Shown: positions 1-64,000 of the stretch, one piece after another | Position numbering within the stretch: the stretch's first letter is position 1 | Layout of the letters: the number at the start of each line of letters is the position of its first letter | Origin: a virus | Direction: 5' to 3' (one strand) | IMG/VR virus record: IMGVR_UViG_3300007513_002281 | Location: 1-64,000 of that record | Length of the DNA: 64,000 nucleotides | Made by a program: the position numbers and the translations under genes | The notes under the pieces: model-generated | Seen by the model: the letters and a program-made list of their open reading frames with translations, nothing else | Databases searched by the model: none | Told to the model about the DNA's origin: nothing

Positions 1-837
1 AAGTCAACTGGGCTGGATGATGCACACTTTCTACTTCTTCCAGGAGCAGATGGAGTAGGTAAAAATATTGAGCTTGGTAAGAAAATCTTGTCTGATAATA
101 GCACATTTGTTGAAGACTATCTTAGGACTAGAATTGGAAAGGTTGACTGGCTGTTTGTTCTTGCTGGTGGCGGTGGTGGAACCGGCAGCGCATCCCATGC
201 ACTCGATGGCTGTATGAATAGATACCTTAAGTCGATCTCTGCATCAGGTCGAGTTGTCTATATTGTAACTGCACCGACTTCTCAAGAGCTTCTTAACCCT
301 ACAATTAAGTCAAACTATGAGTCAATAAAGAAAGATGTTTCGGGATCACCACATATCATAATTGATAATGAGAGACAGCTTCAGCTTTTAAGAGGAAAGG
401 TTGGAATGCTTGGTCTTTACCCAACAGCAAATAAAAACTTTGCTAAGTTAATTGGGCAAGTTCTTAAGCTTTCATCTGAACCGTCTCCCATTCAAACATT
501 TGATTCAAAGGATCTGGAGAGGTGCTTGTCGACTGATGGACGAATATTCTTAGGAACCACAGTTATAAGAGATCCAAGTGATCCCAATTTAGGCTCTCTG
601 ATCTATCAGAACTGTCTCCAGAAGTCTCCGTGTCCAGGGCCTAAGGGAAATATCCAGACTGGAGTTCTATTGCTTGTGGTAACCGATCAGATGGCTTCTG
701 ATCCCTCACTAAGCAATCAGCTAGAAGCTGCAATATCCTATGTCGGGGGAAGGGCATCTGCTCTCTTTTCAGGGGTTTATGTTAGAGACAAGCTTCCTGG
801 ACTTATTGCAATCACAGCTCTTGGTGGAATAAAGTAA
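1..837 (+). CDS. FtsZ/tubulin-like GTPase, 5' end outside the window
   Basis: The frame is open from base 1, so the start lies upstream; 278 residues remain. The tubulin/FtsZ GTP-binding glycine box is clear (LAGGGGGTGSAS, about codons 55-66). About 100 residues later a segment FDSKDLER fits the T7 synergy loop, keeping two aspartates spaced as in the family's NxDxxD motif, which completes the neighbour's GTPase site in a filament. The protein stops right after the C-terminal sheet (ITALGGIK), so it has no long FtsZ-type tail for FtsA/ZipA binding. Phage tubulins (PhuZ, TubZ) position replication bodies or segregate DNA; this one reads more like FtsZ than PhuZ by eye. A function in centring phage DNA or in disturbing host division is inference. 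Family assignment is fairly secure, subfamily is not. Confidence 0.75.
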   Translation, partial: KSTGLDDAHFLLLPGADGVGKNIELGKKILSDNSTFVEDYLRTRIGKVDWLFVLAGGGGGTGSASHALDGCMNRYLKSISASGRVVYIVTAPTSQELLNPTIKSNYESIKKDVSGSPHIIIDNERQLQLLRGKVGMLGLYPTANKNFAKLIGQVLKLSSEPSPIQTFDSKDLERCLSTDGRIFLGTTVIRDPSDPNLGSLIYQNCLQKSPCPGPKGNIQTGVLLLVVTDQMASDPSLSNQLEAAISYVGGRASALFSGVYVRDKLPGLIAITALGGIK

Positions 838-841
838 TCTT

Positions 842-1513
842 ATGGCTAGCAGGCTAGGACAAATAGATCTCTTAAATTTCTGGGAAACACCTATCTTTTT
901 GATAAAAAATCCAGAGCATAGTGCTATTAGGGATAGTTTAAAAGAATATATCTACACTCAGGAAAAACTACAACAGTCGCCTATTGATAGTAATGTAGCA
1001 CCCCGAATAAAGTCAAATCTATCAGAGAGTGAGTTTAACTTTCTTAATAGGGACAATGATGCTGTAAATCAGGTAGCACAGTTTATTATTCAGTCGTGCT
1101 CTACATGTATTTCGAATATTAACAGACAATTCTGGGGTAGATACAAAGATCAAAATTTAAACCTTCCCAGTCTAGAGATTCATGAATCTTGGTACCATGT
1201 TACTAGAACTGGTGGATATCATGGCGTCCATGCACATACTAATTGTTCATGGTGTGCAATCTACTATGTTGACGTTGGTGAGAAAGATGAGAATGGCATC
1301 CCAAGCGGAAGAAATACATTTTTTAAGCCCATTGTTTCAAGTTACTATGATCCAGGAATGGACTGGTTTGTCAAGTCAAATCAGTTCGAACCGCCAGTTG
1401 AAGACGGAGATTTAGTCCTATTTCCTTCTTACTTATACCATAATGCGTTTCCGTACATGGGAACAAAAAAAGATAGAATTATTATAGCCATGAACATGAG
1501 AGTGAATGAATGA
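842..1513 (+). CDS. 2OG-Fe(II) oxygenase
   Basis: A 223-residue protein of the 2-oxoglutarate/Fe(II) oxygenase fold, of the type common in cyanophages and marine myoviruses. The sequence HVHAHTNCSWCAIYYV (second half of the protein) resembles the proximal metal-binding strand of the phage family, and GDLVLFPSYLYHNAFPY followed by KKDRIIIAMN supplies the distal histidine and the 2OG-binding arginine. The substrate cannot be told from sequence; protein hydroxylation and base modification are both possible. It starts 4 bases after the FtsZ-like gene and is probably co-transcribed with it. Confidence 0.75.
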   Translation: MASRLGQIDLLNFWETPIFLIKNPEHSAIRDSLKEYIYTQEKLQQSPIDSNVAPRIKSNLSESEFNFLNRDNDAVNQVAQFIIQSCSTCISNINRQFWGRYKDQNLNLPSLEIHESWYHVTRTGGYHGVHAHTNCSWCAIYYVDVGEKDENGIPSGRNTFFKPIVSSYYDPGMDWFVKSNQFEPPVEDGDLVLFPSYLYHNAFPYMGTKKDRIIIAMNMRVNE

Positions 1514-1564
1514 GAATGTGATCTTTATTGATCAACTGCTACCTAGATCGTGAAAATAGGGCTA

Positions 1565-1573
1565 TGATATAAT
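1565..1573 (+). promoter_or_regulatory. Extended -10 promoter (TGATATAAT)
   Basis: TGn followed by a perfect TATAAT, with no convincing -35 box. The expected start point near 1580 gives a leader of about 30 bases before the ATG at 1610. The same extended -10 pattern recurs before several other genes in the window. Confidence 0.5.
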
Positions 1574-1609
1574 ATTTATATTTTGAAGCACTTATATGGA
1601 GACAGTGTT

Positions 1610-1867
1610 ATGAAAATTGAAACTTCTGAAATTAGATCGATCGTAAGAGAAGAAATGAAAAGGCAGTCAAAAGCATCTGCTCCTGCCAGAAGAAGGGCTA
1701 AGCCCTCTCGAAGGCGCCCGACAAGAAAGTCTTCTCTTACTGAAGCTAGAAGAAGAGATCGAGTTGACAATTGGCTGGATTATCAAATTGAGAAAGAAGA
1801 AAGGCTTAAAGAGTCAAAGAAGAAAGGATGCGGCTGCAACGACACCAATAGTCGTCGTCGACGCTGA
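1610..1867 (+). CDS. Small arginine-rich protein with N-terminal capsid-targeting-like peptide
   Basis: 85 residues. I chose the ATG at 1610 because GGAG lies 8 bases upstream and because it places the peptide MKIETSEIRSIVREEMKR at the very N terminus, as in other tagged proteins here. An upstream in-frame ATG (1583) has no ribosome site. Residues about 25-47 are rich in Arg and Lys and are followed by SLTEARRR, where L-T-E then A fits the T4 prohead protease rule (L/I-x-E). The C terminus is a Cys and Arg tail (KKGCGCNDTNSRRRR). A DNA-binding internal capsid protein is the best guess. No database family is recognised. Confidence 0.6.
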   Translation: MKIETSEIRSIVREEMKRQSKASAPARRRAKPSRRRPTRKSSLTEARRRDRVDNWLDYQIEKEERLKESKKKGCGCNDTNSRRRR

Positions 1868-1879
1868 CAGGATCTCTTT

Positions 1880-2863
1880 ATGCCCTATGTTCGATGCGGG
1901 AAATGCGTCTATAAAGGCAGGAGCTGCAAGAGAAAGGGCAAGAAAATGGGATGCTCTGATTCAATTCCCAAGGCTAAAAAGTATTTAAAGACGATCGGGT
2001 GGCGTTCTACACATGAGTCACGTGATATTGCAGAATTAAGACAGATAGTCAGAACAGTTTTACTAGTTGAAAAATCTCTAAGGGGTCGCGGACTAGAGAG
2101 AGTAGCAAAAAAAATAGCTAGAGAAGTAACTCGTTCACTTAAGGATGATGAGATAAAAGAAATCTTTGCTAGGCTAGGGAAAATACATTTTAAGCTAGAC
2201 TATACCCCCCCTGAAAAAGTTACGTGGCTCAGAGATGTAATTGTATACATGAACCCGCCGGTAGGAAACCGTATGTACAACGCATCGGCAGCTTACGAAT
2301 ATTCTAAAAACGCGCCCGAAGAAGAGAGAAGAAATTCAGATCTCATCCTTAAATTATTCATGCCTGCAGACTACACAGACAAAGATGTAGATTGGTTTGT
2401 TACAAAGTACATGGGTACTATTCGTCATGAGCTAGAGCATTCAGGTCAGGCGACAGAAGACATCGAGGCGACACAGAGAAAGATTAAGGATGAAGAAGAC
2501 ATCTGGGCTTCACTTGAAAATATTGAGGCATATTTCATTGACAAGGCTGAGACACCTGCACATGTCGCTGACTGGGTCTTGCAAGCAAAGAGAGAAGGCG
2601 AGCACGCCTCCGATGTGATCGATTGGGAATTACAAAATATTTATGCCACAGCTCTTCATAAGGGATATACAGAAGAAGAGTTAGGGCCTGTCATGGCAAG
2701 AATTCGTGAGATCTATCAGTATTATCTAATGACTAGATGGTCTCAGCAGGATTGGCCTGCAGAAATGAGAGACGAAGAGTCAGATGAGCTTTCACAAGAA
2801 GAGGCAGATCAACTTGAGGATCTGGTTGACAAAGCAGTTGATGATGCTTTGGATGATGAGTGA
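1880..2863 (+). CDS. Putative HExxH zinc metallopeptidase, tagged virion protein
   Basis: 327 residues; an AGGA sits 7 bases before the ATG. The N terminus is short, basic and has four cysteines (CGKC, then C at about 16 and 25), suggesting a metal-binding knuckle. Next comes AELRQIVRTVLLVE, a version of the peptide found on several other proteins here, ending in L-V-E. Residues 183-187 are HELEH, the gluzincin zinc-binding core, within a helix (TIRHELEHSGQ); a Glu in the helix some 25-35 residues later could be the third ligand. The C-terminal 40 residues are very acidic. A virion-associated peptidase is inferred from the tag; the substrate is unknown. The next gene starts almost at its stop codon. 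Confidence 0.55.
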   Translation: MPYVRCGKCVYKGRSCKRKGKKMGCSDSIPKAKKYLKTIGWRSTHESRDIAELRQIVRTVLLVEKSLRGRGLERVAKKIAREVTRSLKDDEIKEIFARLGKIHFKLDYTPPEKVTWLRDVIVYMNPPVGNRMYNASAAYEYSKNAPEEERRNSDLILKLFMPADYTDKDVDWFVTKYMGTIRHELEHSGQATEDIEATQRKIKDEEDIWASLENIEAYFIDKAETPAHVADWVLQAKREGEHASDVIDWELQNIYATALHKGYTEEELGPVMARIREIYQYYLMTRWSQQDWPAEMRDEESDELSQEEADQLEDLVDKAVDDALDDE

Positions 2864-2871
2864 GTAAGAAT

Positions 2872-3048
2872 ATGAGAATTTTATTATTGATAACATTAAT
2901 TTCCTGTGCCCCTAAGCATATTGAGACTGAGAATCCATCTCAATTTTCCGACTATCCGGAGATTGATATTGAGCTTGAGGATCTGGAAGATCTACCTGAG
3001 GCTGGTAATGAAGAATCAGAAGAAGAAATCGAAGAAGAAGAAAGATAG
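2872..3048 (+). CDS. Small acidic lipoprotein
   Basis: 58 residues starting at the ATG (an in-frame GTG at 2860 is possible and would overlap the previous gene). The first 13 residues are hydrophobic and end in LISC, a good lipobox for signal peptidase II. The mature part is short and extremely acidic, ending in a run of Glu. Size and lipobox recall outer spanins (Rz1-like), but there is no proline-rich segment and no inner spanin next to it, so lysis is only one possibility. It overlaps the next gene by 41 bases in another frame. Confidence 0.5.
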   Translation: MRILLLITLISCAPKHIETENPSQFSDYPEIDIELEDLEDLPEAGNEESEEEIEEEER

Positions 3049-3253
3049 ATTTAAATATTCCGGATCTTATCCTGAAGAGACATATGAGATAGGAACAGAA
3101 AAAAATCTACATCTTGATAAGCCTAGTAGCCACGGCGGCTGGCCTACTGGCGAGTATGATCCTCCAGTTAATAAACAAATATCAGCCTGGCTCAAGTCAA
3201 TGAAATTGCTGAAAGAGTACATAAAAGAGTATGTTCGAAGTGACTCGGACTGA
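3008..3253 (+). CDS. Small protein with C-terminal LKEYIKEYVR peptide
   Basis: 81 residues; start chosen at the ATG at 3008, where GAGG lies 6 bases upstream, rather than an earlier in-frame ATG that would add a segment that looks like a shadow of the lipoprotein gene. It begins with a lysine-rich stretch, has a polar middle (HGGWPTGEYDPPVNKQ) and ends in MKLLKEYIKEYVRSD. That C-terminal helix resembles the LRxxIREE-type peptide of other putative virion proteins here. No family recognised; probably a minor virion protein. Confidence 0.5.
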   Translation: MKNQKKKSKKKKDRFKYSGSYPEETYEIGTEKNLHLDKPSSHGGWPTGEYDPPVNKQISAWLKSMKLLKEYIKEYVRSDSD

Positions 3254-3296
3254 AGTACTGAGCTAATAAAAAGAGAGAAACGACTTATTTCTAACA

Positions 3297-3304
3297 ATAC
3301 TTAT
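3297..3304 (+). promoter_or_regulatory. Putative late promoter element ATACTTAT
   Basis: An 8-base match to ATA[CG]TTAT, 36 bases before the GTG of the first neck gene. The same octamer precedes five other structural genes, which is the main support; taken alone it would be weak. Confidence 0.4.
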
Positions 3305-3340
3305 CGATAGAAGTCTGTTTCAATTTTCTGGAGTTAACTC

Positions 3341-4525
3341 GTGTCTACATTCTCAAATACAACAAGTCCAACTCCTTTTTCAATATTTGATTCTGACACT
3401 GACTTTAAAGCTGACGCTGATAATGTTGTGACCTTTGTTAAGAGAAAGCTAGGAGATGATATTCTTAGTGTTGAGCTTACTAAAAAGCAAATTTGGGCAA
3501 ACTTTGAAGAAGCAAGCCTGGAATATGGATCAATCCTCAATCAATATCAGGCAAAGTCACAGCTAGTACAGTTTATGGGCATGCCAACTGGGAGCATTGA
3601 TCAAGGAATGTCTGGATCTGAGCAGAGATATCCTCGTGAAAATTTAGAGTACTTAAGTAGATTTGCAGAGCCCTATTCAATGGAAGCTGGCATTGGAGGT
3701 TCATATAATATGATCTCTGGAACTATTGAGCTTGAAAGAGGAAGACAGGATTACGATATCTATGATGAGCTTAAAAATGCCGGTGGGACAGTCATGTTCA
3801 ATTCAGCGAGTAATGCTACCCCTAAGACAAAGCTTAAGATTAGAGAGGTTTTTCACTTTAACCCACAGGCTGCATATAGATTTTTTGATACAACCAGCGC
3901 AATCAATTATCTGAATAATGAATTTTCATTTGAATCGTTTACACCTGAAACAATATTCTATGTTCTTCCGGTATTTGAAGACATTTTAAGAGCAGGACAG
4001 CTAGATTTATCTAATAGAGTTAGAAGATCAAATTATTCATATGAAGTAATTGGCAGAAAGATAAGAATATTTCCTATGCCCACAGCTCACGACCCAAAGA
4101 ATCTTTTTTTAAGAATACAGTTTCATCCCGATCCGCTAAGTCCAGATTATCAGGATGATACAACTCATGGTGTCAATAACTTATCTAATATACCTTTTGG
4201 AAATTTAGTTTATTCTAGAATCAATAGCATCGGAAAACAGTGGATACGACAATATACACTTGCTCTTTCTAGAGAGCAGCTAGGAATTGTTCGATCTAAG
4301 TTTTCATCGATACCGATACCTGGATCGGATCTATCATTAAATGGCGATAATTTAATTACCCAGGGAAGGGAGGACAAGACAAATTTATCAACACAGCTAA
4401 AGGAGATGCTTGACACAATGACATATGATAAGCTGATGGAGACACAAGCAGCTCGAGCTGAGTCTATAAATAAGCAGCTTAAGTTTATACCAGTGCCATT
4501 GGGCAAAGCAATATTTATGGGATAA
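3341..4525 (+). CDS. Virion structural protein, probable neck/connector protein
   Basis: 394 residues. The start is a GTG with GGAG 7 bases upstream; no closer ATG fits. It begins a tight run of structural genes (4-8 base gaps) that leads to the sheath genes, so a neck, head-completion or tail-completion role is the natural reading. The segment from about 90 to 135 (YPRENLEYLSRF, then NMISGTIELERG) is of a type I recognise from hypothetical structural proteins of aquatic myoviruses, without a known biochemical activity. No transmembrane or enzymatic motifs are visible. Confidence 0.55.
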   Translation: MSTFSNTTSPTPFSIFDSDTDFKADADNVVTFVKRKLGDDILSVELTKKQIWANFEEASLEYGSILNQYQAKSQLVQFMGMPTGSIDQGMSGSEQRYPRENLEYLSRFAEPYSMEAGIGGSYNMISGTIELERGRQDYDIYDELKNAGGTVMFNSASNATPKTKLKIREVFHFNPQAAYRFFDTTSAINYLNNEFSFESFTPETIFYVLPVFEDILRAGQLDLSNRVRRSNYSYEVIGRKIRIFPMPTAHDPKNLFLRIQFHPDPLSPDYQDDTTHGVNNLSNIPFGNLVYSRINSIGKQWIRQYTLALSREQLGIVRSKFSSIPIPGSDLSLNGDNLITQGREDKTNLSTQLKEMLDTMTYDKLMETQAARAESINKQLKFIPVPLGKAIFMG

Positions 4526-4528
4526 TAA

Positions 4529-5197
4529 ATGGCCAGACTTTTTATAACAGAAAGAGAAATTAATTTTATTAATGATATTGGAAAAGAGGTTATGAAAGAT
4601 GTCATTGGCCAGAAGATCTATTATTTTCCTATAAATGAGGTTAAATCCAGAGTTCACGATGTTTATGAAGAAGCTGTAGAAAAAGTTTTTGATAATCCGA
4701 TAGAAATTGATGCATTAGTAGAATATACACCCCAGGAAATTAGAGCTAATGTTTTTGGAAGTGAAGAGTCTTATAGCATTGATGTATATTTGCAAGAGAG
4801 AGATCTTAATGACAAGGGAATTAATGTGACTGAGGGAGATTTCTTTAGCTACGGCGAGGTTTTCTTCGAAGTCATTCAAGCTCCTGACTCTGCTGTTATT
4901 TATGGTCAGATTGAACATAAGGGCTTTATAACTATCAAAGGCAAGCAGTCCAGAAAGGGACAATTTATGTCACATACATTCGGACCTACAGACGAGGCTT
5001 ATTCAGATCCAGATGCTGTTCAAGATACATTTGTTCAACAGAGAGGGCAGAAGATGAATAGACTTGGCGAGACAGGTGATGTAAGAGAGTTACAAAAGAG
5101 AGGTATTTTAGAAAAACCGATTTCTGGTCCTGCTGAGGTGTCTCAGCAAGGAGATTCAACTGGTGCTGGATCTTCATTTTATGGCGATGACTGCTAG
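4529..5197 (+). CDS. Virion structural protein, possible head-closure/neck protein
   Basis: 222 residues, starting 3 bases after the previous stop. The N-terminal helix (ITEREINFINDIGKEVMKDV) is followed by a beta-rich core (about 70-135) with a strand-turn pattern, DVYLQERDLNDKGINVTEG, of the kind seen in small barrel-shaped connector or stopper proteins. The C terminus (from about residue 150) is polar, Gly/Gln-rich and probably flexible. Position between the previous connector-like gene and a sheath-terminator-like gene supports a neck role. The exact T4 counterpart cannot be named. Confidence 0.5.
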   Translation: MARLFITEREINFINDIGKEVMKDVIGQKIYYFPINEVKSRVHDVYEEAVEKVFDNPIEIDALVEYTPQEIRANVFGSEESYSIDVYLQERDLNDKGINVTEGDFFSYGEVFFEVIQAPDSAVIYGQIEHKGFITIKGKQSRKGQFMSHTFGPTDEAYSDPDAVQDTFVQQRGQKMNRLGETGDVRELQKRGILEKPISGPAEVSQQGDSTGAGSSFYGDDC

Positions 5198-5204
5198 GTG
5201 AGAC

Positions 5205-6398
5205 ATGAGAAAGATAGATACACCGTATGAAGGAGAGAATGTTCCTGAAGACTTTAATATTCCTGAGATGGGAATAGAGCAAACTGATCGTGCTGTATTT
5301 GATCTATTTGATAAGAAGTTAGCCTTTGAAGTCATAATCAACAATAAAGCAACTCATGTTCCAGTTGTATTCGCAGCAGGTGAGCGGTTTGCTTTAACAA
5401 GAAGAAGACAGCCAATTAGAGATAAAAATAATGCACTTATACTTCCTATAATATCAATACATAGAGAATCAATTAATCACAGCCCAGATCAAGCAGGTTA
5501 CGGTACACCAATTTCTTTTAGAGATCAGCAGAGCTATGTTGTTCGACGTCGACTTGACTCTTCTGATAGAGATTATCAAAATATTATTAACAAGCAAGCC
5601 TTAAAAAATCAAAAGAATGTTACATCAAGAGCTAACTTTGGTGCTTCTGATATATCACCAGGAAATACTGCTAAGCCTGGAACAATCGCTTCAAGAAGAA
5701 ATTTGGGAAATCTTTCTTTTTTAGATCACTCTGGGCCTTACATTGATTCTAAGGTTGGAAATAATATTTTTGAAATTATTACTATACCCTATCCGTCTTT
5801 TATGGTAATTGAATATGAGGTGATTATATGGGCTCAGTATATGCAACAAATGAATCAGATAGTTCAACATCTAATGTCAAGATTTGACGGGCAGGGTCAT
5901 GAATTTGAGATAGAAACTAGGGAGGGATATAAGCTTGTTGCGTATGTTAAATCACCCTTTTCAACAGGAGATAACTTTTCAGAGTACTCTAACGAAGAAA
6001 GAATTATCAAATATAGCTTTAAAATAAGTGTCCCTACATTTATGCTAGCTGTCAAGCAACCCGGTCTACCCACACCGTTTAGAAGATTTCTATCTGCTCC
6101 TAACATTGAGTTCGGATATCAGCAAGTTTCAACTCAAGTTGTTAGTGAATTCGGCTCGCCCTATGGTCAGTCTGATATTGATAAGTTCATACTTAGTGAT
6201 GTTGAAATCCTGGACCCTAACGGAAACTCTCCTGTATCAAGGGGTCAAGGAAGTGAGCGTCTTGTAGATGTCGAAGTTGATCCGTTTAGCGGAGAGAAGC
6301 AGACAAGATTTCTTAAGGTGCTTACTAGAAATCAGAGATCTGGTGAAACTGTTGCTAGTTCTCGCATTGTTGTTGACCTTGAGACTCAATACGAATAG
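5205..6398 (+). CDS. Tail completion/sheath-stabiliser-like structural protein
   Basis: 397 residues. The core from about 195 to 285 (FMVIEYEVIIWAQYMQQMNQ, then a YKLVAYVKSP strand and IIKYSFKISV) resembles the terminator fold of T4 gp15/gp3-type proteins, in which a strand-helix-strand core makes a hexameric ring on the tail end. It sits immediately upstream of the sheath genes, which fits. The first 190 residues are beta-rich and the last 100 look extended. Assignment to the gp15/gp3 class is by pattern and context only. Confidence 0.5.
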   Translation: MRKIDTPYEGENVPEDFNIPEMGIEQTDRAVFDLFDKKLAFEVIINNKATHVPVVFAAGERFALTRRRQPIRDKNNALILPIISIHRESINHSPDQAGYGTPISFRDQQSYVVRRRLDSSDRDYQNIINKQALKNQKNVTSRANFGASDISPGNTAKPGTIASRRNLGNLSFLDHSGPYIDSKVGNNIFEIITIPYPSFMVIEYEVIIWAQYMQQMNQIVQHLMSRFDGQGHEFEIETREGYKLVAYVKSPFSTGDNFSEYSNEERIIKYSFKISVPTFMLAVKQPGLPTPFRRFLSAPNIEFGYQQVSTQVVSEFGSPYGQSDIDKFILSDVEILDPNGNSPVSRGQGSERLVDVEVDPFSGEKQTRFLKVLTRNQRSGETVASSRIVVDLETQYE

Positions 6399-6417
6399 AC
6401 AATTGAATTTTTGAGCG

Positions 6418-6425
6418 ATAGTTAT
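6418..6425 (+). promoter_or_regulatory. Putative late promoter element ATAGTTAT
   Basis: Exact match to ATA[CG]TTAT in the 60-base gap, ending 33 bases before the first sheath gene. Confidence 0.4.
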
Positions 6426-6458
6426 AGCTGTAGAGATTTGTAAATGGGAGACTGATTT

Positions 6459-9400
6459 ATGGCTGAACAAACCTTTAAGTCACCGGGATTTTTTGAATCA
6501 GAGCTAGATTTATCCGGAGGTACAGAAAAAGAGATTGTTGGAGTTCCGGCAGGCGTTGCAAGCCCTTCCGAAATGGGACCTGCTTTTGTTCCTGTAACAG
6601 TTGGATCTTTTGCTGAATTTGAGCAGAAATTTGGCGGAATTAATGAGAAGTATTTTGGACCTTACGCTGTTAGAGAGTTTTTAAAGAGCAGGACCGCACT
6701 GACTTTTGTTAGAACACTGGGTGCCGGCGGTAACTCCAACTCAACTGACTTCACCACAACAATGAATCAAGGAACAGTTAGGAACGCTGGATTTATCATC
6801 AAGGGATCAGCTGGAGCTGCAACACCCTATGCAAGGCCCGCGGGAATGGTTCAGTTTATTGCTGCAAGGCATTTCTTATCATCTTCTGAGCAGTATGGAT
6901 TTCCAGAATTTACTAAGAATAGAAGTGTCATTGATTCATCAAGGACTCGGCTGATTCGAGGAATGATCTTTAACAGCACGGGAACTAGGTTTCAGATATT
7001 GGACTACAATGAAGAGTACTCTGACATCCACCAGAGCTTTCACTCCGATGTTGGAACAATTGATCCGACTGGAAAAGGCCCTATGCGGAACCGGTTCAAG
7101 CTTGCCCTTTCTTCATCGTCTGGGCACTACGCTCATGAGGGTCATTCCGGGATTAGAATATTTACAGCTTCATTGAATCCTGATGATGATTTTTATATCT
7201 CTAAGATTTTAAATACAGATTTGGACCAATTTCAAAAAGAAGGGTACGTTCTTTACGCTCACTTTCCAGTTGAGCATGAAATTGCCTCTATTTCTTATTA
7301 TACAGGTTCAGTCGGCCTAGTCTCTGGATCAAGCTTGGCATCTGCGGGATCAGGTGATACATCAGAGACATTCTTAGATCTATATGGGCGATTTGATACC
7401 AGATATACAACACCAAGAACAACCTATTTTATATCTCAGCCCTTTGGAAGAAAAGAGCTTGATTTATTCTACTTTGAGACAATTTCAGATGGAGCTGTTG
7501 CAAACAAAAGGTACAAGATATCAATAACAAATCTTAAAAGATCTTCAAACGATGCTGATCCGTATGGGACTTTCAACGTCCAAGTAAGGGACTTTGGTGA
7601 TACTGATACATCCACATCTGTTTTAGAGGAGTATAGGAACTGTAGCCTGGACCCAAATAGTGATGACTACGTTGCTAAGAAAATAGGTGACATGAAGGTA
7701 GTCTATAATTTTGATGCTGAGACTGATAGTGAAAAGAGGCTTATTGTAACAGGCAAGTATGCCAACGTTTCTTCTAGAGTTAGAATAATAATGAATTCTG
7801 ATGTTGAGGATAAAGATATACCTCCTAATAGTCTTCCCTTTGGGTTTAGAGGCTTGCCGACGCTTAAGACGACAGACACTTTGACTGATAGGCCTGACCG
7901 ACCGCTTAAGGGAATATACAGTGATCCCGGGATGGCTCAGGCGAGACGTCTTCATTGTTCAGGAACTGGAGAATCAAATCCACCACTTTCATCTTCAATA
8001 ATGCCCCCAGTTCCTCTTAGGTTCAAGGTTACAAAGGGAAATGTTGCTGAAAGCACCCCGCTAGGGGTCAAGGGAACAAACGAGATAGTCGATAGTCGCC
8101 TGTACTGGGGCGTAAAGTTTGAGAGAGTTGCCAGGACTGGCTCTTTAAAAGACTCGACACTTAATGCAAACGCATCTTCAGAGCCCAATAAGATTATTGG
8201 AAACTTTTCAAAATTTGTTGGAATTTCAAAACTAGATGCTCTTTTGTCTGGCTCTGGTGCAGATGAATTTAATAATAATAAGTTTACATTAGCTCAGGTT
8301 GCTCTTAGAAATTATCACACTAAGACAAACATAGCGCTATCTATAGACTCTTTTATTACAGCATCTGCAAAGGATCATATGATCGAAGCCTGTTATGTGA
8401 GATCTGCAAGACCAAGGGCAGAGACGCTAGCACTATACGATGCTGCCGGATCCACAGCTTTAAGAATTACTCTAGGTTCTTTGACACTTCTCACATCTTC
8501 TGTTAAGTTTAATAAATTCTCTGAATATATGAAATTTAGTAATTTTTTCTATGGGGGATTTGATGGTATAAATGTCCTAGACAAGGATATGAGAAGAATG
8601 AACGATAAAGCATCTTCTACAGACACTGGCGGAAAGGCATCTCTAGGAAGCCCGTCAGCTGGCACTTCTGAGGATATTGGGCTTGATAGTTCGTTTAAAT
8701 ATGGAACTGGTGATAGCAATAATACTATAGCATCTTACAGGGCAGCAGCTAGAATACTTACAGATCCTATGGCATCTCGAGTTAATATAGTTGTAATACC
8801 TGGAATTAGAGATAGCTCATTAACTGATTATGTCCTTGAAAGAACAAGAGAATACAGTCAAGCAATCTATATCATGGATATCCCACATTATGACGGCGAC
8901 AATAATAGGCTTTTTGAAGGAGCTGCAGGAAGACCTGCTGTCGACAAGACGTCAGAAAACTTTGAATCAAGAGCACTAGATAACAATTACGGTGCAACAT
9001 ACTTCCCAGATGTTTCAATTGCAGATTCATCTACTGGGATAGTAAAGAAGGTTCCATCTTCGATTGCTGCACTTGGAGCAATTGGATTTAATGATAGTAT
9101 TTCTTACCCATGGTTTGCACCTGCAGGATTTAATAGAGGAGCTCTTGACTTTGTTGTCGGAGTCGATGCTAAGCTAAGTGCTGGAGATCGAGATACACTT
9201 TACGAGGCCAGGATCAATCCAATAGCGACTTTTCCAAGCGCTGGATACGTGATATTCGGTCAAAAAACCCTTCAGCAAGCTAGAACAGCCCTTGATAGAG
9301 TCAACGTCAGAAGAATGCTAGTTGAGGTAAAGAGGCTAGTTTCTGAGGTAGCAAATAGAATAGTGTTTGATCAGAATACACCTTCGACTAGATCAAGCTT

Positions 9401-9608
9401 TATAAATCAAGTCACTCCGCTGTTATCACTTGTTCAGAGCCAGCAAGGTATTGATCAGTTCAAGGTTGTTATGGACGGAACTAATAATTCCCAGGAAGAC
9501 GTTGAGCAGAATCGGCTTAATGGAAGAATTGTCCTAGTTCCGACCAGGGCAGTTGAATTTATAGTTATTGATTTTGTGATTACTAATGCGGGTGTTAGCT
9601 TTGAGTAA
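6459..9608 (+). CDS. Contractile tail sheath protein, copy 1
   Basis: 1049 residues, much longer than T4 gp18 (about 660). The N terminus (FKSPGFFESELDLSGG, then GVPAGVASPSEMGPAFVPVT) is the sheath N-terminal arm and first domain. The C-terminal 200 residues are diagnostic: SYPWFAPAGFNRGAL, a YEARINPIATFPSAGYVIFG strand, then QKTLQQARTALDRVNVRRML and a final VIDFVITNAGVSFE. The central 600 residues hold inserted beta-rich domains that would decorate the sheath exterior. It forms the contracting outer tube around the tail tube. A paralogue follows directly. The ATG is preceded by GGGAGA. Confidence 0.93.
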   Translation: MAEQTFKSPGFFESELDLSGGTEKEIVGVPAGVASPSEMGPAFVPVTVGSFAEFEQKFGGINEKYFGPYAVREFLKSRTALTFVRTLGAGGNSNSTDFTTTMNQGTVRNAGFIIKGSAGAATPYARPAGMVQFIAARHFLSSSEQYGFPEFTKNRSVIDSSRTRLIRGMIFNSTGTRFQILDYNEEYSDIHQSFHSDVGTIDPTGKGPMRNRFKLALSSSSGHYAHEGHSGIRIFTASLNPDDDFYISKILNTDLDQFQKEGYVLYAHFPVEHEIASISYYTGSVGLVSGSSLASAGSGDTSETFLDLYGRFDTRYTTPRTTYFISQPFGRKELDLFYFETISDGAVANKRYKISITNLKRSSNDADPYGTFNVQVRDFGDTDTSTSVLEEYRNCSLDPNSDDYVAKKIGDMKVVYNFDAETDSEKRLIVTGKYANVSSRVRIIMNSDVEDKDIPPNSLPFGFRGLPTLKTTDTLTDRPDRPLKGIYSDPGMAQARRLHCSGTGESNPPLSSSIMPPVPLRFKVTKGNVAESTPLGVKGTNEIVDSRLYWGVKFERVARTGSLKDSTLNANASSEPNKIIGNFSKFVGISKLDALLSGSGADEFNNNKFTLAQVALRNYHTKTNIALSIDSFITASAKDHMIEACYVRSARPRAETLALYDAAGSTALRITLGSLTLLTSSVKFNKFSEYMKFSNFFYGGFDGINVLDKDMRRMNDKASSTDTGGKASLGSPSAGTSEDIGLDSSFKYGTGDSNNTIASYRAAARILTDPMASRVNIVVIPGIRDSSLTDYVLERTREYSQAIYIMDIPHYDGDNNRLFEGAAGRPAVDKTSENFESRALDNNYGATYFPDVSIADSSTGIVKKVPSSIAALGAIGFNDSISYPWFAPAGFNRGALDFVVGVDAKLSAGDRDTLYEARINPIATFPSAGYVIFGQKTLQQARTALDRVNVRRMLVEVKRLVSEVANRIVFDQNTPSTRSSFINQVTPLLSLVQSQQGIDQFKVVMDGTNNSQEDVEQNRLNGRIVLVPTRAVEFIVIDFVITNAGVSFE

Positions 9609-9615
9609 TACATAT
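9608..9615 (+). promoter_or_regulatory. Degenerate late element ATACATAT
   Basis: One mismatch to ATA[CG]TTAT, overlapping the stop of sheath copy 1 and ending 33 bases before copy 2, the same spacing as for copy 1. Confidence 0.25.
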
Positions 9616-9648
9616 TTAATGATTAAAGCATATCTGGAGATTCTATAA

Positions 9649-12600
9649 ATGGCAGAATTTACATTTAAAAGCGCAGGTGTATCTACCAGAGAGATAGACC
9701 TTTCAGCTCCTTCTTCAACTGGACCAACAGGAATTCCAGCTGGGGTCATAGGTACGTCTGGAAAAGGTCCTGCATTTGTACCAGTTACAGTTGCTAACTT
9801 CTCTGAGTTTTCTAAGAGATTTGGTCCCACTGATGGGGAAAAATTTGGTCCGCTTGCTGTTAATGAGTGGCTAAAGAATGCCCAAGCAGCGACATATATT
9901 CGTGTCTTGGGCATTGGTGATGGAAACACAAGAGATTCAACATCGGGTAATGTTACAAATGCGGGCTTTGTTGTTGGTGCTAAGCAGGTTCAGCAAAACG
10001 GAAGCATGGGTGTAAATCCATATGCAGTCCCATCAGTTGCTGATAAGACTGAGGCACCTGCGGGAAGAACACACTTTCTTGGATGTTTTATGTCTGAGTC
10101 CTTGGGATGCACAATGTTTACTGAGGCTGGGATTCTAGCTGTAAGTGGGTCTGCCTCTTCTGGCTCGATGCCTATTTTACGAGGTGTCATCTTTGCTGCA
10201 TCTGGTGTTGTTCCCATGCTTGAGACATGGAACTCAGCATCAGCTGGAGGAAGACCTAGCGACTTAACTGTTGCTAACACATTAGGACCTACGGGTTCCA
10301 TAACTGGATCAGTTAATATTCAGAATGGACTTCAAGAGTTTGTTATGATATTGAACGGTCTTAAGCGAGCTGATAGTAGCGATAACTATATCACTGCATC
10401 TTTTGATACAACAGCACCGAATTACTTTGCCAAGGTGTTCAATAAAGATCCGCTCAAGCTTGAAGAAAAAGGTCACCTTCTCTATACACACTATGATATT
10501 TATCCAGCCAGAGCAGCACTCACTGGTGCGGGGGTGCTTAGAAGATATAAGCTTTCTCAATCTTTTACTAATAATTATCAAGACGTTGCTTTCCTTACGA
10601 CCGGGACAAAAGGAAGAGATTCAGGTGAGGCTGATACGGGATCTCCTAACTTTGAAAACTTTGAAGATCGATTCACGTATGCCAAGTCACCTTTCATTGT
10701 CTCTCAGGGAGATACAGACGGATACGATCTCTTTAGATTTCACGCAATTGATGCAGGTGCAGCAGGAAATACAAAGGTCAAGATCTCAATAGAAAATCTA
10801 AAGAAGTCTAATTCAACAAAAAATACATTTGGAAGCTTTGACGTCATTGTTAGAGACTTCTACGACACTGATAACAACAAGATTGTCTTGGAGCAGTATA
10901 GAGGTCTAAGCCTTGACAAAAATTCAGATAGGTTTGTTGCCAGAGTTATCGGAGATCAGAATATTTTCTTTGATTTCGACCAGAATTCTTCTTCGCAGCG
11001 ACTTGTTATCGAGGGAAGTTATCCAGTTGTTTCTAGCTATATAAGAGTTGAGATTTCAGATTCTCTAGATAACGGCTCTATTGATGATGATTCTCTGCCC
11101 GTAGGGTTCAGAGGGCCGTTTCACTTAGTAACCTCAGGAACTGATATCTTGCATGACCCTTCTGCTCGTGATTATGCCCCAGAGACAGGAAGCTTTTTCT
11201 TCGCAGATTCAGTTAGGCGTGTTGTCGAGCCACCAATTCCCTTTAGAGAGAATGTAACGTTAGGCCTTGGAATAAAGAAAAGAGTCGACACAAAGTTCTA
11301 CTGGGGAATTCAGTTCGAACAGAAGGAAAACGTTACTGAGCCCAACAAGGGTTCCAGATTCAATCAGTCTATGGAAAGCTACGTTAAGCACTTCCCAACC
11401 CATAGAAAGGATTTGACAAACTTTTCTGTTGGTGATAATGCTGGAGCGGCTGATGCCTATGGAACTGTTCTAGATAGTGATAGATTTAACAATAACTTCT
11501 TCACTCTAGAGCGGATCAGAGTTAGAACAGGATCTGCGTATAGCGGTCTTGCTGATCCTGCAGAATGGGTTAGCGCTTCTTACGTAAGAGAGGGAAGCAT
11601 TGCAGTTGACGCTGATAGTTTCTATAGAGCCTGGAAGGCTGAGGATCTCAAGGTTCCTGGAAATAGAAAATATTCTAAGTTCACTCTATTCATGCAGGGC
11701 GGATTTGATGGGTTAAACCCGTTTGACAAGCAGAAGACTCTAATGTCAGACATTGCTGCAAAGAGAGAGATGGATGATTCAAATCAGGGCTTGACTGCAG
11801 GTCCCACAATATCAGCCTATAGAAAAGCAACTGATATCATGGGTGCCAAGTCTGATGTTGATATTCAGGTCCTTGCTATTCCCGGACTTAGAGAGACAGC
11901 TATTACAGACTATGCTATTGACGCTGTTGAAAATAGATTTGATGCAATCTATATTATGGACATTGAAGAGAGGGATAAGCTTAATAATGTTGTCACCTCC
12001 TCTGTTGATCAAACAATTAATGTTAGCAATACCATAACAGACTTTAGAAATAGAGCCCTGGATACATCTTTTGCAGCTGCATATTTCCCTGATGTCATTA
12101 TTCAGGATCCAGCTACACAGACCAATGTAACATGTCCACCTTCAGTTGCTGTGCTAGGCGCATTTTCTTTGAATGATGCTGTCGGGTATCCTTGGTTCGC
12201 ACCTGCTGGATTTACCAGAGGAGCTCTATCAAGCGTCCAGAGAGCTGCTGTTCACCTTAATAGAGATAATCTAGACAATCTATACGACTCCGATGTTAAT
12301 CCTATTACAGCGTTCCCAGGAACGGGAGTTGTTATCTGGGGGCAGAAGACTCTACAAGCAGCAGAGTCCTCACTTGATAGAGTCAATGTTAGAAGGCTTC
12401 TAATAGATGTTAGAAGATCTGTTAGATCTGTTGCTAATACACTTCTTTTTGAGCCAAATAGACAGGAAACGTTAGATCGATTTACTGGGCTCGTTAATCC
12501 AATTCTTCAAAGCGTCCAGGAGAGAAGTGGTGTTGATAGATTTAAGGTTCTAATTGATACTACTACTACAACACAGGCTGATATTGAGAATAACACAATT

Positions 12601-12687
12601 AGAGGAAAGATATTCTTGCAACCTACAAGAACAGCAGAATTTGTTGCACTTGACTTTGTGGTAACAAATGCTGGCACAGAAGTATGA
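9649..12687 (+). CDS. Contractile tail sheath protein, copy 2
   Basis: 1012 residues, a clear paralogue of the preceding sheath. Both ends align: FKSAGVSTREIDLSAPSS and GIPAGVIGTSGKGPAFVPVT at the start, GYPWFAPAGFTRGAL, QKTLQAAESSLDRVNVRRLL and LDFVVTNAGTEV at the end. The middle is diverged but shares landmarks (for example VRDFYDTD against VRDFGDTD, and YWGIQFEQ against YWGVKFER). The two may build one mixed sheath, form different zones, or one may be specialised. TGGAGA lies before the ATG. The tail tube gene follows after 63 bases. Confidence 0.92.
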   Translation: MAEFTFKSAGVSTREIDLSAPSSTGPTGIPAGVIGTSGKGPAFVPVTVANFSEFSKRFGPTDGEKFGPLAVNEWLKNAQAATYIRVLGIGDGNTRDSTSGNVTNAGFVVGAKQVQQNGSMGVNPYAVPSVADKTEAPAGRTHFLGCFMSESLGCTMFTEAGILAVSGSASSGSMPILRGVIFAASGVVPMLETWNSASAGGRPSDLTVANTLGPTGSITGSVNIQNGLQEFVMILNGLKRADSSDNYITASFDTTAPNYFAKVFNKDPLKLEEKGHLLYTHYDIYPARAALTGAGVLRRYKLSQSFTNNYQDVAFLTTGTKGRDSGEADTGSPNFENFEDRFTYAKSPFIVSQGDTDGYDLFRFHAIDAGAAGNTKVKISIENLKKSNSTKNTFGSFDVIVRDFYDTDNNKIVLEQYRGLSLDKNSDRFVARVIGDQNIFFDFDQNSSSQRLVIEGSYPVVSSYIRVEISDSLDNGSIDDDSLPVGFRGPFHLVTSGTDILHDPSARDYAPETGSFFFADSVRRVVEPPIPFRENVTLGLGIKKRVDTKFYWGIQFEQKENVTEPNKGSRFNQSMESYVKHFPTHRKDLTNFSVGDNAGAADAYGTVLDSDRFNNNFFTLERIRVRTGSAYSGLADPAEWVSASYVREGSIAVDADSFYRAWKAEDLKVPGNRKYSKFTLFMQGGFDGLNPFDKQKTLMSDIAAKREMDDSNQGLTAGPTISAYRKATDIMGAKSDVDIQVLAIPGLRETAITDYAIDAVENRFDAIYIMDIEERDKLNNVVTSSVDQTINVSNTITDFRNRALDTSFAAAYFPDVIIQDPATQTNVTCPPSVAVLGAFSLNDAVGYPWFAPAGFTRGALSSVQRAAVHLNRDNLDNLYDSDVNPITAFPGTGVVIWGQKTLQAAESSLDRVNVRRLLIDVRRSVRSVANTLLFEPNRQETLDRFTGLVNPILQSVQERSGVDRFKVLIDTTTTTQADIENNTIRGKIFLQPTRTAEFVALDFVVTNAGTEV

Positions 12688-12712
12688 ATTGGAAGAAAAG
12701 TAAAATAACAAG

Positions 12713-12720
12713 ATAGTTAT
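12713..12720 (+). promoter_or_regulatory. Putative late promoter element ATAGTTAT
   Basis: Exact match to ATA[CG]TTAT, 30 bases before the tail tube start, in a gap of 63 bases. Confidence 0.4.
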
Positions 12721-12750
12721 ATATGGAAAACACTTTAGGAGAATTAGAAA

Positions 12751-13242
12751 ATGGCTGAAACACTGTCCGTCACAGACATGCTTCCCAATAAATTTGAGCC
12801 GAAAAGACAATTTCGGTGGGTTTTTGCTATCGAAGGAATTGATTCATTCCTGATGAAGACAGCAAACAGGCCGCAGATGTCTATTGAATCTCTTGAGATT
12901 CCTTTTATCAACTCTAAGAGATATCTGGCAGGTCGAATGACATTTCAGACTATGGGAATAACACTTCACGACCCCATAGCGCCCTCTGGTGCTCAGCAGG
13001 TCATGGAGTGGATTAGAACAACTTATGAATCAGTCTCTGGTAGGGCTGGATATGCAGATTTCTATAAAAGAGATTGTCAGATCAAGCTTCTGGATCCAAT
13101 CGGGACTGTTGTAGAGCTTTGGGATATCAAGGGTGCATTTATTACTGATGCTAACTTTAACTCTCTGACATACGAAAATGATTCTAATCCGGTTGATATC
13201 TCTTTGACACTTCGTTTTGACAACTGTGTATTGCAGTACTGA
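12751..13242 (+). CDS. Tail tube protein (gp19-like)
   Basis: 163 residues, the usual size of T4 gp19 (163). PNKFEPKRQFRWVFAIEGID at the start, the middle FINSKRYLAGRMTFQTMGIT, then the terminal SLTLRFDNCVL are typical of the myovirus tube fold, which stacks as hexamers to form the DNA conduit inside the sheath. It follows the sheath genes, as in T4, and is closed by a hairpin terminator. AGGAGAA precedes the ATG with good spacing. Confidence 0.92.
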   Translation: MAETLSVTDMLPNKFEPKRQFRWVFAIEGIDSFLMKTANRPQMSIESLEIPFINSKRYLAGRMTFQTMGITLHDPIAPSGAQQVMEWIRTTYESVSGRAGYADFYKRDCQIKLLDPIGTVVELWDIKGAFITDANFNSLTYENDSNPVDISLTLRFDNCVLQY

Positions 13243-13268
13243 TCACTAGATTATTTATAGAATACATT

Positions 13269-13288
13269 AGCCCACCTAGCGGTGGGCT
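13269..13288 (+). terminator. Hairpin terminator after the tube gene
   Basis: A perfect 8-base stem (AGCCCACC / GGTGGGCT) with a TAGC loop, followed by a moderately T-rich stretch. It would limit read-through from the abundant sheath/tube message. Confidence 0.65.
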
Positions 13289-13366
13289 GATCTATTTCTA
13301 ATTTTAGATGATGTATTTACTTCTGTTTGCTGAGAGTTAATATTTAAAAGGACACAGGAGTGTAAG

Positions 13367-14218
13367 TTGGCTAACAGAAAAAAGAGAAATGAGATCTTTA
13401 CATCAGACGCTGCGAAGGATATGATTCCAAAAAGCAATGTCATGAAAGATGATTTCAACTGGGAGGTCCCAGTCGAAGCTGTACCACTTCCCTCAGAGGG
13501 TAAGATATATCCAAAATCACACCCTCTCCATGGCAAGAAGCTTGTTGAAATTAAGGCAATGACAGCCAAAGAAGAGGATATTCTTGCATCCAGGGCGTTG
13601 ATTCAACAGGGAACAGTCATCAGTCATCTAATAGAGTCATGTGTAATTGACTCTGGGATAGATATAGACAGTATGATTCTGGGAGATAGAAATGCACTTA
13701 TGGTTGCAATTAGAATTACTGGATACGGTTCAGGATATACAGCTGAAGTCTCTTGTCAAGAGTGTTCAAAAAAGTCTGAACAGAGATTTAATCTTGCTGA
13801 GCTAGAGATAAATAGGCTTTCTATAAATCCATCTACTCCTGGTGCTAATGAATTCTCATTTAAGCTTCCAGTAACAGGAAAGACAGTTAATTTTAAATTT
13901 CTAACAGGTCAAGATGATTACGACATGAATGTTGAGGCAAGCAGAAAAAAGAAGATGATGCCTGGAATGAAGCTTGAATCTAGAATTACATCTAAATTAT
14001 CAAAGCATATTGTCTCTATCGACGGAATGACAGATAGAAACAAGATAGGAATGTTTGCTAGCAACATGCCTGCTCAGGATTCTAGAAAGCTAAGACAGTA
14101 TATTGGAGAACATGAGCCTGGAATTGACATGTCATCATGGATGTCTTGCCCGCATTGCGGCGAGGACACGGAGGTAAACCTGCCCTTAGGGGCCAGCTTT
14201 TTTTGGCCATCGGACTAG
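13367..14218 (+). CDS. gp26-like baseplate hub/tail assembly chaperone
   Basis: 283 residues, starting with TTG; GGAG is 6 bases upstream and an earlier GTG runs into a stop. The segment LPSEGKIYPKSHPLHGKKLV followed by IKAMTAKEEDILASRAL and GDRNALMVAIRITGYGS is the T4 gp26-type baseplate family. Two cysteine pairs (CQEC near residue 129 and CPHC near 265) suggest a zinc ribbon. It lies between tube and tape measure, the position of tail assembly chaperones. The last codons run across seven T residues, and the protein appears to continue in another frame (next entries), giving a short and a long form. Confidence 0.8.
   Translation: MANRKKRNEIFTSDAAKDMIPKSNVMKDDFNWEVPVEAVPLPSEGKIYPKSHPLHGKKLVEIKAMTAKEEDILASRALIQQGTVISHLIESCVIDSGIDIDSMILGDRNALMVAIRITGYGSGYTAEVSCQECSKKSEQRFNLAELEINRLSINPSTPGANEFSFKLPVTGKTVNFKFLTGQDDYDMNVEASRKKKMMPGMKLESRITSKLSKHIVSIDGMTDRNKIGMFASNMPAQDSRKLRQYIGEHEPGIDMSSWMSCPHCGEDTEVNLPLGASFFWPSD
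14198..14204 (+). other. Probable programmed frameshift site (T7 run)
   Basis: The frame reads AGC TTT TTT TGG here. Moving +1 (or -2) on the T run joins GGC at 14205 and opens a frame running to 14450. The zero frame stops at 14216-14218. Chaperone pairs made by frameshifting between tube and tape measure genes are conserved in long-tailed phages. Confidence 0.6.
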
Positions 14219-14450
14219 CTGGAGAGAAGAGTATCTTGAGCAGTGTTTCTTTCTTATGAAGAACCTGGGAATGAGAATTGATGAGATATATAGTCTCCCT
14301 GTTACCTACAGGCTTTGGTTTATAGATAAGATTATTGAAGGCTTCAAATCTAAGGAAAGTGCTTCTAGAAACACAAGCAGAGGCTCTAGAGCTACACAGA
14401 CCCTTGATGTTCCATTCGGTGAGATGGGCAAGGGTTTGGGTGGATCTTAG
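14205..14450 (+). CDS. gp51-like chaperone extension, probably expressed by frameshift
   Basis: 81 codons. The frame is open upstream of the only ATG (14256) and the translated upstream part looks like real protein: SWREEYLEQCFFLMKNLG, followed by MRIDEIYSLPVTYRLWFIDK. This pattern (WREEY..E, F.LM, LPV..R.WFI) is what I recognise from the C-terminal part of gp26/gp51-type proteins of T4-like phages. No ribosome site precedes the ATG at 14256, so independent start there is unlikely. The fused product would have about 360 residues. A sequencing indel in the T run is the alternative. Confidence 0.6.
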   Translation, partial: GHRTSWREEYLEQCFFLMKNLGMRIDEIYSLPVTYRLWFIDKIIEGFKSKESASRNTSRGSRATQTLDVPFGEMGKGLGGS

Positions 14451-14458
14451 TTAGCGTA

Positions 14459-14466
14459 ATACTTAT
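14459..14466 (+). promoter_or_regulatory. Putative late promoter element ATACTTAT
   Basis: Exact match to ATA[CG]TTAT in the 34-base gap, ending 18 bases before the tape measure start. Confidence 0.35.
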
Positions 14467-14484
14467 TCTGAGAGGTCGTGTTTT

Positions 14485-16857
14485 ATGGGTAGTTTTGGTG
14501 ATCAGTTAAGGATTATTGCGGGAATCGAAGACAGTCTAGTAAGCATTGCGCAGGCTCTTAGAGAGCAGGCTGGCTTACATGCCCTTATCGCTAATTCGAT
14601 GCAAGATGTCTCGTCTGATGCAGATGAAACGTCTGACGGTCTAAGAAGACTAACAGAGCAGAGCGGTAGAGCTGCCAACTCGTGGACACACGATCAGCAA
14701 ACAATTGTTCGAGCAACTGGCGCAGCAGCAACAGCAACAACAGCTTCCCAGAGCAAAATGACCAAAGGCCTAGATGACATGATTGACAAGGTCGGAGAGT
14801 GGTCTGGCAGGTATCGTGATCTATATAGGGGAATTCAAGAGTTCTTCGGCGGCGGAATGCGTCTGACAGGTGAATATTATGATGATATGAACGAGCAGTC
14901 GAAACTCCTTATTGATACAACCACATACATGGTTCAACAGTTTAGCGCCCCACAGGACCAGCTTGAGAAGATGTATGGCGACGATAATAACTTAGGCTTA
15001 CAGGCGATATTTGAGGATGAGGCTGAGGCCTTGTCATATTTTGAAGCTGTCCTGCAGAGATCAGTCAATACCTATGCGGCCATCGAGATGACCCGCACAA
15101 AAGCTGGTCGTGAACAAGTTCGAGACATGGCTCTGCTTGCCAAGGGCATGGGCTATTCGGCAGACCAGGCAAGCACGTTTGTTCAAAGGCAGATCTCTCT
15201 AACCGGAGAAGCTAACATTGAGATGCTGGAGGATGCTGCAACTGCCTCAGCTGCAATAGCCAGAGAGTTTGGGATACCTCAAAAGCAGATCTCTAGGGGT
15301 CTTGAGGAGATCATAGCAAGCACAGAGAGATTTGGAAATGTCATGCCTGAGGAGGCAGCACGAATATCAGCTTCTTTGTATAAGATGGGTCTAGACTTTC
15401 AAGATCTAGAGCGGTCTGTTGGTCAGTTTCAAAGTTTTGAAAGCGCTGCTTCGGCTGTTGGAAATCTAACATCTGTCTTTGGTATCAACATGGATGCCAT
15501 GGAGATGATGATGCTGGCTAATGAGGATCAGGAGCAGTTCTTGGGTCGAATGAGGTCATCGTTCCTTGATGCGGGTGTCAGTGTTGACACCCTAAATCTG
15601 GCTCAGAAGCAGTTGATTAGAGATCAGCTTGGTCTTTCATCAGTTGAATCTGTAGAGAGGCTGCTGGGACCGCTTGGTGCTGCCACTGAAGAGATTGACA
15701 GAATGCAGCAAGCCCAGGAGGGTGTGGGCCCCGAAGGTTTCGAAGCTGTCAGGCGAGATGTTCTTCTTCTGGCAGATGCAACAGAGGCTCAAAGTGATGA
15801 GATTAGAGATTCCCTTCGCCGAGCATTTGGTGCAGGCATGGTCCAAGAGCTTGTCGACTTTGATAGACAGATCGGAATCACTGGCCAGGTTATCCGTCAG
15901 GAGCTTGGAGAGGAAACTTTTCTTGCTCTTGGTGCCGGAGCTGAAACGCTTGAGAGACTTCTCGGCGTGTCTCCAGACACCTTCCTTGGGCAGCTAGGCG
16001 GTCTTATTGAGGGTCTGGGCAGAGCAATTGCAACAGCAATCGAGGCTGGATTCGGTGCAATCAATGATATCATAGGGGGACTGGGATTACCCGCAATCCC
16101 AGGTGTCTCTTCTCTTGGCAATGAATACATTGATTCACTTGAGCATACACTTGACAGTGCAGACACAGCTATAGCAGATCACTATGATACATGGTCTGAA
16201 TCTGCTGAGGGTAATCGAGCTACATCACTGACATCTCCCTACACAAGGGACCACGGTCAGTATCTAGAATCAATGCTATACATCACTAGAGAAAGCGAGA
16301 CTGCGACTCAGCAGTTGATGGATCACTTTGCTGATGCAGATAGGGGCTTAGGCAGTCTTACACAGAGACAGATGGATGGATCTCTTGCTCGGGGTAGGTG
16401 GCTACAACGCACTGCCCAGGAGTACATCAGACTTGGCGATATAACTGACGAAGGCCTTAGACATCTATTTGGCGGAGCTGCTGTTCGATCGGGATTTGCT
16501 CAAGAACAATTTGACCGCATGCTGACTATGGATTCAGCCCAGGAGCGGGCTACAGCGGTTGCAGATCTTGTAACAAGGAGAACACTGGAAGGATTTAATG
16601 GAGGCAGGGCTCTTGTCCCGGAAGGTGGAGATGCTGTAGCAGGCGGCGAAGGGGGCACAGCTGAAGGCGGAGGTCGCGGTACCGCCGGGTCAGATCGTGA
16701 TCCATCAGTTCAAGTCAACCTTGTTGTCGATGGTAATACTCTTGCTAGCGCCCTCTTTACACCCGGGAGCAATGGTCTTTTGCCACGAATCATGGAGGGC
16801 ATCCTGAGAGAGGGAGCAGGTCCAGACGGTGAGACAGTTCAAACGAGAAGATCCTGA
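14485..16857 (+). CDS. Tape measure protein
   Basis: 790 residues. Position after the tube and the frameshifted chaperone is the standard one. The N-terminal half is helical with many Gln, Ala and Glu (for example SIAQALREQAGLHALIANSM), and residues about 500-545 are hydrophobic and Gly-rich (LGQLGGLIEGLGRAIATAIE, then GFGAINDIIGGLGLP), like the membrane-active part of tape measures. The C-terminal 70 residues are Gly-rich. At roughly 0.15 nm per residue the tail would be near 120 nm. Codons are noticeably richer in G and C than in adjacent genes. Confidence 0.75.
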   Translation: MGSFGDQLRIIAGIEDSLVSIAQALREQAGLHALIANSMQDVSSDADETSDGLRRLTEQSGRAANSWTHDQQTIVRATGAAATATTASQSKMTKGLDDMIDKVGEWSGRYRDLYRGIQEFFGGGMRLTGEYYDDMNEQSKLLIDTTTYMVQQFSAPQDQLEKMYGDDNNLGLQAIFEDEAEALSYFEAVLQRSVNTYAAIEMTRTKAGREQVRDMALLAKGMGYSADQASTFVQRQISLTGEANIEMLEDAATASAAIAREFGIPQKQISRGLEEIIASTERFGNVMPEEAARISASLYKMGLDFQDLERSVGQFQSFESAASAVGNLTSVFGINMDAMEMMMLANEDQEQFLGRMRSSFLDAGVSVDTLNLAQKQLIRDQLGLSSVESVERLLGPLGAATEEIDRMQQAQEGVGPEGFEAVRRDVLLLADATEAQSDEIRDSLRRAFGAGMVQELVDFDRQIGITGQVIRQELGEETFLALGAGAETLERLLGVSPDTFLGQLGGLIEGLGRAIATAIEAGFGAINDIIGGLGLPAIPGVSSLGNEYIDSLEHTLDSADTAIADHYDTWSESAEGNRATSLTSPYTRDHGQYLESMLYITRESETATQQLMDHFADADRGLGSLTQRQMDGSLARGRWLQRTAQEYIRLGDITDEGLRHLFGGAAVRSGFAQEQFDRMLTMDSAQERATAVADLVTRRTLEGFNGGRALVPEGGDAVAGGEGGTAEGGGRGTAGSDRDPSVQVNLVVDGNTLASALFTPGSNGLLPRIMEGILREGAGPDGETVQTRRS

Positions 16858-16873
16858 TAATGGAATATAGCCA

Positions 16874-17098
16874 ATGAGTTTAAAAGATAAGACACTTTCT
16901 AGCCAGACATTTTTAGACTCTCTGGGCTCTCTTAGCGAAGAAGAGTCACAGTTTGTCCAAAAGGATGTTGGAGTATTTGCTGATGATCTACAGGAGATGA
17001 TTTTTTTATTATCTTCTCACATTAGATCTCAACACGGTTCAGAAAGTCTAATTGAAGCTTTAAATGAACTTCTTTCTTCGAGGAGTGAAAATGTCTAG
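16874..17098 (+). CDS. Small hypothetical protein in the tail operon
   Basis: 74 residues, acidic and predicted helical (SLSEEESQFVQKDVGVFADD). It overlaps the next gene by 8 bases, so the two are probably translationally coupled. No family recognised. Location between the tape measure and a giant baseplate gene suggests an assembly factor or small baseplate component. Confidence 0.6.
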   Translation: MSLKDKTLSSQTFLDSLGSLSEEESQFVQKDVGVFADDLQEMIFLLSSHIRSQHGSESLIEALNELLSSRSENV

Positions 17099-20000
17099 AG
17101 AAAAACTAAAGGACTTTCTTACCTCTGGAGGCGTGAGCTCAACTTCTGATAGATTGACATTTACATTGACAGATAGAGATGGCGACGGTATGATTGGCTA
17201 TCGTGATGATCTTGCTGTTGATCCAGGAACAGGTGATAAGCTTCTAGATCTTGACAGTAGTTCTACTGGTCTATTGGGAGATTTTTTAAAGTTTATTGTT
17301 GATGATGCTAAGAATAACTTTAAGATCAATGGTGGAAATTTTGAAGCGCCTTCATCCAATCGTGGTGATTCACTGACACCTGCTGAGGTTCAAGGATCTG
17401 AAGATATTTTCGTTAGAGCTGGGACAGATATCGGTAGTGAGTTTAGTAGATACTCTAACAGCGGAAAGTTTGACGATACTTCAAAGACGCTGTCACAGAT
17501 TATCAATAAGACAGGTCCTGACGACCAGAGCTCTCATCGATTGCTTTCCAGCATTCAGGGATCAGAAATTGATGAAACTGGAAAAACGCTAGCAGACACT
17601 TCTGATGAAGGGCAGAGTGATGCAACTAGGTCCGCGCAGCAGATCCTTATGAACTATAACAGATTCAATCCAGCTCCCAGCGGTAAGGCATACTCTCAGA
17701 TCCCGATACATGAGGAGGATTTTGAGTCAGGCGTGAATGATTCAGGAACAGCAACATCTCAGCGTGACTTTGGAAGTTTTGATCCTGCAGGTGTTCAGAT
17801 TGTTATGGATAAACTTAAAAGTGTTGGATCTTCACTTCTTTTAAAGGCTGCTGGATGGGATTCAGCTATAAACCCAGCTATGAGTGCTGATCCTGGTAAT
17901 TTTGATTTTGACTCTGCTTCAAATCCTGATCCGGCTGATGGATCTAGAGGCATTGATTCCGAGACTTTGCGATCTAAAAACGCAGCCGGTGCACCTGAGA
18001 TGCCGCTTGGAACTTCAACAAGAACTGGTCGGGGGGAATTCCTAAGCCTTTCTGACCTTTCACAGTCAACACCTTCGTATGGAACAACAACAACTTACGG
18101 AACACAGTTTAGCTCAGCTAATAATTCGATTCTTAGGGCACAGGCAGTGGGAGCCATCATAGCTATGATGGAAGCATGCCAGACTTTATTTGGACTAGTA
18201 GATGAGCTTGTAAAAAATAAAGAAGGTAGTGGACCGATTGCTGAGCTAGGTCGAGGCCCATACGCAATGGGAGAGTCAAATCCCTCACTAACAGCAAGAT
18301 TTACACTGCTTCAAAGGCTTGTCCTTGTCAAGACAGAACATGACTATGTGAAATGTGCTAAAGCGGGTGTTAAGATATTCTTTTCTGATGGCGCTAAGTT
18401 TCAAGGAGGATCAACAGATACAAAAATATCAGATTATCAGCATGTGCAAGAGGCTCCTGGATTCTGGCTAGCGATTGCTCGTACAGTCATAAGATCAACT
18501 AGTACAATTAGGTCTGGAATTGATTCTGCACTTTCTAACTCGTTTGACTCTAGCTCAATTTCAAACTTAATAATGTCTTTGGGAAAATCTAAGATTATTG
18601 GATTTATGAATGTAGCAGCAACTGTAGGCGATTCAATGCTTAAGCTTACAGGAGGAAATCCTGATATCATGAACATAGCAGAGACATCAGGACCAAGAGA
18701 TGTTGACTCTCTTCCTAACTCTCCTGCTACGAGAATAGCCAAGAGCAGAGCTGGCGATGGGGCGTCTGCTGTGTCGCTAGCGTGGAGAGGATCTTCAGTT
18801 CCTAGTATGTATACTCTTCCGACAAATGTTATAAATGCTGCAACCAAGATGGGAACAGTCTTTGCTGGTACAAATCCAGCTCGAGGAATGCTAGGTTCCA
18901 GACTCGTTACAAAGACTTATGTAGATCCAAATGCTGAAGGATACAATGCAAGAATAAGGGGAGACATAGTTGAAAGAATGGAAAACACACTTGATGCTGA
19001 GTATGTTCCATTTTATTTTCATGACCTAAGGACTAATGAGATAGTTGCTTTTCACGCATTTCTTAAAAATCTTACTGAAAGCTATTCAGCTCAGTACGGA
19101 GAGACAACAGGGTATGGTAGAATAGACCCAGTCCTGACGTATAATTCAACTAAGCGGTCTCTTAGCTTGACATTTGCTGTTGCTGCAACTTCTAAAGATG
19201 ATTTTGATGAGATGTGGTGGAAGATTAATAAAATTATTACACTTATCTATCCACAGTGGACAGAGGGAATGAGAGTAGCAAACCCAAGCAATGATTCTAC
19301 TTTTATTGTTCCATTTAGCCAGGTCTTAGGCGCTTCTCCGATGATAAGACTAAGAATCGGAGACGTTATTAAGAGCAACTATTCTAAGTTTAATCTAGCT
19401 AGACTTTTTGGAGTGGGAAATACAGACATTAATCCCAAGCCTATAAGCGAGAGTGATTCTCTTTTTTCTTCTGGTCTGGGATCTGGAAATGTCATGTCAG
19501 CTATTGATGGATTTTTAAATACATTATTCTATCTTAGCTTTGGAAGCCCAGTTTCACTTATTGACGGTTCAGGATTTTTAGCATCAGCTGGTCAGGCACT
19601 TCTATCAGAGATCTCTGTTAACGGGTTTGCCAATCCTGCGGGGGTAGCACTTACACTGAGAGCTCAGACAGATCCAGACACTGTGATAAATTCAAGTGCT
19701 GGTGCCAGCTCTCTTTCAGGCCAGATTACAGCAACTGCGCTTAATACTCTTGGAAGCAATACAGATCTATTTGGGTATAGGACATTTGGAATCCATTATC
19801 TTAAACCAAATCAGAATAAGGGCTATACACTTGTTGATGATGATTCTAGGTCTCCAGTCGGGACACGCTTTCACACTATGAGATCAGTCAGGGTGATGGT
19901 GATTGGTCGAGAGAAAGCAGCTAGCATGAAGTGGGATAGAGAAAAATCTATTCTTGAAAACAAAAGTGATGCTAACGCAAATTCATCTTTCAAGGGTCCA

Positions 20001-20627
20001 GCCCGATCTGGTCAGGCTTCTCAAAAAACGTATTACAAGGTTATGGTTATTGATCTAAACGCACCTATTGACATGTTTGGATCTGTTTTTAAGGTCACAC
20101 ACACTGATATAACAACAAACTATTCATCAATCTTTGCAACGTCAGCTGGGCCTCTTCTTGCAGGTGTAGGGGGTACAGCTGATGCAGCCGCTGAAGCTCT
20201 TACAAGAGCAGCTGCATCATCAATTGGAATTCCAGCTGATGAGATAAATTTCTTTCAGTCTGATACAGAAAAGTTTATGAGCTCTGAAAATAATGCTATC
20301 GTTCGTGCATTTGAATCTACAAGGGGACGAGGGCTGCCTGGGTTTGTTAGAAGCATACAGCTAGACTGGCTTAAGGGAACGTGGGAGACAGATTGGAATT
20401 CTCGAGCACCAAAGTACGCTGAGATCACTATTCAGTTTGATGTTGTTCATGATATTCCGCCCGGAATCGACTATAGCGGATATAATAGGGCACCTAACTA
20501 TAATGTTGGAGATATTATGAGATCTGTTGCAGGTGATTCGTATGACGACGATGGCGCTGCTTCAGAGGATACCTGGAGAGCAGCTGGAACTTCTGGATTT
20601 AGATCAACAAGAGAGACAGATAATTAA
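17091..20627 (+). CDS. Large baseplate structural protein with EF-hand-like loop
   Basis: 1178 residues. The ATG at 17091 has AGGAG 5 bases upstream and was preferred over an in-frame ATG nine codons earlier. Near the N terminus (D28 to D39) DRDGDGMIGYRD matches the calcium-binding loop spacing of EF-hands (D1, D3, D5, I8, D12). The first 350 residues are polar and low-complexity. The C-terminal part (SIQLDWLKGTWETDW, then YAEITIQFDVVHDIPPGID) is a conserved beta-domain type I associate with myovirus baseplate proteins. Position between tape measure and a LysM-like gene supports baseplate. No T4 name can be assigned. Confidence 0.6.
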   Translation: MSREKLKDFLTSGGVSSTSDRLTFTLTDRDGDGMIGYRDDLAVDPGTGDKLLDLDSSSTGLLGDFLKFIVDDAKNNFKINGGNFEAPSSNRGDSLTPAEVQGSEDIFVRAGTDIGSEFSRYSNSGKFDDTSKTLSQIINKTGPDDQSSHRLLSSIQGSEIDETGKTLADTSDEGQSDATRSAQQILMNYNRFNPAPSGKAYSQIPIHEEDFESGVNDSGTATSQRDFGSFDPAGVQIVMDKLKSVGSSLLLKAAGWDSAINPAMSADPGNFDFDSASNPDPADGSRGIDSETLRSKNAAGAPEMPLGTSTRTGRGEFLSLSDLSQSTPSYGTTTTYGTQFSSANNSILRAQAVGAIIAMMEACQTLFGLVDELVKNKEGSGPIAELGRGPYAMGESNPSLTARFTLLQRLVLVKTEHDYVKCAKAGVKIFFSDGAKFQGGSTDTKISDYQHVQEAPGFWLAIARTVIRSTSTIRSGIDSALSNSFDSSSISNLIMSLGKSKIIGFMNVAATVGDSMLKLTGGNPDIMNIAETSGPRDVDSLPNSPATRIAKSRAGDGASAVSLAWRGSSVPSMYTLPTNVINAATKMGTVFAGTNPARGMLGSRLVTKTYVDPNAEGYNARIRGDIVERMENTLDAEYVPFYFHDLRTNEIVAFHAFLKNLTESYSAQYGETTGYGRIDPVLTYNSTKRSLSLTFAVAATSKDDFDEMWWKINKIITLIYPQWTEGMRVANPSNDSTFIVPFSQVLGASPMIRLRIGDVIKSNYSKFNLARLFGVGNTDINPKPISESDSLFSSGLGSGNVMSAIDGFLNTLFYLSFGSPVSLIDGSGFLASAGQALLSEISVNGFANPAGVALTLRAQTDPDTVINSSAGASSLSGQITATALNTLGSNTDLFGYRTFGIHYLKPNQNKGYTLVDDDSRSPVGTRFHTMRSVRVMVIGREKAASMKWDREKSILENKSDANANSSFKGPARSGQASQKTYYKVMVIDLNAPIDMFGSVFKVTHTDITTNYSSIFATSAGPLLAGVGGTADAAAEALTRAAASSIGIPADEINFFQSDTEKFMSSENNAIVRAFESTRGRGLPGFVRSIQLDWLKGTWETDWNSRAPKYAEITIQFDVVHDIPPGIDYSGYNRAPNYNVGDIMRSVAGDSYDDDGAASEDTWRAAGTSGFRSTRETDN

Positions 20628-20638
20628 GGTGGATAAAA

Positions 20639-20935
20639 ATGGCAACAAGCAGATATGAGTTTACACGTCGAATTAAGGGCGGCCGTGCTATTGGGACCAT
20701 TAAGGGTCTAAGAAAGCTATATTTTGGAGTTAATAGGGGAGTTATTCCTAGCAGATCTGTTACAATTAAAGAAGGACAGCGTCTTGATCATATTGCTGGA
20801 AGAGCGTACGGAGACTCAGGACTTTGGTGGGTAATAGCAGCTGCATCTGGAATAGGGTGGGGATTGCAAGTTCCACCCGGAACTATACTTAAGATCCCAA
20901 TTGATTTATCAAAAGTATTTTCACTAGTCAGGTGA
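20639..20935 (+). CDS. LysM-like baseplate protein (gp53/gpX type)
   Basis: 98 residues. The second half, SVTIKEGQRLDHIAGRAYGD followed by LWWVIAAASGIGWGLQVPPG, is a LysM-type fold of the kind in T4 gp53 and P2/Mu gpX-like tail proteins. In such phages this small protein stabilises the baseplate around the tube. GGTGG sits before the ATG. It is embedded between two very large baseplate genes with gaps of about 10 bases. Confidence 0.75.
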   Translation: MATSRYEFTRRIKGGRAIGTIKGLRKLYFGVNRGVIPSRSVTIKEGQRLDHIAGRAYGDSGLWWVIAAASGIGWGLQVPPGTILKIPIDLSKVFSLVR

Positions 20936-20944
20936 GGCAAGATA

Positions 20945-23900
20945 TTGGCTAAAAAACACAGCTCTTCAACAATACACCAGTCAGCTCTTGGTGAGCTTCG
21001 CGGTTTTTTCGGATTTCAGTCGAATTCTGATTTAATTAGTCTTGCGACAGGCATTCAGGCAGGTGGTGATGAATCAGCAGTCTCTCAGGCCCAGGTCGGG
21101 CTTGTTGGAAACTTAGGAGGCCAGGGAAATACAGTTGTTCAAGATGGGTACTCAGACGAAGTACAGGCAATTATGAGCCTTCTTCTTGATGTAACAGAAG
21201 GTGCTTACTACACTTATAACTTTACCACAGAGACTGAATTAAAGCAGACTTTAGCTGAAATTCCACAAGGTGGAGTTGAAGAGGGCACACACGCCTTCGG
21301 CATACAGAGTTTTGTTCAAATAGTACACGAAGGTCCTTTAACTATTGATGCTTTTCATGTCATAAAACATGAACGCCAGGATGATGAAGGTAGGACTGTC
21401 AGTCAGAAAATGAGCAGGATAGTTGCACCTGCAAAACAAGGCACAGCTGGGAGCTATGACGGTCTTTGTTCAGAAGAAGAAGTCGGTATAAATATTGGAT
21501 CTGCAACAAGACCTAACAAAATTTCTTCTCCTTCTCTTTCAGCTTATCTATTTCCAAGTCTTAGAATTGGACCCCAGACACGTGATACGGATTCGGTTGG
21601 AATCTTTGCTAATTCAATTCCCAATGTAGAGCTAAGCAGATGTGTTCCGTATATTAATATGACATTTTATACCGATCTTCCGGGTGAAAATGTCCAGGCT
21701 GATAAGAACGGCCAGATGGGAATTTTAAGATTCTTGGGTGCTGTTGACCACGGCCCAACACCAACTAGTCTTGACAATACCGGTCTGGCAAACGTTACTC
21801 CAGATATTGTTTTTCAACAAATTGAAGGAGATGACCTTGCAGGTGATATTCTAGACAGCGCGGGAATGGATACCGGCGATCAGACTAGAGTTGGATTTGC
21901 AGGAATGGAGATGTTCACAGCACCAATGACGCTTGCTAATGCCGATATGAATGCTAGTGGCTATGTGGCTTCTCACTATGGAAACAAAGAGATCCTGGAT
22001 CCCCTTAGGCCTCTCCTTTCACTCACATCATTGACTGTTAGAATAGATGGAACTGGTCATGCAGCGCTTGCTTCAAAAAAAGCTTCAGTTAGCATGAAGC
22101 TCCACGATAGATCTAGAATGTCTGATATAGCACCCATGATATCTGCAGATAGATTTGCAAATACACACGTTATTGTTGAGTACGGGTGGAAGCATCCTGA
22201 CGGAGGATTTAATAGTAACAATGTATACGGTAGGTTTCTGGATAGTCTTAAGCTTAAAGATGCTTTCAACATCACACACACGAATATGTCTATTAATAAT
22301 ACCGGTGAAGTTGATATTACAATGGAGCTGGCAAACTTAGGAACTTTTGCAGCTGTTACAGCTCCAATTGTAGCAGGAAGATTTATTCCTCTTTCAATTG
22401 CTAAGTCGTTAATAGACAGATATATTTCAGGGTTAATGAGCATTAATAATTCGCAGGTAGGCTCAGTTTTAACAGATATTAGAAATAAGTTTGAGGTGGG
22501 CGTCGGCGATGCTGCTGGATCCTCTGCAATTGTTAGGAGGTCAATAGTATCAGATATAGTTCAAAATGTTAGAAGTGGCAATATTTCTGAGCTATCACAG
22601 ATCATAGAAGATCTCGTAGGTGAAGACGGAACAGGCGGAGCACTGTCTGACTCTGCAGACTCTATTGGATCAGAAATAGGTAATAAGCTTGCCGCCCTAG
22701 ACATCAACATCGGCGGAGATATAGATGTGTTTTGGCATCAGGGCATGTTTCAAAGGCTTATTAACTTTACATATGGATCGGAAGATTCATCAGCACACTC
22801 TGAAGCTAACAGCGATGTTTATGTATCTCTTGGAAGAGTTGTTTGTAGCTTTATAGGTTACCCTATTGCTTCTTGCCTTGCTTTTGATGAAGTTCAGGTT
22901 ATGTTTTATTCTTTCAATAGTCAGGCCGGTTCTATGAGACCTTATTCTACATGCCACTTTCCAATTAAAATTGCGAAGCTCACAGGGCTTATAGATCAGA
23001 TGGCTTACGGGTCAGATGGAGGTGAGCTAGGTCGAACACCAACGACAGCAGATATGATGTCTATTCTTACAGAGCTGGTTTCAAATCCAAACGATCTTGC
23101 GTATGGGATGTCAAATCTATATGAAGAGTATAGGAGCGGAGAGCAAGAGTCAGAAGCTGTTAACAAAATGTCAGAAGCTGAGCGAGAGGCATATAATGAG
23201 AGCCGACAGGTAGCTGAGGATCTGCTGTCGAGCAGTCAGTCTAGCAAGCTAGAGTCAATTTATCTTGATGACGGTCTCGGAGGTACAGGAGATTTTAAAC
23301 AGCCCCAGCTGGAATTTTATCTTGAGGCAGTTCCCGCTCTAACACTAGACGATGAAGGGACAAGAGGTGTCGTAGAGGGCTCTACGATTCTTAGGATTCA
23401 TGTCTTTGATAAGTCTGCATCTCCTCACGTATCTGAGCTCTTTATGTTAAGAATGGCAAATGATTCAGAGATTGCCTCAAGGTATAATCAGGTAGCCGCT
23501 TCTGAAGAGAGACTTTCTTCTTCTGAAGAATCTCTTTCTAGAGCCGAAGGTGATCCTGCACGACAACTCACACTCTCCAATCTAAGAGATATAGATGAGG
23601 AAGCTTATACTGCTGCCAGCAGTAATTTTACATCATACGTTAATTCGTTACCGTCCTGGGTTATAAAAGAGGCGATAAAGACAACTGTGCCTAGCATAAC
23701 TATGGGATCAATGTTTAATGCAATAAAAAATGTATCTGTTAACTCAACAACAAGCGGAGCTGTCGGGAGAGAAAGGCTTATAACAGCAACATTAGATCGG
23801 GCGGATAATCAAGAGATGCAAGGTGCTGGCAGTAATGTTGATGATATATTTGTCATTCCTGCTACGCTTGATATAAAGATGTTTGGAATGCCGCTTCTTA

Positions 23901-24115
23901 ACTATTCTCAGCAGTTTTTTATTGATCTAGGGACCGGTACAACACTTGATAACATATATGCTGCAACAGTCATTAGTCATACACTCAATTCATCCGGGTT
24001 TGAGACAAGCTTTAAGGGCACTTTTCAGGGAAGCGGCACGACTAGAAACCTAAGGAACACACTTATAGCTGTCCAGCCTGTTCTTAAAGAAGCTGAAGAA
24101 GAAAATGAACAGTAG
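20945..24115 (+). CDS. Large baseplate hub-like structural protein
   Basis: 1056 residues, TTG start. About residues 365-420 (KASVSMKLHDRSRMSDIAPM, then NTHVIVEYGWKHPDGG) is a conserved segment of structural proteins in T4-like marine phages that resembles hub domains. The region from about 760 to 870 is charged and helical (SEERLSSSEESLSRAEGDPA). The C terminus returns to a beta-fold with SQQFFIDLGTGTTLDNIYAA. A hub role is inferred from size, order and this fragment. No lysozyme or needle domain was seen. The gene ends the tail module. Confidence 0.55.
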   Translation: MAKKHSSSTIHQSALGELRGFFGFQSNSDLISLATGIQAGGDESAVSQAQVGLVGNLGGQGNTVVQDGYSDEVQAIMSLLLDVTEGAYYTYNFTTETELKQTLAEIPQGGVEEGTHAFGIQSFVQIVHEGPLTIDAFHVIKHERQDDEGRTVSQKMSRIVAPAKQGTAGSYDGLCSEEEVGINIGSATRPNKISSPSLSAYLFPSLRIGPQTRDTDSVGIFANSIPNVELSRCVPYINMTFYTDLPGENVQADKNGQMGILRFLGAVDHGPTPTSLDNTGLANVTPDIVFQQIEGDDLAGDILDSAGMDTGDQTRVGFAGMEMFTAPMTLANADMNASGYVASHYGNKEILDPLRPLLSLTSLTVRIDGTGHAALASKKASVSMKLHDRSRMSDIAPMISADRFANTHVIVEYGWKHPDGGFNSNNVYGRFLDSLKLKDAFNITHTNMSINNTGEVDITMELANLGTFAAVTAPIVAGRFIPLSIAKSLIDRYISGLMSINNSQVGSVLTDIRNKFEVGVGDAAGSSAIVRRSIVSDIVQNVRSGNISELSQIIEDLVGEDGTGGALSDSADSIGSEIGNKLAALDINIGGDIDVFWHQGMFQRLINFTYGSEDSSAHSEANSDVYVSLGRVVCSFIGYPIASCLAFDEVQVMFYSFNSQAGSMRPYSTCHFPIKIAKLTGLIDQMAYGSDGGELGRTPTTADMMSILTELVSNPNDLAYGMSNLYEEYRSGEQESEAVNKMSEAEREAYNESRQVAEDLLSSSQSSKLESIYLDDGLGGTGDFKQPQLEFYLEAVPALTLDDEGTRGVVEGSTILRIHVFDKSASPHVSELFMLRMANDSEIASRYNQVAASEERLSSSEESLSRAEGDPARQLTLSNLRDIDEEAYTAASSNFTSYVNSLPSWVIKEAIKTTVPSITMGSMFNAIKNVSVNSTTSGAVGRERLITATLDRADNQEMQGAGSNVDDIFVIPATLDIKMFGMPLLNYSQQFFIDLGTGTTLDNIYAATVISHTLNSSGFETSFKGTFQGSGTTRNLRNTLIAVQPVLKEAEEENEQ

Positions 24116-24138
24116 AAAAGTCTGTGTTAATATGATAT

Positions 24139-25338
24139 GTGAATCTTGTAATTTCAAAAGAAATTTTAGGATCTGAACATCACCTAATTTGTGATCAAGG
24201 TCTTAGAACATTCAAGTGGTCTGATATCATTCCTAGAGATGGCTGGATTTATTCTGACTGTAGGCGTCTTAGGGATCTTGGAACAATTCTAGGTGCAAAA
24301 GGTATGTCTGTTTGTGACATATTTGATGAATCAAATGTGAGAGCGTGGGATGCTCTAAGGGACTGTGGGACAAAGGGCGTCCCTGCCCATAGTGCTCTTC
24401 CCACAAGCATCTTTAAAAAGCGGCTTTCTATGCTTCTAGATCAGCTCTGGTTGTTCTTAGTAGATAATCAAGGTAATTACTACATGAATGAGTTTCTAGA
24501 GGGACGTAAGCTGCTTATGAGCCTCGAGCGGCCCAAGATTGATTATCAATCCTATAGCAATGAAATTAAGCTGTCATCATCTGGGTCTATAGCCAATCTT
24601 GAAAAATTCCAGCCAGACAGCTCTGGATATTCAAAGAAGACTAATTATAGCCAGATAGGATCGGTAACAGGAAGGGTAACAGCGACAGGGCCAAACATAC
24701 TGACTCTAAAGAAATCTCATAGAAAGATTTTTACTTCTAGATTTCCCAAAGGAAGAGTCTTGCAAATTGATTTAGTCTCACTTGAGCCCCGAGTTGCTCT
24801 TTTAATTTTAAATAAGCTCCCACCTGATGACATCTACGACCATGTTAGCGATCGAATATTTAAAAGAAAGATCGATAGAGATACAGTAAAAATAATTACG
24901 CTGTGCTGTTTGTACGGTGCCTCAGCTCATAGCATTGCACCCAAGGTGGGTGGGTTGCAAAAAGCCAAAGACTGTCTAAGCCAGATTGAGAGATTTTTTC
25001 AGATAGATCAGATAGATCAAAGTCTAAGATCTGAGGTTTCTCGACATGGATTTTTTAAAAACTATTACGGTAGAGAGCTTTTAGATAGCGAGTCTAGAGT
25101 AAATCACTTTATTCAATCTTCAAGTGTTGATGTTGCTCTTCTTGGCTTTTCAGGGCTTATGAGAGAGTGCAAAGCACAGATGCTGAATGTTATTCCTTTG
25201 TTTGTTATTCACGATGCTTTGATTGTAGATGTTGATAGTGAATCTATTTCTAAGTTTAAAGAACTAGTAAGTTCTGGATTAAAGGTTCCAAAGATAGGAC
25301 CTCAGCTACCGATAAAAATTAAAAACACACATAACTAA
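24139..25338 (+). CDS. Family A DNA polymerase, polymerase domain only
   Basis: 399 residues with GTG start. Motifs of the Pol I palm and fingers are present: GRVTATGPNIL; motif A with D211 and E216 (QIDLVSLEPRVAL); motif B with R247, K251, L255, Y259 and G260 (RDTVKIITLCCLYG); motif C IHDALIVDVD with D359. There is no 3'-5' exonuclease or 5' nuclease domain; a separate 5' nuclease gene lies at 29950. Two residues are unusual: Leu at the position of E. coli Phe762, and Ala where Glu883 normally follows the catalytic Asp. With a DnaE-type replicase also present, gap filling and Okazaki maturation is the likely task. Confidence 0.85.
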   Translation: MNLVISKEILGSEHHLICDQGLRTFKWSDIIPRDGWIYSDCRRLRDLGTILGAKGMSVCDIFDESNVRAWDALRDCGTKGVPAHSALPTSIFKKRLSMLLDQLWLFLVDNQGNYYMNEFLEGRKLLMSLERPKIDYQSYSNEIKLSSSGSIANLEKFQPDSSGYSKKTNYSQIGSVTGRVTATGPNILTLKKSHRKIFTSRFPKGRVLQIDLVSLEPRVALLILNKLPPDDIYDHVSDRIFKRKIDRDTVKIITLCCLYGASAHSIAPKVGGLQKAKDCLSQIERFFQIDQIDQSLRSEVSRHGFFKNYYGRELLDSESRVNHFIQSSSVDVALLGFSGLMRECKAQMLNVIPLFVIHDALIVDVDSESISKFKELVSSGLKVPKIGPQLPIKIKNTHN

Positions 25339-25355
25339 ATTAATAAGGAGATGCT

Positions 25356-25934
25356 ATGAAAAGTGAATTTGAGAATGTAAAGTCAAATTGGGAAACGTTT
25401 GAAAAGCTTTGCGGGAGGCTATCAGATGATAGGCTTAATAAGCTATTGGATGACTTAGGAGAGAGAATCTGTCTGTGCCCTGCAAGCACAAGAAAGGATG
25501 AAGCAGGATGCTATCCTGGTGGATTAGTTGATAATTCTCTAAAGATAACTGCATCTATGAGAAACTTAAATGATACTTTTGATCTAGGTGTCCCAGTTAG
25601 CTCAATTATTAAGACAGGTCTTTTTCATGATATTGGTAAAATAGGTGATCTTAACACACCCATGTTCATTGAGCAAGATTCCGACTGGCATAGAGAAAAG
25701 CTTGGACAGATTTACAAGTTCAATGAGGAGCTTAAAAGGGCTTCATTTACCCACCTCTCACTCTTTATTCTTCAAAGCTTCAATATCACTTTAACAAAAG
25801 ATGAGTGGATTGCAATTCAAATATCATCAGGTCCACAATTAGAAGAAAATAAATTCTATGTGGGTCATGAGCCTTCACTTGCAATTCTTCTTCAGTCAGC
25901 AAAGAGGTTTGTAATTCATAAAGATAGTGAATAA
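25356..25934 (+). CDS. HD-domain phosphohydrolase
   Basis: 192 residues. GLFHDIGKIGD near residue 90 is the HD metal-binding motif; an earlier Gly-rich GGLVDNSLK and a later H residue (ASFTHLSLF) fit the rest of the HD fold. AAGGAG precedes the ATG. Phage HD proteins often hydrolyse nucleotides or cyclic nucleotides; the substrate here is unknown. It lies between the polymerase and a virion gene, with gaps under 20 bases. Confidence 0.7.
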   Translation: MKSEFENVKSNWETFEKLCGRLSDDRLNKLLDDLGERICLCPASTRKDEAGCYPGGLVDNSLKITASMRNLNDTFDLGVPVSSIIKTGLFHDIGKIGDLNTPMFIEQDSDWHREKLGQIYKFNEELKRASFTHLSLFILQSFNITLTKDEWIAIQISSGPQLEENKFYVGHEPSLAILLQSAKRFVIHKDSE

Positions 25935-25942
25935 TTATCTTT

Positions 25943-27682
25943 ATGACTAAGAAAATTAAAGAAGCCGCGGGACCGTCTGGAGGTGTCTATGGAATGACAG
26001 GAATTCCTGTGCTAGGCGCCATCGGTGGAGGTGATGGGTATAAAGATAAGATTGGTAAAAATAGAAGACCTCCTTTTCATGGCGACACTGGATCTCCTAG
26101 CCATTCTGCTGATGCAGGCTGGTCCTCACAGGGGATGTCAAGAGTGAATAAGGGCTATGCGGAAGACGTAGATTTGTTTTATGATGTTATGTTTCCAGAG
26201 CAAGAAGATGAAGAGATAATCCCCGATGAAGAGAATATCTATTATATGTACGATGATTCACCCTTAGTAACGAGAAAGTTACCGCAGCATTCCCTTAAAT
26301 TAAGGCCTCATTCAAAATATATCAAAAGCCCTTCGGAGCTTGCAGAGATCAAGGAATCTTACATGACAAAAAAGCAATACAGTCTTAAGCCTCTTTTTGA
26401 AGATACATCACACATAAGGTTGGATGAATTTGATTTATCTAGTATCGGCCTTCCCGATATTGATATGCCTGATATCGATCTTGACTTTGATTTTTCTGAA
26501 ATACCGGGAATGCAGTTTCTTCAAGATATTGCATCTAAGCCGGCTGAGATTATAGCTGATGAGCTAGGCCCAATTGCTGATCTCATCATTCCTGCCCTAG
26601 ATTCAGTTACTGATATAGCGGGTGACTTACTGGCAGCTGGAATGGGGTTTGTTCCCATTGCCGGAGATGCTGTTGCTCTTGGGCTTGTAGCGTTTAACAT
26701 TGCTCAGCTTCAAGGTGACCTAGCAAAGGCAGATGCAGCCATAGCTGCATTTCAAAGAAATCCCTCTGATGAGGGTCGAAATTTGCTGGCAAAAATATTA
26801 AATGATATGAACACTAACGTTCTTGATGTCATGCAGAGAGCTCTTGAAGCTGTTCCCGACCCAGGTGTCTCTGAGGCTACGTCACTAATGCTTTCAGTAA
26901 AGCAGAATGCTTTTAGGCTTAGATCATTGCTAAGTAGTATTGGCATGAGACACAGTAGAGATCGTATAGGGCTGACCCAGCGCGTGAGAGAAAAAGCGCA
27001 AATAACTTTAGTTATTAAGCCTGCCCTAGCGTCACTTATTGGCCTTATTAATAGTGGATACGCTCCCGCCGCACTGGTTGAAAATAAGAATGATATCCTC
27101 AGACTTCCCAAGATGATGGCAGCTCTTTACGATCTAATTACTGTTTGGGATGCTCACGGCGAGGTTGCTGATATCTTAGGACTTGATGATGAAGTAGAGC
27201 CCGAGGCTACAGACCCGGAAGACGACATTCTTCTTCCAGATTTTGAATATTCAGAGGCTATGCCTGACGCGGTGGCAGAGTCTTCTATGCGGGATTACAT
27301 TAAAGAGATTATGCTCCGTGAGTATGCAAAGAGGTATGCTGTAAATCTTAGAGGGCCCAGCCCAGAGGGGTACCTTAGTTTTGATCCAAAAGAATTGGGA
27401 GAACAGCCAGAGGTCTTTTCTGATGATGATGTAACAGACTTTAATCTGAACTCAGTTCTATATCCAAATGATGGTGGGTATTCTGCATATAGCCCTAAGT
27501 CTTTAAGTGAGTCAAACATAAAAGATTTCATAAGAGAGATGGCTCTTGAAGTTCTTACTGGTGATGAAGAAGACGACGACGAAGATGAAGATAGAAGATC
27601 TGATGAGATTTCATCTGGCGGAGTCCCAGGTGCTGCAATGCCAATGCAGACTGGCTCAAAAAAAAATACAAGAAACGGCTAG
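25943..27682 (+). CDS. Large virion-like protein with two internal IKEI/IREM peptides
   Basis: 579 residues. The N-terminal 100 residues are Gly/Pro-rich and disordered. About residues 170-260 contain an amphipathic hydrophobic stretch (LLAAGMGFVPIAGDAVALGL) that could insert in a membrane. Two copies of the recurring peptide occur in the C-terminal third: SMRDYIKEIMLREYAKRY and SNIKDFIREMALEVLTGD, each after a Ser-rich lead (AESS, LSES). The acidic linker between them and the final EEDDDEDED run are notable. A run of nine A residues near the 3' end may shift the frame to a 38-residue alternative tail (next entry). Probably an internal or ejected virion protein. Confidence 0.5.
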   Translation: MTKKIKEAAGPSGGVYGMTGIPVLGAIGGGDGYKDKIGKNRRPPFHGDTGSPSHSADAGWSSQGMSRVNKGYAEDVDLFYDVMFPEQEDEEIIPDEENIYYMYDDSPLVTRKLPQHSLKLRPHSKYIKSPSELAEIKESYMTKKQYSLKPLFEDTSHIRLDEFDLSSIGLPDIDMPDIDLDFDFSEIPGMQFLQDIASKPAEIIADELGPIADLIIPALDSVTDIAGDLLAAGMGFVPIAGDAVALGLVAFNIAQLQGDLAKADAAIAAFQRNPSDEGRNLLAKILNDMNTNVLDVMQRALEAVPDPGVSEATSLMLSVKQNAFRLRSLLSSIGMRHSRDRIGLTQRVREKAQITLVIKPALASLIGLINSGYAPAALVENKNDILRLPKMMAALYDLITVWDAHGEVADILGLDDEVEPEATDPEDDILLPDFEYSEAMPDAVAESSMRDYIKEIMLREYAKRYAVNLRGPSPEGYLSFDPKELGEQPEVFSDDDVTDFNLNSVLYPNDGGYSAYSPKSLSESNIKDFIREMALEVLTGDEEDDDEDEDRRSDEISSGGVPGAAMPMQTGSKKNTRNG

Positions 27683-27777
27683 AAAAAGCAGCTCAGGCTC
27701 AAGGGGGATCTCTGGTCGATCCTGATCTAGCTATGTCTTATTACGACACCGCAGCCGGGTTTGCTAGGGGTAATTAG
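27658..27777 (+). other. A9 run with alternative -1 frame tail
   Basis: Zero-frame translation ends 27680-27682 after SKKNTRNG. Slipping -1 on A AAA AAA gives SKKKYKKRLEKAAQAQ and a further 22 residues ending at 27777. The alternative tail has ordinary composition and fills the otherwise empty stretch. Either programmed frameshifting or a homopolymer miscount would explain it. Confidence 0.4.
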
Positions 27778-27790
27778 TTTTTAATAATTT

Positions 27791-27820
27791 TTGAACATTA
27801 TTTCAATCCTGGTGTAGTAT
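27791..27820 (+). promoter_or_regulatory. Sigma70-like promoter of the SSB gene
   Basis: TTGAAC (27791-27796), 18-base spacer, TAGTAT (27815-27820). The leader would be about 66 bases. It includes a CAGATA/TATCTG hairpin at 27828-27843 with a GATT loop, then an AT-rich unpaired stretch to the ribosome site. Confidence 0.5.
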
Positions 27821-27892
27821 GAAAGTGCAGATAGATTTATCTGTTATTAGATACTAAATTTTGCAAATTAGACATTGCAAACAGGAGAAAAA

Positions 27893-28666
27893 ATGTCACT
27901 TGATTTTGACGCTATTAGAAATAAGCTTGAGCGTCTTAGCGGAAATTCTAAGAATAGATCAAGCACCTGGCGACCAACAGAGGGAGAAGAGCATACAGTT
28001 CGTCTGCTTTCCTTTCCCAATAACGACGGTCAGCCTTTTAAGGAGCTTTGGTTTTATTACAATATCGGAAACAATAGGGGACTTCTTGCCCCGTATCAGT
28101 TTGACGATCCAGACCCTATTCAGGAGCTGATTACTAAGCTTCGTGATGAGGGAACAAAGGAGTCTTATGAGCTAGCCAAGAAGCTTTACCCAAAAATGAG
28201 AACCTACGCTCCGGTTATTGTTCGTGGTGAAGAAGACAAAGGCGTTCAGATCTGGGGCTTTGGAAAGACTGTCTATCAGACACTTTTGGGACTAATGCTT
28301 GACGAGGACTACGGGGATATTACAGATCCCACTGACGGGCGTGATGTCAAGGTCGTCTGTACGAAACAGCCAGGTAAGAAATGGGCCATGACTGAAGTTC
28401 GACCCAGAGGAAAATCTTCTAGTCTTTCTAACAACACCAAGCAAACGCAAGAGTGGATGAATAGCATTCCAGATGTCATGAATCTTTTTCAGATGAAGTC
28501 GTATGATGAGCTAAGCAAGATCATTAACGACTGGATCAATGAGGACGCTTTTGATGGAATGGGAACTGAAACTACAAAATCAACAAGTACATCTGCCTCT
28601 AGTCAGACTAAGAGCTCTGGCTACCAAAGTCTTGATGACGCTTTTGCTGATCTTGTAGATAGCTAG
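27893..28666 (+). CDS. Single-stranded DNA-binding protein, gp32-like
   Basis: 257 residues; ATG at 27893 with AGGAG 6 bases upstream (an in-frame ATG six codons earlier has none). The N terminus MSLDFDAIRNKLERLSG and the OB-type core (WRPTEGEEHTVRLLSFPNND, LWFYYNIG, APVIVRGEED, VQIWGFGKTVYQTLL) match T4 gp32-type SSBs. The C-terminal 45 residues are Ser/Thr-rich and end in an acidic tip (YQSLDDAFADLVDS), as in gp32, where it recruits replication partners. It has its own promoter and a strong terminator, consistent with high expression. In T4 this protein represses its own translation; the leader here could allow that. Confidence 0.85.
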   Translation: MSLDFDAIRNKLERLSGNSKNRSSTWRPTEGEEHTVRLLSFPNNDGQPFKELWFYYNIGNNRGLLAPYQFDDPDPIQELITKLRDEGTKESYELAKKLYPKMRTYAPVIVRGEEDKGVQIWGFGKTVYQTLLGLMLDEDYGDITDPTDGRDVKVVCTKQPGKKWAMTEVRPRGKSSSLSNNTKQTQEWMNSIPDVMNLFQMKSYDELSKIINDWINEDAFDGMGTETTKSTSTSASSQTKSSGYQSLDDAFADLVDS

Positions 28667-28686
28667 AAGTCGCACACCTTGTTCTT

Positions 28687-28718
28687 ATGGTGCCCAAAAA
28701 TGGGCACCATTTTTTTTT
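28687..28718 (+). terminator. Strong intrinsic terminator after the SSB gene
   Basis: A 10-base perfect stem (ATGGTGCCCA / TGGGCACCAT) with a four-A loop and nine T residues. Confidence 0.9.
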
Positions 28719-28731
28719 GGCTATTAATGAG

Positions 28732-28758
28732 TTGAACATTTTTGGTATCTATGATACT
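28732..28758 (+). promoter_or_regulatory. Possible promoter for the recombination operon
   Basis: TTGAACATT repeats the -35 region of the SSB promoter. A -10 is less clear (TATGAT at 28750 gives a short spacer; GATACT at 28753 a spacer of 15). A promoter is expected after the terminator. Confidence 0.3.
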
Positions 28759-28777
28759 TTTACCTAATGGAGGAATT

Positions 28778-29941
28778 GTGAAAAAGAATCAAGACTTTAC
28801 GTCAGATTTAATTAAATCACTTAACAAGGAGCATGGAAGTAGAGTTGCCTATAACCTCTCTGAAGACGACTCGCCAACACATGTAAATAGGTGGATAAGC
28901 ACAGGATCTAAGCTGCTTGACTATATCTGCTCTAACAGAAGAGATGGTGGTCTTCCTGAGGGAAGAATTGTTGAGATATTTGGCCCACCTTCTATTGGAA
29001 AGTCTCACATAGCTACACAGATCGCTCGAACAACTCAAATAATGGGCGGAATTGTAGTCTATATTGATACAGAAAATGCTACATCTGTAGAAAATTTACA
29101 CATGCTTGGTGTTGACGTTTCTACTAGATTCGTCTATGTTGATACACATTGTACTGAAGAAGTTCTTTCAATTGCTGAAGCGACTATAATGAAAGCAAAA
29201 GCAATGGATAAGAATATTCCTGTAACAATAGTCTGGGACTCAGTTGCTGCATCATCTCCAAAGGCTGAGCTTTTAGGTGACTATGATAAAGATTCTATTG
29301 GGCTTCAAGCAAGAGCTATTTCCAAGGGAATGAGAAAAATTACAGGTGTGATTTCTAATCAAAACGTCCTGTTTGTTATCTTAAATCAGACTAGAATGAA
29401 AATTGGAGTTATGTTTGGTGACCCTGTGACAACTCCCGGGGGAAAGGCAATTCCCTTTCATGCATCAACTAGAATTAAACTAGGTGCTGGTCAACAGATC
29501 AAGGATGGAGATGATGTTATTGGCATTCATGTCTCTGCAAAGACTATTAAGAATAAGGTTGCACCTCCTTTTAGAAAAATTGATTTTGAAATTCACTTTG
29601 GAGTTGGTATCAAAGAGCATCAGCAGATATTTGATATACTTAGAAAAAATGGATCTGAGATTATTAACGGAAAAGAGATATCTGTATCTGGAACTGGCTC
29701 TTGGAAATGTCTTAGCGTTATAAATGTTAGCACAGGTGAGTCTATTGTTGAAAAGAAATTTCATAAGCCAAAGTTTGATGAAATTATGAAAGACAAAGAA
29801 TACTCATCGTATATTGATGATCTAATAGAGAGAGTTATGATAAAAAAGCTCAATAATGATGAACCTGATATAGACTTAGACTCATATGAAGAAGTTAAGT
29901 CTCTATCTGATAATCACTTAGATGATATTACAATTGAATAG
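28778..29941 (+). CDS. uvsX: RecA/UvsX-type recombinase
   Basis: 387 residues. I chose the GTG at 28778, which has GGAGG 6-7 bases upstream; an ATG further up lacks one. The ATPase core has Walker A GPPSIGKS, a Walker B strand TIVWDSVAASS, the RecA-like PVTTPGGKAIPFHASTRIKL, and NQTRMKIGVMFGDP. The C terminus is acidic, as in UvsX. It forms a filament on ssDNA and drives strand exchange and recombination-dependent replication, with the SSB encoded just upstream. The 5' nuclease gene starts 8 bases after its stop. Confidence 0.9.
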   Translation: MKKNQDFTSDLIKSLNKEHGSRVAYNLSEDDSPTHVNRWISTGSKLLDYICSNRRDGGLPEGRIVEIFGPPSIGKSHIATQIARTTQIMGGIVVYIDTENATSVENLHMLGVDVSTRFVYVDTHCTEEVLSIAEATIMKAKAMDKNIPVTIVWDSVAASSPKAELLGDYDKDSIGLQARAISKGMRKITGVISNQNVLFVILNQTRMKIGVMFGDPVTTPGGKAIPFHASTRIKLGAGQQIKDGDDVIGIHVSAKTIKNKVAPPFRKIDFEIHFGVGIKEHQQIFDILRKNGSEIINGKEISVSGTGSWKCLSVINVSTGESIVEKKFHKPKFDEIMKDKEYSSYIDDLIERVMIKKLNNDEPDIDLDSYEEVKSLSDNHLDDITIE

Positions 29942-29949
29942 GCTGTCAT

Positions 29950-30912
29950 TTGAAAGATTCGGATTCACAAGATCTTATATTTCTAGTAGATGCTCTCAAT
30001 CTATTTACTCAGCATTACGTTGCTCACCCAGCTGTTGGATCAGATGGTCAGCATGTAGGTGGGATTGTTGGGTTTCTTTACGCAATTGTTAACTTTGTGG
30101 AACAGTATCAGCCCAAGAGAGTTATAATTGTCTGGGAAGGCGGAGGTTCTTCAAGAAGAAGATCTCTTTATAGTGACTATAAGCAAAAAAGAAGGGCAGC
30201 TAAGCTTAACAGGTTTTATGAAGATGATCTTCCCGATACAGTTCAAAATAGAAATCACCAACTAAGCGTCTTGGTTGAGATATTTAAATGCCTCCCTATA
30301 AATCAGATATATGTTCCTGACTGTGAAGCTGATGACGTTATTGGATATTTGTGCAAATATACGTTTAGAAACGATAGAAAGCTAATCATGTCTTCTGATA
30401 GGGATTATTATCAGCTACTAGATAATAAAACAATTATCTACTCTCCAACGTGGAAGAAGCTTGTGACAAAAAAAGAGGTCAAGGAAAAGTTTAAAATATC
30501 CCCTTCAAACTTTTGTTTAGCAAAATCTATTGTAGGAGACGCTTCTGACAATATTCAAGGTGTCAGAGGAGCTGGATTCAAGACGCTTGCCAATAGATTT
30601 CCTCAGCTTAAAAGCGATGATGATATTACAATACAAGAAATTATTCAAGTTTCAAAGACATGCCTCACTGAAGGGAGCAAGCTAAAGATTTATGAGAGAA
30701 TCACATCTTCAGAGGATCTCATAAGAAGAAACTGGAAGCTTATCTATCTCGATAGCAAAAATCTATCACCATTTCAGATTGATAAGATTAATAATTCTAT
30801 TGATACTTTTAGCCCTGTTAGAAATAAGATGAATGTATTAAGGATTCTCTTAAAAGAGGGAATTCAAACTTTTAATGTAGATCGGCTTTTTCTTTCTACG
30901 CGCTACATTTAA
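29950..30912 (+). CDS. 5'-3' exonuclease/flap endonuclease (RNase H-like)
   Basis: 320 residues, TTG start. The FEN/PIN-like core shows LIFLVDALNLF, a basic arch (SRRRSLYSDYKQKRR), CEADDVIGYL with an acidic pair, SSDRDYYQLL and the helix-three-turn segment GDASDNIQGVRGAGFKT. These are the metal-binding acids and DNA-binding loop of Pol I N-terminal, T5 D15 and T4 RNase H nucleases. It removes RNA primers or flaps, and together with the polymerase-only Pol A would reconstitute a split Pol I. Confidence 0.88.
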   Translation: MKDSDSQDLIFLVDALNLFTQHYVAHPAVGSDGQHVGGIVGFLYAIVNFVEQYQPKRVIIVWEGGGSSRRRSLYSDYKQKRRAAKLNRFYEDDLPDTVQNRNHQLSVLVEIFKCLPINQIYVPDCEADDVIGYLCKYTFRNDRKLIMSSDRDYYQLLDNKTIIYSPTWKKLVTKKEVKEKFKISPSNFCLAKSIVGDASDNIQGVRGAGFKTLANRFPQLKSDDDITIQEIIQVSKTCLTEGSKLKIYERITSSEDLIRRNWKLIYLDSKNLSPFQIDKINNSIDTFSPVRNKMNVLRILLKEGIQTFNVDRLFLSTRYI

Positions 30913-30930
30913 AATAAAGGAAATTATTTA

Positions 30931-32301
30931 ATGGATCCATACTTTAAGAGATACGGTAAGTCATTTCAAGAAAAGATTTTTCAATCTTTCTTGACAGATA
31001 GTAACTGGGCTACTCAGATGACTGATGTGATGACACCTGAATATTTTGATTTAAAGTATCTCACCTATTTGACACAGAAGTATTTTTCTTATTTTGAAAA
31101 GTATAAGTGCTTTCCAACGCTATCGATACTGGTCACGATTATCAAGGATGAGCTAAAGGAAGGAACAGATGCAATTCTTCGAGATCAGATAGTTGAATTT
31201 CTTCATAGAGTAAGAATGAATCCAGATGCAGGAGATTTAAAGTATGTCAAAGAAAAGTCTCTTGATTTTTGTAGAAAGCAGGCATTAAAAGATGCCCTGG
31301 AAAAGTCTGTTGAATTGATTGAGTCTGAGAAGTATGAGTCAGTTGTTGATTTAATGAAGCATGCGATATCTGTTGGAACGCCTTCTACTACTGGTCATGA
31401 TTTTTTTGAAGACACAGAAGCCAGATTTGCTAAGATTAGCAGGATTACATGCCCGACTGGTATTCCACAAATTGACAAAAAGGACATATTAAACGGAGGG
31501 CTTGGACGAGGAGAGATTGGTGTAATCACAGCTCCCACGGGTGTTGGAAAATCTCACTTTTTAGTACACGTCGGTGCAGCAGCACTCAGGGTTGGAAAAA
31601 ATGTTGTTCATTATACTTTTGAACTAACAGAGACATCTGTCGGGATTAGATACGATAGCAATCTATGTAATATTCCAAGTAATGAAGTAAGGGATAGAAA
31701 GAAAGAGGTACTTTCTAAATACGATAATATGGACTTAGGAAGGTTAATAATCAAGGAGTACCCAACAGGATCTGCAACAGTCAATACTATTAGAGCACAT
31801 CTTGAAAAACTTTCTCTTAAATCTTTTGTTCCAAGTCTGATAATTATTGATTATGCAGACATCATGAGATCATCTAGAAAGTATGATTCTCTTAGGCATG
31901 AGCTTAAATTAATATATGAAGAGCTTAGAAATCTGGCGATGGATATGAAAATTCCTATATGGACAGCCAGTCAGGCCAATAGAGATGCGTCTAACGCTTC
32001 AGTTGTCGGATTAGAAAATATGTCTGAGGCCTATGGAAAGGCTATGGTTTCTGACGTTGTTGTCTCAATATCAAGAAAGCCTATGGAAAAATCTAGCGGT
32101 GTAGGTAGAATGTTTATAGCTAAAAATAGAGCAGGTCGTGATGGAATTCTTTTTCCGATTATGCTGGATACTTCTACCAGCCGTATTAATATAATTGACA
32201 ATGCAGATGAGCTCTCTTTAAGTGAAGTCGTAAAGTCTGACAAAGATCTTATGAAAAACTTATTAAAATCTAAGTGGAATGAATTACAAAGCGGTGATTA
32301 A
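30931..32301 (+). CDS. Replicative DNA helicase (DnaB/gp41-like)
   Basis: 456 residues. The N-terminal domain is helical. The RecA-like motor begins near residue 185 with TGIPQIDKKDILNGGLGRGE, then Walker A APTGVGKS, Walker B SLIIIDYADIM, and a sensor ASQANRD. The closing KNRAGRDGILFPIML with an arginine finger fits DnaB. It unwinds the fork 5'-3'. No primase gene was seen in the window. It follows the 5' nuclease after 18 bases, in a replication operon. Confidence 0.9.
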   Translation: MDPYFKRYGKSFQEKIFQSFLTDSNWATQMTDVMTPEYFDLKYLTYLTQKYFSYFEKYKCFPTLSILVTIIKDELKEGTDAILRDQIVEFLHRVRMNPDAGDLKYVKEKSLDFCRKQALKDALEKSVELIESEKYESVVDLMKHAISVGTPSTTGHDFFEDTEARFAKISRITCPTGIPQIDKKDILNGGLGRGEIGVITAPTGVGKSHFLVHVGAAALRVGKNVVHYTFELTETSVGIRYDSNLCNIPSNEVRDRKKEVLSKYDNMDLGRLIIKEYPTGSATVNTIRAHLEKLSLKSFVPSLIIIDYADIMRSSRKYDSLRHELKLIYEELRNLAMDMKIPIWTASQANRDASNASVVGLENMSEAYGKAMVSDVVVSISRKPMEKSSGVGRMFIAKNRAGRDGILFPIMLDTSTSRINIIDNADELSLSEVVKSDKDLMKNLLKSKWNELQSGD

Positions 32302-32347
32302 CTTATCGCAAATATTTGTTTAAAAAGAAAGTGGGAGGCTAACTTTA

Positions 32348-34804
32348 GTGGTAAGTTTTAATGATGCTATGAAGAGTAGCAAAGTGTATTTTGGAGGAGA
32401 TGAGCTTTCAGCAAATGTTTTTGTTACGAAGTATGCGCTTTCAACAAAAGATGGTGATTTATTAGAAAGAACACCAGATGATATGCACAGAAGAATGGCA
32501 CAAGAGTTTTCTAGAATAGAGGAAAAGTACCCAAGCCCAATGTCTGAAGATGAGATTTATAATTTATTTAAAGATTTTAAATATGTTATTCCTCAAGGCT
32601 CTCCGATGGCGGGTATTGGAAATGATCATAGAATTCAGTCACTTTCTAATTGCTTTGTTATTGAATCACCTTATGATTCGTATGGTGGAATTCTAAAAAC
32701 TGATCAAGAACTTGTCCAGATCGCAAAGAGAAGAGGCGGCGTGGGATTTGATATTTCTACGATTAGGCCCAAGGGTCTTTCTACGGGTAACGCTGCAAAG
32801 ACGACTGATGGAATTGAAGTTTTTATGGATAGGTTTTCTAATTCCTGTCGAGAAGTAGCCCAGGGCGGCCGCAGAGGCGCATTGATGTTGACAATATCTG
32901 TCCATCACCCACAGATTAAAGACTTTGTAAAGATCAAACGAGAGCTAACCAGGGTCACCGGAGCAAATATATCAGTTAAGCTCACTGATGAATTTTTAAA
33001 CGCTGTTGAGAAAAAGACAGATTTTGAACTTAGATTTCCAGTTGATTCTGAGTCTGATCACCTTGTTAAGGGCAGAATGGATGCTTGTGATCTCTGGGAC
33101 GAAATTATAAAGTGCGCACATGACTGTGCTGAGCCTGGTCTTCTTTTTTGGGACACAGCGAAAAATTTAACACCTTCTGATGTATACGACTCCGATGGAT
33201 TCGGATCTACTTCTACAAATCCATGCGGGGAAATTATTTTATCTCCTTTTGATAGTTGTAGATTAATGGTTATTAATCTTTTTAGCTTTGTTAAGAATCC
33301 GTTTACTAAAGATGCAGAATTTGACTATCAAAAAATGTCTACCATTGTTCAGAAGGCTCAGCGCCTGATGGATGACATGGTTGATCTTGAAGTTGAACAA
33401 ATTGAAAAAATTATTAAAAAAATAAATGATGATCCTGAACCTGAGAACGTTAAAGAAATTGAAAAAGACCTTTGGATGAATATTAAAAAGGCTGCTGAGC
33501 TTGGCAGGAGAACTGGTCTGGGTGTGACTGCAGTCGGAGATACATTGGCATCTCTAGGCATCAGGTATGGTTCAAAAAAATCTATTGAGATCACAGAAGA
33601 GCTATATAAGACACTTGCAGTTAACGCTTACAGATCTTCTTGTATTATGGCAAAAGAAAGAGGTGCTTTTCCTATTCACAATCATGATAAAGAGAGGGGT
33701 CACGAATTCCTTGAAAGAGTTTGGGGTTCTGCTGCTGACGTCCATGAGATGAGCAAAAAATACGGTCGCAGAAATATAGCTCTAACGACTACAGCGCCTG
33801 CTGGGTCTGTATCAACTCTCACGCAAACGACTAGCGGAATAGAGCCTGCATATCTTCTTAAGTACACAAGAAGAAAAAAGCTCACAGAAAATGACCTAGA
33901 TGGAAGAGTGGACTTTATTGATGATTCAGGAGATCGGTGGCAAGAGTATGATGTCTACCACCACGGATTTAAAAAATGGATGGATATATCTGGACTAACA
34001 GATATTAAAAAATCTCCTTATTATAATGCTACTTCAAATGATATTGACTGGATAAACAAAGTAAATGTTCAAGCTTCTGCACAAAAATGGATTTGTCATG
34101 CAATTTCAAATACTACAAATGTACCATCAGACACAGACATAGAGACCATCAAGAAGATCTACATGACAGGGTGGAAGTCAGGGTGCAAAGGTGTTACTGT
34201 TTATAGGGACGGCTGCCGTAGCGGAGTTCTAGTAAGCTCTATAAAGGAAAATAAGTTTAAAACATATGAAGCACCTTTAAGGCCAGAAGAGCTTGAGTGC
34301 CATATTCATCACGCAACAATTAAGGGTGAAGCCTGGACGGTAATGGTAGGACTTTTGGATGGCAGGCCATACGAAGTCATGGGCGGACTACAGAAGTACA
34401 TAGAGATACCTCGAAAATATAAGAAAGGAATCATTATAAAGCATGCGTATAAGTCTAAGAATTCTAGATACGATCTTCAGATTGGCAAAAATGGTGACGG
34501 ATTTCTTATAAAGGATATTGTTTCAGTTTTTGACAACCCTAACCACGCTGGACATACTAGGACAATCTCTCTTGCACTTCGTCATGGAGCACCTATTCAA
34601 TATGTCGTCGAACAGCTTTTAAAAGATCGAGAGATGGATATGTTTTCTTTTTCAAAGGTTATAGCAAGAGTTCTTAAAACATATATTAAAGACGGAACTG
34701 TCCCAGGAAAGACGGGATGTGAAAATTGCGGAGCAGAAGACTCTTTGAGATATCAAGAGGGGTGTGTGGGTTGTGTGTCATGTGGATATGCTAAGTGCGG
34801 ATAA
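32348..34804 (+). CDS. nrdJ: Ribonucleotide reductase, class II (adenosylcobalamin-dependent)
   Basis: 818 residues, GTG start after GGGAGG. The catalytic set is intact: C102 (LSNCFVIESP), thiyl cysteine C293 in STNPCGE and C304 eleven residues on, plus TTAPAGSVSTLTQTTSGIEP. Loss of an NrdB partner and the C-terminal Cys cluster (CENCGAED, CVGCVSCGYAKCG) identify the B12-dependent type, which works with or without oxygen. It needs cobalamin from the host. It makes dNTP precursors and sits directly after replication genes, fitting massive phage DNA synthesis. Confidence 0.92.
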   Translation: MVSFNDAMKSSKVYFGGDELSANVFVTKYALSTKDGDLLERTPDDMHRRMAQEFSRIEEKYPSPMSEDEIYNLFKDFKYVIPQGSPMAGIGNDHRIQSLSNCFVIESPYDSYGGILKTDQELVQIAKRRGGVGFDISTIRPKGLSTGNAAKTTDGIEVFMDRFSNSCREVAQGGRRGALMLTISVHHPQIKDFVKIKRELTRVTGANISVKLTDEFLNAVEKKTDFELRFPVDSESDHLVKGRMDACDLWDEIIKCAHDCAEPGLLFWDTAKNLTPSDVYDSDGFGSTSTNPCGEIILSPFDSCRLMVINLFSFVKNPFTKDAEFDYQKMSTIVQKAQRLMDDMVDLEVEQIEKIIKKINDDPEPENVKEIEKDLWMNIKKAAELGRRTGLGVTAVGDTLASLGIRYGSKKSIEITEELYKTLAVNAYRSSCIMAKERGAFPIHNHDKERGHEFLERVWGSAADVHEMSKKYGRRNIALTTTAPAGSVSTLTQTTSGIEPAYLLKYTRRKKLTENDLDGRVDFIDDSGDRWQEYDVYHHGFKKWMDISGLTDIKKSPYYNATSNDIDWINKVNVQASAQKWICHAISNTTNVPSDTDIETIKKIYMTGWKSGCKGVTVYRDGCRSGVLVSSIKENKFKTYEAPLRPEELECHIHHATIKGEAWTVMVGLLDGRPYEVMGGLQKYIEIPRKYKKGIIIKHAYKSKNSRYDLQIGKNGDGFLIKDIVSVFDNPNHAGHTRTISLALRHGAPIQYVVEQLLKDREMDMFSFSKVIARVLKTYIKDGTVPGKTGCENCGAEDSLRYQEGCVGCVSCGYAKCG

Positions 34805-34822
34805 GGAAATTAAGGTAAAAAG

Positions 34823-35425
34823 ATGAAATGGACAAGCAGTGTTTCTCCTTTGATAAAGGAAGTTGAGCTAAGAAAGAGCCCAGTAATAATAAGAGTCAAT
34901 AAATTTGACGAAGATTCAGCAAAAAAGTTTTCAGAACAGATGGCGCTGGCCCACAATACAGGACAGAAGGTAATTCCTGTTGTAATTGACTCGTATGGCG
35001 GTCAGGTTTATTCACTGATGTCAATGATTAGTGAGATTAAGCACGCTGAGATTCCAGTTGCAACTATAGTAGAAGGAAAGGCAATGTCGTGTGGAGCCAT
35101 TCTTTTTTCATTTGGGACACAGGGATACAGATTTATGGATCCAGATGCAACTGTTATGATTCATGATGTTTCTTCTATGGATATGGGAAAAGTAGAAGAG
35201 CTAAAAGCAGGTGCAGCTGAAGCAGACCGTCTAAATAATATAGTTTACACAATGATGGCGCAAAATTGTGGTAAGAAAGACGACTATTTTTTAAAGATTG
35301 TTGACAAGAAGAAGCATGCTGATTGGTTTCTAGATTCAGCTGAGACAAAAAAGCACGGTCTTGCTAACCATCTTCGAGTTCCCAATATAAGAATTAGCGT
35401 TTCAGTTGATATAGACTTTGAATAG
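34823..35425 (+). CDS. clpP: ClpP-like serine protease
   Basis: 200 residues, the usual ClpP size. The triad is visible: S89 (AMSCGAIL, where ClpP has AASMGA), H114 (VMIHDV) and D167 (HADWFLDSAE). The preceding IDSYGGQVYSLMSMISEIKH is the substrate-binding strand. ClpP forms a 14-mer chamber working with ClpX/ClpA; the phage copy could join or replace host ClpP. A prohead-protease role is less likely because it is embedded among metabolic genes. Confidence 0.85.
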   Translation: MKWTSSVSPLIKEVELRKSPVIIRVNKFDEDSAKKFSEQMALAHNTGQKVIPVVIDSYGGQVYSLMSMISEIKHAEIPVATIVEGKAMSCGAILFSFGTQGYRFMDPDATVMIHDVSSMDMGKVEELKAGAAEADRLNNIVYTMMAQNCGKKDDYFLKIVDKKKHADWFLDSAETKKHGLANHLRVPNIRISVSVDIDFE

Positions 35426-35433
35426 GTGTTTAA

Positions 35434-36372
35434 ATGGCAATAGACAAAGAATTCTACAATAAGAGCTCAGCAGATTCTCTTGGATGGGAACCTAGTTGGT
35501 TTGGATGTGACTATTTTGATAGTACATTAACCTCAGCCATTAGAAAGTGGCAAAGAAAAAACAACCTTACAGCAGACGGGCTATGCGGACCTGCAACGTA
35601 CAGAAGAGTCTGGACAGATCGAGAGGCTAGAATATCTGACTACAAGCCGAATAGAATAAGTAGAAATTTTGATGCTAACAGATGGATTGTTCATAATGGA
35701 AAATTCATTCCCATTGAGTGGAAAAGAGTAGTTCTTTGGGATGAAAATGGCGGACTTGATACGAAGAAAGGCAATTACTACGACTACTCAGGAAAAGAAG
35801 AAAGGAATCCTTCATTTTTTGTTAACCACTGGGATGTCTGTCTGTCTTCCGAGTCGTGTGCAAGTGTATTAAAGCGAAGAGGAGCCTCTGTTCACTTTTG
35901 TATTGATAATGATGGAACAATTTATCAGCTCTTAGACACACAGCACGGCGCCTGGCACGCTGGTGGTCAAAAGTGGAATCAAAAATCTATTGGTGTGGAG
36001 ATATCAAATGCGTATTATACAAAATATCAAGACTGGTATGAGAAAAACGGTTTCGATGCTAGACCGACTTTGGAGGATTCATGGGCCCATGGGCGTAAGC
36101 TTGATCCTCATCTTGGATTTTATCCAGTACAGATTGAGGCAGCCCGAGCACTCTGGAAGGCAGTCCACATTAGATTTGGAATCCCGCTAGCATGTCCCCT
36201 TCGAAACAGTCAAATGACTACAACTGTTTCATCTGACGCAGCTAAGGGAAGATTTGAGGGATTTATCCACCATTACCATCTAACAAAGAGGAAAATTGAC
36301 TGTGCAGGGTTTGATTTAGAGTCAAATCTTCAAATTGTTAGACAGTCACCTATGTATTGTTTAGATAGATGA
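35434..36372 (+). CDS. Endolysin: N-acetylmuramoyl-L-alanine amidase with peptidoglycan-binding domain
   Basis: 312 residues. Residues about 25-70 (LTSAIRKWQRKNNLTADGLC, GPATYRRVW) are a peptidoglycan-binding repeat. The amidase domain follows: zinc His in FFVNHWDV, the strand SVHFCIDNDGTIYQLL, GAWHAGG, and a distal IHHYHLTKRKIDCAGFD that gives His and Cys ligands as in T7 lysozyme. It cuts the amide bond between MurNAc and the stem peptide. There is no signal peptide, so it needs a holin, not identified here. Confidence 0.85.
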   Translation: MAIDKEFYNKSSADSLGWEPSWFGCDYFDSTLTSAIRKWQRKNNLTADGLCGPATYRRVWTDREARISDYKPNRISRNFDANRWIVHNGKFIPIEWKRVVLWDENGGLDTKKGNYYDYSGKEERNPSFFVNHWDVCLSSESCASVLKRRGASVHFCIDNDGTIYQLLDTQHGAWHAGGQKWNQKSIGVEISNAYYTKYQDWYEKNGFDARPTLEDSWAHGRKLDPHLGFYPVQIEAARALWKAVHIRFGIPLACPLRNSQMTTTVSSDAAKGRFEGFIHHYHLTKRKIDCAGFDLESNLQIVRQSPMYCLDR

Positions 36373-36381
36373 GGTATTTAA

Positions 36382-36810
36382 ATGGAGCTCATATCTACTC
36401 ATGTGTGTAAGGGCCAGAATATCGGAATTCACGGTAATCTTTTCGGCGGTGTAATGCTATCCTGGCTTGATGAAGCAGGGGCCGTCTTTGCTGCCCAGGT
36501 TTGCGGCACACCTCGAATGGTTACAAAGTCTATCTCTGAGGTTGTATTTGAAAAGCCGGTTAGACCAGGACAAATAATAAAGATATACGGTGATGTTATC
36601 AAGATTGGTGCGACTTCAATCACAGTCAGGCTCGAAGCTCGTCGTCACAGCGTCTACAACGGATCACAAAAGAGCGTTTGCTCTATAGATACAGTCTTTG
36701 TTAGAATTGATGGTGACGGAGAGTCAGTTCCAATTAGAACAGTTATGGGCAAGTATGTTGATAAAAGACCTGAGCCTCTGCGTAAAAAGTTCTCCAATGC
36801 ACCTGAATAA
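36382..36810 (+). CDS. Hotdog-fold acyl-CoA thioesterase (YciA-like)
   Basis: 142 residues. NLFGGVMLSWLDEAGAVFAA is the hotdog helix with the catalytic Asp, and FEKPVRPGQIIKIYGDVIK the following strand; both are typical of YciA-type acyl-CoA hydrolases. It would release free fatty acids from acyl-CoA and so influence host lipid metabolism. An auxiliary metabolic gene; the benefit to the phage is unclear. It sits 9 bases after the endolysin. Confidence 0.8.
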   Translation: MELISTHVCKGQNIGIHGNLFGGVMLSWLDEAGAVFAAQVCGTPRMVTKSISEVVFEKPVRPGQIIKIYGDVIKIGATSITVRLEARRHSVYNGSQKSVCSIDTVFVRIDGDGESVPIRTVMGKYVDKRPEPLRKKFSNAPE

Positions 36811-36813
36811 GAC

Positions 36814-37326
36814 ATGGGTGACTTAATTGACATCACCCAGATGCTTAAAGATAAAGAACTAGAAAAGTCCCGAGAGCTTAGTGAGAAGGAGCATAATGAC
36901 AAGCTCAGCCAGAATGGCTTGATCTCCTTTGGCAGGTTTAATGAGTTTCTAGATAGTAGAAAAGCTAACGTTGTTGGTAAAAGATATAAGTTTATATCAG
37001 ATGAGTTTATGGATCAGTATAAAGGAGGGATTTTTGAATTAAACACACCGCTATCTGCAATGGCAGGTGAGCTAACATCAATCTATACAGACAACAAAAC
37101 AAAAAAGATCATAATAGATTCGATTAAGCCCAATCTCACTGAGATCATTGATGCACTTCAGGAAGACCTCCTCGACCTTTCTCTCTTAATATACGAGATA
37201 GAGTCACTGAACCCAGTTCCTAGCATAATACTTGATAAAGCAGAGAATCTATATCAGATACAAAAAGATGTTATTGAGCTATATGAGATAATTGCTATTA
37301 GTGCAGGATGTAAAATTAGAAGCTAG
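36814..37326 (+). CDS. Hypothetical protein, charged and helical
   Basis: 170 residues starting 3 bases after the thioesterase. The first 35 residues are a highly charged helix (LKDKELEKSRELSEKEHNDK). The C-terminal half is mainly helical with alternating hydrophobic residues (IIDALQEDLLDLSLLIYEIE). No motif or family recognised. Co-transcription with the lysis/metabolic cluster is likely. Confidence 0.55.
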   Translation: MGDLIDITQMLKDKELEKSRELSEKEHNDKLSQNGLISFGRFNEFLDSRKANVVGKRYKFISDEFMDQYKGGIFELNTPLSAMAGELTSIYTDNKTKKIIIDSIKPNLTEIIDALQEDLLDLSLLIYEIESLNPVPSIILDKAENLYQIQKDVIELYEIIAISAGCKIRS

Positions 37327-37353
37327 GTGTTATTGTTTCTTATTGGAGGAAAG

Positions 37354-37779
37354 ATGTGGAAGCCGCCTAAGTCACCCTATAATTTAATTCAAGAACATCT
37401 TTGGGAAGACCCATGGAAAATCTTTGTTGCATGCATCTTTTGTAACCTGACTAGAAGAGTAGACGCTGAGCCCTATATCTGGAAGTTTTTTGAAAGATAC
37501 CCAAATCCAGAGTCAGCTGCAAGTGCAGATCCAGCTGAAATACAAAAGATGATATCAAGGCTCGGATTGTCTGAGAGACGATCTAGAGCACTTGTTAAAA
37601 TGTCTGATGATTACCTCAATAAGGACTGGAAAGATGATCCAAAGTCTCTCTACGGGATTGGAGAGTATGCTTCTGATGCATATCAGATATTCTGTGCTGG
37701 AAATTGGAAAAGCGTGACCCCGAAAGATCACGCCTTAAATGACTATCACGATTTTTTAAAGAGCCAAGCAGCTGCTTAG
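37354..37779 (+). CDS. MBD4-like HhH-GPD DNA glycosylase
   Basis: 141 residues; ATG at 37354 with GGAGG 7 bases upstream preferred over an in-frame start nine codons earlier. The whole protein follows the glycosylase domain of vertebrate MBD4 as I remember it: WKPPKSPYNLIQEHLWEDPW, then WKFFERYPNPESAASADPAE, a hairpin GIGEYASDAYQIFC, then VTPKDHALNDYHDFL. D125 matches the catalytic Asp in MBD4's VHPEDHKLNKYH. That family removes T, U or 5-hydroxymethyluracil opposite G. There is no iron-sulfur cluster motif of Endonuclease III. It may repair deaminated cytosine or hydroxymethylcytosine in phage DNA. Confidence 0.78.
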   Translation: MWKPPKSPYNLIQEHLWEDPWKIFVACIFCNLTRRVDAEPYIWKFFERYPNPESAASADPAEIQKMISRLGLSERRSRALVKMSDDYLNKDWKDDPKSLYGIGEYASDAYQIFCAGNWKSVTPKDHALNDYHDFLKSQAAA

Positions 37780-38180
37780 TTAGACTGCTCTTTTTTAAAC
37801 ACCTGAATCCCACCGACCCGACACACAGGGTCAAACTCTTCTCCAAGGATTATATCCATGTTCATTCCTGTATCAGAGCGGGTGAAGACAAATGAGGTAT
37901 CACCGCCGCTTCTGCTGCAGTTAATAAAATATAACCACTCATCTGTCGCAGGAAACGTTTGTGACCTGATGTTCGCAGAGCACCGGGAGGCTGCAACCAG
38001 CCGATAGCACAGCTTTCTCTCCACATAGTTTCTAACTACAGTCGCTCTTTGAGAAATTTCTTGAGCAGCTAGATTTTGCCCGCCTGAAGCTTCAATTCTA
38101 CCAGACGATATGGAGATATTTTCAACATCAGTAGCCGGAGTGCTGGCTAGGATTGATAAAGATAGTATAATAGAAAACAA
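37776..38180 (-). CDS. Secreted small protein
   Basis: 134 residues on the minus strand with TTG start; AGGAGG lies 6 bases upstream and supports that start. The N terminus FSIILSLSILASTPA is a short signal sequence. Three or four cysteines (CYRL, SRC, NCS, CRVGG) suggest disulfides in the periplasm. The stop codon overlaps that of the glycosylase gene, tail to tail. No family recognised. It could be a superinfection-exclusion or envelope protein, which is speculation. Confidence 0.6.
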   Translation of the reverse strand: MFSIILSLSILASTPATDVENISISSGRIEASGGQNLAAQEISQRATVVRNYVERKLCYRLVAASRCSANIRSQTFPATDEWLYFINCSRSGGDTSFVFTRSDTGMNMDIILGEEFDPVCRVGGIQVFKKEQSN

Positions 38181-38202
38181 ATTAACCTCCTTGTTTAATA
38201 CA

Positions 38203-38211
38203 ATTGTATCA
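38203..38211 (-). promoter_or_regulatory. Extended -10 promoter, minus strand (TGATACAAT)
   Basis: Reads TGA then TACAAT toward the secreted-protein gene, with a leader of about 16 bases. The -10 lies in a 12-base palindrome, ATACAATTGTAT (38198-38209). Confidence 0.45.
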
Positions 38212-38253
38212 CAAGGGTTGCGTGTTTACATGATTCTAGGGATGGGTGAAAAG

Positions 38254-39027
38254 CTATTCTTCTTCTACTGATTCATCATCTAGCATAGCTTCTAGATCTC
38301 TTATCATGTCTCTAGCCATCTCATCCTCTTCAACAGCGCGTTCAACACTTTCTCTCTCTTCTGGGGTCTGCCTTGCTAGAGCTAGATCACCCGAGACTTC
38401 ATCTTCAATTCCATACTCGTCTTCAAGGTAGGTGAAGGGTCTATATCTTCCAAGAGCAACTCTGTATCTATTTTTAAGATCCCATTTTCGACCGTCTGGG
38501 AGATCCAGCAGATCTTCGGGAATAAGCTGATGGCTTCCAGCTAGAAGATTAATTACACCCGGGTAGCCCTCGTCTCCAGCTTCTGGGTCTGCATCACGAG
38601 ACTGAAGCCATTCGTAGCCAGAAATGGCATCTACATACCCTAGGACATTCGTCTCAGCCTTATCTAGGTCTCTCATTACAGAGTTAGGGTTTAACCTCAT
38701 TACTCTAAAGAATAGAGATGCCGGTGAGCCAGGAGTTAGTTCTTCTCTTTCTACAGGCTCAAAGACAAGATTGTTGTTTTGAAATACAGGGAGCCTTCTT
38801 CTGTTTATAGTGGGAACTAAGACTCGTATCCGCATTTTCGTGTAATCCTCAGGAATATCAACCTGAACAGGCACCTCACCCATTTCGCTTCTTACTCTTT
38901 TTGCTATGTCAAAAATAAGGCTGTCTAGGTCGGGAAGGCTGTCTCTCCCACCGCCTTCCTGTTCATTAATTGCTCTTTTAATTTCACTTAGTATCATCTT
39001 ACGAAGTGCTGTTCTGCTGAGTTTCAT
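38254..39027 (-). CDS. Tagged virion protein, N-terminal LRKMILSEIKR peptide
   Basis: 257 residues on the minus strand. The start at 39027 has GGAG 8-9 bases upstream and puts MKLSRTALRKMILSEIKR at the N terminus, followed by AINEQEGG, where I-N-E would suit a T4-type prohead protease. The body has mixed sheet and helix (KMRIRVLVPTINRRRLPVF), and the C-terminal 50 residues are strongly acidic. No family recognised. It stands between plus-strand genes, so it has its own promoter, perhaps shared with a late element near 39080. Confidence 0.55.
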   Translation of the reverse strand: MKLSRTALRKMILSEIKRAINEQEGGGRDSLPDLDSLIFDIAKRVRSEMGEVPVQVDIPEDYTKMRIRVLVPTINRRRLPVFQNNNLVFEPVEREELTPGSPASLFFRVMRLNPNSVMRDLDKAETNVLGYVDAISGYEWLQSRDADPEAGDEGYPGVINLLAGSHQLIPEDLLDLPDGRKWDLKNRYRVALGRYRPFTYLEDEYGIEDEVSGDLALARQTPEERESVERAVEEDEMARDMIRDLEAMLDDESVEEE

Positions 39028-39158
39028 TAAAATCTCCAATAATCTTAATTAATTATCTGCTCTGATTTGAAAATATAATAAGTTATTCAAAGATAGGGGT
39101 CTATAGCCTTTAACTTCTTTTCATTAAGAATATAAAATAGTCTAGTCTTTGGTGAGCT

Positions 39159-40466
39159 ATGACAGCAATTGCAGTATATGGGCCCTCTGGGTCTAGTGGA
39201 GAACTACAGTTCGCTAACAGTTCAGGTCGTCTTGATGCAGCGCAGGCATTTTGGGACTCGACTGCTGGCAAGCTTTTTATATCTGGCAATCTCGAGGTTC
39301 TTGGAACAGAGACTGTAGTTGATACACAACATCTAAATGTTGAAGATGGCATAATCGGTCTTGGGACTGGATCAGCTGGAGAGGGAGCTGCAGGTGATAG
39401 AGGTTTTATATTTCTAGTCTCAGGAGAGACAAATCCGTCATTTTATTGGGATGACTCAGCAGACGAGTTTAGGGCTGCAAGAGTCACAACAACACCTGGA
39501 AATACTACCTTCGAAGATCCGACAGGTGTTGGGGCAGGAGGATACCAGAACTTAAAGATTAAGACTCTGAATGCAGTCTCAGGTGCTATTCTCGATTCAG
39601 ATCAGAGATCTTTAGCTACGATAGGTACAGATGTATTTGCCTATATATCTGGTTCTGATGTGAAGAGAGCAGTCTTTGGTGGAGATGTCGTAGTTAGCGG
39701 AACTCTTTACGGAGGTTCACCTCTTAAGCTCGGCGGAGAGGTGGAGTTCGTTACATCAGACGGTGAAACAACTGATCTAAAAAATCCCTCAGGAAGCGTT
39801 AAGATGTTTGCAAGGGATGAGGTAAAAATAGGATCAGACGATGGTCTTATTAGATTTATTGATCTTGGTGGATCAACAGCTGGAAAGATCTTTGTAACGG
39901 GTTCATCAACAACGGTAAATAGAAGGTTTAAGTTTTTATCAAAGGGTCAAATCCAATTTCACGGAAGTAATCCAAATGCTGTATCTCCTGGTACAGATGT
40001 ATTTGTATTTGTTTCTGGAGCAATAGGGTCCACTAGTTTATCACTTTCTCGAGGAGCAACGCTGTTTGGGGGTGACATAGTTGCTTCGGGCTCTGCTAAG
40101 GTATATGACGGAATTTCTGGATCGATTACTCATCTATACGACGGCTCTTCTTATCTAATGTCTGACACAGATATAACAATAACTACTGGCTCTAACGGAT
40201 CAGTTAGTGTTAAGTCAAATGCGCAAGATCAAAGAAAGAAATTTGTTTATGAGATAACTGGTGCACATTCATCTGAAAGCGGATTAATAATACCCTCTCT
40301 TGATCTTTCTAGTGTGTCTCACGATCCAAACAGAATAGATGTTTTTGTTAATGGTCAGCTAATGTCTTCAGGAAGCACAAGAGACTATACAGTTCCTCAA
40401 AACAACTCAGTTTTATTTTATTTTAACTTAATTCCAGATGATATTGTGACGATCAGAACGTATTGA
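39159..40466 (+). CDS. Fibre-like structural protein
   Basis: 435 residues, rich in Gly, Ser and Thr with short alternating strands, as in fibres. The segment LEVLGTETVVDTQHLNVEDG and GDRGFIFLVSGE occurs in related form in the next fibre gene (LTVQDPVITLNEGG, NQGLLFTSGSS). The C terminus IDVFVNGQLMSSGS, then LFYFNLIPDDIVTIRTY is a compact domain shared with the other fibre (YVNGQLLTAG, FALLVDDIVTFVVWG). Probably a tail or head fibre that contacts the host. No ribosome site stands out before the ATG. Confidence 0.65.
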   Translation: MTAIAVYGPSGSSGELQFANSSGRLDAAQAFWDSTAGKLFISGNLEVLGTETVVDTQHLNVEDGIIGLGTGSAGEGAAGDRGFIFLVSGETNPSFYWDDSADEFRAARVTTTPGNTTFEDPTGVGAGGYQNLKIKTLNAVSGAILDSDQRSLATIGTDVFAYISGSDVKRAVFGGDVVVSGTLYGGSPLKLGGEVEFVTSDGETTDLKNPSGSVKMFARDEVKIGSDDGLIRFIDLGGSTAGKIFVTGSSTTVNRRFKFLSKGQIQFHGSNPNAVSPGTDVFVFVSGAIGSTSLSLSRGATLFGGDIVASGSAKVYDGISGSITHLYDGSSYLMSDTDITITTGSNGSVSVKSNAQDQRKKFVYEITGAHSSESGLIIPSLDLSSVSHDPNRIDVFVNGQLMSSGSTRDYTVPQNNSVLFYFNLIPDDIVTIRTY

Positions 40467-40524
40467 TCACAGAATAAAAGGCACACCCTGTTAATAAACT
40501 ATCGTGATGTTGTCGAAATAATAG

Positions 40525-40532
40525 ATACTTAT
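40525..40532 (+). promoter_or_regulatory. Putative late promoter element ATACTTAT
   Basis: Exact match to ATA[CG]TTAT in the 100-base gap after the first fibre gene, 35 bases before the ATG at 40568. Confidence 0.4.
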
Positions 40533-40567
40533 GATTGAAGTAAACATTATTTATGGGATCAGCATAT

Positions 40568-40789
40568 ATGAAAGAATATCAAACGCCCGATCTATCACTT
40601 GCTGCATTTTTGTTGATGAAGGGTGTTAAGCTTATATCAGCTGAAAAAACTTTGACTGGAAAATTTAATTTTTCATTCAATGATAGTGATGATAGATGTA
40701 AGAAACTCGCTGTAGAATTTCTTAATTCTGAGTTTTCTAATTACGATAATCATGTAAGAAACCTGAAGAAGATCATATATAGTAGGTGA
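40568..40789 (+). CDS. DUF5659-like small protein
   Basis: 73 residues from the ATG at 40568 (an ATG five codons earlier is equally possible; neither has a strong ribosome site). The pattern YQTPDLSLAAFLLMKGVKLI, a phenylalanine-rich strand FNFSFND, then LAVEFLNSEF matches the phage DUF5659 family, whose role is unknown. It lies between two fibre genes. Confidence 0.6.
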   Translation: MKEYQTPDLSLAAFLLMKGVKLISAEKTLTGKFNFSFNDSDDRCKKLAVEFLNSEFSNYDNHVRNLKKIIYSR

Positions 40790-40878
40790 GAGATTTCTCT
40801 CAGTTAAATTTGTTTCTTTGTTATCTTAGATTGACTTGACTTAAAGATAGTGTTAAAGAGTCTTTTTGTTAGATTGCG

Positions 40879-40909
40879 TGCTAAGCAATTCGTTTTGCTT
40901 TGCTTAGCA
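40879..40909 (+). promoter_or_regulatory. Leader hairpin with two competing stems before the large fibre gene
   Basis: TGCTAAGCAA (40879-40888) pairs with TTGCTTAGCA (40900-40909). A shorter alternative stem AAGCAA/TTGCTT with loop TTCGTT uses the same bases. There is no T run, so this is not a terminator; RNA stabilisation or a switch is possible. Confidence 0.45.
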
Positions 40910-40946
40910 AATGCCAATAATCTATATAAAACAAAGGAAAAATATT

Positions 40947-43553
40947 ATGGCTATTAAAACAAAGGTTAGGTTGGCCCAAGTTTCTGGGTCAATGCCTTCA
41001 GACGGTGAGTCAGCCGCAGCTAGTAGCGCTATTGCTGCTAGCGATTTAGGTGACATTCTTGATCACATGGCATCAGCTATTAAGAGAATCCACGGAAACT
41101 CTTCATTCACTGAGGGTGCTGCTGGTACTTTTTATCAGGATCTTGTCATCGGCGGAACGACTCCAACGTTAACAATTGGTGATGCCGGTGCAGAAGACAC
41201 GATGATTGTCTTCGACGGTAACGCTCAGGACTATCGTATCGGTCTCGACGATGGAACAGACATTCTTGAAATTGGTGTCGGTTCAGCTCATGGTACAACA
41301 ACTGCAATGACGATTGACGCTTCACAGCAGGTTGTTGTTAAGGCAACAACAGCTGCATCAAGCACAACAGATGGAGCACTGGCAGTTGCCGGTGGACTAA
41401 GTGTTGCTGCTGACGCTATCGTTGGTGATGACGTGAAGCTTCTTTCTGACTCTGCTGTTCTTTCACTGGGTGCAGGTAGCGATGCTACACTTACTCACGA
41501 TGGCACAACTGGTCTGGTAATTGCTGCTGAACCAATCTCAATCAACTCAACTGGTGATCTGACTCTAGATTCTACTACTGATATCGTCATTGACGCTGCC
41601 GGCGGAAATGTTGAATTCAAGGATGATGGAACACTTCAGCTTACTCTTGACATGGACACAACTGCTGGTGCACAGATCTTAAAGCTCGGTGTGAATGGTG
41701 ATCGACTTGCTTTTCAGCAGTTCGACGGAACTGAAGTTCTTGGTATTGAAGATGATGCTTCTCTCAAGATCGCAGGTGGTTTAGGTTCTGGTGGTGTTAC
41801 AGTTACAGCTGCTGGTGCGCTTGCTGCTGATGGAGTTATCAAAACTGATGACACAACAGAAGCAACTTCAACAACTGATGGTTCTTTACAGACTGACGGT
41901 GGTTTGAGTGTCGCTAAGAGCGCTGTCATTGGTGATGATCTTGATCTTCTATCTGATTCTGCAATTATGAATTTTGGTGCAGGAAAAGACATCACGTTCA
42001 CACATGATGGCGGCACAGGAATGGATGTTGTAGCTGCTGGTGCTTTTGATATCTCTGCTGGAGCTGCTTCCACATGGAAGACAACTGCTGGAGCGCTTAC
42101 TGTTAGTGCTGAGGCAGATGCAGCCGCTTCACTTGTTATCACAGGCTCTGGTATTAAGATTGATGGTTCTGCAGGTCGAGGAATCACCATTGGTGATACA
42201 GCTGGCTGTGCAGTCTCACTTGGTAACGCTGTGTCAGAAGTTACAGTTAATGATAATTTGACTGTAACTGGTGATCTTACTGTTAATGGTGCTACAGTCA
42301 CAGTTGATACAACAAACTTAACTGTTCAAGATCCTGTCATTACTCTTAATGAGGGAGGCCAGGCATCCAACGCCAACCAAGGTCTTCTCTTCACTTCCGG
42401 TTCTTCTTCTGCTACTAAGCCAGGAGTTGCATTCGGTCGTGTTGCTAATGACACATGGGGCCTTGGAACTATCGCTGTTCCATCTAGTGGTACCATGACT
42501 ACAGTCGCTGGTATGACCACATCTGATATGGCACTTAGAGCTGGTAAGTTTGAGCTTGACTCATCTTCTGACTATATTGAGCTTGATACTAACGTTAAGA
42601 TTGTAGCTGCTGCTGATATCATTCTCGATCCAGCTGGTAACAACGTTCTTCCGGGCGGTGACTCTGCTGACTCACTCGGTGCCTCTGGTACAGCTTGGGC
42701 TGCACTCTATGTTGATAACATTGATCTAAACGGTCAGGGTTCAATCAGTGTGGGTGGTACAGGTCGTATTGATCTAGATGGAGATGACGATACCTCAATC
42801 CGAGCTTCTGCTGATGATATTATAACATTCGAGGCAGGTGGTTCTGATAGGCTTCATGTTGGTGCTGCAGCAATTTATCCAGAAACAACTGATGAAATTT
42901 CACTAGGTACTTCATCTAAGAACTTTAGTGATCTATTCCTTGACAGTGGTGCTGTTATCAACTTCGACGGTGGTGATGTTACACTTACACACTCAGCTGG
43001 TGCACTTACAGTTGGTGGCGACGGTACCGTCGGTATCAATCTTGCAAATCACGAGATGACAAACGTTGATATTGACTCTGGTGCTATTGATGGAACAACA
43101 GTCGGTGCGGCTTCTGCTGCTGCTGGTACATTCACAACTCTTGACTGTACTGATGGCGCTTTTGCTATTGTCAACCTTGACATCGATGGTGGAACAGACA
43201 TCGGCGCTGCTCTCGCAGATGCTGATCTAATCATGGTCGACGACGGTGCTGGCGGTACAAACCGAAAGTCAGCTGTAAGTAGAGTTGCTACTTATGTCAT
43301 TAGTAAAAGATCTAAGGCAATTCTATCTGGAACTGCCTATAGTGCTGATGCTGATGTTAACACAGGGCTTGGTTCAACTTGGACAGATGCTGGTGTAGCT
43401 GCCAAAGAAGTTTATGTCAATGGTCAGCTTTTAACTGCTGGTAATGATGCTGCTTCAAATGGTGACTGGTATCCAGGAGGCTCTGCAGGTAGAGTTAAGT
43501 TTGAGTTTGCTCTTCTGGTTGATGATATTGTAACGTTTGTTGTCTGGGGCTAA
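40947..43553 (+). CDS. Large fibre/virion protein with internal duplication
   Basis: 868 residues; ATG at 40947 with AGGA 8 bases upstream, preferred over an ATG at 40911 inside the leader. Highly repetitive Gly/Ala/Asp/Thr sequence with short strands, typical of fibres or surface proteins of aquatic phages. A unit of about 60 residues occurs twice (SSTTDGALAVAGGLSVAADA and STTDGSLQTDGGLSVAKSAV). The N terminus (AIKTKVRLAQVSGSMPSDGE) probably attaches to the virion and the C terminus matches that of the fibre at 39159. Its long leader hairpin and strong terminator suggest abundant expression. Codon choice is biased toward GCT, GGT and ACA. Confidence 0.65.
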   Translation: MAIKTKVRLAQVSGSMPSDGESAAASSAIAASDLGDILDHMASAIKRIHGNSSFTEGAAGTFYQDLVIGGTTPTLTIGDAGAEDTMIVFDGNAQDYRIGLDDGTDILEIGVGSAHGTTTAMTIDASQQVVVKATTAASSTTDGALAVAGGLSVAADAIVGDDVKLLSDSAVLSLGAGSDATLTHDGTTGLVIAAEPISINSTGDLTLDSTTDIVIDAAGGNVEFKDDGTLQLTLDMDTTAGAQILKLGVNGDRLAFQQFDGTEVLGIEDDASLKIAGGLGSGGVTVTAAGALAADGVIKTDDTTEATSTTDGSLQTDGGLSVAKSAVIGDDLDLLSDSAIMNFGAGKDITFTHDGGTGMDVVAAGAFDISAGAASTWKTTAGALTVSAEADAAASLVITGSGIKIDGSAGRGITIGDTAGCAVSLGNAVSEVTVNDNLTVTGDLTVNGATVTVDTTNLTVQDPVITLNEGGQASNANQGLLFTSGSSSATKPGVAFGRVANDTWGLGTIAVPSSGTMTTVAGMTTSDMALRAGKFELDSSSDYIELDTNVKIVAAADIILDPAGNNVLPGGDSADSLGASGTAWAALYVDNIDLNGQGSISVGGTGRIDLDGDDDTSIRASADDIITFEAGGSDRLHVGAAAIYPETTDEISLGTSSKNFSDLFLDSGAVINFDGGDVTLTHSAGALTVGGDGTVGINLANHEMTNVDIDSGAIDGTTVGAASAAAGTFTTLDCTDGAFAIVNLDIDGGTDIGAALADADLIMVDDGAGGTNRKSAVSRVATYVISKRSKAILSGTAYSADADVNTGLGSTWTDAGVAAKEVYVNGQLLTAGNDAASNGDWYPGGSAGRVKFEFALLVDDIVTFVVWG
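41345..41523 (+). repeat. Fibre gene internal repeat, unit 1
   Basis: Encodes TTAASSTTDGALAVAGGLSV followed by a LLSDSAVLSLGAGSDATLTH segment; paired with unit 2 at protein level. Confidence 0.6.
41852..42030 (+). repeat. Fibre gene internal repeat, unit 2
   Basis: Encodes TTEATSTTDGSLQTDGGLSV followed by a LLSDSAIMNFGAGKDITFTH segment; about 500 bases after unit 1. Confidence 0.6.
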
Positions 43554-43582
43554 TCTAGCTTTTTAGACAAGGTGACATTTTT

Positions 43583-43616
43583 TGGGGGACCCTTCTTCGG
43601 GGTCCCCCATTTTTTT
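43583..43616 (+). terminator. Strong intrinsic terminator after the fibre gene
   Basis: A 10-base stem (TGGGGGACCC / GGGTCCCCCA) with a TTCTTCG loop and a run of T residues. Confidence 0.92.
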
Positions 43617-43688
43617 AAAATTACAAATCACTTCTCTTATAAACGATTTTTCTATTGATGATATTATTTTTTTATTTGAGAGGTTATA

Positions 43689-44144
43689 GTGAGTTCTGGC
43701 TTTAGAAATTTTGAAAATTTAATTGAAGATCTTTTTGATCTGAAATCGTCACATCAGCCCGATCGTGATGAAAGAAGTTTTGATATGGGAATGGCCCTTG
43801 CTTTTAAGTGTGTGAGACAAATGTGCATCGATGAGATTAACAGAATAAAAGATGACAACACAGAGCTGGCAAGATATGTTGAGAATTTATCAAATAGGTT
43901 AATTAACGGGATATCTATTGTTAGAGAGAAAAATATGATGGAAGCTAAAAGTTCTCAAAGTAAGACTGAGATCTTGGATGATATAATTGACTTAGTTTCT
44001 GGGTATAGGGATCAGGTTAAAAAAGATTTAGAAAAAATTCAATCTATTGAATCAGGCGACGCCCTGAAGACACCTATTAGAAAAGTTGGTGAGAGACCTG
44101 TGAAACTAAAAGATCAGAGAAATAAACAGGCAGACGAGGATTAA
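43689..44144 (+). CDS. Hypothetical helical protein
   Basis: 151 residues, GTG start with GAGAGG upstream. Predicted mostly helical with coiled-coil character (DEINRIKDDNTELARYVENL). The C-terminal 30 residues are basic. It opens a run of small genes (43.7-46.6 kb) between fibre and phosphoesterase. No family recognised; a chaperone or scaffold for the fibre is possible but unproven. Confidence 0.5.
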   Translation: MSSGFRNFENLIEDLFDLKSSHQPDRDERSFDMGMALAFKCVRQMCIDEINRIKDDNTELARYVENLSNRLINGISIVREKNMMEAKSSQSKTEILDDIIDLVSGYRDQVKKDLEKIQSIESGDALKTPIRKVGERPVKLKDQRNKQADED

Positions 44145-44150
44145 TTTAAA

Positions 44151-44600
44151 ATGGCAATTAATATTGTCAAAACTGTAAACTTTGGAGTTTCAAAAACTGG
44201 GCTAAGCGGTCCGGGATACAGGATCTATAATACGAGCGGCGCTTCAAGTGGTAGTAGAGTCACTAGCGGAGTCGGAGAAGTATATGCCGGATCTGGTATT
44301 TACTCTGCTAGTGTTCATGTTGCTGATAACTTTACTGGATATGTTCTTTGGGATACCGGTGAGGGAACACCGGTCTTCGCATCAGAAGATATAGATAATA
44401 CAATTAGCACGCTAACAATGATTTCCTCGAGTGTTGATTTTACAAGAGATATGACTGCTGGCAGGTGGAAACTTGATGACAGCCTGAATCAAATGATATT
44501 TTATAAGGATGATAATTCAACTGTTGTTGCAAGATTTGGAATGTCAGGAAGCGACGGCTCTCCCACAGTCTCTGAGGTCCATGAGAGAAGAAGACTCTAA
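44151..44600 (+). CDS. Probable minor virion protein
   Basis: 149 residues, beta-rich. GAGGA precedes the ATG. The C-terminal half (FTRDMTAGRWKLDDSLNQMI, then FYKDDNSTVVARFGMSG) is a module I recognise from small structural proteins of marine phages, where it often follows fibre or whisker genes. The stop codon overlaps the next start (TAATG). No enzymatic motif. Confidence 0.5.
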   Translation: MAINIVKTVNFGVSKTGLSGPGYRIYNTSGASSGSRVTSGVGEVYAGSGIYSASVHVADNFTGYVLWDTGEGTPVFASEDIDNTISTLTMISSSVDFTRDMTAGRWKLDDSLNQMIFYKDDNSTVVARFGMSGSDGSPTVSEVHERRRL

Positions 44601-44956
44601 TGACAATTATTTCAAGAGGCTTTGGGTCAACAAGCTCTAACATTATTGGGCACGGCTTCGGGCCAGATCCCGTGACTGTGGCTGCTGTTGAAGAAGAGCT
44701 TAGAAGGACAGGAAGATCAAGCAGAAGATTTGAACCACTATTTCAGCCTCCAAAGTTTGATGTCTATAAGCTCACAGCAATTTTATCATCTGTAAATGAT
44801 TTAAAAATAGATCCTCCAATTAAATCTACAATTAGCACAATAGTTGATGATAGTGATGAGTTTACTGTAAGTCACAAGGGTCAGATTAGAATTACAAAGA
44901 CAAAGCCAAAAGAGGGAATATTTATTAAAGTTATCAAACTCTTTAAGAGAGAATAA
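44600..44956 (+). CDS. Small hypothetical protein, possible virion component
   Basis: 118 residues, translationally coupled to the previous gene through the TAATG overlap. The N terminus has a paired motif, SRGFGSTSSNIIGHGFGPDP, then a basic linker (RRTGRSSRRF) and a beta-type C terminus with a basic end. Co-occurrence with the preceding gene suggests a two-part structural element. No family recognised. Confidence 0.5.
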   Translation: MTIISRGFGSTSSNIIGHGFGPDPVTVAAVEEELRRTGRSSRRFEPLFQPPKFDVYKLTAILSSVNDLKIDPPIKSTISTIVDDSDEFTVSHKGQIRITKTKPKEGIFIKVIKLFKRE

Positions 44957-44959
44957 AAA

Positions 44960-45586
44960 ATGCAAAAAATAGACTTAGATCTTGACAAAGAAAACGAACT
45001 TGTCTTTAGACTAGCAATAGAGGGAACAAAGCCTGCATCACCAAAAAGTAGATTTATGCTTGAAACAGAAGATTTTTCTCTATCATTCCCGTCTCAGCGC
45101 CATAGTGGCGGAGAAGTAACTATATTAATACCATCTCTTCAAAATGTTATAAAAGAGGGAGTTTATTCAGGTTCGCTTGAAGTGATCATAGATGATAGAG
45201 TTTTTACTCCAATTAAAATTGACACAAATTTTAAAAAATCTGTTAGCGTAGTTGCTGAAGCTGTTATACCTAAGAAAAGAGAGACTCAGGTATCTGTCTC
45301 TTCAGTAGTGGCTGTAAACAGACAAGAATCACAAGTCTTGAATAGAAATTCAGGATCACAAAAGAAAGAAAATAAAAAGAATCAAATCAATGAGTCTTTA
45401 CCTTCTAGGGCCGGACCTCCCCAGAGAACAAGGGCTCGTCCACCGCAAAATCTAAGAAGAAAGACAAATGATGAAAATAGAATGCTAGAGTCAAAGATTA
45501 GAATGCTTGCTAAAAAGAAGAAAATTTCCCTATCATCAGAACAGGTTATGGAAATAATTAAAAAATATAAAACTACTAACAGCTAG
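44960..45586 (+). CDS. Two-domain hypothetical, probable virion assembly protein
   Basis: 208 residues, 3 bases after the previous stop. Residues 1-105 form a beta-domain (ENELVFRLAIEGTKPASPKS, then EGVYSGSLEVIIDDRVFTPI), followed by a long basic, disordered linker (QKKENKKNQ, RTRARPPQNLRRK) and a helical C terminus (LSSEQVMEIIKKYK). The beta-domain resembles a segment I associate with prohead core-type proteins of marine T4-like phages, but I cannot be sure of that. DNA or scaffold binding by the basic tail is inference. Confidence 0.45.
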   Translation: MQKIDLDLDKENELVFRLAIEGTKPASPKSRFMLETEDFSLSFPSQRHSGGEVTILIPSLQNVIKEGVYSGSLEVIIDDRVFTPIKIDTNFKKSVSVVAEAVIPKKRETQVSVSSVVAVNRQESQVLNRNSGSQKKENKKNQINESLPSRAGPPQRTRARPPQNLRRKTNDENRMLESKIRMLAKKKKISLSSEQVMEIIKKYKTTNS

Positions 45587-45597
45587 AGGATTTTCTC

Positions 45598-45831
45598 ATG
45601 ATATTATATTGTTATCTTGCAGTAGCTTTTATTCTTTTAGTCTCTTACCTTCTTAGAATTGAATCTTGTCAATTTGATCTAAGAATTTCGAGATCAAGAG
45701 AAACAAAGGCTCTTATGAAGAGAAAGATTGATAAAAGTATTCAAGATATTAAACTAGTTCTTATTTGGCCATTATTACTATACAGACTTGTTATTGAGTC
45801 TATCAACGCAATTAAAGATTCAAAGTTATAA
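45598..45831 (+). CDS. Small membrane protein
   Basis: 77 residues with an N-terminal transmembrane helix (ILYCYLAVAFILLVSYLL) and a second hydrophobic stretch (LVLIWPLLLYRLVI) separated by a basic region. AGAGGA precedes the ATG. Size and topology would allow a holin or an accessory inner-membrane protein, but it is far from the endolysin. The stop overlaps the next start. Confidence 0.5.
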   Translation: MILYCYLAVAFILLVSYLLRIESCQFDLRISRSRETKALMKRKIDKSIQDIKLVLIWPLLLYRLVIESINAIKDSKL

Positions 45832-46562
45832 TGACTAATGTGAGAGTCTCAAATAGATCTCTCCTCTTAATAAAATATCTCGATGAAGAGCTTAGAGAGT
45901 GTCAAGCTTCTTGTGAAGTCGCTCGACAAGAAATGGAATCTAGAATAAGACAGCTTCATTTTGATCTTAACGTTTTTGATTCCGACTTAGATAAGGGCTA
46001 CCAAGAATTAGACTCTAATAGTCATAAACAGACATTAGAAGATGGGTCAGGATGCTCTGATAATAGTCTAGGTGAAGATTGTGAAATTTCTAAAAAATCT
46101 AAATCTCACCCACCCTGGGCTAAAAAACTATTCAAGAAAATTGTCTTTTTAACACACCCAGATAAGATTCCATCCGCCCTAAATAGTGACATGAAGGATA
46201 GACTTGTTAGCCAATATCAGCTAGCAAAAGAATCAATAGACAGCTATGAATATGTTTCTGTGGCTATTATAGCATTTGATTTAGATATTTCTCCAATTGA
46301 GATTGACTTTAGCGATTCTGATATATTTAAGAAAAAAGAGAAAGAGATTTCAAATAAGATAGCTTCACTTAAGCGTACGATTTATTGGACTTGGTCAAAC
46401 TCTAGTGATAGTCAAAGAGAACAAATAATGAACCAGTTTTTAAAGTCTAGAGGGTGGGACACTTCTGAAAGCATGAGAAAAAAATCTAGAAAGGGATCCG
46501 GAAACCATCCTGGAAAATCTATTTCATGGATAAGAAAGCTAGAAAAAACAACAGATTCTTAG
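45831..46562 (+). CDS. J-domain (HPD) protein
   Basis: 243 residues. LFKKIVFLTHPDKIP (about residues 100-115) holds the HPD tripeptide of J-domains, with helix III supplied by DRLVSQYQLAKESIDSYEYV. There is no Gly/Phe or zinc region as in true DnaJ. The N-terminal 40 residues form a charged helix. J-domains stimulate host DnaK ATPase; here the chaperone would be recruited for phage assembly. A second, complete DnaJ is at 52225. Confidence 0.6.
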   Translation: MTNVRVSNRSLLLIKYLDEELRECQASCEVARQEMESRIRQLHFDLNVFDSDLDKGYQELDSNSHKQTLEDGSGCSDNSLGEDCEISKKSKSHPPWAKKLFKKIVFLTHPDKIPSALNSDMKDRLVSQYQLAKESIDSYEYVSVAIIAFDLDISPIEIDFSDSDIFKKKEKEISNKIASLKRTIYWTWSNSSDSQREQIMNQFLKSRGWDTSESMRKKSRKGSGNHPGKSISWIRKLEKTTDS

Positions 46563-46581
46563 TAAGTAGATTTGGTATCCG

Positions 46582-47241
46582 CTAGCTATTAAACTTCCGC
46601 AGCCTAGCAACACCGTCAGTCACAGTCACATATGTCTGATGTGTGACCCAGTCACCTGCATTAATATAGGTCTTAATATTTTGATCTTCATCAACCCAGA
46701 TTAAAGCCTCTGGTATGTGCGTATGACCCATAATGAATACATCAATCTTCGGATGATGTCGAAGAATATTGATAATGCTTCTTAGCTTATGCTTTTTAAT
46801 TTGAATCTCTGTCCACCACGTTGTGAAGTCAAAGTTGAAAGTGAATTCTAGCATGTTTTGAACTATAGAAAGAAATTTAACAAACACTCTATTTGCAAGA
46901 GCTCCTTTTTCATATATGTCACCATGCTCAACTCTAAACTTTCTGTTGCCTTCCTCGAAGTCATATCTTTTCACGAATGTGACATTAAAGAATGTCTTTC
47001 CGATAACATTGACTAAGCTTTCATCGTGATTTCCTACGACGTATATTATTCTTTTATTGTAGTCTATTGCCTCTATGATTTCCATACATCGTTCTGTAAA
47101 TACTGGTATCTTAATAAAGTCAATAATGTCACCAGCTAAAATCAGCTGATCGTAGTCTTCGGATTTAAGAAAGCTGAGAAGAGAATTAGACTTATAGAAC
47201 TTTGTTCCAATATGAGTGTCTGATATGATTACTCTCTTCAT
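46582..47241 (-). CDS. Calcineurin-like metallophosphoesterase (LpxH-like)
   Basis: 219 residues on the minus strand. All five blocks are present in order: SDTHIG, LAGDIID, VGNHDES, an EHGD, and MGHTHIPEAL. The domain resembles UDP-2,3-diacylglucosamine hydrolase of lipid A synthesis, and of phage phosphoesterases generally. Substrate is not determined. Convergent with the J-domain gene, 19 bases apart. Confidence 0.8.
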   Translation of the reverse strand: MKRVIISDTHIGTKFYKSNSLLSFLKSEDYDQLILAGDIIDFIKIPVFTERCMEIIEAIDYNKRIIYVVGNHDESLVNVIGKTFFNVTFVKRYDFEEGNRKFRVEHGDIYEKGALANRVFVKFLSIVQNMLEFTFNFDFTTWWTEIQIKKHKLRSIINILRHHPKIDVFIMGHTHIPEALIWVDEDQNIKTYINAGDWVTHQTYVTVTDGVARLRKFNS

Positions 47242-47325
47242 GTTTTAGATATGCCCTAAGAATATTTATATTATACACCAGGCGCATTGAATTAAAAACA
47301 TTAATACAGTTTTAGATTTGATGTT

Positions 47326-47331
47326 TATAAT
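47326..47331 (+). promoter_or_regulatory. Putative -10 (TATAAT)
   Basis: Perfect TATAAT 98 bases before the start of the next plus-strand gene, just upstream of an 18-base palindrome. TG is one base out of the extended position. Confidence 0.4.
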
Positions 47332-47338
47332 CAAAAAG

Positions 47339-47356
47339 TCAATTCAATTGAATTGA
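47339..47356. promoter_or_regulatory. 18-base perfect palindrome, possible operator
   Basis: TCAATTCAATTGAATTGA equals its own reverse complement. It starts 8 bases after the TATAAT, where a repressor would cover the transcription start point. Confidence 0.45.
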
Positions 47357-47428
47357 AAAAGCTAGATAGAAATAAGAGATAGAAGAATTATATTTTTGTC
47401 TAGTGAGTTCAAAAAATAGGGAGAAACA

Positions 47429-47692
47429 ATGAACGAATATAGACTTTCTGATGAAGTGATTGCACAGATCGCCAAGATTATCCAGGTTGCAATCTTGACA
47501 GGCACAGACGTCGTTGATAATCTTAGAATGATGAGAGTTACAAACTCAAGTGATGAAGAAAGCGTCCTTACACTTACAGACGGGTACAAAGACATGAGTG
47601 AAAGCCAGATAGCTGATTTGCTTGAAAAGGCTTCTCAAGCCTCTGAAATGACTATGGCAGACGCGCTTGAGATCGAGGGAGATCTAAATTGA
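47429..47692 (+). CDS. Small hypothetical protein upstream of pyrophosphatase
   Basis: 87 residues, acidic, with GGGAGAAAC before the ATG. Predicted helical (SDEVIAQIAKIIQVAILTGT); C-terminal ESQIADLLEKASQAS. Its TGA overlaps the TTG start of the next gene, so the two are coupled. I have seen similar small ORFs beside dUTPase-type genes in marine phages but no function is known. Confidence 0.55.
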   Translation: MNEYRLSDEVIAQIAKIIQVAILTGTDVVDNLRMMRVTNSSDEESVLTLTDGYKDMSESQIADLLEKASQASEMTMADALEIEGDLN

Positions 47693-48066
47693 ATGACGAC
47701 AGGCTTCGAGTCATGTTTGATCTAAGAGAGAGGTTTATGCTATCGCTTAAGGAGAAGTTCCCCGACGCTTACCCAGCTTGGCCGCTTGACCTAAGTAAGA
47801 AAAGTGATCAACAGCTTTGTAGAGATATGGCACTAAGAGGAGTTGAAGAGATGTTTGAAGCATTACAGCACCTTAAGAACTGGAAGCCTCATCGACAGAC
47901 AGAAGTTAGTGAGTTTGATCATGATGCTTTTTTAGAAGAGGTAGTCGATGCATTTAATTACTTTTTTTCTTTGATCATTTTATCAGGAAGCTCAGCAGAT
48001 GACCTATATAATTCTTATATAAAGAAGGACTTCATTATACATGAGCGCCTCGATAAAGGATACTAG
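47689..48066 (+). CDS. All-alpha NTP pyrophosphatase (dUTPase/MazG-like)
   Basis: 125 residues; TTG start overlapping the previous stop, with GGGAG upstream. DMALRGVEEMFEALQHLKNW carries the ExxE metal-binding helix, and FLEEVVDAFNYFFSLIILSG supplies the ExxD of the second. This four-helix fold hydrolyses dUTP, dCTP or other dNTPs to monophosphates. In a phage with modified cytosine it could clear dCTP; with normal DNA it would clear dUTP. The next gene overlaps by 26 bases. Confidence 0.72.
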   Translation: MNDDRLRVMFDLRERFMLSLKEKFPDAYPAWPLDLSKKSDQQLCRDMALRGVEEMFEALQHLKNWKPHRQTEVSEFDHDAFLEEVVDAFNYFFSLIILSGSSADDLYNSYIKKDFIIHERLDKGY

Positions 48067-48364
48067 CTTTGCAAAGATAAAGCTAGAAACATGCCATCAA
48101 GACCCTATCTGTTTTTCTTCCCCCAAAGAGCTTAAAAAAATATTAAGTGAAACTAATGAAAAAATACATACCGGTGTGATAGAATTTACATGTAATGAGG
48201 GGTCTAGGCCTCTTGTTGATGAACGTGGATATACACAAATGTCTTCTTTGGTCTTTGATCAGACGCATTCAGATGCTATTATATCCGCTTTTAAAGATGT
48301 TTTTCTGAGGGGGAAAAATGAAAACCAATCTATCGAGCCTGTTTCAGACACAAAAGCAGTTTAA
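48041..48364 (+). CDS. Small hypothetical protein in the pyrophosphatase operon
   Basis: 107 residues. It overlaps the pyrophosphatase before it (26 bases) and the fusion gene after it (47 bases). AAGGA precedes the ATG. The sequence (VIEFTCNEGSRPLVDERGYT) resembles no family I know. Conserved overlaps with both enzymes argue for co-translation, perhaps as a partner. Confidence 0.5.
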   Translation: MSASIKDTSFAKIKLETCHQDPICFSSPKELKKILSETNEKIHTGVIEFTCNEGSRPLVDERGYTQMSSLVFDQTHSDAIISAFKDVFLRGKNENQSIEPVSDTKAV

Positions 48365-49265
48365 TGATCTATTTTTCAATAGAGATAACTTAAGTCAAAT
48401 TGAAAAAGAGGAGATTACTAAGTCGCTATCTTTGGCATTGCACTCTGAGATATCTTCAATGATATCTGGAATTAACTTTAAGGATCATAAGTGCAGCCGA
48501 ATCGAGATAGACGTCAATAAGATTCTTTACGAGTCGGTCGATGCATTCAGATATATCATAGCAATTATGAACCTTTGGGGAATATCTCATGATCAATTTA
48601 CTGATGCATTTGATGATAAGGATCTCTACCTCAAGACCTGTCACAAGATAGAAAGAAATACCTGGGACGGTCGACCTGTCTTGATAGTCGACATGGATGA
48701 TGTCATCGTTGGATTTAGAGATGGATTTATTGGATGGCTTCGAGATAGATACGCTGTTCATGTGGATCCAGAATGTCCAGAGTACTATACTACCACCGCA
48801 GTGAAGGAAAAGGGTCTTAATCCGGAGTCAGTTTTCTTTAGCTTTATTTCTGAAAGAAAACTTCGAGATCTAGAGCCGATCGGAAACATGATTCAAATTT
48901 TAAATAAGCTTCACGATTTAGGATACTGGATTCAGCTGCTTACAGCTCGACCTGAGGAGAATCTTCTCTGTTGTTATGATACATACAGATGGCTTGAGTC
49001 ATCTGGCCTAAAGTATGATAGGCTTAACTTTAGCGGAGAAAAATATCGATGGCTTGCTCAGTCAGAATATTATGATACTGGGTCAATCGTTTGTGCCATT
49101 GATGATTCGCCTAAGCACTCTGCAGAGTATGCCAAGCATGGTATCAACGTTATCTCCCCTTTGACATCTTATAATAGAGAGCTTGAAACTGTTGATAGGG
49201 TCAGGTTTTATGCTGATGATTCAGATGTTTTAGAGATGATAAGGGAATTATCAAAAAACGTGTAG
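48318..49265 (+). CDS. Fusion: all-alpha pyrophosphatase-like domain plus HAD 5'(3')-deoxyribonucleotidase
   Basis: 315 residues. The N-terminal 110 residues are helical with ALHSEISSMISG and KILYESVDAFRYIIAIMNLW, matching the two acidic helices of the all-alpha pyrophosphatase fold, though with weaker acid spacing than its neighbour at 47689. From about residue 120 a HAD phosphatase follows: LIVDMDDVIVGF (nucleophile and acid Asp), LLTARPEE, and VCAIDDSPKHS. The combination would take a dNTP to dNMP and then to a deoxynucleoside. GGGGG lies upstream of the ATG. The fusion joins two consecutive steps. Confidence 0.68.
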   Translation: MKTNLSSLFQTQKQFNDLFFNRDNLSQIEKEEITKSLSLALHSEISSMISGINFKDHKCSRIEIDVNKILYESVDAFRYIIAIMNLWGISHDQFTDAFDDKDLYLKTCHKIERNTWDGRPVLIVDMDDVIVGFRDGFIGWLRDRYAVHVDPECPEYYTTTAVKEKGLNPESVFFSFISERKLRDLEPIGNMIQILNKLHDLGYWIQLLTARPEENLLCCYDTYRWLESSGLKYDRLNFSGEKYRWLAQSEYYDTGSIVCAIDDSPKHSAEYAKHGINVISPLTSYNRELETVDRVRFYADDSDVLEMIRELSKNV

Positions 49266-49279
49266 CTTTGGCTTATGTT

Positions 49280-49288
49280 TGGTATAAT
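49280..49288 (+). promoter_or_regulatory. Extended -10 promoter (TGGTATAAT)
   Basis: TGn then TATAAT, about 40 bases before the secreted-protein gene; no clear -35. Confidence 0.55.
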
Positions 49289-49329
49289 GTAGTTGTGGAA
49301 ATTATTTCACTTTTTAGGAGAATATAGTA

Positions 49330-49800
49330 ATGCGTAAATTGTTTTTTGGTAGTCTTGTTCTATCTTTTCTTGTTGCAGGGTCATCTTTTGCAGACAGCCC
49401 GACAGCACCTACAGAAAAAAAGACAGTAGTTTCTGAAAAGTCGACAGAGCTGCCTTCAACTCGACTAGATCGTTCAGAGTTTACAATGTGTCGATCTGAA
49501 ATCGAAAATGAATCGACAAAGTTTTATAATATTGGCAGCATGTGTGCTGATGGCCTTTTCGCTCTGATGGAGGGGCGGGGCTGTGAGAATATCGTTCACG
49601 AAACTGCAGCCGGTGGATGGACATATCACTACTGCGCAGAGGCGGATACATGCGACCGTCTACACAACAGCGTGTTTGTAGTTGCTTCTGTTGATCTTAA
49701 CATTCCAGAAATTTTCCCTGTAGAAGATTATGAAATGTGGTGTATGGATAACAATTATGCAATTCTTCGTCAGCCCATTGAGAGTGATCTTGAAGAATAG
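49330..49800 (+). CDS. Secreted Cys-rich protein
   Basis: 156 residues with a textbook signal peptide: basic MRKL, hydrophobic core FFGSLVLSFLVAGSSFA, cleavage after SFA. The mature domain has at least five cysteines (MCRSE, MCADG, GCENI, YCAEA, TCDRL, WCMDN), so disulfides in the periplasm are likely. Expressed as a single-gene unit with its own promoter and terminator. Envelope modification or superinfection exclusion is a guess. Confidence 0.68.
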   Translation: MRKLFFGSLVLSFLVAGSSFADSPTAPTEKKTVVSEKSTELPSTRLDRSEFTMCRSEIENESTKFYNIGSMCADGLFALMEGRGCENIVHETAAGGWTYHYCAEADTCDRLHNSVFVVASVDLNIPEIFPVEDYEMWCMDNNYAILRQPIESDLEE

Positions 49801-49825
49801 ATACATTTTATAAAACCTAATAATT

Positions 49826-49851
49826 GAGCTGGCTTTGCCAGCTCTTTTTTT
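49826..49851 (+). terminator. Intrinsic terminator after the secreted-protein gene
   Basis: Stem GAGCTGGC / GCCAGCTC (8 bases), TTT loop, then seven T residues. Confidence 0.88.
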
Positions 49852-49880
49852 ATTTATCTTTAATACAGATTCGATGTCTT

Positions 49881-49889
49881 TGTTATAAT
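49881..49889 (+). promoter_or_regulatory. Extended -10 promoter (TGTTATAAT)
   Basis: Follows the terminator and precedes the ThyX gene by 25 bases; no clear -35. Confidence 0.55.
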
Positions 49890-49914
49890 ATTTTATTACC
49901 ACATGAGGAGAAAA

Positions 49915-50889
49915 ATGCCCCAAAATAAAAATCTAGAACCCGTTAATCTTCCAATGACACTAAGATTTGATGAGGAGCCTACTACAGAGTTTCTTAATGA
50001 TCTAGATGCCTTAACCATTGAGCTAGTAGATCATCCTACAGCTGAGCAGATGAGAGACGTTGCTTGGAGGTACGTGAAGGCAACCTGGGCAGATGACCCA
50101 GACTTTACAAATCCATCAGGTGTATCACAGGAGGACCTAAGTGAAAATCTTGAGGACGTTCTTTGTTTTCGAGCCTTACCGACCCCGATGGAGATTTTTA
50201 GCTTTACATTTAAGTTTGCAGGAATTGATCTCCAGACAGTGACTCATCTTATTCGTCACCGAGCAGGCTCGTGGGCAGCACAGTGCACAGGGGACAGGTT
50301 TCTTCATCACGAGCCCTGTCTCGTTCCAAGCGCTGTCGAGAACAGTCCAGACCTTTATCGTCGATGGAAGCGTCATGTAGAGGATGCTAAGCAGCTTTAC
50401 GCAGACATGGTTGATACCCGTCAGATCTCAATGATGGATGCAAGAACCATTCTTCCCAAGTGTCTCTCAACATTCTACTACGGTCGCTTCAATCTCAAGG
50501 ACATCATCGGCTTTGTCAAGCAGCGCTCAGACAAGCAGATCCAACCTTCAGTTGATAATCTTATTGCTGCTAAGATGGCTGCAGAGATTATCAAGGTTCT
50601 TCCTGAGGCAAGTGCTGTAATTGGAACAAGGACACTCACAAGCCCGGCATGGCACTATATCAAGAATGTTCGTGCTGGAACCGGAACTAATCTTTACTGG
50701 CCAGATGATGACAGTGATGAGCACATTGAATATCATCCAAATGATACAATCTATCAGGCTCATCGATATGATCTAAATGGAACAAATCCATCTGATGATG
50801 AGGCTGATGGAAACACTAAGTTTAGACAGATGTGGAACAGTCTAATAGAAGAAATCTCTATACTTGAAGCGATGTACAGGGATTCTTAA
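49915..50889 (+). CDS. thyX: ThyX-like flavin-dependent thymidylate synthase, variant motif
   Basis: 324 residues; ATG at 49915 with GAGGAG 5-6 bases upstream. The ThyX motif is altered: R114-H115-R116 is followed by AGSWAAQCTGDR, so the usual Ser of RHRX7SxR is Cys124 and the Arg is displaced. The downstream ARTILPKCLSTFYYGRFNLK, then LKDIIGFVKQR is the typical ThyX dUMP-binding helix. The enzyme methylates dUMP with folate, FAD and NADPH. The variation may be a phage subfamily or a change of substrate. Codon use is more GC-rich than neighbours. Confidence 0.75.
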   Translation: MPQNKNLEPVNLPMTLRFDEEPTTEFLNDLDALTIELVDHPTAEQMRDVAWRYVKATWADDPDFTNPSGVSQEDLSENLEDVLCFRALPTPMEIFSFTFKFAGIDLQTVTHLIRHRAGSWAAQCTGDRFLHHEPCLVPSAVENSPDLYRRWKRHVEDAKQLYADMVDTRQISMMDARTILPKCLSTFYYGRFNLKDIIGFVKQRSDKQIQPSVDNLIAAKMAAEIIKVLPEASAVIGTRTLTSPAWHYIKNVRAGTGTNLYWPDDDSDEHIEYHPNDTIYQAHRYDLNGTNPSDDEADGNTKFRQMWNSLIEEISILEAMYRDS

Positions 50890-50890
50890 A

Positions 50891-51694
50891 TTGAATCAAG
50901 ACAACTTCCAGATCGGGAGCTGGCTCCGTGTTAAGGACGGAAGTGTTCTTACAAAGACGCTTCCCAGTGTCTTAGATTGCTTTTGTGAAAAACATCCCAT
51001 GACGAGTGGTCCAGTAATAGATAGATTTGAAGAGGGAGAAGTTAGAAATATTGCCTTGTTTGGTCTTCCGGGATCTGGAACAACAGTCGTCTTACAAGTC
51101 GTTAATCACCTTGCTCCTAACAGAGCTGTAAGATCTCATGAGTTCAAAGACACATGTCCTATGATTTTTAAGTTTAATAAAATATTTTATACAATTAGAA
51201 ATCCATTTGATGTTTTTTCTTCTATGGCGAGAAGATTTGTAGAAAACGATCCCTTAGTTGACTTTGATCGAGCAATGAAAGACTCACTTAGATTTATGAG
51301 ATTTAATAAATATATTACCTCTATGAAAGGAATTATAGATACACCTGATGTTGAAGTTTGCTTTTTAAGATACGAAGACTATTTTGACAATGAAGCAAAA
51401 AGGATAGAGGCCTTATCTAATTTTTTAAATCTTGATTTAGACAATAATGAGATCTTAGAGATTGCCAGATTTTTTTCTGTAAACGAAAATATTAAAAGAG
51501 TGGAAAAAATATTTGGCAATCTAAATAGCACGGGTCCCAGACTTAAAGACAAAGAAAGTCAATTAAATTCAAATCACATAGGTCCATCAAGAGGCGCACC
51601 GGGTTCAGGGCAGAATCTAAGCAAAGAGATTCGATCCATGATTTATGCAAAGCACCGGTGGTACTTTGATACCTTTAACTATGAAAATTTATAA
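50891..51694 (+). CDS. Sulfotransferase-like P-loop protein
   Basis: 267 residues from the TTG at 50891, one base after the ThyX stop; an earlier in-frame TTG would overlap ThyX. The 5'-phosphosulfate loop is IALFGLPGSGTTVVLQVVNH and the 3'-phosphate site FYTIRNPFDVFSSM. These two blocks in this order mark PAPS-dependent sulfotransferases. It would need PAPS from the host. Targets could be surface sugars or small molecules. A second sulfotransferase-like gene lies at the right edge. Confidence 0.68.
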   Translation: MNQDNFQIGSWLRVKDGSVLTKTLPSVLDCFCEKHPMTSGPVIDRFEEGEVRNIALFGLPGSGTTVVLQVVNHLAPNRAVRSHEFKDTCPMIFKFNKIFYTIRNPFDVFSSMARRFVENDPLVDFDRAMKDSLRFMRFNKYITSMKGIIDTPDVEVCFLRYEDYFDNEAKRIEALSNFLNLDLDNNEILEIARFFSVNENIKRVEKIFGNLNSTGPRLKDKESQLNSNHIGPSRGAPGSGQNLSKEIRSMIYAKHRWYFDTFNYENL

Positions 51695-51711
51695 TACACA
51701 TATCTTAAAGA

Positions 51712-51720
51712 TGATATGAT
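51712..51720 (+). promoter_or_regulatory. Extended -10 promoter (TGATATGAT)
   Basis: About 21 bases upstream of the ATG of the deoxyribosyltransferase gene; no clear -35. Confidence 0.4.
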
Positions 51721-51741
51721 TTTTTGAAAAGGAGAACTTAG

Positions 51742-52194
51742 ATGTTTAAGAAAAAAATATACCTTGCAGCGGGCTGGTTTAACCCAATTCAAGCTCTAGA
51801 GTTAACTCAGCTTGAAGAGGTTTGTGACAATAGAGACTGGATTGATCTTGCTAGTCCGAGGCGAATTTTTGTTTGTCCGCCAAATGCTCCAAAGCACGTT
51901 CAAGATGAAACGTTTGACGGAAACTTGCATCACATTGAGACAGCAGATTTTCTTATTGTCAATACACGTGATAAAGATATTGGGACGATCTGGGAAGCAG
52001 GATATGCTTTTGCAAACAAGGTTCCGATCGTCTATTTTTGCAATGGCCTTCCTGAAGGTGCTAAGTTTAATCTAATGCTTGCGAGAAGCGGTGTCAAGGT
52101 TTGCACTTCTTTTGAGCAGCTTGAAGATTATCTGGATCGATGTTTTGCTGATGGTGATCTTATCTGTGAGCCATACGACCAAGAAATTGAATAA
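51742..52194 (+). CDS. Nucleoside 2-deoxyribosyltransferase-like protein
   Basis: 150 residues. The N-terminal KIYLAAGWFN, a middle ADFLIVNTRDKDIGTIWEAG with the catalytic Glu in WEAGYA, and FNLMLARSG match the deoxyribosyltransferase/DUF1768-like Rossmann family. It swaps bases on deoxynucleosides or hydrolyses modified ones. AAAAGGAGA gives a good ribosome site. Fits the salvage theme of the region. Confidence 0.75.
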   Translation: MFKKKIYLAAGWFNPIQALELTQLEEVCDNRDWIDLASPRRIFVCPPNAPKHVQDETFDGNLHHIETADFLIVNTRDKDIGTIWEAGYAFANKVPIVYFCNGLPEGAKFNLMLARSGVKVCTSFEQLEDYLDRCFADGDLICEPYDQEIE

Positions 52195-52207
52195 ATTATA
52201 AAGATTT

Positions 52208-52213
52208 TATAAT
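52208..52213 (+). promoter_or_regulatory. Possible -10 (TATAAT) close to the dnaJ start
   Basis: Ends 11 bases before the ATG, so a transcript would have only about 5 leader bases. No ribosome site is visible before this gene. Confidence 0.3.
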
Positions 52214-52224
52214 TAATTTTTAGA

Positions 52225-53283
52225 ATGTCTAATGATTATTATCATGTTCTAGGGGTCTCAAAAGAGGCGACAGAAAAGGAGATAAAGGCGGCTTATAGAA
52301 AGCTAGCTATGAAATATCATCCTGATAAAAATCCAGACAATCCAAGTGCTGAGTCTAGATTTAAGGAAGTATCTGAAGCATATTCAGTTCTTTCAGATTC
52401 AGAAAAAAGATCTAACTATGACAGATTCGGGACAGCAAGTCCACATCACGGACACGGATTTTCTCATGAAGATATATTTAGCAGATTTTCTGACTTCTTT
52501 GGGGGTGATGGGTTTAGTGACTTCTTCGACGGAGGTCGGAGGCCAGCACATCGAAAGGGGTCAGATCTCCTTATCAGAGTTAGAGTTTCTCTTGATGAAG
52601 TCTTGGGTGGTTTAAAGAAAGAGATAAAACTCAAAAGAAGAGAAAATTGTGAACCCTGCAGCGCACAGGGCTTTAGGTCTGAAAGCGACGTTGCAAGGTG
52701 CTCAGATTGTGGTGGCTCCGGAGCTGTAACTCAGAATATGGGGTTTATGTCTTTTTCCTCAACCTGCGAGAGGTGCAACGGTCGCGGAGTGACAATCAAG
52801 AATAGATGCCAGACATGCGGTGGATCTGGAGAGGTTGTTGAGTCTAGAAGCATAAGCGTCAACATTCCACCCGGTGTGAGTTCAGGCACTAGAATGAAGC
52901 TATCTGGGCTAGGCCACCGTGATGCCGGAACAGATATTCCAGGTGACGCCTATCTTGAGATTCTTGTTGATTCTCGTCCTGGATTAGAAAGAAAGGGATC
53001 AGATGTGCATAGCAAGATTACGATCTCATTTGGTGAGGCGGCTCTGGGCTGTGAGAAGAAGATAGCGACAGTTGAAGGTGACAGGGTTGTGATAATCAAG
53101 CCAGGGCTTCAGCCTGGATCAATGCTGTCTTTAAGTGGTCAGGGCTTACCTACTGAGATAGGCTCTCCTGTTAGGGGATCTCACATTCTTCACGTTAGTG
53201 TTTCTGTACCGTCTCAGCTTGATGCTGAGGAGCAAGCTCTAATTCAGCGCCTAGAAGAGATTAGAAAGTCTAAAGACGTGTAA
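52225..53283 (+). CDS. dnaJ: DnaJ chaperone
   Basis: 352 residues, nearly bacterial length (about 376). J-domain ([20 protein letters not shown], with HPDKNPDNP), then a Gly/Phe region ([20 protein letters not shown]), four Cys-rich repeats ([32 protein letters not shown]) and the C-terminal substrate domains. It recruits host DnaK. A complete zinc-finger DnaJ is unusual in phages; replication-complex remodelling or virion folding are both plausible. No Shine-Dalgarno is visible. Confidence 0.93.
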
Positions 53284-53297
53284 ACCTCTCTAATCTG

Positions 53298-53306
53298 TGT
53301 TACAAT
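53298..53306 (+). promoter_or_regulatory. Extended -10 promoter (TGTTACAAT)
   Basis: TGn then TACAAT; leader of about 19 bases to the polymerase gene, which has AAGGATAAG before its ATG. Confidence 0.5.
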
Positions 53307-53331
53307 TATAGCAACATAAGAAAGGATAAGA

Positions 53332-56300
53332 ATGTCTAAATTTAGTCAATTTTCTGTGCCTAAGCACTTTGCAGGCCTTCACGCTCATGATGGTAGTTCT
53401 GTCTATGATGGATTGGGATATCCAGATGAGCACATCGATTTTGTGTTGCAAAATGAGATGAATGCCTTTGCTCTGACAAACCACGGCCACATGAATTCAG
53501 CTGCTCACGCACACAACTACTCAAAAAAGCTTAAGAATAAAGGTGTCAATTACAGGCATATCTACGGCTGTGAGTGCTACTTTGTTGACTCACTTGATGA
53601 GTGGAGTCAGGACTATCACGAGCACAGAGAGGCAGTGCGCCTGGAGCGAGAGGCTAAGAAGAAGGTTGCGCTTGTTGACACAGGCGATGAGAATGAGGGC
53701 CTTGTCATCGAGAATGAGGCAGAGTCAAAGAATGAGAGGGGCTCTTATCCTGCATGGAAGCGTCGGTATCACCTTGTCGTGCTGGCAAAGAACTACAAGG
53801 GGCTGCAGAATCTCTTTAGATTGGTCAAGAGATCATACAAGGAGGGGTTCTATAGGTTTCCTCGTATCGACTATAAGATGCTTAAGGAGCACTCTGAGGG
53901 GCTTATTGTCTCAACAGCGTGCGTCGGAGGTAGGCCCTCAGGTCATATCTACCAGAGCTTCGAGGGTAAGAAGTTTGATGAGTTGACACCTGACCTTGTT
54001 GATGACCCAGCAGTTCTCAATTCTATCATGAGAAAGCTTGAGAACATGACAGATAGATTTGTTGACGCTGTTGGTGAGGAGAATTTTTTCTTAGAGGTAC
54101 AATTCAACGACCTTGTTGCACAAAATCTTACAAATAGGTGTCTAATTGAGCTTTCAAAGAGAACTGGGATTCCACTTCTTGCAACAGCTGACTCTCACTA
54201 CTGTAATCCAGACATGTGGGAGGCACGTGAGATGTATAAACTTCTTGGAAGAATGGGGTCTCGTGGAGCTGAGATGCCCAAGATTCCTAAAAAGGAAGAT
54301 TTAAAGTGTGAGCTCTATCCTAAAAATGCTAAGCAGATGTGGGATGAATTTGGAAAGAGTTATGGCAAATATGACTTCTACAAGGGAAGTGAAGATGTCG
54401 TTCGTGAAGCAATTGAGAGATCTCACGGAATTGCTTGGGACATGTGCGAAGAGGTCTGGTTTGACGGATCAGCAAAGCTTCCAAACTTCGGAACACCTGA
54501 GAAGCCCGCGTTTACGCAGCTTGTTGAACAGGTAAAGCAAGGGATGATCAAGGAAGAGCTTCATGATAAGCCTGAATACATTGAGCGAATCAGAGAGGAG
54601 ATGTCTGTTATCAAGCAGCTTGGGTTTGAAAATTACTTTTTGACCCTTACCAAGGTCTTTGAGAAGTCGCAGCACAGAACACTTCTAGGCCCCGGTCGTG
54701 GCTCCGGTGGCGGTAGCTTGGTCAACTACGTCCTAGGGATTACACACATTGATCCAATTAAATACGGGCTTCTGTTTGAGAGGTTCCTTGGCATTCACAA
54801 GGCAAGCTGGCCTGATATTGATTCTGATGTAGGTGACAGAGATGTTCTTATTGATGTCTCTAGAGATCTGTTTGGTGACGATGCTGTTATACCTGTTTCT
54901 AACTTTAATACCCTTAAGCTTAAGTCTCTTATCAAGGACATCGGCAAGTTTTATGGTATTCCGTTTGATGAGATCAATGCCCTAACAGGCCCGCTTGAAA
55001 GAGAGGTGATGCACCGAGCGATGGGTGATCACGAGGAGCGGTCAACTTATGTCTTGACCCACGAGGATTGTCTTAAGTATAGTGATGCCTATCTTGAATT
55101 TATGTCAAAGTATCCCAAGATTGCTGAGCACGTTCAGACACTTTTTATGGAGCCTCGGTCTATCGGCAGACATGCTGGCGGAGTCCTAGTTTGCCCTGAT
55201 ATTGAAAGTCACATGCCTGTCATCAAAGTGAGAGGTGAGCTCCAGACGCCATGGTCAGAGGGCATGAACTGGCGACATCTTGAGGAGAATGGGTTTCTTA
55301 AGTTTGACTTTCTCGGTCTGGCAACGCTGAAGATGGTCGAGGATTCAATCCGTCTAATTTTAAGAAACCAGGGTGTTGAGAATCCTACCTTCGATCAGAT
55401 CAATGAGTTCTTTGACGCTCATCTAAATAGTAGATTTAATGCTATGGACGACCAGAAGGTGTGGAAGTATGTCTATCACGGTGGCAGGTTTGTTCAAATC
55501 TTTCAGTTTACCAACACCGGTGCTAGAAAGTTCTGCGTGGCAGCCAAACCTACATCTATTGAGGACCTTGCTACAATCACAGCAATCTATCGACCTGGCC
55601 CGCTGGCTGCAAATGTCCATAGGAAATACGTCAAGGCAGGCCTAAATCTAGATGAGATCACATACGACCACCCAGTTCTTGAAGAGCTGCTTAGCGAAAG
55701 TCGTGGGTTCGTTGTCTTTCAGGAGCAGTTCATGCTCATCGCTCAGAAGCTCTGTGGTTTTGACAAGGGTGCATCTGACAAGATGAGAAAGACGCTAGTC
55801 AAGAAGTCACTTGACATGAATGCTAAGAAGGCGCAGGAAAGGACAGATCTTAGGAAGAAGTTTATTACCGGTGCAGTTGAGCTATCTGACATGGATGAGA
55901 ACAAGGCAGTTAAGCTTTATGAGACCATTGAGGCTTTCTCTGCCTACGGCTTCAACAAGTCACACGCTGTCGCCTATGCTGTTGACTCATACTACTCTGC
56001 CTGGTTGCACACTTACTATGAGAAGGAGTGGCTGGCAACGTGCCTGCAAACTTGGAATGGATCCAATAAGTTCGGCAAACTGATAAGTGAGATTAAGACT
56101 CTAGGATATAAGATCCTAAAGCCTGACATCAATTACTCCTCAGATGTCTGGGTCTACAGTGAGGAGCGTGAAGGATTTGTTCCACCCTTGACAGCTATCA
56201 AGGGTGTTGGAAGCTCCGCAGTTGAGGAGATTATGAGAAATCGCCCTTTTGCTAATTTTGATCAGATGCTCTTCACAGAGGATGGCAAGTGGAAGCCCTC

Positions 56301-56919
56301 TAAGATGAATAAGACCTGTTTTGACTCTCTTTGCAAGGTCGAGGCTTTTGGCTCTTTAGATGAGGTCTCTGGTGGTGCTGTAAGGAATCATCATCAAATC
56401 TATGAGATCATCGTTGGAAATTATGACCTGCTTAAGAAAGGTCGCCACGGTATGACAAAAACAGCGGCAAAGAAGCTAATGAAGTCGCAGGGCTTTGTTC
56501 CTAACTTTATCGAGGAAAAAATCATAGAAAACTACGACCTTGAGGATTGGCCGCGTGCTGTTAAGATTGGCAACAGTGTTGACCTAATGGCAGGGGCAGA
56601 CGAGGAGCTGGTCTTTCCGCCGCGGATCATGAAGAAGATAGAAAAGGCTCAGGTGCCTGCAATCACAGCACTGAGCGGCAAAGACAAGGGAATAGTCTGG
56701 TTCTGCATTCAGGAGATCCAGGAGAAGAAGACAAAGAACGGTAAGGTCTTCTATCGGATGCGAGTCTGTGATAATAACTCAGAAAGTGTCTGGCTACGTG
56801 TCTGGACCAAGTTTAAAAAGACCCCTGAGCCATACACCATGTGGCTGTCTGAGGTGGCCTCTACTGAAAACTGGGGTTGCTCTACATCTTCCTACAAGAT
56901 GAAGCAGTTAAGTGTATAA
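53332..56919 (+). CDS. dnaE: DNA polymerase III alpha subunit (DnaE-like replicase)
   Basis: 1195 residues, full length for DnaE. The N-terminal PHP domain keeps metal ligands HAHDGSS (H-x-H), GCECYF, HLVVLAKNY and ATADSHY, so it may be an active proofreading exonuclease. The palm has PGRGSGGGSLVNYVLGI and the catalytic Asps D495 and D497 (WPDIDSD) with D659 in KFDFLGLATL. Tandem hairpin segments and an OB domain near 1110-1180 (GIVWFCIQEIQEKK) follow. An insertion with charged, Glu-rich residues sits at about 95-140 in the PHP. Codons are clearly more GC-rich than in adjacent genes. It should be the main replicase, with no separate epsilon subunit seen. Confidence 0.93.
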   Translation: MSKFSQFSVPKHFAGLHAHDGSSVYDGLGYPDEHIDFVLQNEMNAFALTNHGHMNSAAHAHNYSKKLKNKGVNYRHIYGCECYFVDSLDEWSQDYHEHREAVRLEREAKKKVALVDTGDENEGLVIENEAESKNERGSYPAWKRRYHLVVLAKNYKGLQNLFRLVKRSYKEGFYRFPRIDYKMLKEHSEGLIVSTACVGGRPSGHIYQSFEGKKFDELTPDLVDDPAVLNSIMRKLENMTDRFVDAVGEENFFLEVQFNDLVAQNLTNRCLIELSKRTGIPLLATADSHYCNPDMWEAREMYKLLGRMGSRGAEMPKIPKKEDLKCELYPKNAKQMWDEFGKSYGKYDFYKGSEDVVREAIERSHGIAWDMCEEVWFDGSAKLPNFGTPEKPAFTQLVEQVKQGMIKEELHDKPEYIERIREEMSVIKQLGFENYFLTLTKVFEKSQHRTLLGPGRGSGGGSLVNYVLGITHIDPIKYGLLFERFLGIHKASWPDIDSDVGDRDVLIDVSRDLFGDDAVIPVSNFNTLKLKSLIKDIGKFYGIPFDEINALTGPLEREVMHRAMGDHEERSTYVLTHEDCLKYSDAYLEFMSKYPKIAEHVQTLFMEPRSIGRHAGGVLVCPDIESHMPVIKVRGELQTPWSEGMNWRHLEENGFLKFDFLGLATLKMVEDSIRLILRNQGVENPTFDQINEFFDAHLNSRFNAMDDQKVWKYVYHGGRFVQIFQFTNTGARKFCVAAKPTSIEDLATITAIYRPGPLAANVHRKYVKAGLNLDEITYDHPVLEELLSESRGFVVFQEQFMLIAQKLCGFDKGASDKMRKTLVKKSLDMNAKKAQERTDLRKKFITGAVELSDMDENKAVKLYETIEAFSAYGFNKSHAVAYAVDSYYSAWLHTYYEKEWLATCLQTWNGSNKFGKLISEIKTLGYKILKPDINYSSDVWVYSEEREGFVPPLTAIKGVGSSAVEEIMRNRPFANFDQMLFTEDGKWKPSKMNKTCFDSLCKVEAFGSLDEVSGGAVRNHHQIYEIIVGNYDLLKKGRHGMTKTAAKKLMKSQGFVPNFIEEKIIENYDLEDWPRAVKIGNSVDLMAGADEELVFPPRIMKKIEKAQVPAITALSGKDKGIVWFCIQEIQEKKTKNGKVFYRMRVCDNNSESVWLRVWTKFKKTPEPYTMWLSEVASTENWGCSTSSYKMKQLSV

Positions 56920-56923
56920 GGAG

Positions 56924-56931
56924 ATACTTAT
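56924..56931 (+). promoter_or_regulatory. Putative late promoter element ATACTTAT
   Basis: Exact match to ATA[CG]TTAT directly after the polymerase gene, 19 bases before the tagged virion gene. Confidence 0.4.
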
Positions 56932-56950
56932 TATCTGAGTGTGCTACAGC

Positions 56951-59047
56951 ATGAAGATAACAAGAAGACATTTAAGAAGAATCATAAGAGAAGAGCTTCT
57001 TAGTGAGCAGTTTGCACAAGGCCTTGGGCACGAACCTGGTGCAGAGCAGTATGCTTCTGATCCTGATCCCGAGACAGAAGCAGGGTGGATAGATAAGTGT
57101 TGTCACACATGGACACAGATAGATCCCCCGCCGGGTAAGACGGCACCTTACTATGTTGATGGTTGTGGTAACCCAAGAGGTGAGCCCTACGTTGTGGGAG
57201 GAGAGCGCAAGTATTCATGCACATGGTCACGTGGTCCTGATGTTTACCTGGTCGATCGAATTGTAGACTTTGCTGCAGAAGAGGTCTTTCCAGATTTTAT
57301 GGAAATTGCCATCGCAACACCGAAGTGGTTGTTGGACACCACAGTAGACATGGTTGTTGAAACAAGCAAGGATCTGCTAATCGTAGGAACAGTCATGACT
57401 ACAAAGGGTGCTGTTCTTAAGACTGGAGTCATTACACCAGAACAGTATGTGCAATCTCTTCTTAATCTTGCAGTCTTTGTCTTGCTGTGGTATGGCGGTC
57501 CAGTTGCATTCAGGGCTGCTGGCAATGTCCTTTTTTCTGCTCCGTCGACTGCTACAAACAGAATGGCTGGCGAGGCGGTAGAGAATTTAGTGTGGGCGAG
57601 AGCAAATACTTATTCTGATGACGTAGTAAGAGGGTCGTCAGATGCAGTGAAGTATACTGCTAAGACTATGGACGATGCGATTACTGCCTCTAGAAGCCCA
57701 GCTGCAGCCAGCCCGTCACAAAGAACAACGGCATCACCTGATAAACCTGCAGCTTCTGTAGAGAGCCAGGCAGTAGATGAAATAATCCAGTCTCAGAAAG
57801 CAGCAGCAAGACAGGAGGCGAAATCTGAGCTTGCGAGAAGGAGCCAGGAAGCTCGAGCTGAATTAGGGACGGACGTCCCGCAACCTGTCGGAGAACCGGT
57901 TCCCCTGATTCTTAGAAGGCCCAGCTCGACGCAGCGGTCTGGGTGGGAAGACACTGTTAGAGTTGCTATGGGCGCATCTAAAAATCTTCCTGATATTGCA
58001 TATACAACCTTTGCAAAAAAGCTTCTAGTTCGCATAGCCCAAGGCTTGGAACGATCGTCCGCCGATGACATCATGGTCATATATCCAGATAACATCCCGA
58101 CCAGGCCTCCCTGGCTCAGCAGCGAGCCGCCCCCACTCAACCAGGTGTCGATCAGGCAGTTCACACTTAGTGATGTGATATCTTCTTGGGAGAGAATTCC
58201 CGGAAACCCTGCTGGAAAAGGGTTTAAGGATTTTGAGCCTGAATTGATTGCATTTAACATTAGGAATGTGCTGGCAAGAGAAGAGGCAGAGCAGCTGGCA
58301 GCACAGATGTTTGATCAGTTTCCAGTTATGTCAAGTGTATACGGGAAGCCATCTCGTTTTATTGATGAATTTTATAATAATTTTGCTATCAGAGTGGGAC
58401 GCACTTCAATCAACAGACTTGGAGCTCAGTACCCAAATCATATCGAAATAACACCCTTTAGAAGTGGAAATGCTCTTTTAGATAAGTGGGTAGGAGGTAG
58501 ACCGGGATCTAGGCCCCCTCCGCTACTCGGTGGGACAAGACAGTTTATAGCCAATACCCTAGACGATAATTCTCGTGTCTATACACATGAGCTTGATCAC
58601 TGGTTTAGAACAAAAGTAATCGAAAAGACAGGCGCAGACCCGAGCCGACAATACAGGGATGTCTACGACGCAGAAGGGATGGTCATCCGCGAGAACTGGC
58701 TAAAAAAATGGTGGGAGTTTGAGGCTGAGTTCACAACAGTTCAGTTCAGGCTTTTAGACCAGATTGGATCAAAAGGTGCCACACCTGATGTCGTTAGAAT
58801 ACTCGAGAACCCAGTTGAATTTGAGAAATATTTTCTTGCAAATCTCAAAGGCATCACTGTAGATTGGGAAGAGCCTATCTATAATCAATTGATGCAGCGG
58901 ATAAGGGGAAGGCTGTTTGATACTGAGAGAGGTCTTTACTGGGCTCTTAGAAGGGCTCTTGAAATTCCAGACCCACCAAGGAAGCCTCTTCCAGAAAATA
59001 TCCAGATAAATTTGAGAAGATGGTCGACGTTAGCAGGCATAATTTAG
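56951..59047 (+). CDS. Tagged virion protein with HExxH metallopeptidase motif
   Basis: 698 residues; I chose the ATG at 56951 (an in-frame GTG at 56939 is possible), which puts MKITRRHLRRIIREELLSEQ at the N terminus. L-S-E then Q is a candidate T4-type prohead protease site. Near residues 155-185 is a hydrophobic segment (LLNLAVFVLLWYGGPVAF), and about 230-310 is Ala/Ser-rich and disordered. Residues 546-550 are HELDH in RVYTHELDHWFRTKV, a zinc-peptidase core; a downstream EFEAEFTTVQF may supply another Glu ligand. Possibly an ejected protein with peptidase activity. The cysteine-rich stretch near residue 40 is notable. Confidence 0.55.
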   Translation: MKITRRHLRRIIREELLSEQFAQGLGHEPGAEQYASDPDPETEAGWIDKCCHTWTQIDPPPGKTAPYYVDGCGNPRGEPYVVGGERKYSCTWSRGPDVYLVDRIVDFAAEEVFPDFMEIAIATPKWLLDTTVDMVVETSKDLLIVGTVMTTKGAVLKTGVITPEQYVQSLLNLAVFVLLWYGGPVAFRAAGNVLFSAPSTATNRMAGEAVENLVWARANTYSDDVVRGSSDAVKYTAKTMDDAITASRSPAAASPSQRTTASPDKPAASVESQAVDEIIQSQKAAARQEAKSELARRSQEARAELGTDVPQPVGEPVPLILRRPSSTQRSGWEDTVRVAMGASKNLPDIAYTTFAKKLLVRIAQGLERSSADDIMVIYPDNIPTRPPWLSSEPPPLNQVSIRQFTLSDVISSWERIPGNPAGKGFKDFEPELIAFNIRNVLAREEAEQLAAQMFDQFPVMSSVYGKPSRFIDEFYNNFAIRVGRTSINRLGAQYPNHIEITPFRSGNALLDKWVGGRPGSRPPPLLGGTRQFIANTLDDNSRVYTHELDHWFRTKVIEKTGADPSRQYRDVYDAEGMVIRENWLKKWWEFEAEFTTVQFRLLDQIGSKGATPDVVRILENPVEFEKYFLANLKGITVDWEEPIYNQLMQRIRGRLFDTERGLYWALRRALEIPDPPRKPLPENIQINLRRWSTLAGII

Positions 59048-59048
59048 C

Positions 59049-59078
59049 TTGAAAATTTAGCTGTCTATATGTTATAAT
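59049..59078 (+). promoter_or_regulatory. Strong sigma70-like promoter, probably leaderless transcript
   Basis: TTGAAA (59049-59054), 18-base spacer, extended TGT plus TATAAT (59073-59078). The ATG of the next gene starts 6 bases after the -10, so the transcript would begin at or next to the start codon. Confidence 0.65.
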
Positions 59079-59083
59079 GTAGC

Positions 59084-59989
59084 ATGCTTAGATTTCCTAC
59101 CGCTACGTTGTTCATTGAAGGCCCAGATTGTTCTGGTAAAACAAGTCTCATCAATCAGATTCACGCTGAGACAAAGTACTCGTGGCACATAATGGATCGG
59201 TCTCAGTTCTCTAGGAAGCTTTTCTGCGATCTTTACAATAGAGTTGTACCTACAGCTAGCGATGATCTTTACTTTGAGATGGGAAATCTTAATAATCGAT
59301 ATGTCTTTTTGCTTCCACCGCTTGATGCGATCTTAAGTAGATTTGAAGACAGGGGTGATGAGTTACATGATAAAAAGTCTCTGATCCAGGTCTACAAGAC
59401 ATTTGGAAAGCATGTTGAGAGAATTAGGACTTTTCCAAACGTTACTGTGATATACGATGAGCCTTCGGTTAAAGATCTCTCGAAAAGGGTGTGTACATCG
59501 CTGCACTTCACTGAGAAGCCGCAGCTAAGAGAGGTATCAGATCAGGTCATTGATCTTGTAGCTGTTAGAGGCGATGAGTCATATCCTGTAAAGTTTACCC
59601 TATACGATGATGGCAAGTTTGAAGAAGCAGACCCAGAAATTTTAAATTATAAGCCTGAGTCAGAATATTATCAGAGAATATTTTCTGAGCTGCACAATAA
59701 GATCACTGATGAGCTAGCTGGAAAGAATGAGTATGACAGAGTTGAGGATCACACCTCAAGAAGGTTTGTCTACTCTGATAGCACCTGTATCTCTTTTATT
59801 CAGGTGGGAATTAGAGATAGAATTATGGACTTTCACGTTGTGATCCGTTCTACAGATGTTAAAGAGATTTTTCCCTATGATTTAAAGTTTTTGTACTATC
59901 TTGCTTCAACGTGTTTTAATAGGTTTAATGACGTGTGCAATGGTGTTAGATTGAGATTTGACTTAAACTCTGCGCACATTATAAGATAA
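59084..59989 (+). CDS. Fusion: P-loop nucleotide kinase plus dCMP hydroxymethylase-like domain
   Basis: 301 residues. Residues 1-150 are a dNMP-kinase-like P-loop domain (FIEGPDCSGKTSLINQI). Residues about 170-301 match the second half of thymidylate synthase. Arg226-Arg227 (SRR) and Cys235 (STCISF) fit the phosphate-binding Arg pair and catalytic Cys. R255-S256 with D258 (IRSTD) fits the RSxD site. D266 (PYDL) replaces TS Asn177, as Asp179 does in T4 dCMP hydroxymethylase. The Cys-to-Asp spacing of 31 is the same as in both enzymes. The TS part is truncated at each end and ends right after AHII. It starts without a leader. Confidence 0.65.
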   Translation: MLRFPTATLFIEGPDCSGKTSLINQIHAETKYSWHIMDRSQFSRKLFCDLYNRVVPTASDDLYFEMGNLNNRYVFLLPPLDAILSRFEDRGDELHDKKSLIQVYKTFGKHVERIRTFPNVTVIYDEPSVKDLSKRVCTSLHFTEKPQLREVSDQVIDLVAVRGDESYPVKFTLYDDGKFEEADPEILNYKPESEYYQRIFSELHNKITDELAGKNEYDRVEDHTSRRFVYSDSTCISFIQVGIRDRIMDFHVVIRSTDVKEIFPYDLKFLYYLASTCFNRFNDVCNGVRLRFDLNSAHIIR

Positions 59990-60011
59990 AATTACATAAA
60001 GGAGCGCTATT

Positions 60012-61028
60012 ATGAAAAAGAAAGCATTGGTGACAGGCGGCTGCGGATTTATTGGATCAAATCTATCAAAGAGTCTTGTAGAAGATGGGTGGACTGTTGA
60101 TATAGTCGATGACATGTCATCAGGAGATCTAAACCTTCTCTCAGGGACCAGCATGCGCGTTGTTCCTATTGATCTATTGAGAAACTATTTTGAATCCCCG
60201 GCAGCAGAAAAGAGAGAGACTGACCAGCTTTTAGTCATCCAGGGTGATTTCTCTCACCAAAATACGCTGACGCTAATCAGGGAGGGCAGATATGACGTTG
60301 TCTTTCACCAAGCAGCTATTCCAAGAGTTTCATTTTCTGTTGAGAATCCATCAGCTACGACAGATGTCAACGTAGCTTCTACAGTTAGATTGTTTGAAGC
60401 CTGCATAGACAATGTCAAGAGGATTGTTTGGGCATCTTCCTCTTCTGTTTACGGTGGAGCTGATGTCATGCCAACGCCGACTACTGCACCAAGAAATCCC
60501 AAGTCACCATATGCTTGGCAAAAATCTACCATAGAAGATCTATCTAAGATGTTTTGTAATCTTTATGATATCGATATCGTCTGTCTGCGCTATTTTAATG
60601 TCTTTGGTCCGGGACAGCTAGCTGGAAGCCCCTATTCCACAGCAGTTTCTGCTTGGTGTCACGCAATTAAGAATGATCTTCCCCTAAGAAGCGATGGAGA
60701 CGGAACACAAAGCCGTGATCTGTGCTACGTTGATAATGTTGTCAGTGCTAACATTCTTGCTGCTATTTCTGATACTGTTTTTTCCGGAAAGGCATACAAT
60801 GTTTGTTGTGGAGATAGAACAAGCAATCGTGAGATTCTGAACTTTTTAACTGAGAGATTTCCTGGTATAGATATAGAGGATGCCCCTTGGCGAACAGGAG
60901 ATGTCATGCACACACAAGGTGATTGGTCTGCAGCAAACATTGATTTTGGATATGAACCTTTGGTAAAGTTTTGGCAAGGGATAGAGAGAACATTAGAGTG
61001 GTGGGAATTAAAAGAAGATGAGTTATGA
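60012..61028 (+). CDS. NAD-dependent sugar-nucleotide epimerase/dehydratase
   Basis: 338 residues of the extended SDR family. Dinucleotide loop VTGGCGFIGSNL, Asp for the ribose (DIVDDMSSGD), active-site triad WASSSSVYGG with YAWQKST (YxxxK). This is the UDP-glucose 4-epimerase/dTDP-glucose dehydratase type; the sugar cannot be fixed from sequence. It makes a nucleotide sugar for host surface remodelling or, in this cluster, for glycosylating modified bases. GGAG precedes the ATG. It overlaps the next gene by 11 bases. Confidence 0.85.
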   Translation: MKKKALVTGGCGFIGSNLSKSLVEDGWTVDIVDDMSSGDLNLLSGTSMRVVPIDLLRNYFESPAAEKRETDQLLVIQGDFSHQNTLTLIREGRYDVVFHQAAIPRVSFSVENPSATTDVNVASTVRLFEACIDNVKRIVWASSSSVYGGADVMPTPTTAPRNPKSPYAWQKSTIEDLSKMFCNLYDIDIVCLRYFNVFGPGQLAGSPYSTAVSAWCHAIKNDLPLRSDGDGTQSRDLCYVDNVVSANILAAISDTVFSGKAYNVCCGDRTSNREILNFLTERFPGIDIEDAPWRTGDVMHTQGDWSAANIDFGYEPLVKFWQGIERTLEWWELKEDEL

Positions 61029-61446
61029 TACTAAAAAACATGTTAAGTCTTCATGGGTTTCAAGTGGAAACAATGGTCGGATTACTGAGAAACCCTGGGG
61101 ATATGAGACATCTTGGGCTGGATTCGATGGAATTCATGGAAAGACTCTTTTTATATGTGAGGGAAAGAGAACCAGCCTAAAGTATCACACATTAAAATCA
61201 GAGGTGCTTTTTGTTAGATCTGGTCGTGCTGAGGTTGAATTCGGAGATGAGCTTTCTTTAACAGACCCAGTGGGACATCCTTTTAAAAAGGAAACTGTAA
61301 CGCCAGGAAGCTGCTTACTAGCTCAAAGCGGATCACCCTATAGAATAAAAGCTTTAACAGATTGTGAGATAATAGAAATAGGAAATCACCTTAGTGACAA
61401 ACCTATTAGAATAGAGGATGACTATGGCAGAGCTAACTCAGAATAA
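61018..61446 (+). CDS. Cupin, mannose-6-phosphate isomerase/GMP-like
   Basis: 142 residues. EKPWGYETSW at the N terminus, KTLFICEGKRTSLKYHTLKS with a metal-binding His, EVLFVRSGRAEVEFG and PGSCLLAQSGSPYRIKA are the cupin barrel of the type II mannose-6-phosphate isomerase C-terminal domain. Works with the epimerase on a nucleotide sugar. Overlaps both neighbours. Confidence 0.75.
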   Translation: MSYDTKKHVKSSWVSSGNNGRITEKPWGYETSWAGFDGIHGKTLFICEGKRTSLKYHTLKSEVLFVRSGRAEVEFGDELSLTDPVGHPFKKETVTPGSCLLAQSGSPYRIKALTDCEIIEIGNHLSDKPIRIEDDYGRANSE

Positions 61447-62005
61447 AAGGCAACCTGAATTTATTATATTTACGGGTCCGATGTTCGGGTCTAAGACAAC
61501 TAAACTGCTGGCAGTTGTAGATAGATTTAGATATCAGAAAAGAAAGGTCTTTGCATTTAAGCCCAAGATGGACGACAGGTATTCAAATACTGAGATAGTT
61601 ACCCACTCTGGGGGAAAGATCGAAGCTGTCGGCATCAGCACGGGAAATGAGGTTATATCGTTTTTACAGGATCTAGATGAGATGCCAGATGTGATTGCTG
61701 TGGACGAAGCTTTTATGATAGATGACATTTCTGAAGTTTTAGTCTATCTATTCAGGGGCGGAATTACTATCGTTGTTTCTTCATTGCAGCTGTCAGCAAC
61801 AGGAAAGCCTTTTGAGGAGGTTAGGGATATGATGCCGTATGCTACAAAGATTGAAATCTGCCCAGCAGTTTGTACAATTTCAGGAGATGATGCATACTAT
61901 ACACATCGAAAGCTTGAAACTATTGATGAAATTATTGTTGGGGGCGAAGAGCTATATGAGCCTAGATGTTGGAAGTATCACAGTTTCTTTAATATAGAGG
62001 GATAA
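61424..62005 (+). CDS. tdk: Thymidine kinase (TK1 type)
   Basis: 193 residues; ATG at 61424 with GAGG 6 bases upstream. Walker B (VIAVDEAFMID) and zinc ligands (ICPAVC and EPRCWKYH) mark the TK1-like family. The P-loop is odd: GPMFGSKTT, where the family has GPMFSGKTT, so Gly and Ser are exchanged before the Lys. The lasso domain is retained. It phosphorylates thymidine or deoxyuridine for dNTP salvage. Start overlaps the cupin. Confidence 0.85.
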   Translation: MAELTQNKRQPEFIIFTGPMFGSKTTKLLAVVDRFRYQKRKVFAFKPKMDDRYSNTEIVTHSGGKIEAVGISTGNEVISFLQDLDEMPDVIAVDEAFMIDDISEVLVYLFRGGITIVVSSLQLSATGKPFEEVRDMMPYATKIEICPAVCTISGDDAYYTHRKLETIDEIIVGGEELYEPRCWKYHSFFNIEG

Positions 62006-62006
62006 T

Positions 62007-63044
62007 ATGACTCATGTTAAGCCAGGTAATGTTGACTGTGTAATATACCACGCTGATTGTACAGACGGTTTTGGTGCTGCATATTCTGCTTGGAAGCTAT
62101 TGGGAAATCGTTCTGAATATTACCCCTGTAAGCATGGAACAGCTCCGCCAGATATTAAAGGAAAGACAGTTGCTATTCTTGATTTTTCTTTTGATAATGC
62201 AACTATTAAAAAGATGATTAAAGATGCTGAAGGGCTTATAGTGATTGATCATCATAAATCTGCAATGGTCGAGCTTCATGATATATCTAACACTCACTTT
62301 GATATGACCAAGAGCGGTGCAATGCTAGCATGGGAATTCTTCCACCCCGGAAAAGAATCACCAAAGTTTATTCAATATATTCAAGATAGAGATCTCTGGA
62401 AATGGGAGCTTCCATATTCTAAAGAATTTGCTGCAGCTTTTGATATGGTTCCTTTTGAGTTTGAAGAATTTGAGAAGTTCGAGGATGACTCTGTGTTTGA
62501 TGATGCCATTAAGAGAGGATCGTATATACTGGCCTATAGTAAGACAGTTGTGAAGAAGGTTTGTGAAAAGGCAGTTTCTAGAAAGTACAAAGGAATGGAT
62601 GTTTTAATTGTTAATTCATCACACTGGATGTCTGAGATTGGTGCACGACTATCACCTGATTGTGACTTTGCTGTAATTTGGTACTATGATCATAATGATA
62701 GAATCAATAAGATAAGTCTTAGATCTTTTCATGATCATGTTGATGTTTCTGAGATTGCTAAGGATTTTGGAGGCGGCGGCCATAGAAAAGCTGGAGGCTT
62801 TCAAATAAGTGGAGAGCTTTGTGTCGATGATATATTTGACATTGAAGAAGAGCAAGAAGAAGACGTAGTTGACACTTCTCAGGTTAAGGAAGAGATTAAA
62901 AAGCTAAAAGAGGAGTTACAGGAGAAAGGCGGTGACGTCAAGGAAGAAGAATTTGAAAAGCTCGAAGAGCAGATAGAAAAGATTGCTAGTGGTAAATCTC
63001 TAGAAAGTGAAAATCACGATAGCCAGCAAGCAGAAGATAGATGA
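62007..63044 (+). CDS. DHH-DHHA1 phosphoesterase with acidic coiled-coil tail
   Basis: 345 residues. CVIYHADCTDGFGAAYSAWK, an ILDFSF strand, VIDHHKSAMV (DHH) and the DHHA1 motif GGGGHRKAGGF all appear in order. This is the nano-RNase/RecJ-related family that hydrolyses short oligonucleotides or pAp. The last 70 residues are an acidic coiled coil (EEIKKLKEELQEKGGDVKEE) absent from typical NrnA. It could recycle oligonucleotides from host DNA. The gene begins directly after tdk. Confidence 0.82.
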   Translation: MTHVKPGNVDCVIYHADCTDGFGAAYSAWKLLGNRSEYYPCKHGTAPPDIKGKTVAILDFSFDNATIKKMIKDAEGLIVIDHHKSAMVELHDISNTHFDMTKSGAMLAWEFFHPGKESPKFIQYIQDRDLWKWELPYSKEFAAAFDMVPFEFEEFEKFEDDSVFDDAIKRGSYILAYSKTVVKKVCEKAVSRKYKGMDVLIVNSSHWMSEIGARLSPDCDFAVIWYYDHNDRINKISLRSFHDHVDVSEIAKDFGGGGHRKAGGFQISGELCVDDIFDIEEEQEEDVVDTSQVKEEIKKLKEELQEKGGDVKEEEFEKLEEQIEKIASGKSLESENHDSQQAEDR

Positions 63045-63072
63045 GACCAGAATGGGATGATCACATAATAAA

Positions 63073-64000
63073 ATGAATGATGATAAATTAAAAGATATTT
63101 TAAGAATAGCAAGAGACTATGGGTTTTGTATTGTTCCTGATGACAATGAAGTTCTTGCTATTAATCATCACACTGTTGGAGGCAGTTTTAGCCAGAAACT
63201 AGGCTATCTTGAAATAGATCCAGTTTCATTTTTTTCATCATTACAAGTATTGGGCACTGTATCATCTTGTCTCGAAAAAAAGAAAGAAGTATTTATTCAT
63301 TCTCTACCTAGATCAGGAGGAAACCACCTACATGCCACACTTCATTATCATCCTGAAGTTTTTTGTCTTTCTGAAAGAGAAGATCCCAGAAACAATAGTG
63401 CACAAGATGTCTTTGGAAAATTTAGTCCTATAACATTCTATAAGATGATTAGCTCAAAATGTCTTGTCTGGAAAGTTACTGGTGTCAGAGATCCATCTTT
63501 GATTATTTACTTTGACAAAGTGTGTAAAGATCATGTTTCTATTTTTAATTTTAGGCACCCTTACTTGGTATTTTTATCAGCTAAGCGGGAAGAACTAAAG
63601 GGAAATAGCTCATATCACTGGCTCAAAGAAAGCTGGCCTAATCGTCCCAATTTGCTAAGCATAGTTTGTGATTATTTTAAAAATATAAAACAGTCACATT
63701 TAATCAATCCTGATCGAAAAATAACCTATCAAGAGATATGTGCTGCGCAGGCACTACAGCTAAGTCACATATCTTATGCAATAAATAGAGGAATTACTTC
63801 TACTATAGCATTTCATGAAGAATTGCTAGCTAATAAAGATAAAATGGAATCAATTTATAATACTCTAGGGCTAGCTTGTGACTCTCAGGTTTATTCTTTT
63901 AAAGCATTTATTAGTGATATGCAGGAGAAGAATAGTGATGACTATGATATCTCTGATGGACTTATAGGATTTGGAGGCTACAATCCCGAACGTAAGATTT
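63073..64000 (+). CDS. Second sulfotransferase-like protein, 3' end outside the window
   Basis: The frame is open from the ATG at 63073 to the window end (309 codons). VFIHSLPRSGGNHLHATLHY (about residues 75-95) is the PAPS P-loop of sulfotransferases (PRSGTT-like), and SIFNFRHPYLVFLSAKREEL fits the 3'-phosphate site. The N-terminal 70 residues (DYGFCIVPDDNEVLAINHHT) are not part of that fold. No strong ribosome site. Only the part within the window can be judged. Confidence 0.6.
   Translation, partial: MNDDKLKDILRIARDYGFCIVPDDNEVLAINHHTVGGSFSQKLGYLEIDPVSFFSSLQVLGTVSSCLEKKKEVFIHSLPRSGGNHLHATLHYHPEVFCLSEREDPRNNSAQDVFGKFSPITFYKMISSKCLVWKVTGVRDPSLIIYFDKVCKDHVSIFNFRHPYLVFLSAKREELKGNSSYHWLKESWPNRPNLLSIVCDYFKNIKQSHLINPDRKITYQEICAAQALQLSHISYAINRGITSTIAFHEELLANKDKMESIYNTLGLACDSQVYSFKAFISDMQEKNSDDYDISDGLIGFGGYNPERKI

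What the first reader, a model, noticed from the sequence alone, without database searches (positions are those of the whole stretch)
59084..59989. Kinase fused to a thymidylate-synthase-fold domain with Asp at the dUMP-selecting Asn: candidate hydroxymethyl-dCMP maker
The C-terminal domain aligns without gaps from C235 to D266 with E. coli ThyA C146-N177 and T4 gp42 C148-D179 (both recalled, not searched). It keeps the catalytic Cys, the RSxD phosphate site and an SRR pair, but has Asp in place of Asn. In TS, Asn-to-Asp shifts preference from dUMP to dCMP, and T4 dCMP hydroxymethylase has this Asp. Fusion to a dNMP-kinase-like P-loop would join two consecutive steps of a T4-like hmC pathway in one polypeptide. 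The TS domain lacks its N-terminal third and the tail, so it may be inactive or depend on partners.
Basis: partly seen in the sequence, partly recalled or inferred. Interest (0 to 1): 0.8.

Follow-up and report, generated by a model that had tools for sequence, protein, structure and literature searches.

The report
Phage kinase fused to cytosine modifier
A family of uncultivated phages carries one protein that joins a nucleotide kinase to a stripped-down thymidylate-synthase-like domain set up for the cytosine nucleotide; it probably makes and activates a modified cytosine for the phage DNA, but which chemical group it adds is not settled.

Summary
Window ORF 59084-59989 (301 aa) is a nucleotide-kinase fold (residues 3-147) fused to a thymidylate-synthase (TS) fold (about 147-301), shown by a confident model and fold comparison. 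In 18 sequences (window plus 17 loci, 37-68% identical in this domain) the TS active-site equivalents R226 R227 C235 R255 S256 D266 H298 never vary; D266 replaces the dUMP-selecting Asn, pointing to dCMP. Both halves are under purifying selection. 'Hydroxymethyl' is not established: the top-ranked solved structure is AfhB, a dCMP hydroxylase with the same Cys and Asp, and the family departs from hydroxymethylases at Gly175 and Tyr218 where AfhB also does; sequence methods disagree. Best reading: a bifunctional enzyme that modifies dCMP at C5 (hydroxylation more likely than hydroxymethylation) and phosphorylates the product. Context: a T4 gp56-like dCTPase, a divergent ThyX but no conventional TS, an epimerase gene downstream in 18 of 18 loci, and separate kinase/TS(Asp) gene pairs in Pelagibacter phages. 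Chemistry, cofactor and virion bases are untested; no glycosyltransferase of four Pfam families was found in the window's record.

The parts
59084..59989 (+). bifunctional protein: nucleotide kinase + minimal TS-fold domain (301 aa)
59084..59512 (+). kinase domain, residues 1-143 (dNK/dNMP-kinase fold)
   Evidence: VIA Z 14.3 to YorR 3kb2, 13.8 to M. mycoides deoxyadenosine kinase, 13.0 to a dTMP kinase; phrog_761 in 19 of 19
59117..59143 (+). Walker A / P-loop EGPDCSGKT, residues 12-20
   Evidence: E12 G13 D15 G18 K19 invariant in 19 rows
59195..59203 (+). D38-R39-S40 motif of the kinase
   Evidence: invariant in 19 rows
59513..59986 (+). TS-fold domain, residues 144-301
   Evidence: model pLDDT 91.7, pTM 0.88; 9iqu Z 11.8, rmsd 2.9, 142 aligned
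59711..59713 (+). E210, invariant Glu at the end of helix 193-211; candidate equivalent of ThyA E58 (inferred from order of elements only)
   Evidence: 18 of 18 Glu; secondary structure
59759..59764 (+). R226-R227, equivalent of ThyA R126-R127
   Evidence: 18 of 18
59786..59788 (+). C235, equivalent of catalytic Cys (ThyA C146, T4 gp42 C148)
   Evidence: 18 of 18
59846..59851 (+). R255-S256, equivalent of ThyA R166-S167
   Evidence: 18 of 18
59879..59881 (+). D266, Asp in place of ThyA N177 (T4 gp42 D179)
   Evidence: 18 of 18
59975..59977 (+). H298, equivalent of ThyA H207
   Evidence: 18 of 18
60012..61028 (+). nucleotide-sugar epimerase-like gene downstream of the fusion gene
   Evidence: Pfam Epimerase 5.9e-45; solved relatives include WbgU; downstream in 18 of 18 loci, within about 100 bases in 15 and within about 1.1 kb in all
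61018..61446 (+). cupin protein, perhaps of sugar-isomerase type
   Evidence: weak Pfam matches Cupin_2 0.0031 and MannoseP_isomer 0.039, below cut-offs; phrog_7851 2.6e-15 'cysteine dioxygenase'; 14 of 18 loci
47689..48066 (+). T4 gp56-like dCTPase/dUTPase, possible dCMP supplier
   Evidence: hhalign of the two single sequences E 1.7e-5, probability 79, 123 columns; phrog_12184 nucleotide pyrophosphohydrolase 2.7e-17
49903..50889 (+). divergent ThyX, candidate supplier of thymidylate
   Evidence: PF02511 3.8e-17; below the NCBIfam thyX cut-off (37.6 against 87.9 bits)

Best explanation
The protein is a bifunctional cytosine-modifying enzyme. The C-terminal domain is a minimal TS fold that binds dCMP (phosphate held by R226', R227', R255, S256; base read by D266; sugar by H298), attacks C6 with C235, and adds a group at C5. 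The group is more likely hydroxyl (5-hydroxy-dCMP, flavin/O2 chemistry as the AfhB entries suggest) than hydroxymethyl. The N-terminal kinase then phosphorylates the modified dCMP to the diphosphate, so the product is channelled to the DNA precursor pool; a host NDP kinase and the phage polymerase would finish. Shown: both folds (predicted models), the fusion, conserved active-site residues, selection, gene context. Inferred: residue roles (by analogy to TS), substrate dCMP, order of steps, channelling. Open: cofactor and exact group (my odds, given that it modifies dCMP: hydroxylation about 0.6, hydroxymethylation about 0.3, other 0.1).
For: TS fold: 50 of 50 VIA rows shown for the isolated domain are TS-superfamily; AfhB 9iqu first with Z 11.8 (rmsd 2.9, 142 aligned), 9iqc 11.5, MilA 11.1, ordinary TS 10.5 and below. 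Foldseek: 9iqu 1.2e-6, T4 dCMP hydroxymethylase 8.3e-5. 9iqu/9iqc are the only solved sequences the domain profile finds, though at E 0.77-0.79. hhalign: AfhB set E 2.4e-6, gp42 set 1.9e-4. FastTree on a 64-letter core joins the family with AfhB (0.84) inside a gp42+AfhB group (0.955). Asp at 177 switches TS to dCMP and goes with modified cytosine in metagenomes (PMC8670742, section 11). T4 W82, Y96, D171, G175, Y218 are 27 of 27 in the gp42 set; AfhB has N, V, F at the last three in 15 of 15; this family has D13/N3/E2, never Gly, I13/L4/V1. Context: gp56-like dCTPase; epimerase in 18 of 18 and dCMP deaminase in 16 of 18 loci; PF00303 in 0 of 12 records, ThyX in 10 of 12. The only 2 of 50,697 phage records with a match (both in the kinase half) have that kinase gene overlapping a TS gene whose product has Asp at the 177 position; same gene order in 9 of 9 viral loci tested. 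Omega 0.06-0.16 for both halves in 8 of 12 comparisons.
Against: hmmsearch with single-family profiles scores the family higher with the gp42 model (best 13.2 bits, mean 8.4) than with the AfhB model (best 7.0, mean 4.1), and the 32-residue core has more identities with gp42 (12) than with RB69ORF048c (8). Z values of AfhB and MilA are tied. The tree rests on 64 letters and long branches, its gp42 group has support 0.447, and the Asp-bearing TS of Pelagibacter phages and of GMA2 fall outside, so the separate kinase/TS pairs are analogues, not shown ancestors. The internal stretch that bears Trp82 and Tyr96 in T4 gp42 has no counterpart in the alignment, so neither cofactor is shown to fit. Window residue D258 is the folate-type Asp, not AfhB's Asn. 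No glycosyltransferase of four Pfam families in the window's record. dS was high or saturated in the selection test.
Confidence: 0.5

Rival explanations
1. One reading: a folate-dependent dCMP hydroxymethylase (T4 gp42 type) fused to the kinase that phosphorylates hm-dCMP.
For: Cys + Asp as in T4 gp42 and 12/32 identities in the core; the gp42 HMM gives the best single-family hmmsearch scores; T4 gp1 kinase accepts HMdCMP but not dCMP by the record's own note; a gp56-like dCTPase is present.
Against: Gly175 and Tyr218 equivalents never present, Asp171 equivalent variable; no counterpart of Trp82 and Tyr96 in the alignment; AfhB ranks above T4 dCMP hydroxymethylase in Foldseek.
Confidence: 0.22
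2. The TS-fold domain is a non-catalytic dCMP (or modified dCMP) binding module that regulates or feeds the kinase.
For: Missing internal stretch and tail; several residues invariant in gp42 lost.
Against: The Cys equivalent to the catalytic one is invariant in 18 of 18; the domain is under purifying selection.
Confidence: 0.12
3. The kinase acts on DNA: it phosphorylates hydroxylated bases already in DNA (like phage 5-hmdU DNA kinases) as a step of hypermodification, rather than a nucleotide.
For: A phage 5-hmdU DNA kinase (SP10, E 9.3e-4) is among the BFVD matches; a gene annotated 'P-loop nucleotide kinase 1' sits beside a TS gene in a Kuttervirus.
Against: Best solved matches are small nucleotide/nucleoside kinases (YorR, dAK, dTMP kinase); no known hypermodification enzyme was recognised among the genes I scanned.
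Confidence: 0.1
4. The TS-fold domain is a thymidylate synthase (dUMP) and the kinase a dTMP kinase, i.e. an ordinary thymidylate pathway fusion.
For: phrog names 'thymidylate kinase' and 'thymidylate synthase'; thymidine kinase and dCMP deaminase nearby; the ThyX of the record is divergent and might not make dTMP.
Against: Asp, not Asn, at the selecting position in 18 of 18; a ThyX match in 10 of 12 records; loss of Gly175 and Tyr218 equivalents.
Confidence: 0.04

Closest known systems
AfhB / 5-hydroxy-dCMP synthase of RB69-type phages (PDB 9iqu, 9iqc; RB69ORF048c)
   Same: TS fold, Cys, RR, RS, Asp at the 177 position, His, no Gly or Tyr at the G175 and Y218 positions; top-ranked solved structure. 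Its flavin use is taken from the title of 9iqc, its 5-hydroxylation from PMC13390438 and the identity of a 53-residue stretch with RB69ORF048c.
   Different: AfhB-type proteins are stand-alone, have the internal stretch and 14 residues after the His; Asn at the D171 position (15 of 15; D in the window); 14-16% identity in fold alignments; FAD use of the window protein not testable here.
T4 gp42 dCMP hydroxymethylase (PDB 1b5d, 6a9a)
   Same: Cys148/C235 and Asp179/D266 with a gapless 32-residue core (12 identities).
   Different: gp42 is stand-alone and folate-dependent, with Trp82, Tyr96, Gly175 and Tyr218 that have no counterpart or are replaced here.
CMP hydroxymethylase MilA (PDB 5b6e, 5jnh)
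   Same: fold; Z 11.1 over 142 residues, tied with AfhB.
   Different: a 318-residue enzyme acting on CMP by its title; no kinase.
Kinase/TS gene pair of Pelagibacter phages HTVC119P and HTVC200P
   Same: related kinase (26.7% over 44% of the query, E 7e-4) whose gene overlaps a TS gene with Asp at the selecting position.
   Different: two separate proteins; the TS there is full length, matches NCBIfam TS models (6.8e-18, below the curated cut-off) and is not the closest relative of the fused domain.
YorR (B. subtilis) and deoxynucleoside/dTMP kinases
   Same: kinase fold, Z 13.0-14.3; P-loop and a DR motif (in those families recalled).
   Different: no TS domain; here the DR motif lies only 19 residues after the P-loop Lys, nearer than in dTMP kinases (recalled).

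Membership tests
TS / pyrimidine hydroxymethylase superfamily | TS fold | tested here: met
   50 of 50 VIA rows shown, Z 9.6-11.8; predicted model
TS / pyrimidine hydroxymethylase superfamily | catalytic Cys, RR pair, RS, His207 equivalents | tested here: met
   18 of 18 sequences
TS / pyrimidine hydroxymethylase superfamily | catalytic Glu58/Glu60 | tested here: inconclusive
   E210 invariant at the end of helix 193-211, but no residue-level superposition was available
Pfam PF00303 Thymidylat_synt | profile match over gathering score | tested here: not met
   no match listed at E<=1 for any of 19 members; 0 of 12 records
T4-type dCMP hydroxymethylase | Asp at the Asn177 position | tested here: met
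   D266 18 of 18
T4-type dCMP hydroxymethylase | Gly175 and Tyr218, invariant in 27 of 27 gp42-type sequences | tested here: not met
   never Gly; I/L/V in place of Tyr in 18 of 18
T4-type dCMP hydroxymethylase | 5-hydroxymethyl-dCMP produced with methylene-tetrahydrofolate | not testable with these tools
   needs enzyme assay
AfhB-type dCMP 5-hydroxylase | nearest fold | tested here: inconclusive
   first in Foldseek and VIA, but Z tied with MilA
AfhB-type dCMP 5-hydroxylase | Asn, Val, Phe at the D171, G175, Y218 positions (15 of 15) | tested here: not met
   window has D258, I262, I300; N at the first site in 3 of 18 members
AfhB-type dCMP 5-hydroxylase | FAD binding and 5-hydroxy-dCMP formation | not testable with these tools
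   no coordinates or assay
dNMP / deoxynucleoside kinase superfamily | P-loop, DR motif, kinase fold | tested here: met
   invariant E12 G13 D15 G18 K19 and D38 R39 S40 in 19 rows; fold
dNMP / deoxynucleoside kinase superfamily | phosphorylates (modified) dCMP | not testable with these tools
   needs assay

The most novel reading that the evidence does not exclude
A third class of TS-fold cytosine modifier: a TS fold of about 158 residues (the TS-fold chains listed have 217-318), without the stretch that bears Trp82 and Tyr96 in T4 gp42, carries out flavin- or otherwise driven C5 oxidation of dCMP and hands 5-hydroxy-dCMP directly to a covalently attached kinase. This would be a self-contained dCMP to 5-hydroxy-dCDP machine that feeds a modified-cytosine genome, perhaps further decorated with a sugar made by the adjacent epimerase.
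Probability: 0.25. Interest if true: 0.82.

Novelty: new variant of a known kind. Interest (0 to 1): 0.62.

Why it matters
Phages replace cytosine with modified forms to evade restriction and CRISPR. If this enzyme works as proposed, it links base modification and nucleotide activation in one chain, and it shows how far the TS fold can be cut down. It also warns that 'TS fold + Cys + Asp' cannot be read as hydroxymethylase by sequence alone, since a 5-hydroxylase shares that signature. In the collections scanned, full-length relatives were found only in uncultivated viruses, whose cytosine may thus be modified in a way that can be tested by expressing a single gene.

Tried and rejected
Homologues in cellular genomes: 161 pattern matches in genome contigs, none a relative; plasmids and metagenome contigs were not searched. 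Glycosyltransferases that would use the epimerase product: PF00535 1 of 10 records (G005), PF00534 2 of 10 (G005, G007), TAGT PF20691 0 of 10, AGT PF11440 0 of 10; none in the window's record; T4 beta-glucosyltransferase was not tried. DHFR: 0 of 10, uninformative for a hydroxymethylase. Deciding between gp42 and AfhB by sequence: methods disagree (hhalign and tree favour AfhB, hmmsearch and core identities favour gp42). For these I used 14 of 16 AfhB-type loci plus RB69, 25 of 80 gp42-type loci plus T4 and avDM1 (one, L089, has an internal stop, read as X), and 5 of 11 Pelagibacter-type loci plus 2 phages; in the tree 24 of the 27 gp42 sequences passed my pattern filter. Kinase next to TS was tested in 9 of the 11 Pelagibacter-type loci; the other 2 begin inside the TS gene. 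T4 dCMP hydroxymethylase is not among the 50 VIA rows shown for the isolated domain, which excludes nothing. T4 gp1 kinase was fetched but not compared with the kinase half. Rows dropped: of 24 family loci 18 entered A3 (not used: L003, L004, 100% copies; L011, L014, L015, presumed copies by equal scores, not aligned; L026, partial); A4 drops L018 too; the synteny count used 18 loci (L003 and 17 others), each only about 6 kb either side, so absences there may be cut-offs. Literature: 7 searches; the two with fusion terms listed no paper on a kinase-TS fusion in phages by title or abstract. The primary papers on 5-hydroxycytosine (Lee 2025, Mahler 2025) I saw only as citations; Lee 2025 is not held, Mahler was not looked up. 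PMC8670742: passages and section 11; PMC13390438: passages and section 7; PMC6400193, PMC7824862, PMC12838424: passages. Recalled: the ThyX motif, TS topology, TS residue roles beyond those passages.

Full report
What is there. The ORF at 59084-59989 on the + strand encodes 301 residues. It lies in a 110,043-base virus record. In the collections scanned, full-length relatives were found only in IMG/VR: 24 loci over three scans, none in genome contigs. In named phages only the kinase half finds a match, 2 of 50,697 records, both Pelagibacter phages of one genus. The 18 relatives in alignment A3 are single polypeptides of about 300 residues, 36-59% identical to the window protein, so the fusion is stable in this family.

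Two domains, both confidently modelled. AlphaFold2 on 19 sequences gives mean pLDDT 91.7 and pTM 0.88; the C-terminal 158 residues alone give the same values. Residues 3-147 match nucleotide kinases: YorR Z 14.3, M. mycoides deoxyadenosine kinase 13.8, a dTMP kinase 13.0. For the isolated C-terminal domain all 50 rows shown are TS-superfamily proteins, led by the dCMP hydroxylase AfhB (9iqu, Z 11.8, rmsd 2.9, 142 aligned), 9iqc (11.5, titled a riboflavin-dependent monooxygenase with dCMP and FAD) and MilA (11.1), then ordinary TS from 10.5 down. Rows within 1 of each other are tied. Foldseek: 9iqu 1.2e-6, 9iqc 4.5e-6, MilA 6.5e-5, T4 dCMP hydroxymethylase 8.3e-5, first ordinary TS 8.8e-5.

C235-D266 against ThyA C146-N177 has 9 of 32 identities (1 of 2000 shuffles reaches the score); against T4 gp42 C148-D179, 12 of 32 (0 of 2000); against RB69ORF048c, 8 of 32 (5 of 2000). 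In 18 sequences 27 of 158 C-terminal positions are invariant, and R226, R227, C235, R255, S256, D266 and H298 are all among them. For seven positions drawn at random this would happen about 4 times in a million (27/158 to the seventh power, my arithmetic). Both halves look to be under purifying selection: in six pairs of relatives omega is 0.06-0.16 in the 8 of 12 comparisons where dS could be computed; the other 4 were saturated and dS was high (1.6 or more) in the rest.

A correction. The domain does not lack its N-terminal third. Residues 6-158 of the isolated model align with E. coli TS residues 1-210. The order helix 148-161, strand 169-175, helix 193-211, three strands, helix 263-281, strand 287-294 is the TS order (recalled). 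What is missing is internal: about 48 residues fewer before the RR pair and 11 fewer between RR and Cys, plus the last 54 residues of ThyA (residue counts). In the alignment the stretches that carry Trp80 and Tyr94 of ThyA have no counterpart. The invariant E210 could stand for Glu58, but I had no residue-level superposition.

Which chemistry? Asp at position 177 points to dCMP: it switches TS from dUMP to dCMP and marks TS genes on contigs with modified cytosine (PMC8670742, section 11). But this signature does not fix the group added. Mosigvirus phages make 5-hydroxy-dCMP with a TS-superfamily enzyme homologous to, but distinct from, the hydroxymethylase (PMC13390438, section 7). A 53-residue stretch of AfhB is identical in RB69ORF048c, and that protein keeps the Cys and the Asp. 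In 27 gp42-type sequences T4 W82, Y96, D171, G175 and Y218 are invariant; in 15 AfhB-type sequences the last three are Asn, Val and Phe; in this family they are D13/N3/E2, never Gly, and I13/L4/V1. D171, Y96 and Y218 belong to the water network around the pterin in T4 dCMP hydroxymethylase (PMC6400193, passages); that G175 matters for folate is my inference from its invariance. So the family keeps the dCMP site and has lost some folate-enzyme residues, as AfhB has. Profile-profile comparison (AfhB E 2.4e-6, gp42 1.9e-4) and a small tree (support 0.84) agree. Against this, single-family HMMs score the gp42 model higher (13.2 against 7.0 bits at best), the core has more identities with gp42, and the window's own D258 is the folate-type residue. 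I therefore lean to hydroxylation, about 2 to 1, and do not file the protein as a member of either family.

Gene context. The record has no PF00303 match, nor have 11 relatives' records, while a ThyX match is present in 10 of 12. Classic TS and ThyX are anticorrelated in jumbo phages (PMC7824862, passage), so a dTMP role for the TS-fold domain is not needed, with the caveat that this ThyX is divergent. ORF 47689-48066 resembles T4 gp56 dCTPase (hhalign E 1.7e-5), which would supply dCMP. A thymidine kinase is nearby, and a dCMP deaminase lies just past the window's end, at 64161-64571 of the record. In 18 of 18 loci a nucleotide-sugar epimerase gene lies downstream of the fusion gene, within about 100 bases in 15 and about 1.1 kb in all; thymidine kinase in 17, DHH and dCMP deaminase in 16 each, cupin in 14. 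This recalls the isomerase/epimerase cluster of arabinosylating phages, but no glycosyltransferase of PF00535, PF00534, PF20691 or PF11440 was found in the window's record, so the sugar step is only a lead; the epimerase may serve something else.

Independent support for the pairing. In both named phages with a related kinase (one genus) that gene overlaps a TS gene, and the TS has Asp at the 177 position. The gene order holds in 9 of 9 viral loci tested. Gordonia phage GMA2 has a gene annotated thymidylate kinase before a TS gene that has Asp by gapless count, and a Kuttervirus has a P-loop kinase gene beside a TS gene with Asn. A kinase beside a TS-type gene thus recurs. The TS domains of these pairs are not the closest relatives of the fused domain, so the fusion is an analogue of the pair and not shown to descend from it.

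Mechanism proposed. Shown: two folds (models), conserved active-site residues, selection, context. Inferred: dCTP to dCMP (gp56-like enzyme); dCMP bound with D266 reading the base and C235 adding to C6; C5 oxidised (flavin) or hydroxymethylated (folate); product phosphorylated by the attached kinase; host NDP kinase and phage polymerase complete incorporation. The missing internal stretch may be made up for by the kinase domain or by a second subunit: in T4 dCMP hydroxymethylase the phosphate is held by Arg123 and Arg124 of the opposite protomer (PMC6400193, passage).

Noticed in passing
window 49903-50889 (+): Divergent ThyX (PF02511 3.8e-17) whose signature reads RHRAGSWAAQCTGDRF and lacks the usual NExS (motif recalled). 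Record G008 holds both a strong ThyX match (3.3e-47) and a weaker one (6.2e-19), so the divergent type may do something other than make dTMP.
   Followed up: partly
window 47689-48066 and 48318-49265 (+): Two all-alpha NTP pyrophosphatase (dUTPase_2-like) domains, the second fused to a deoxyribonucleotidase (NT5C) domain; the first resembles T4 gp56 dCTPase.
   Followed up: partly
window 51742-52194 (+): Nucleoside 2-deoxyribosyltransferase (PF05014 1.8e-11) in the same nucleotide-metabolism stretch; found near the fusion gene in 6 of 18 loci (flanks limited).
   Followed up: no
window 50864-51694 (+); L047:1074-2165; L048:14337-15071: Three sulfotransferase-like genes in one phage record (the second is below its Pfam cut-off).
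   Followed up: no
window 56939-59047 (+); L049:9159; L005:1067, 2087, 5169: Proteins without a recognised family (those in L005 were not searched) share an N-terminal leader like MKITxxxxRRIIREEL; 3 such ORFs lie in a row upstream of the fusion gene in L005. It looks like a targeting or packaging signal. The pattern occurs in 1 of 137 window ORFs at the N-terminus and in 0 of 73 at residues 60-90; it also hits the epimerase in L005 and L024, probably by chance.
   Followed up: partly
L049:1174-3595: MoxR-like AAA ATPase (AAA_5) next to a metallopeptidase-vWA protein (DUF2201), as described for group 2.2 jumbo phages in PMC7824862 (passage).
   Followed up: no
L047:16265-17866: A GroEL-like chaperonin ORF (identified by eye, not searched) in the phage record.
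   Followed up: no
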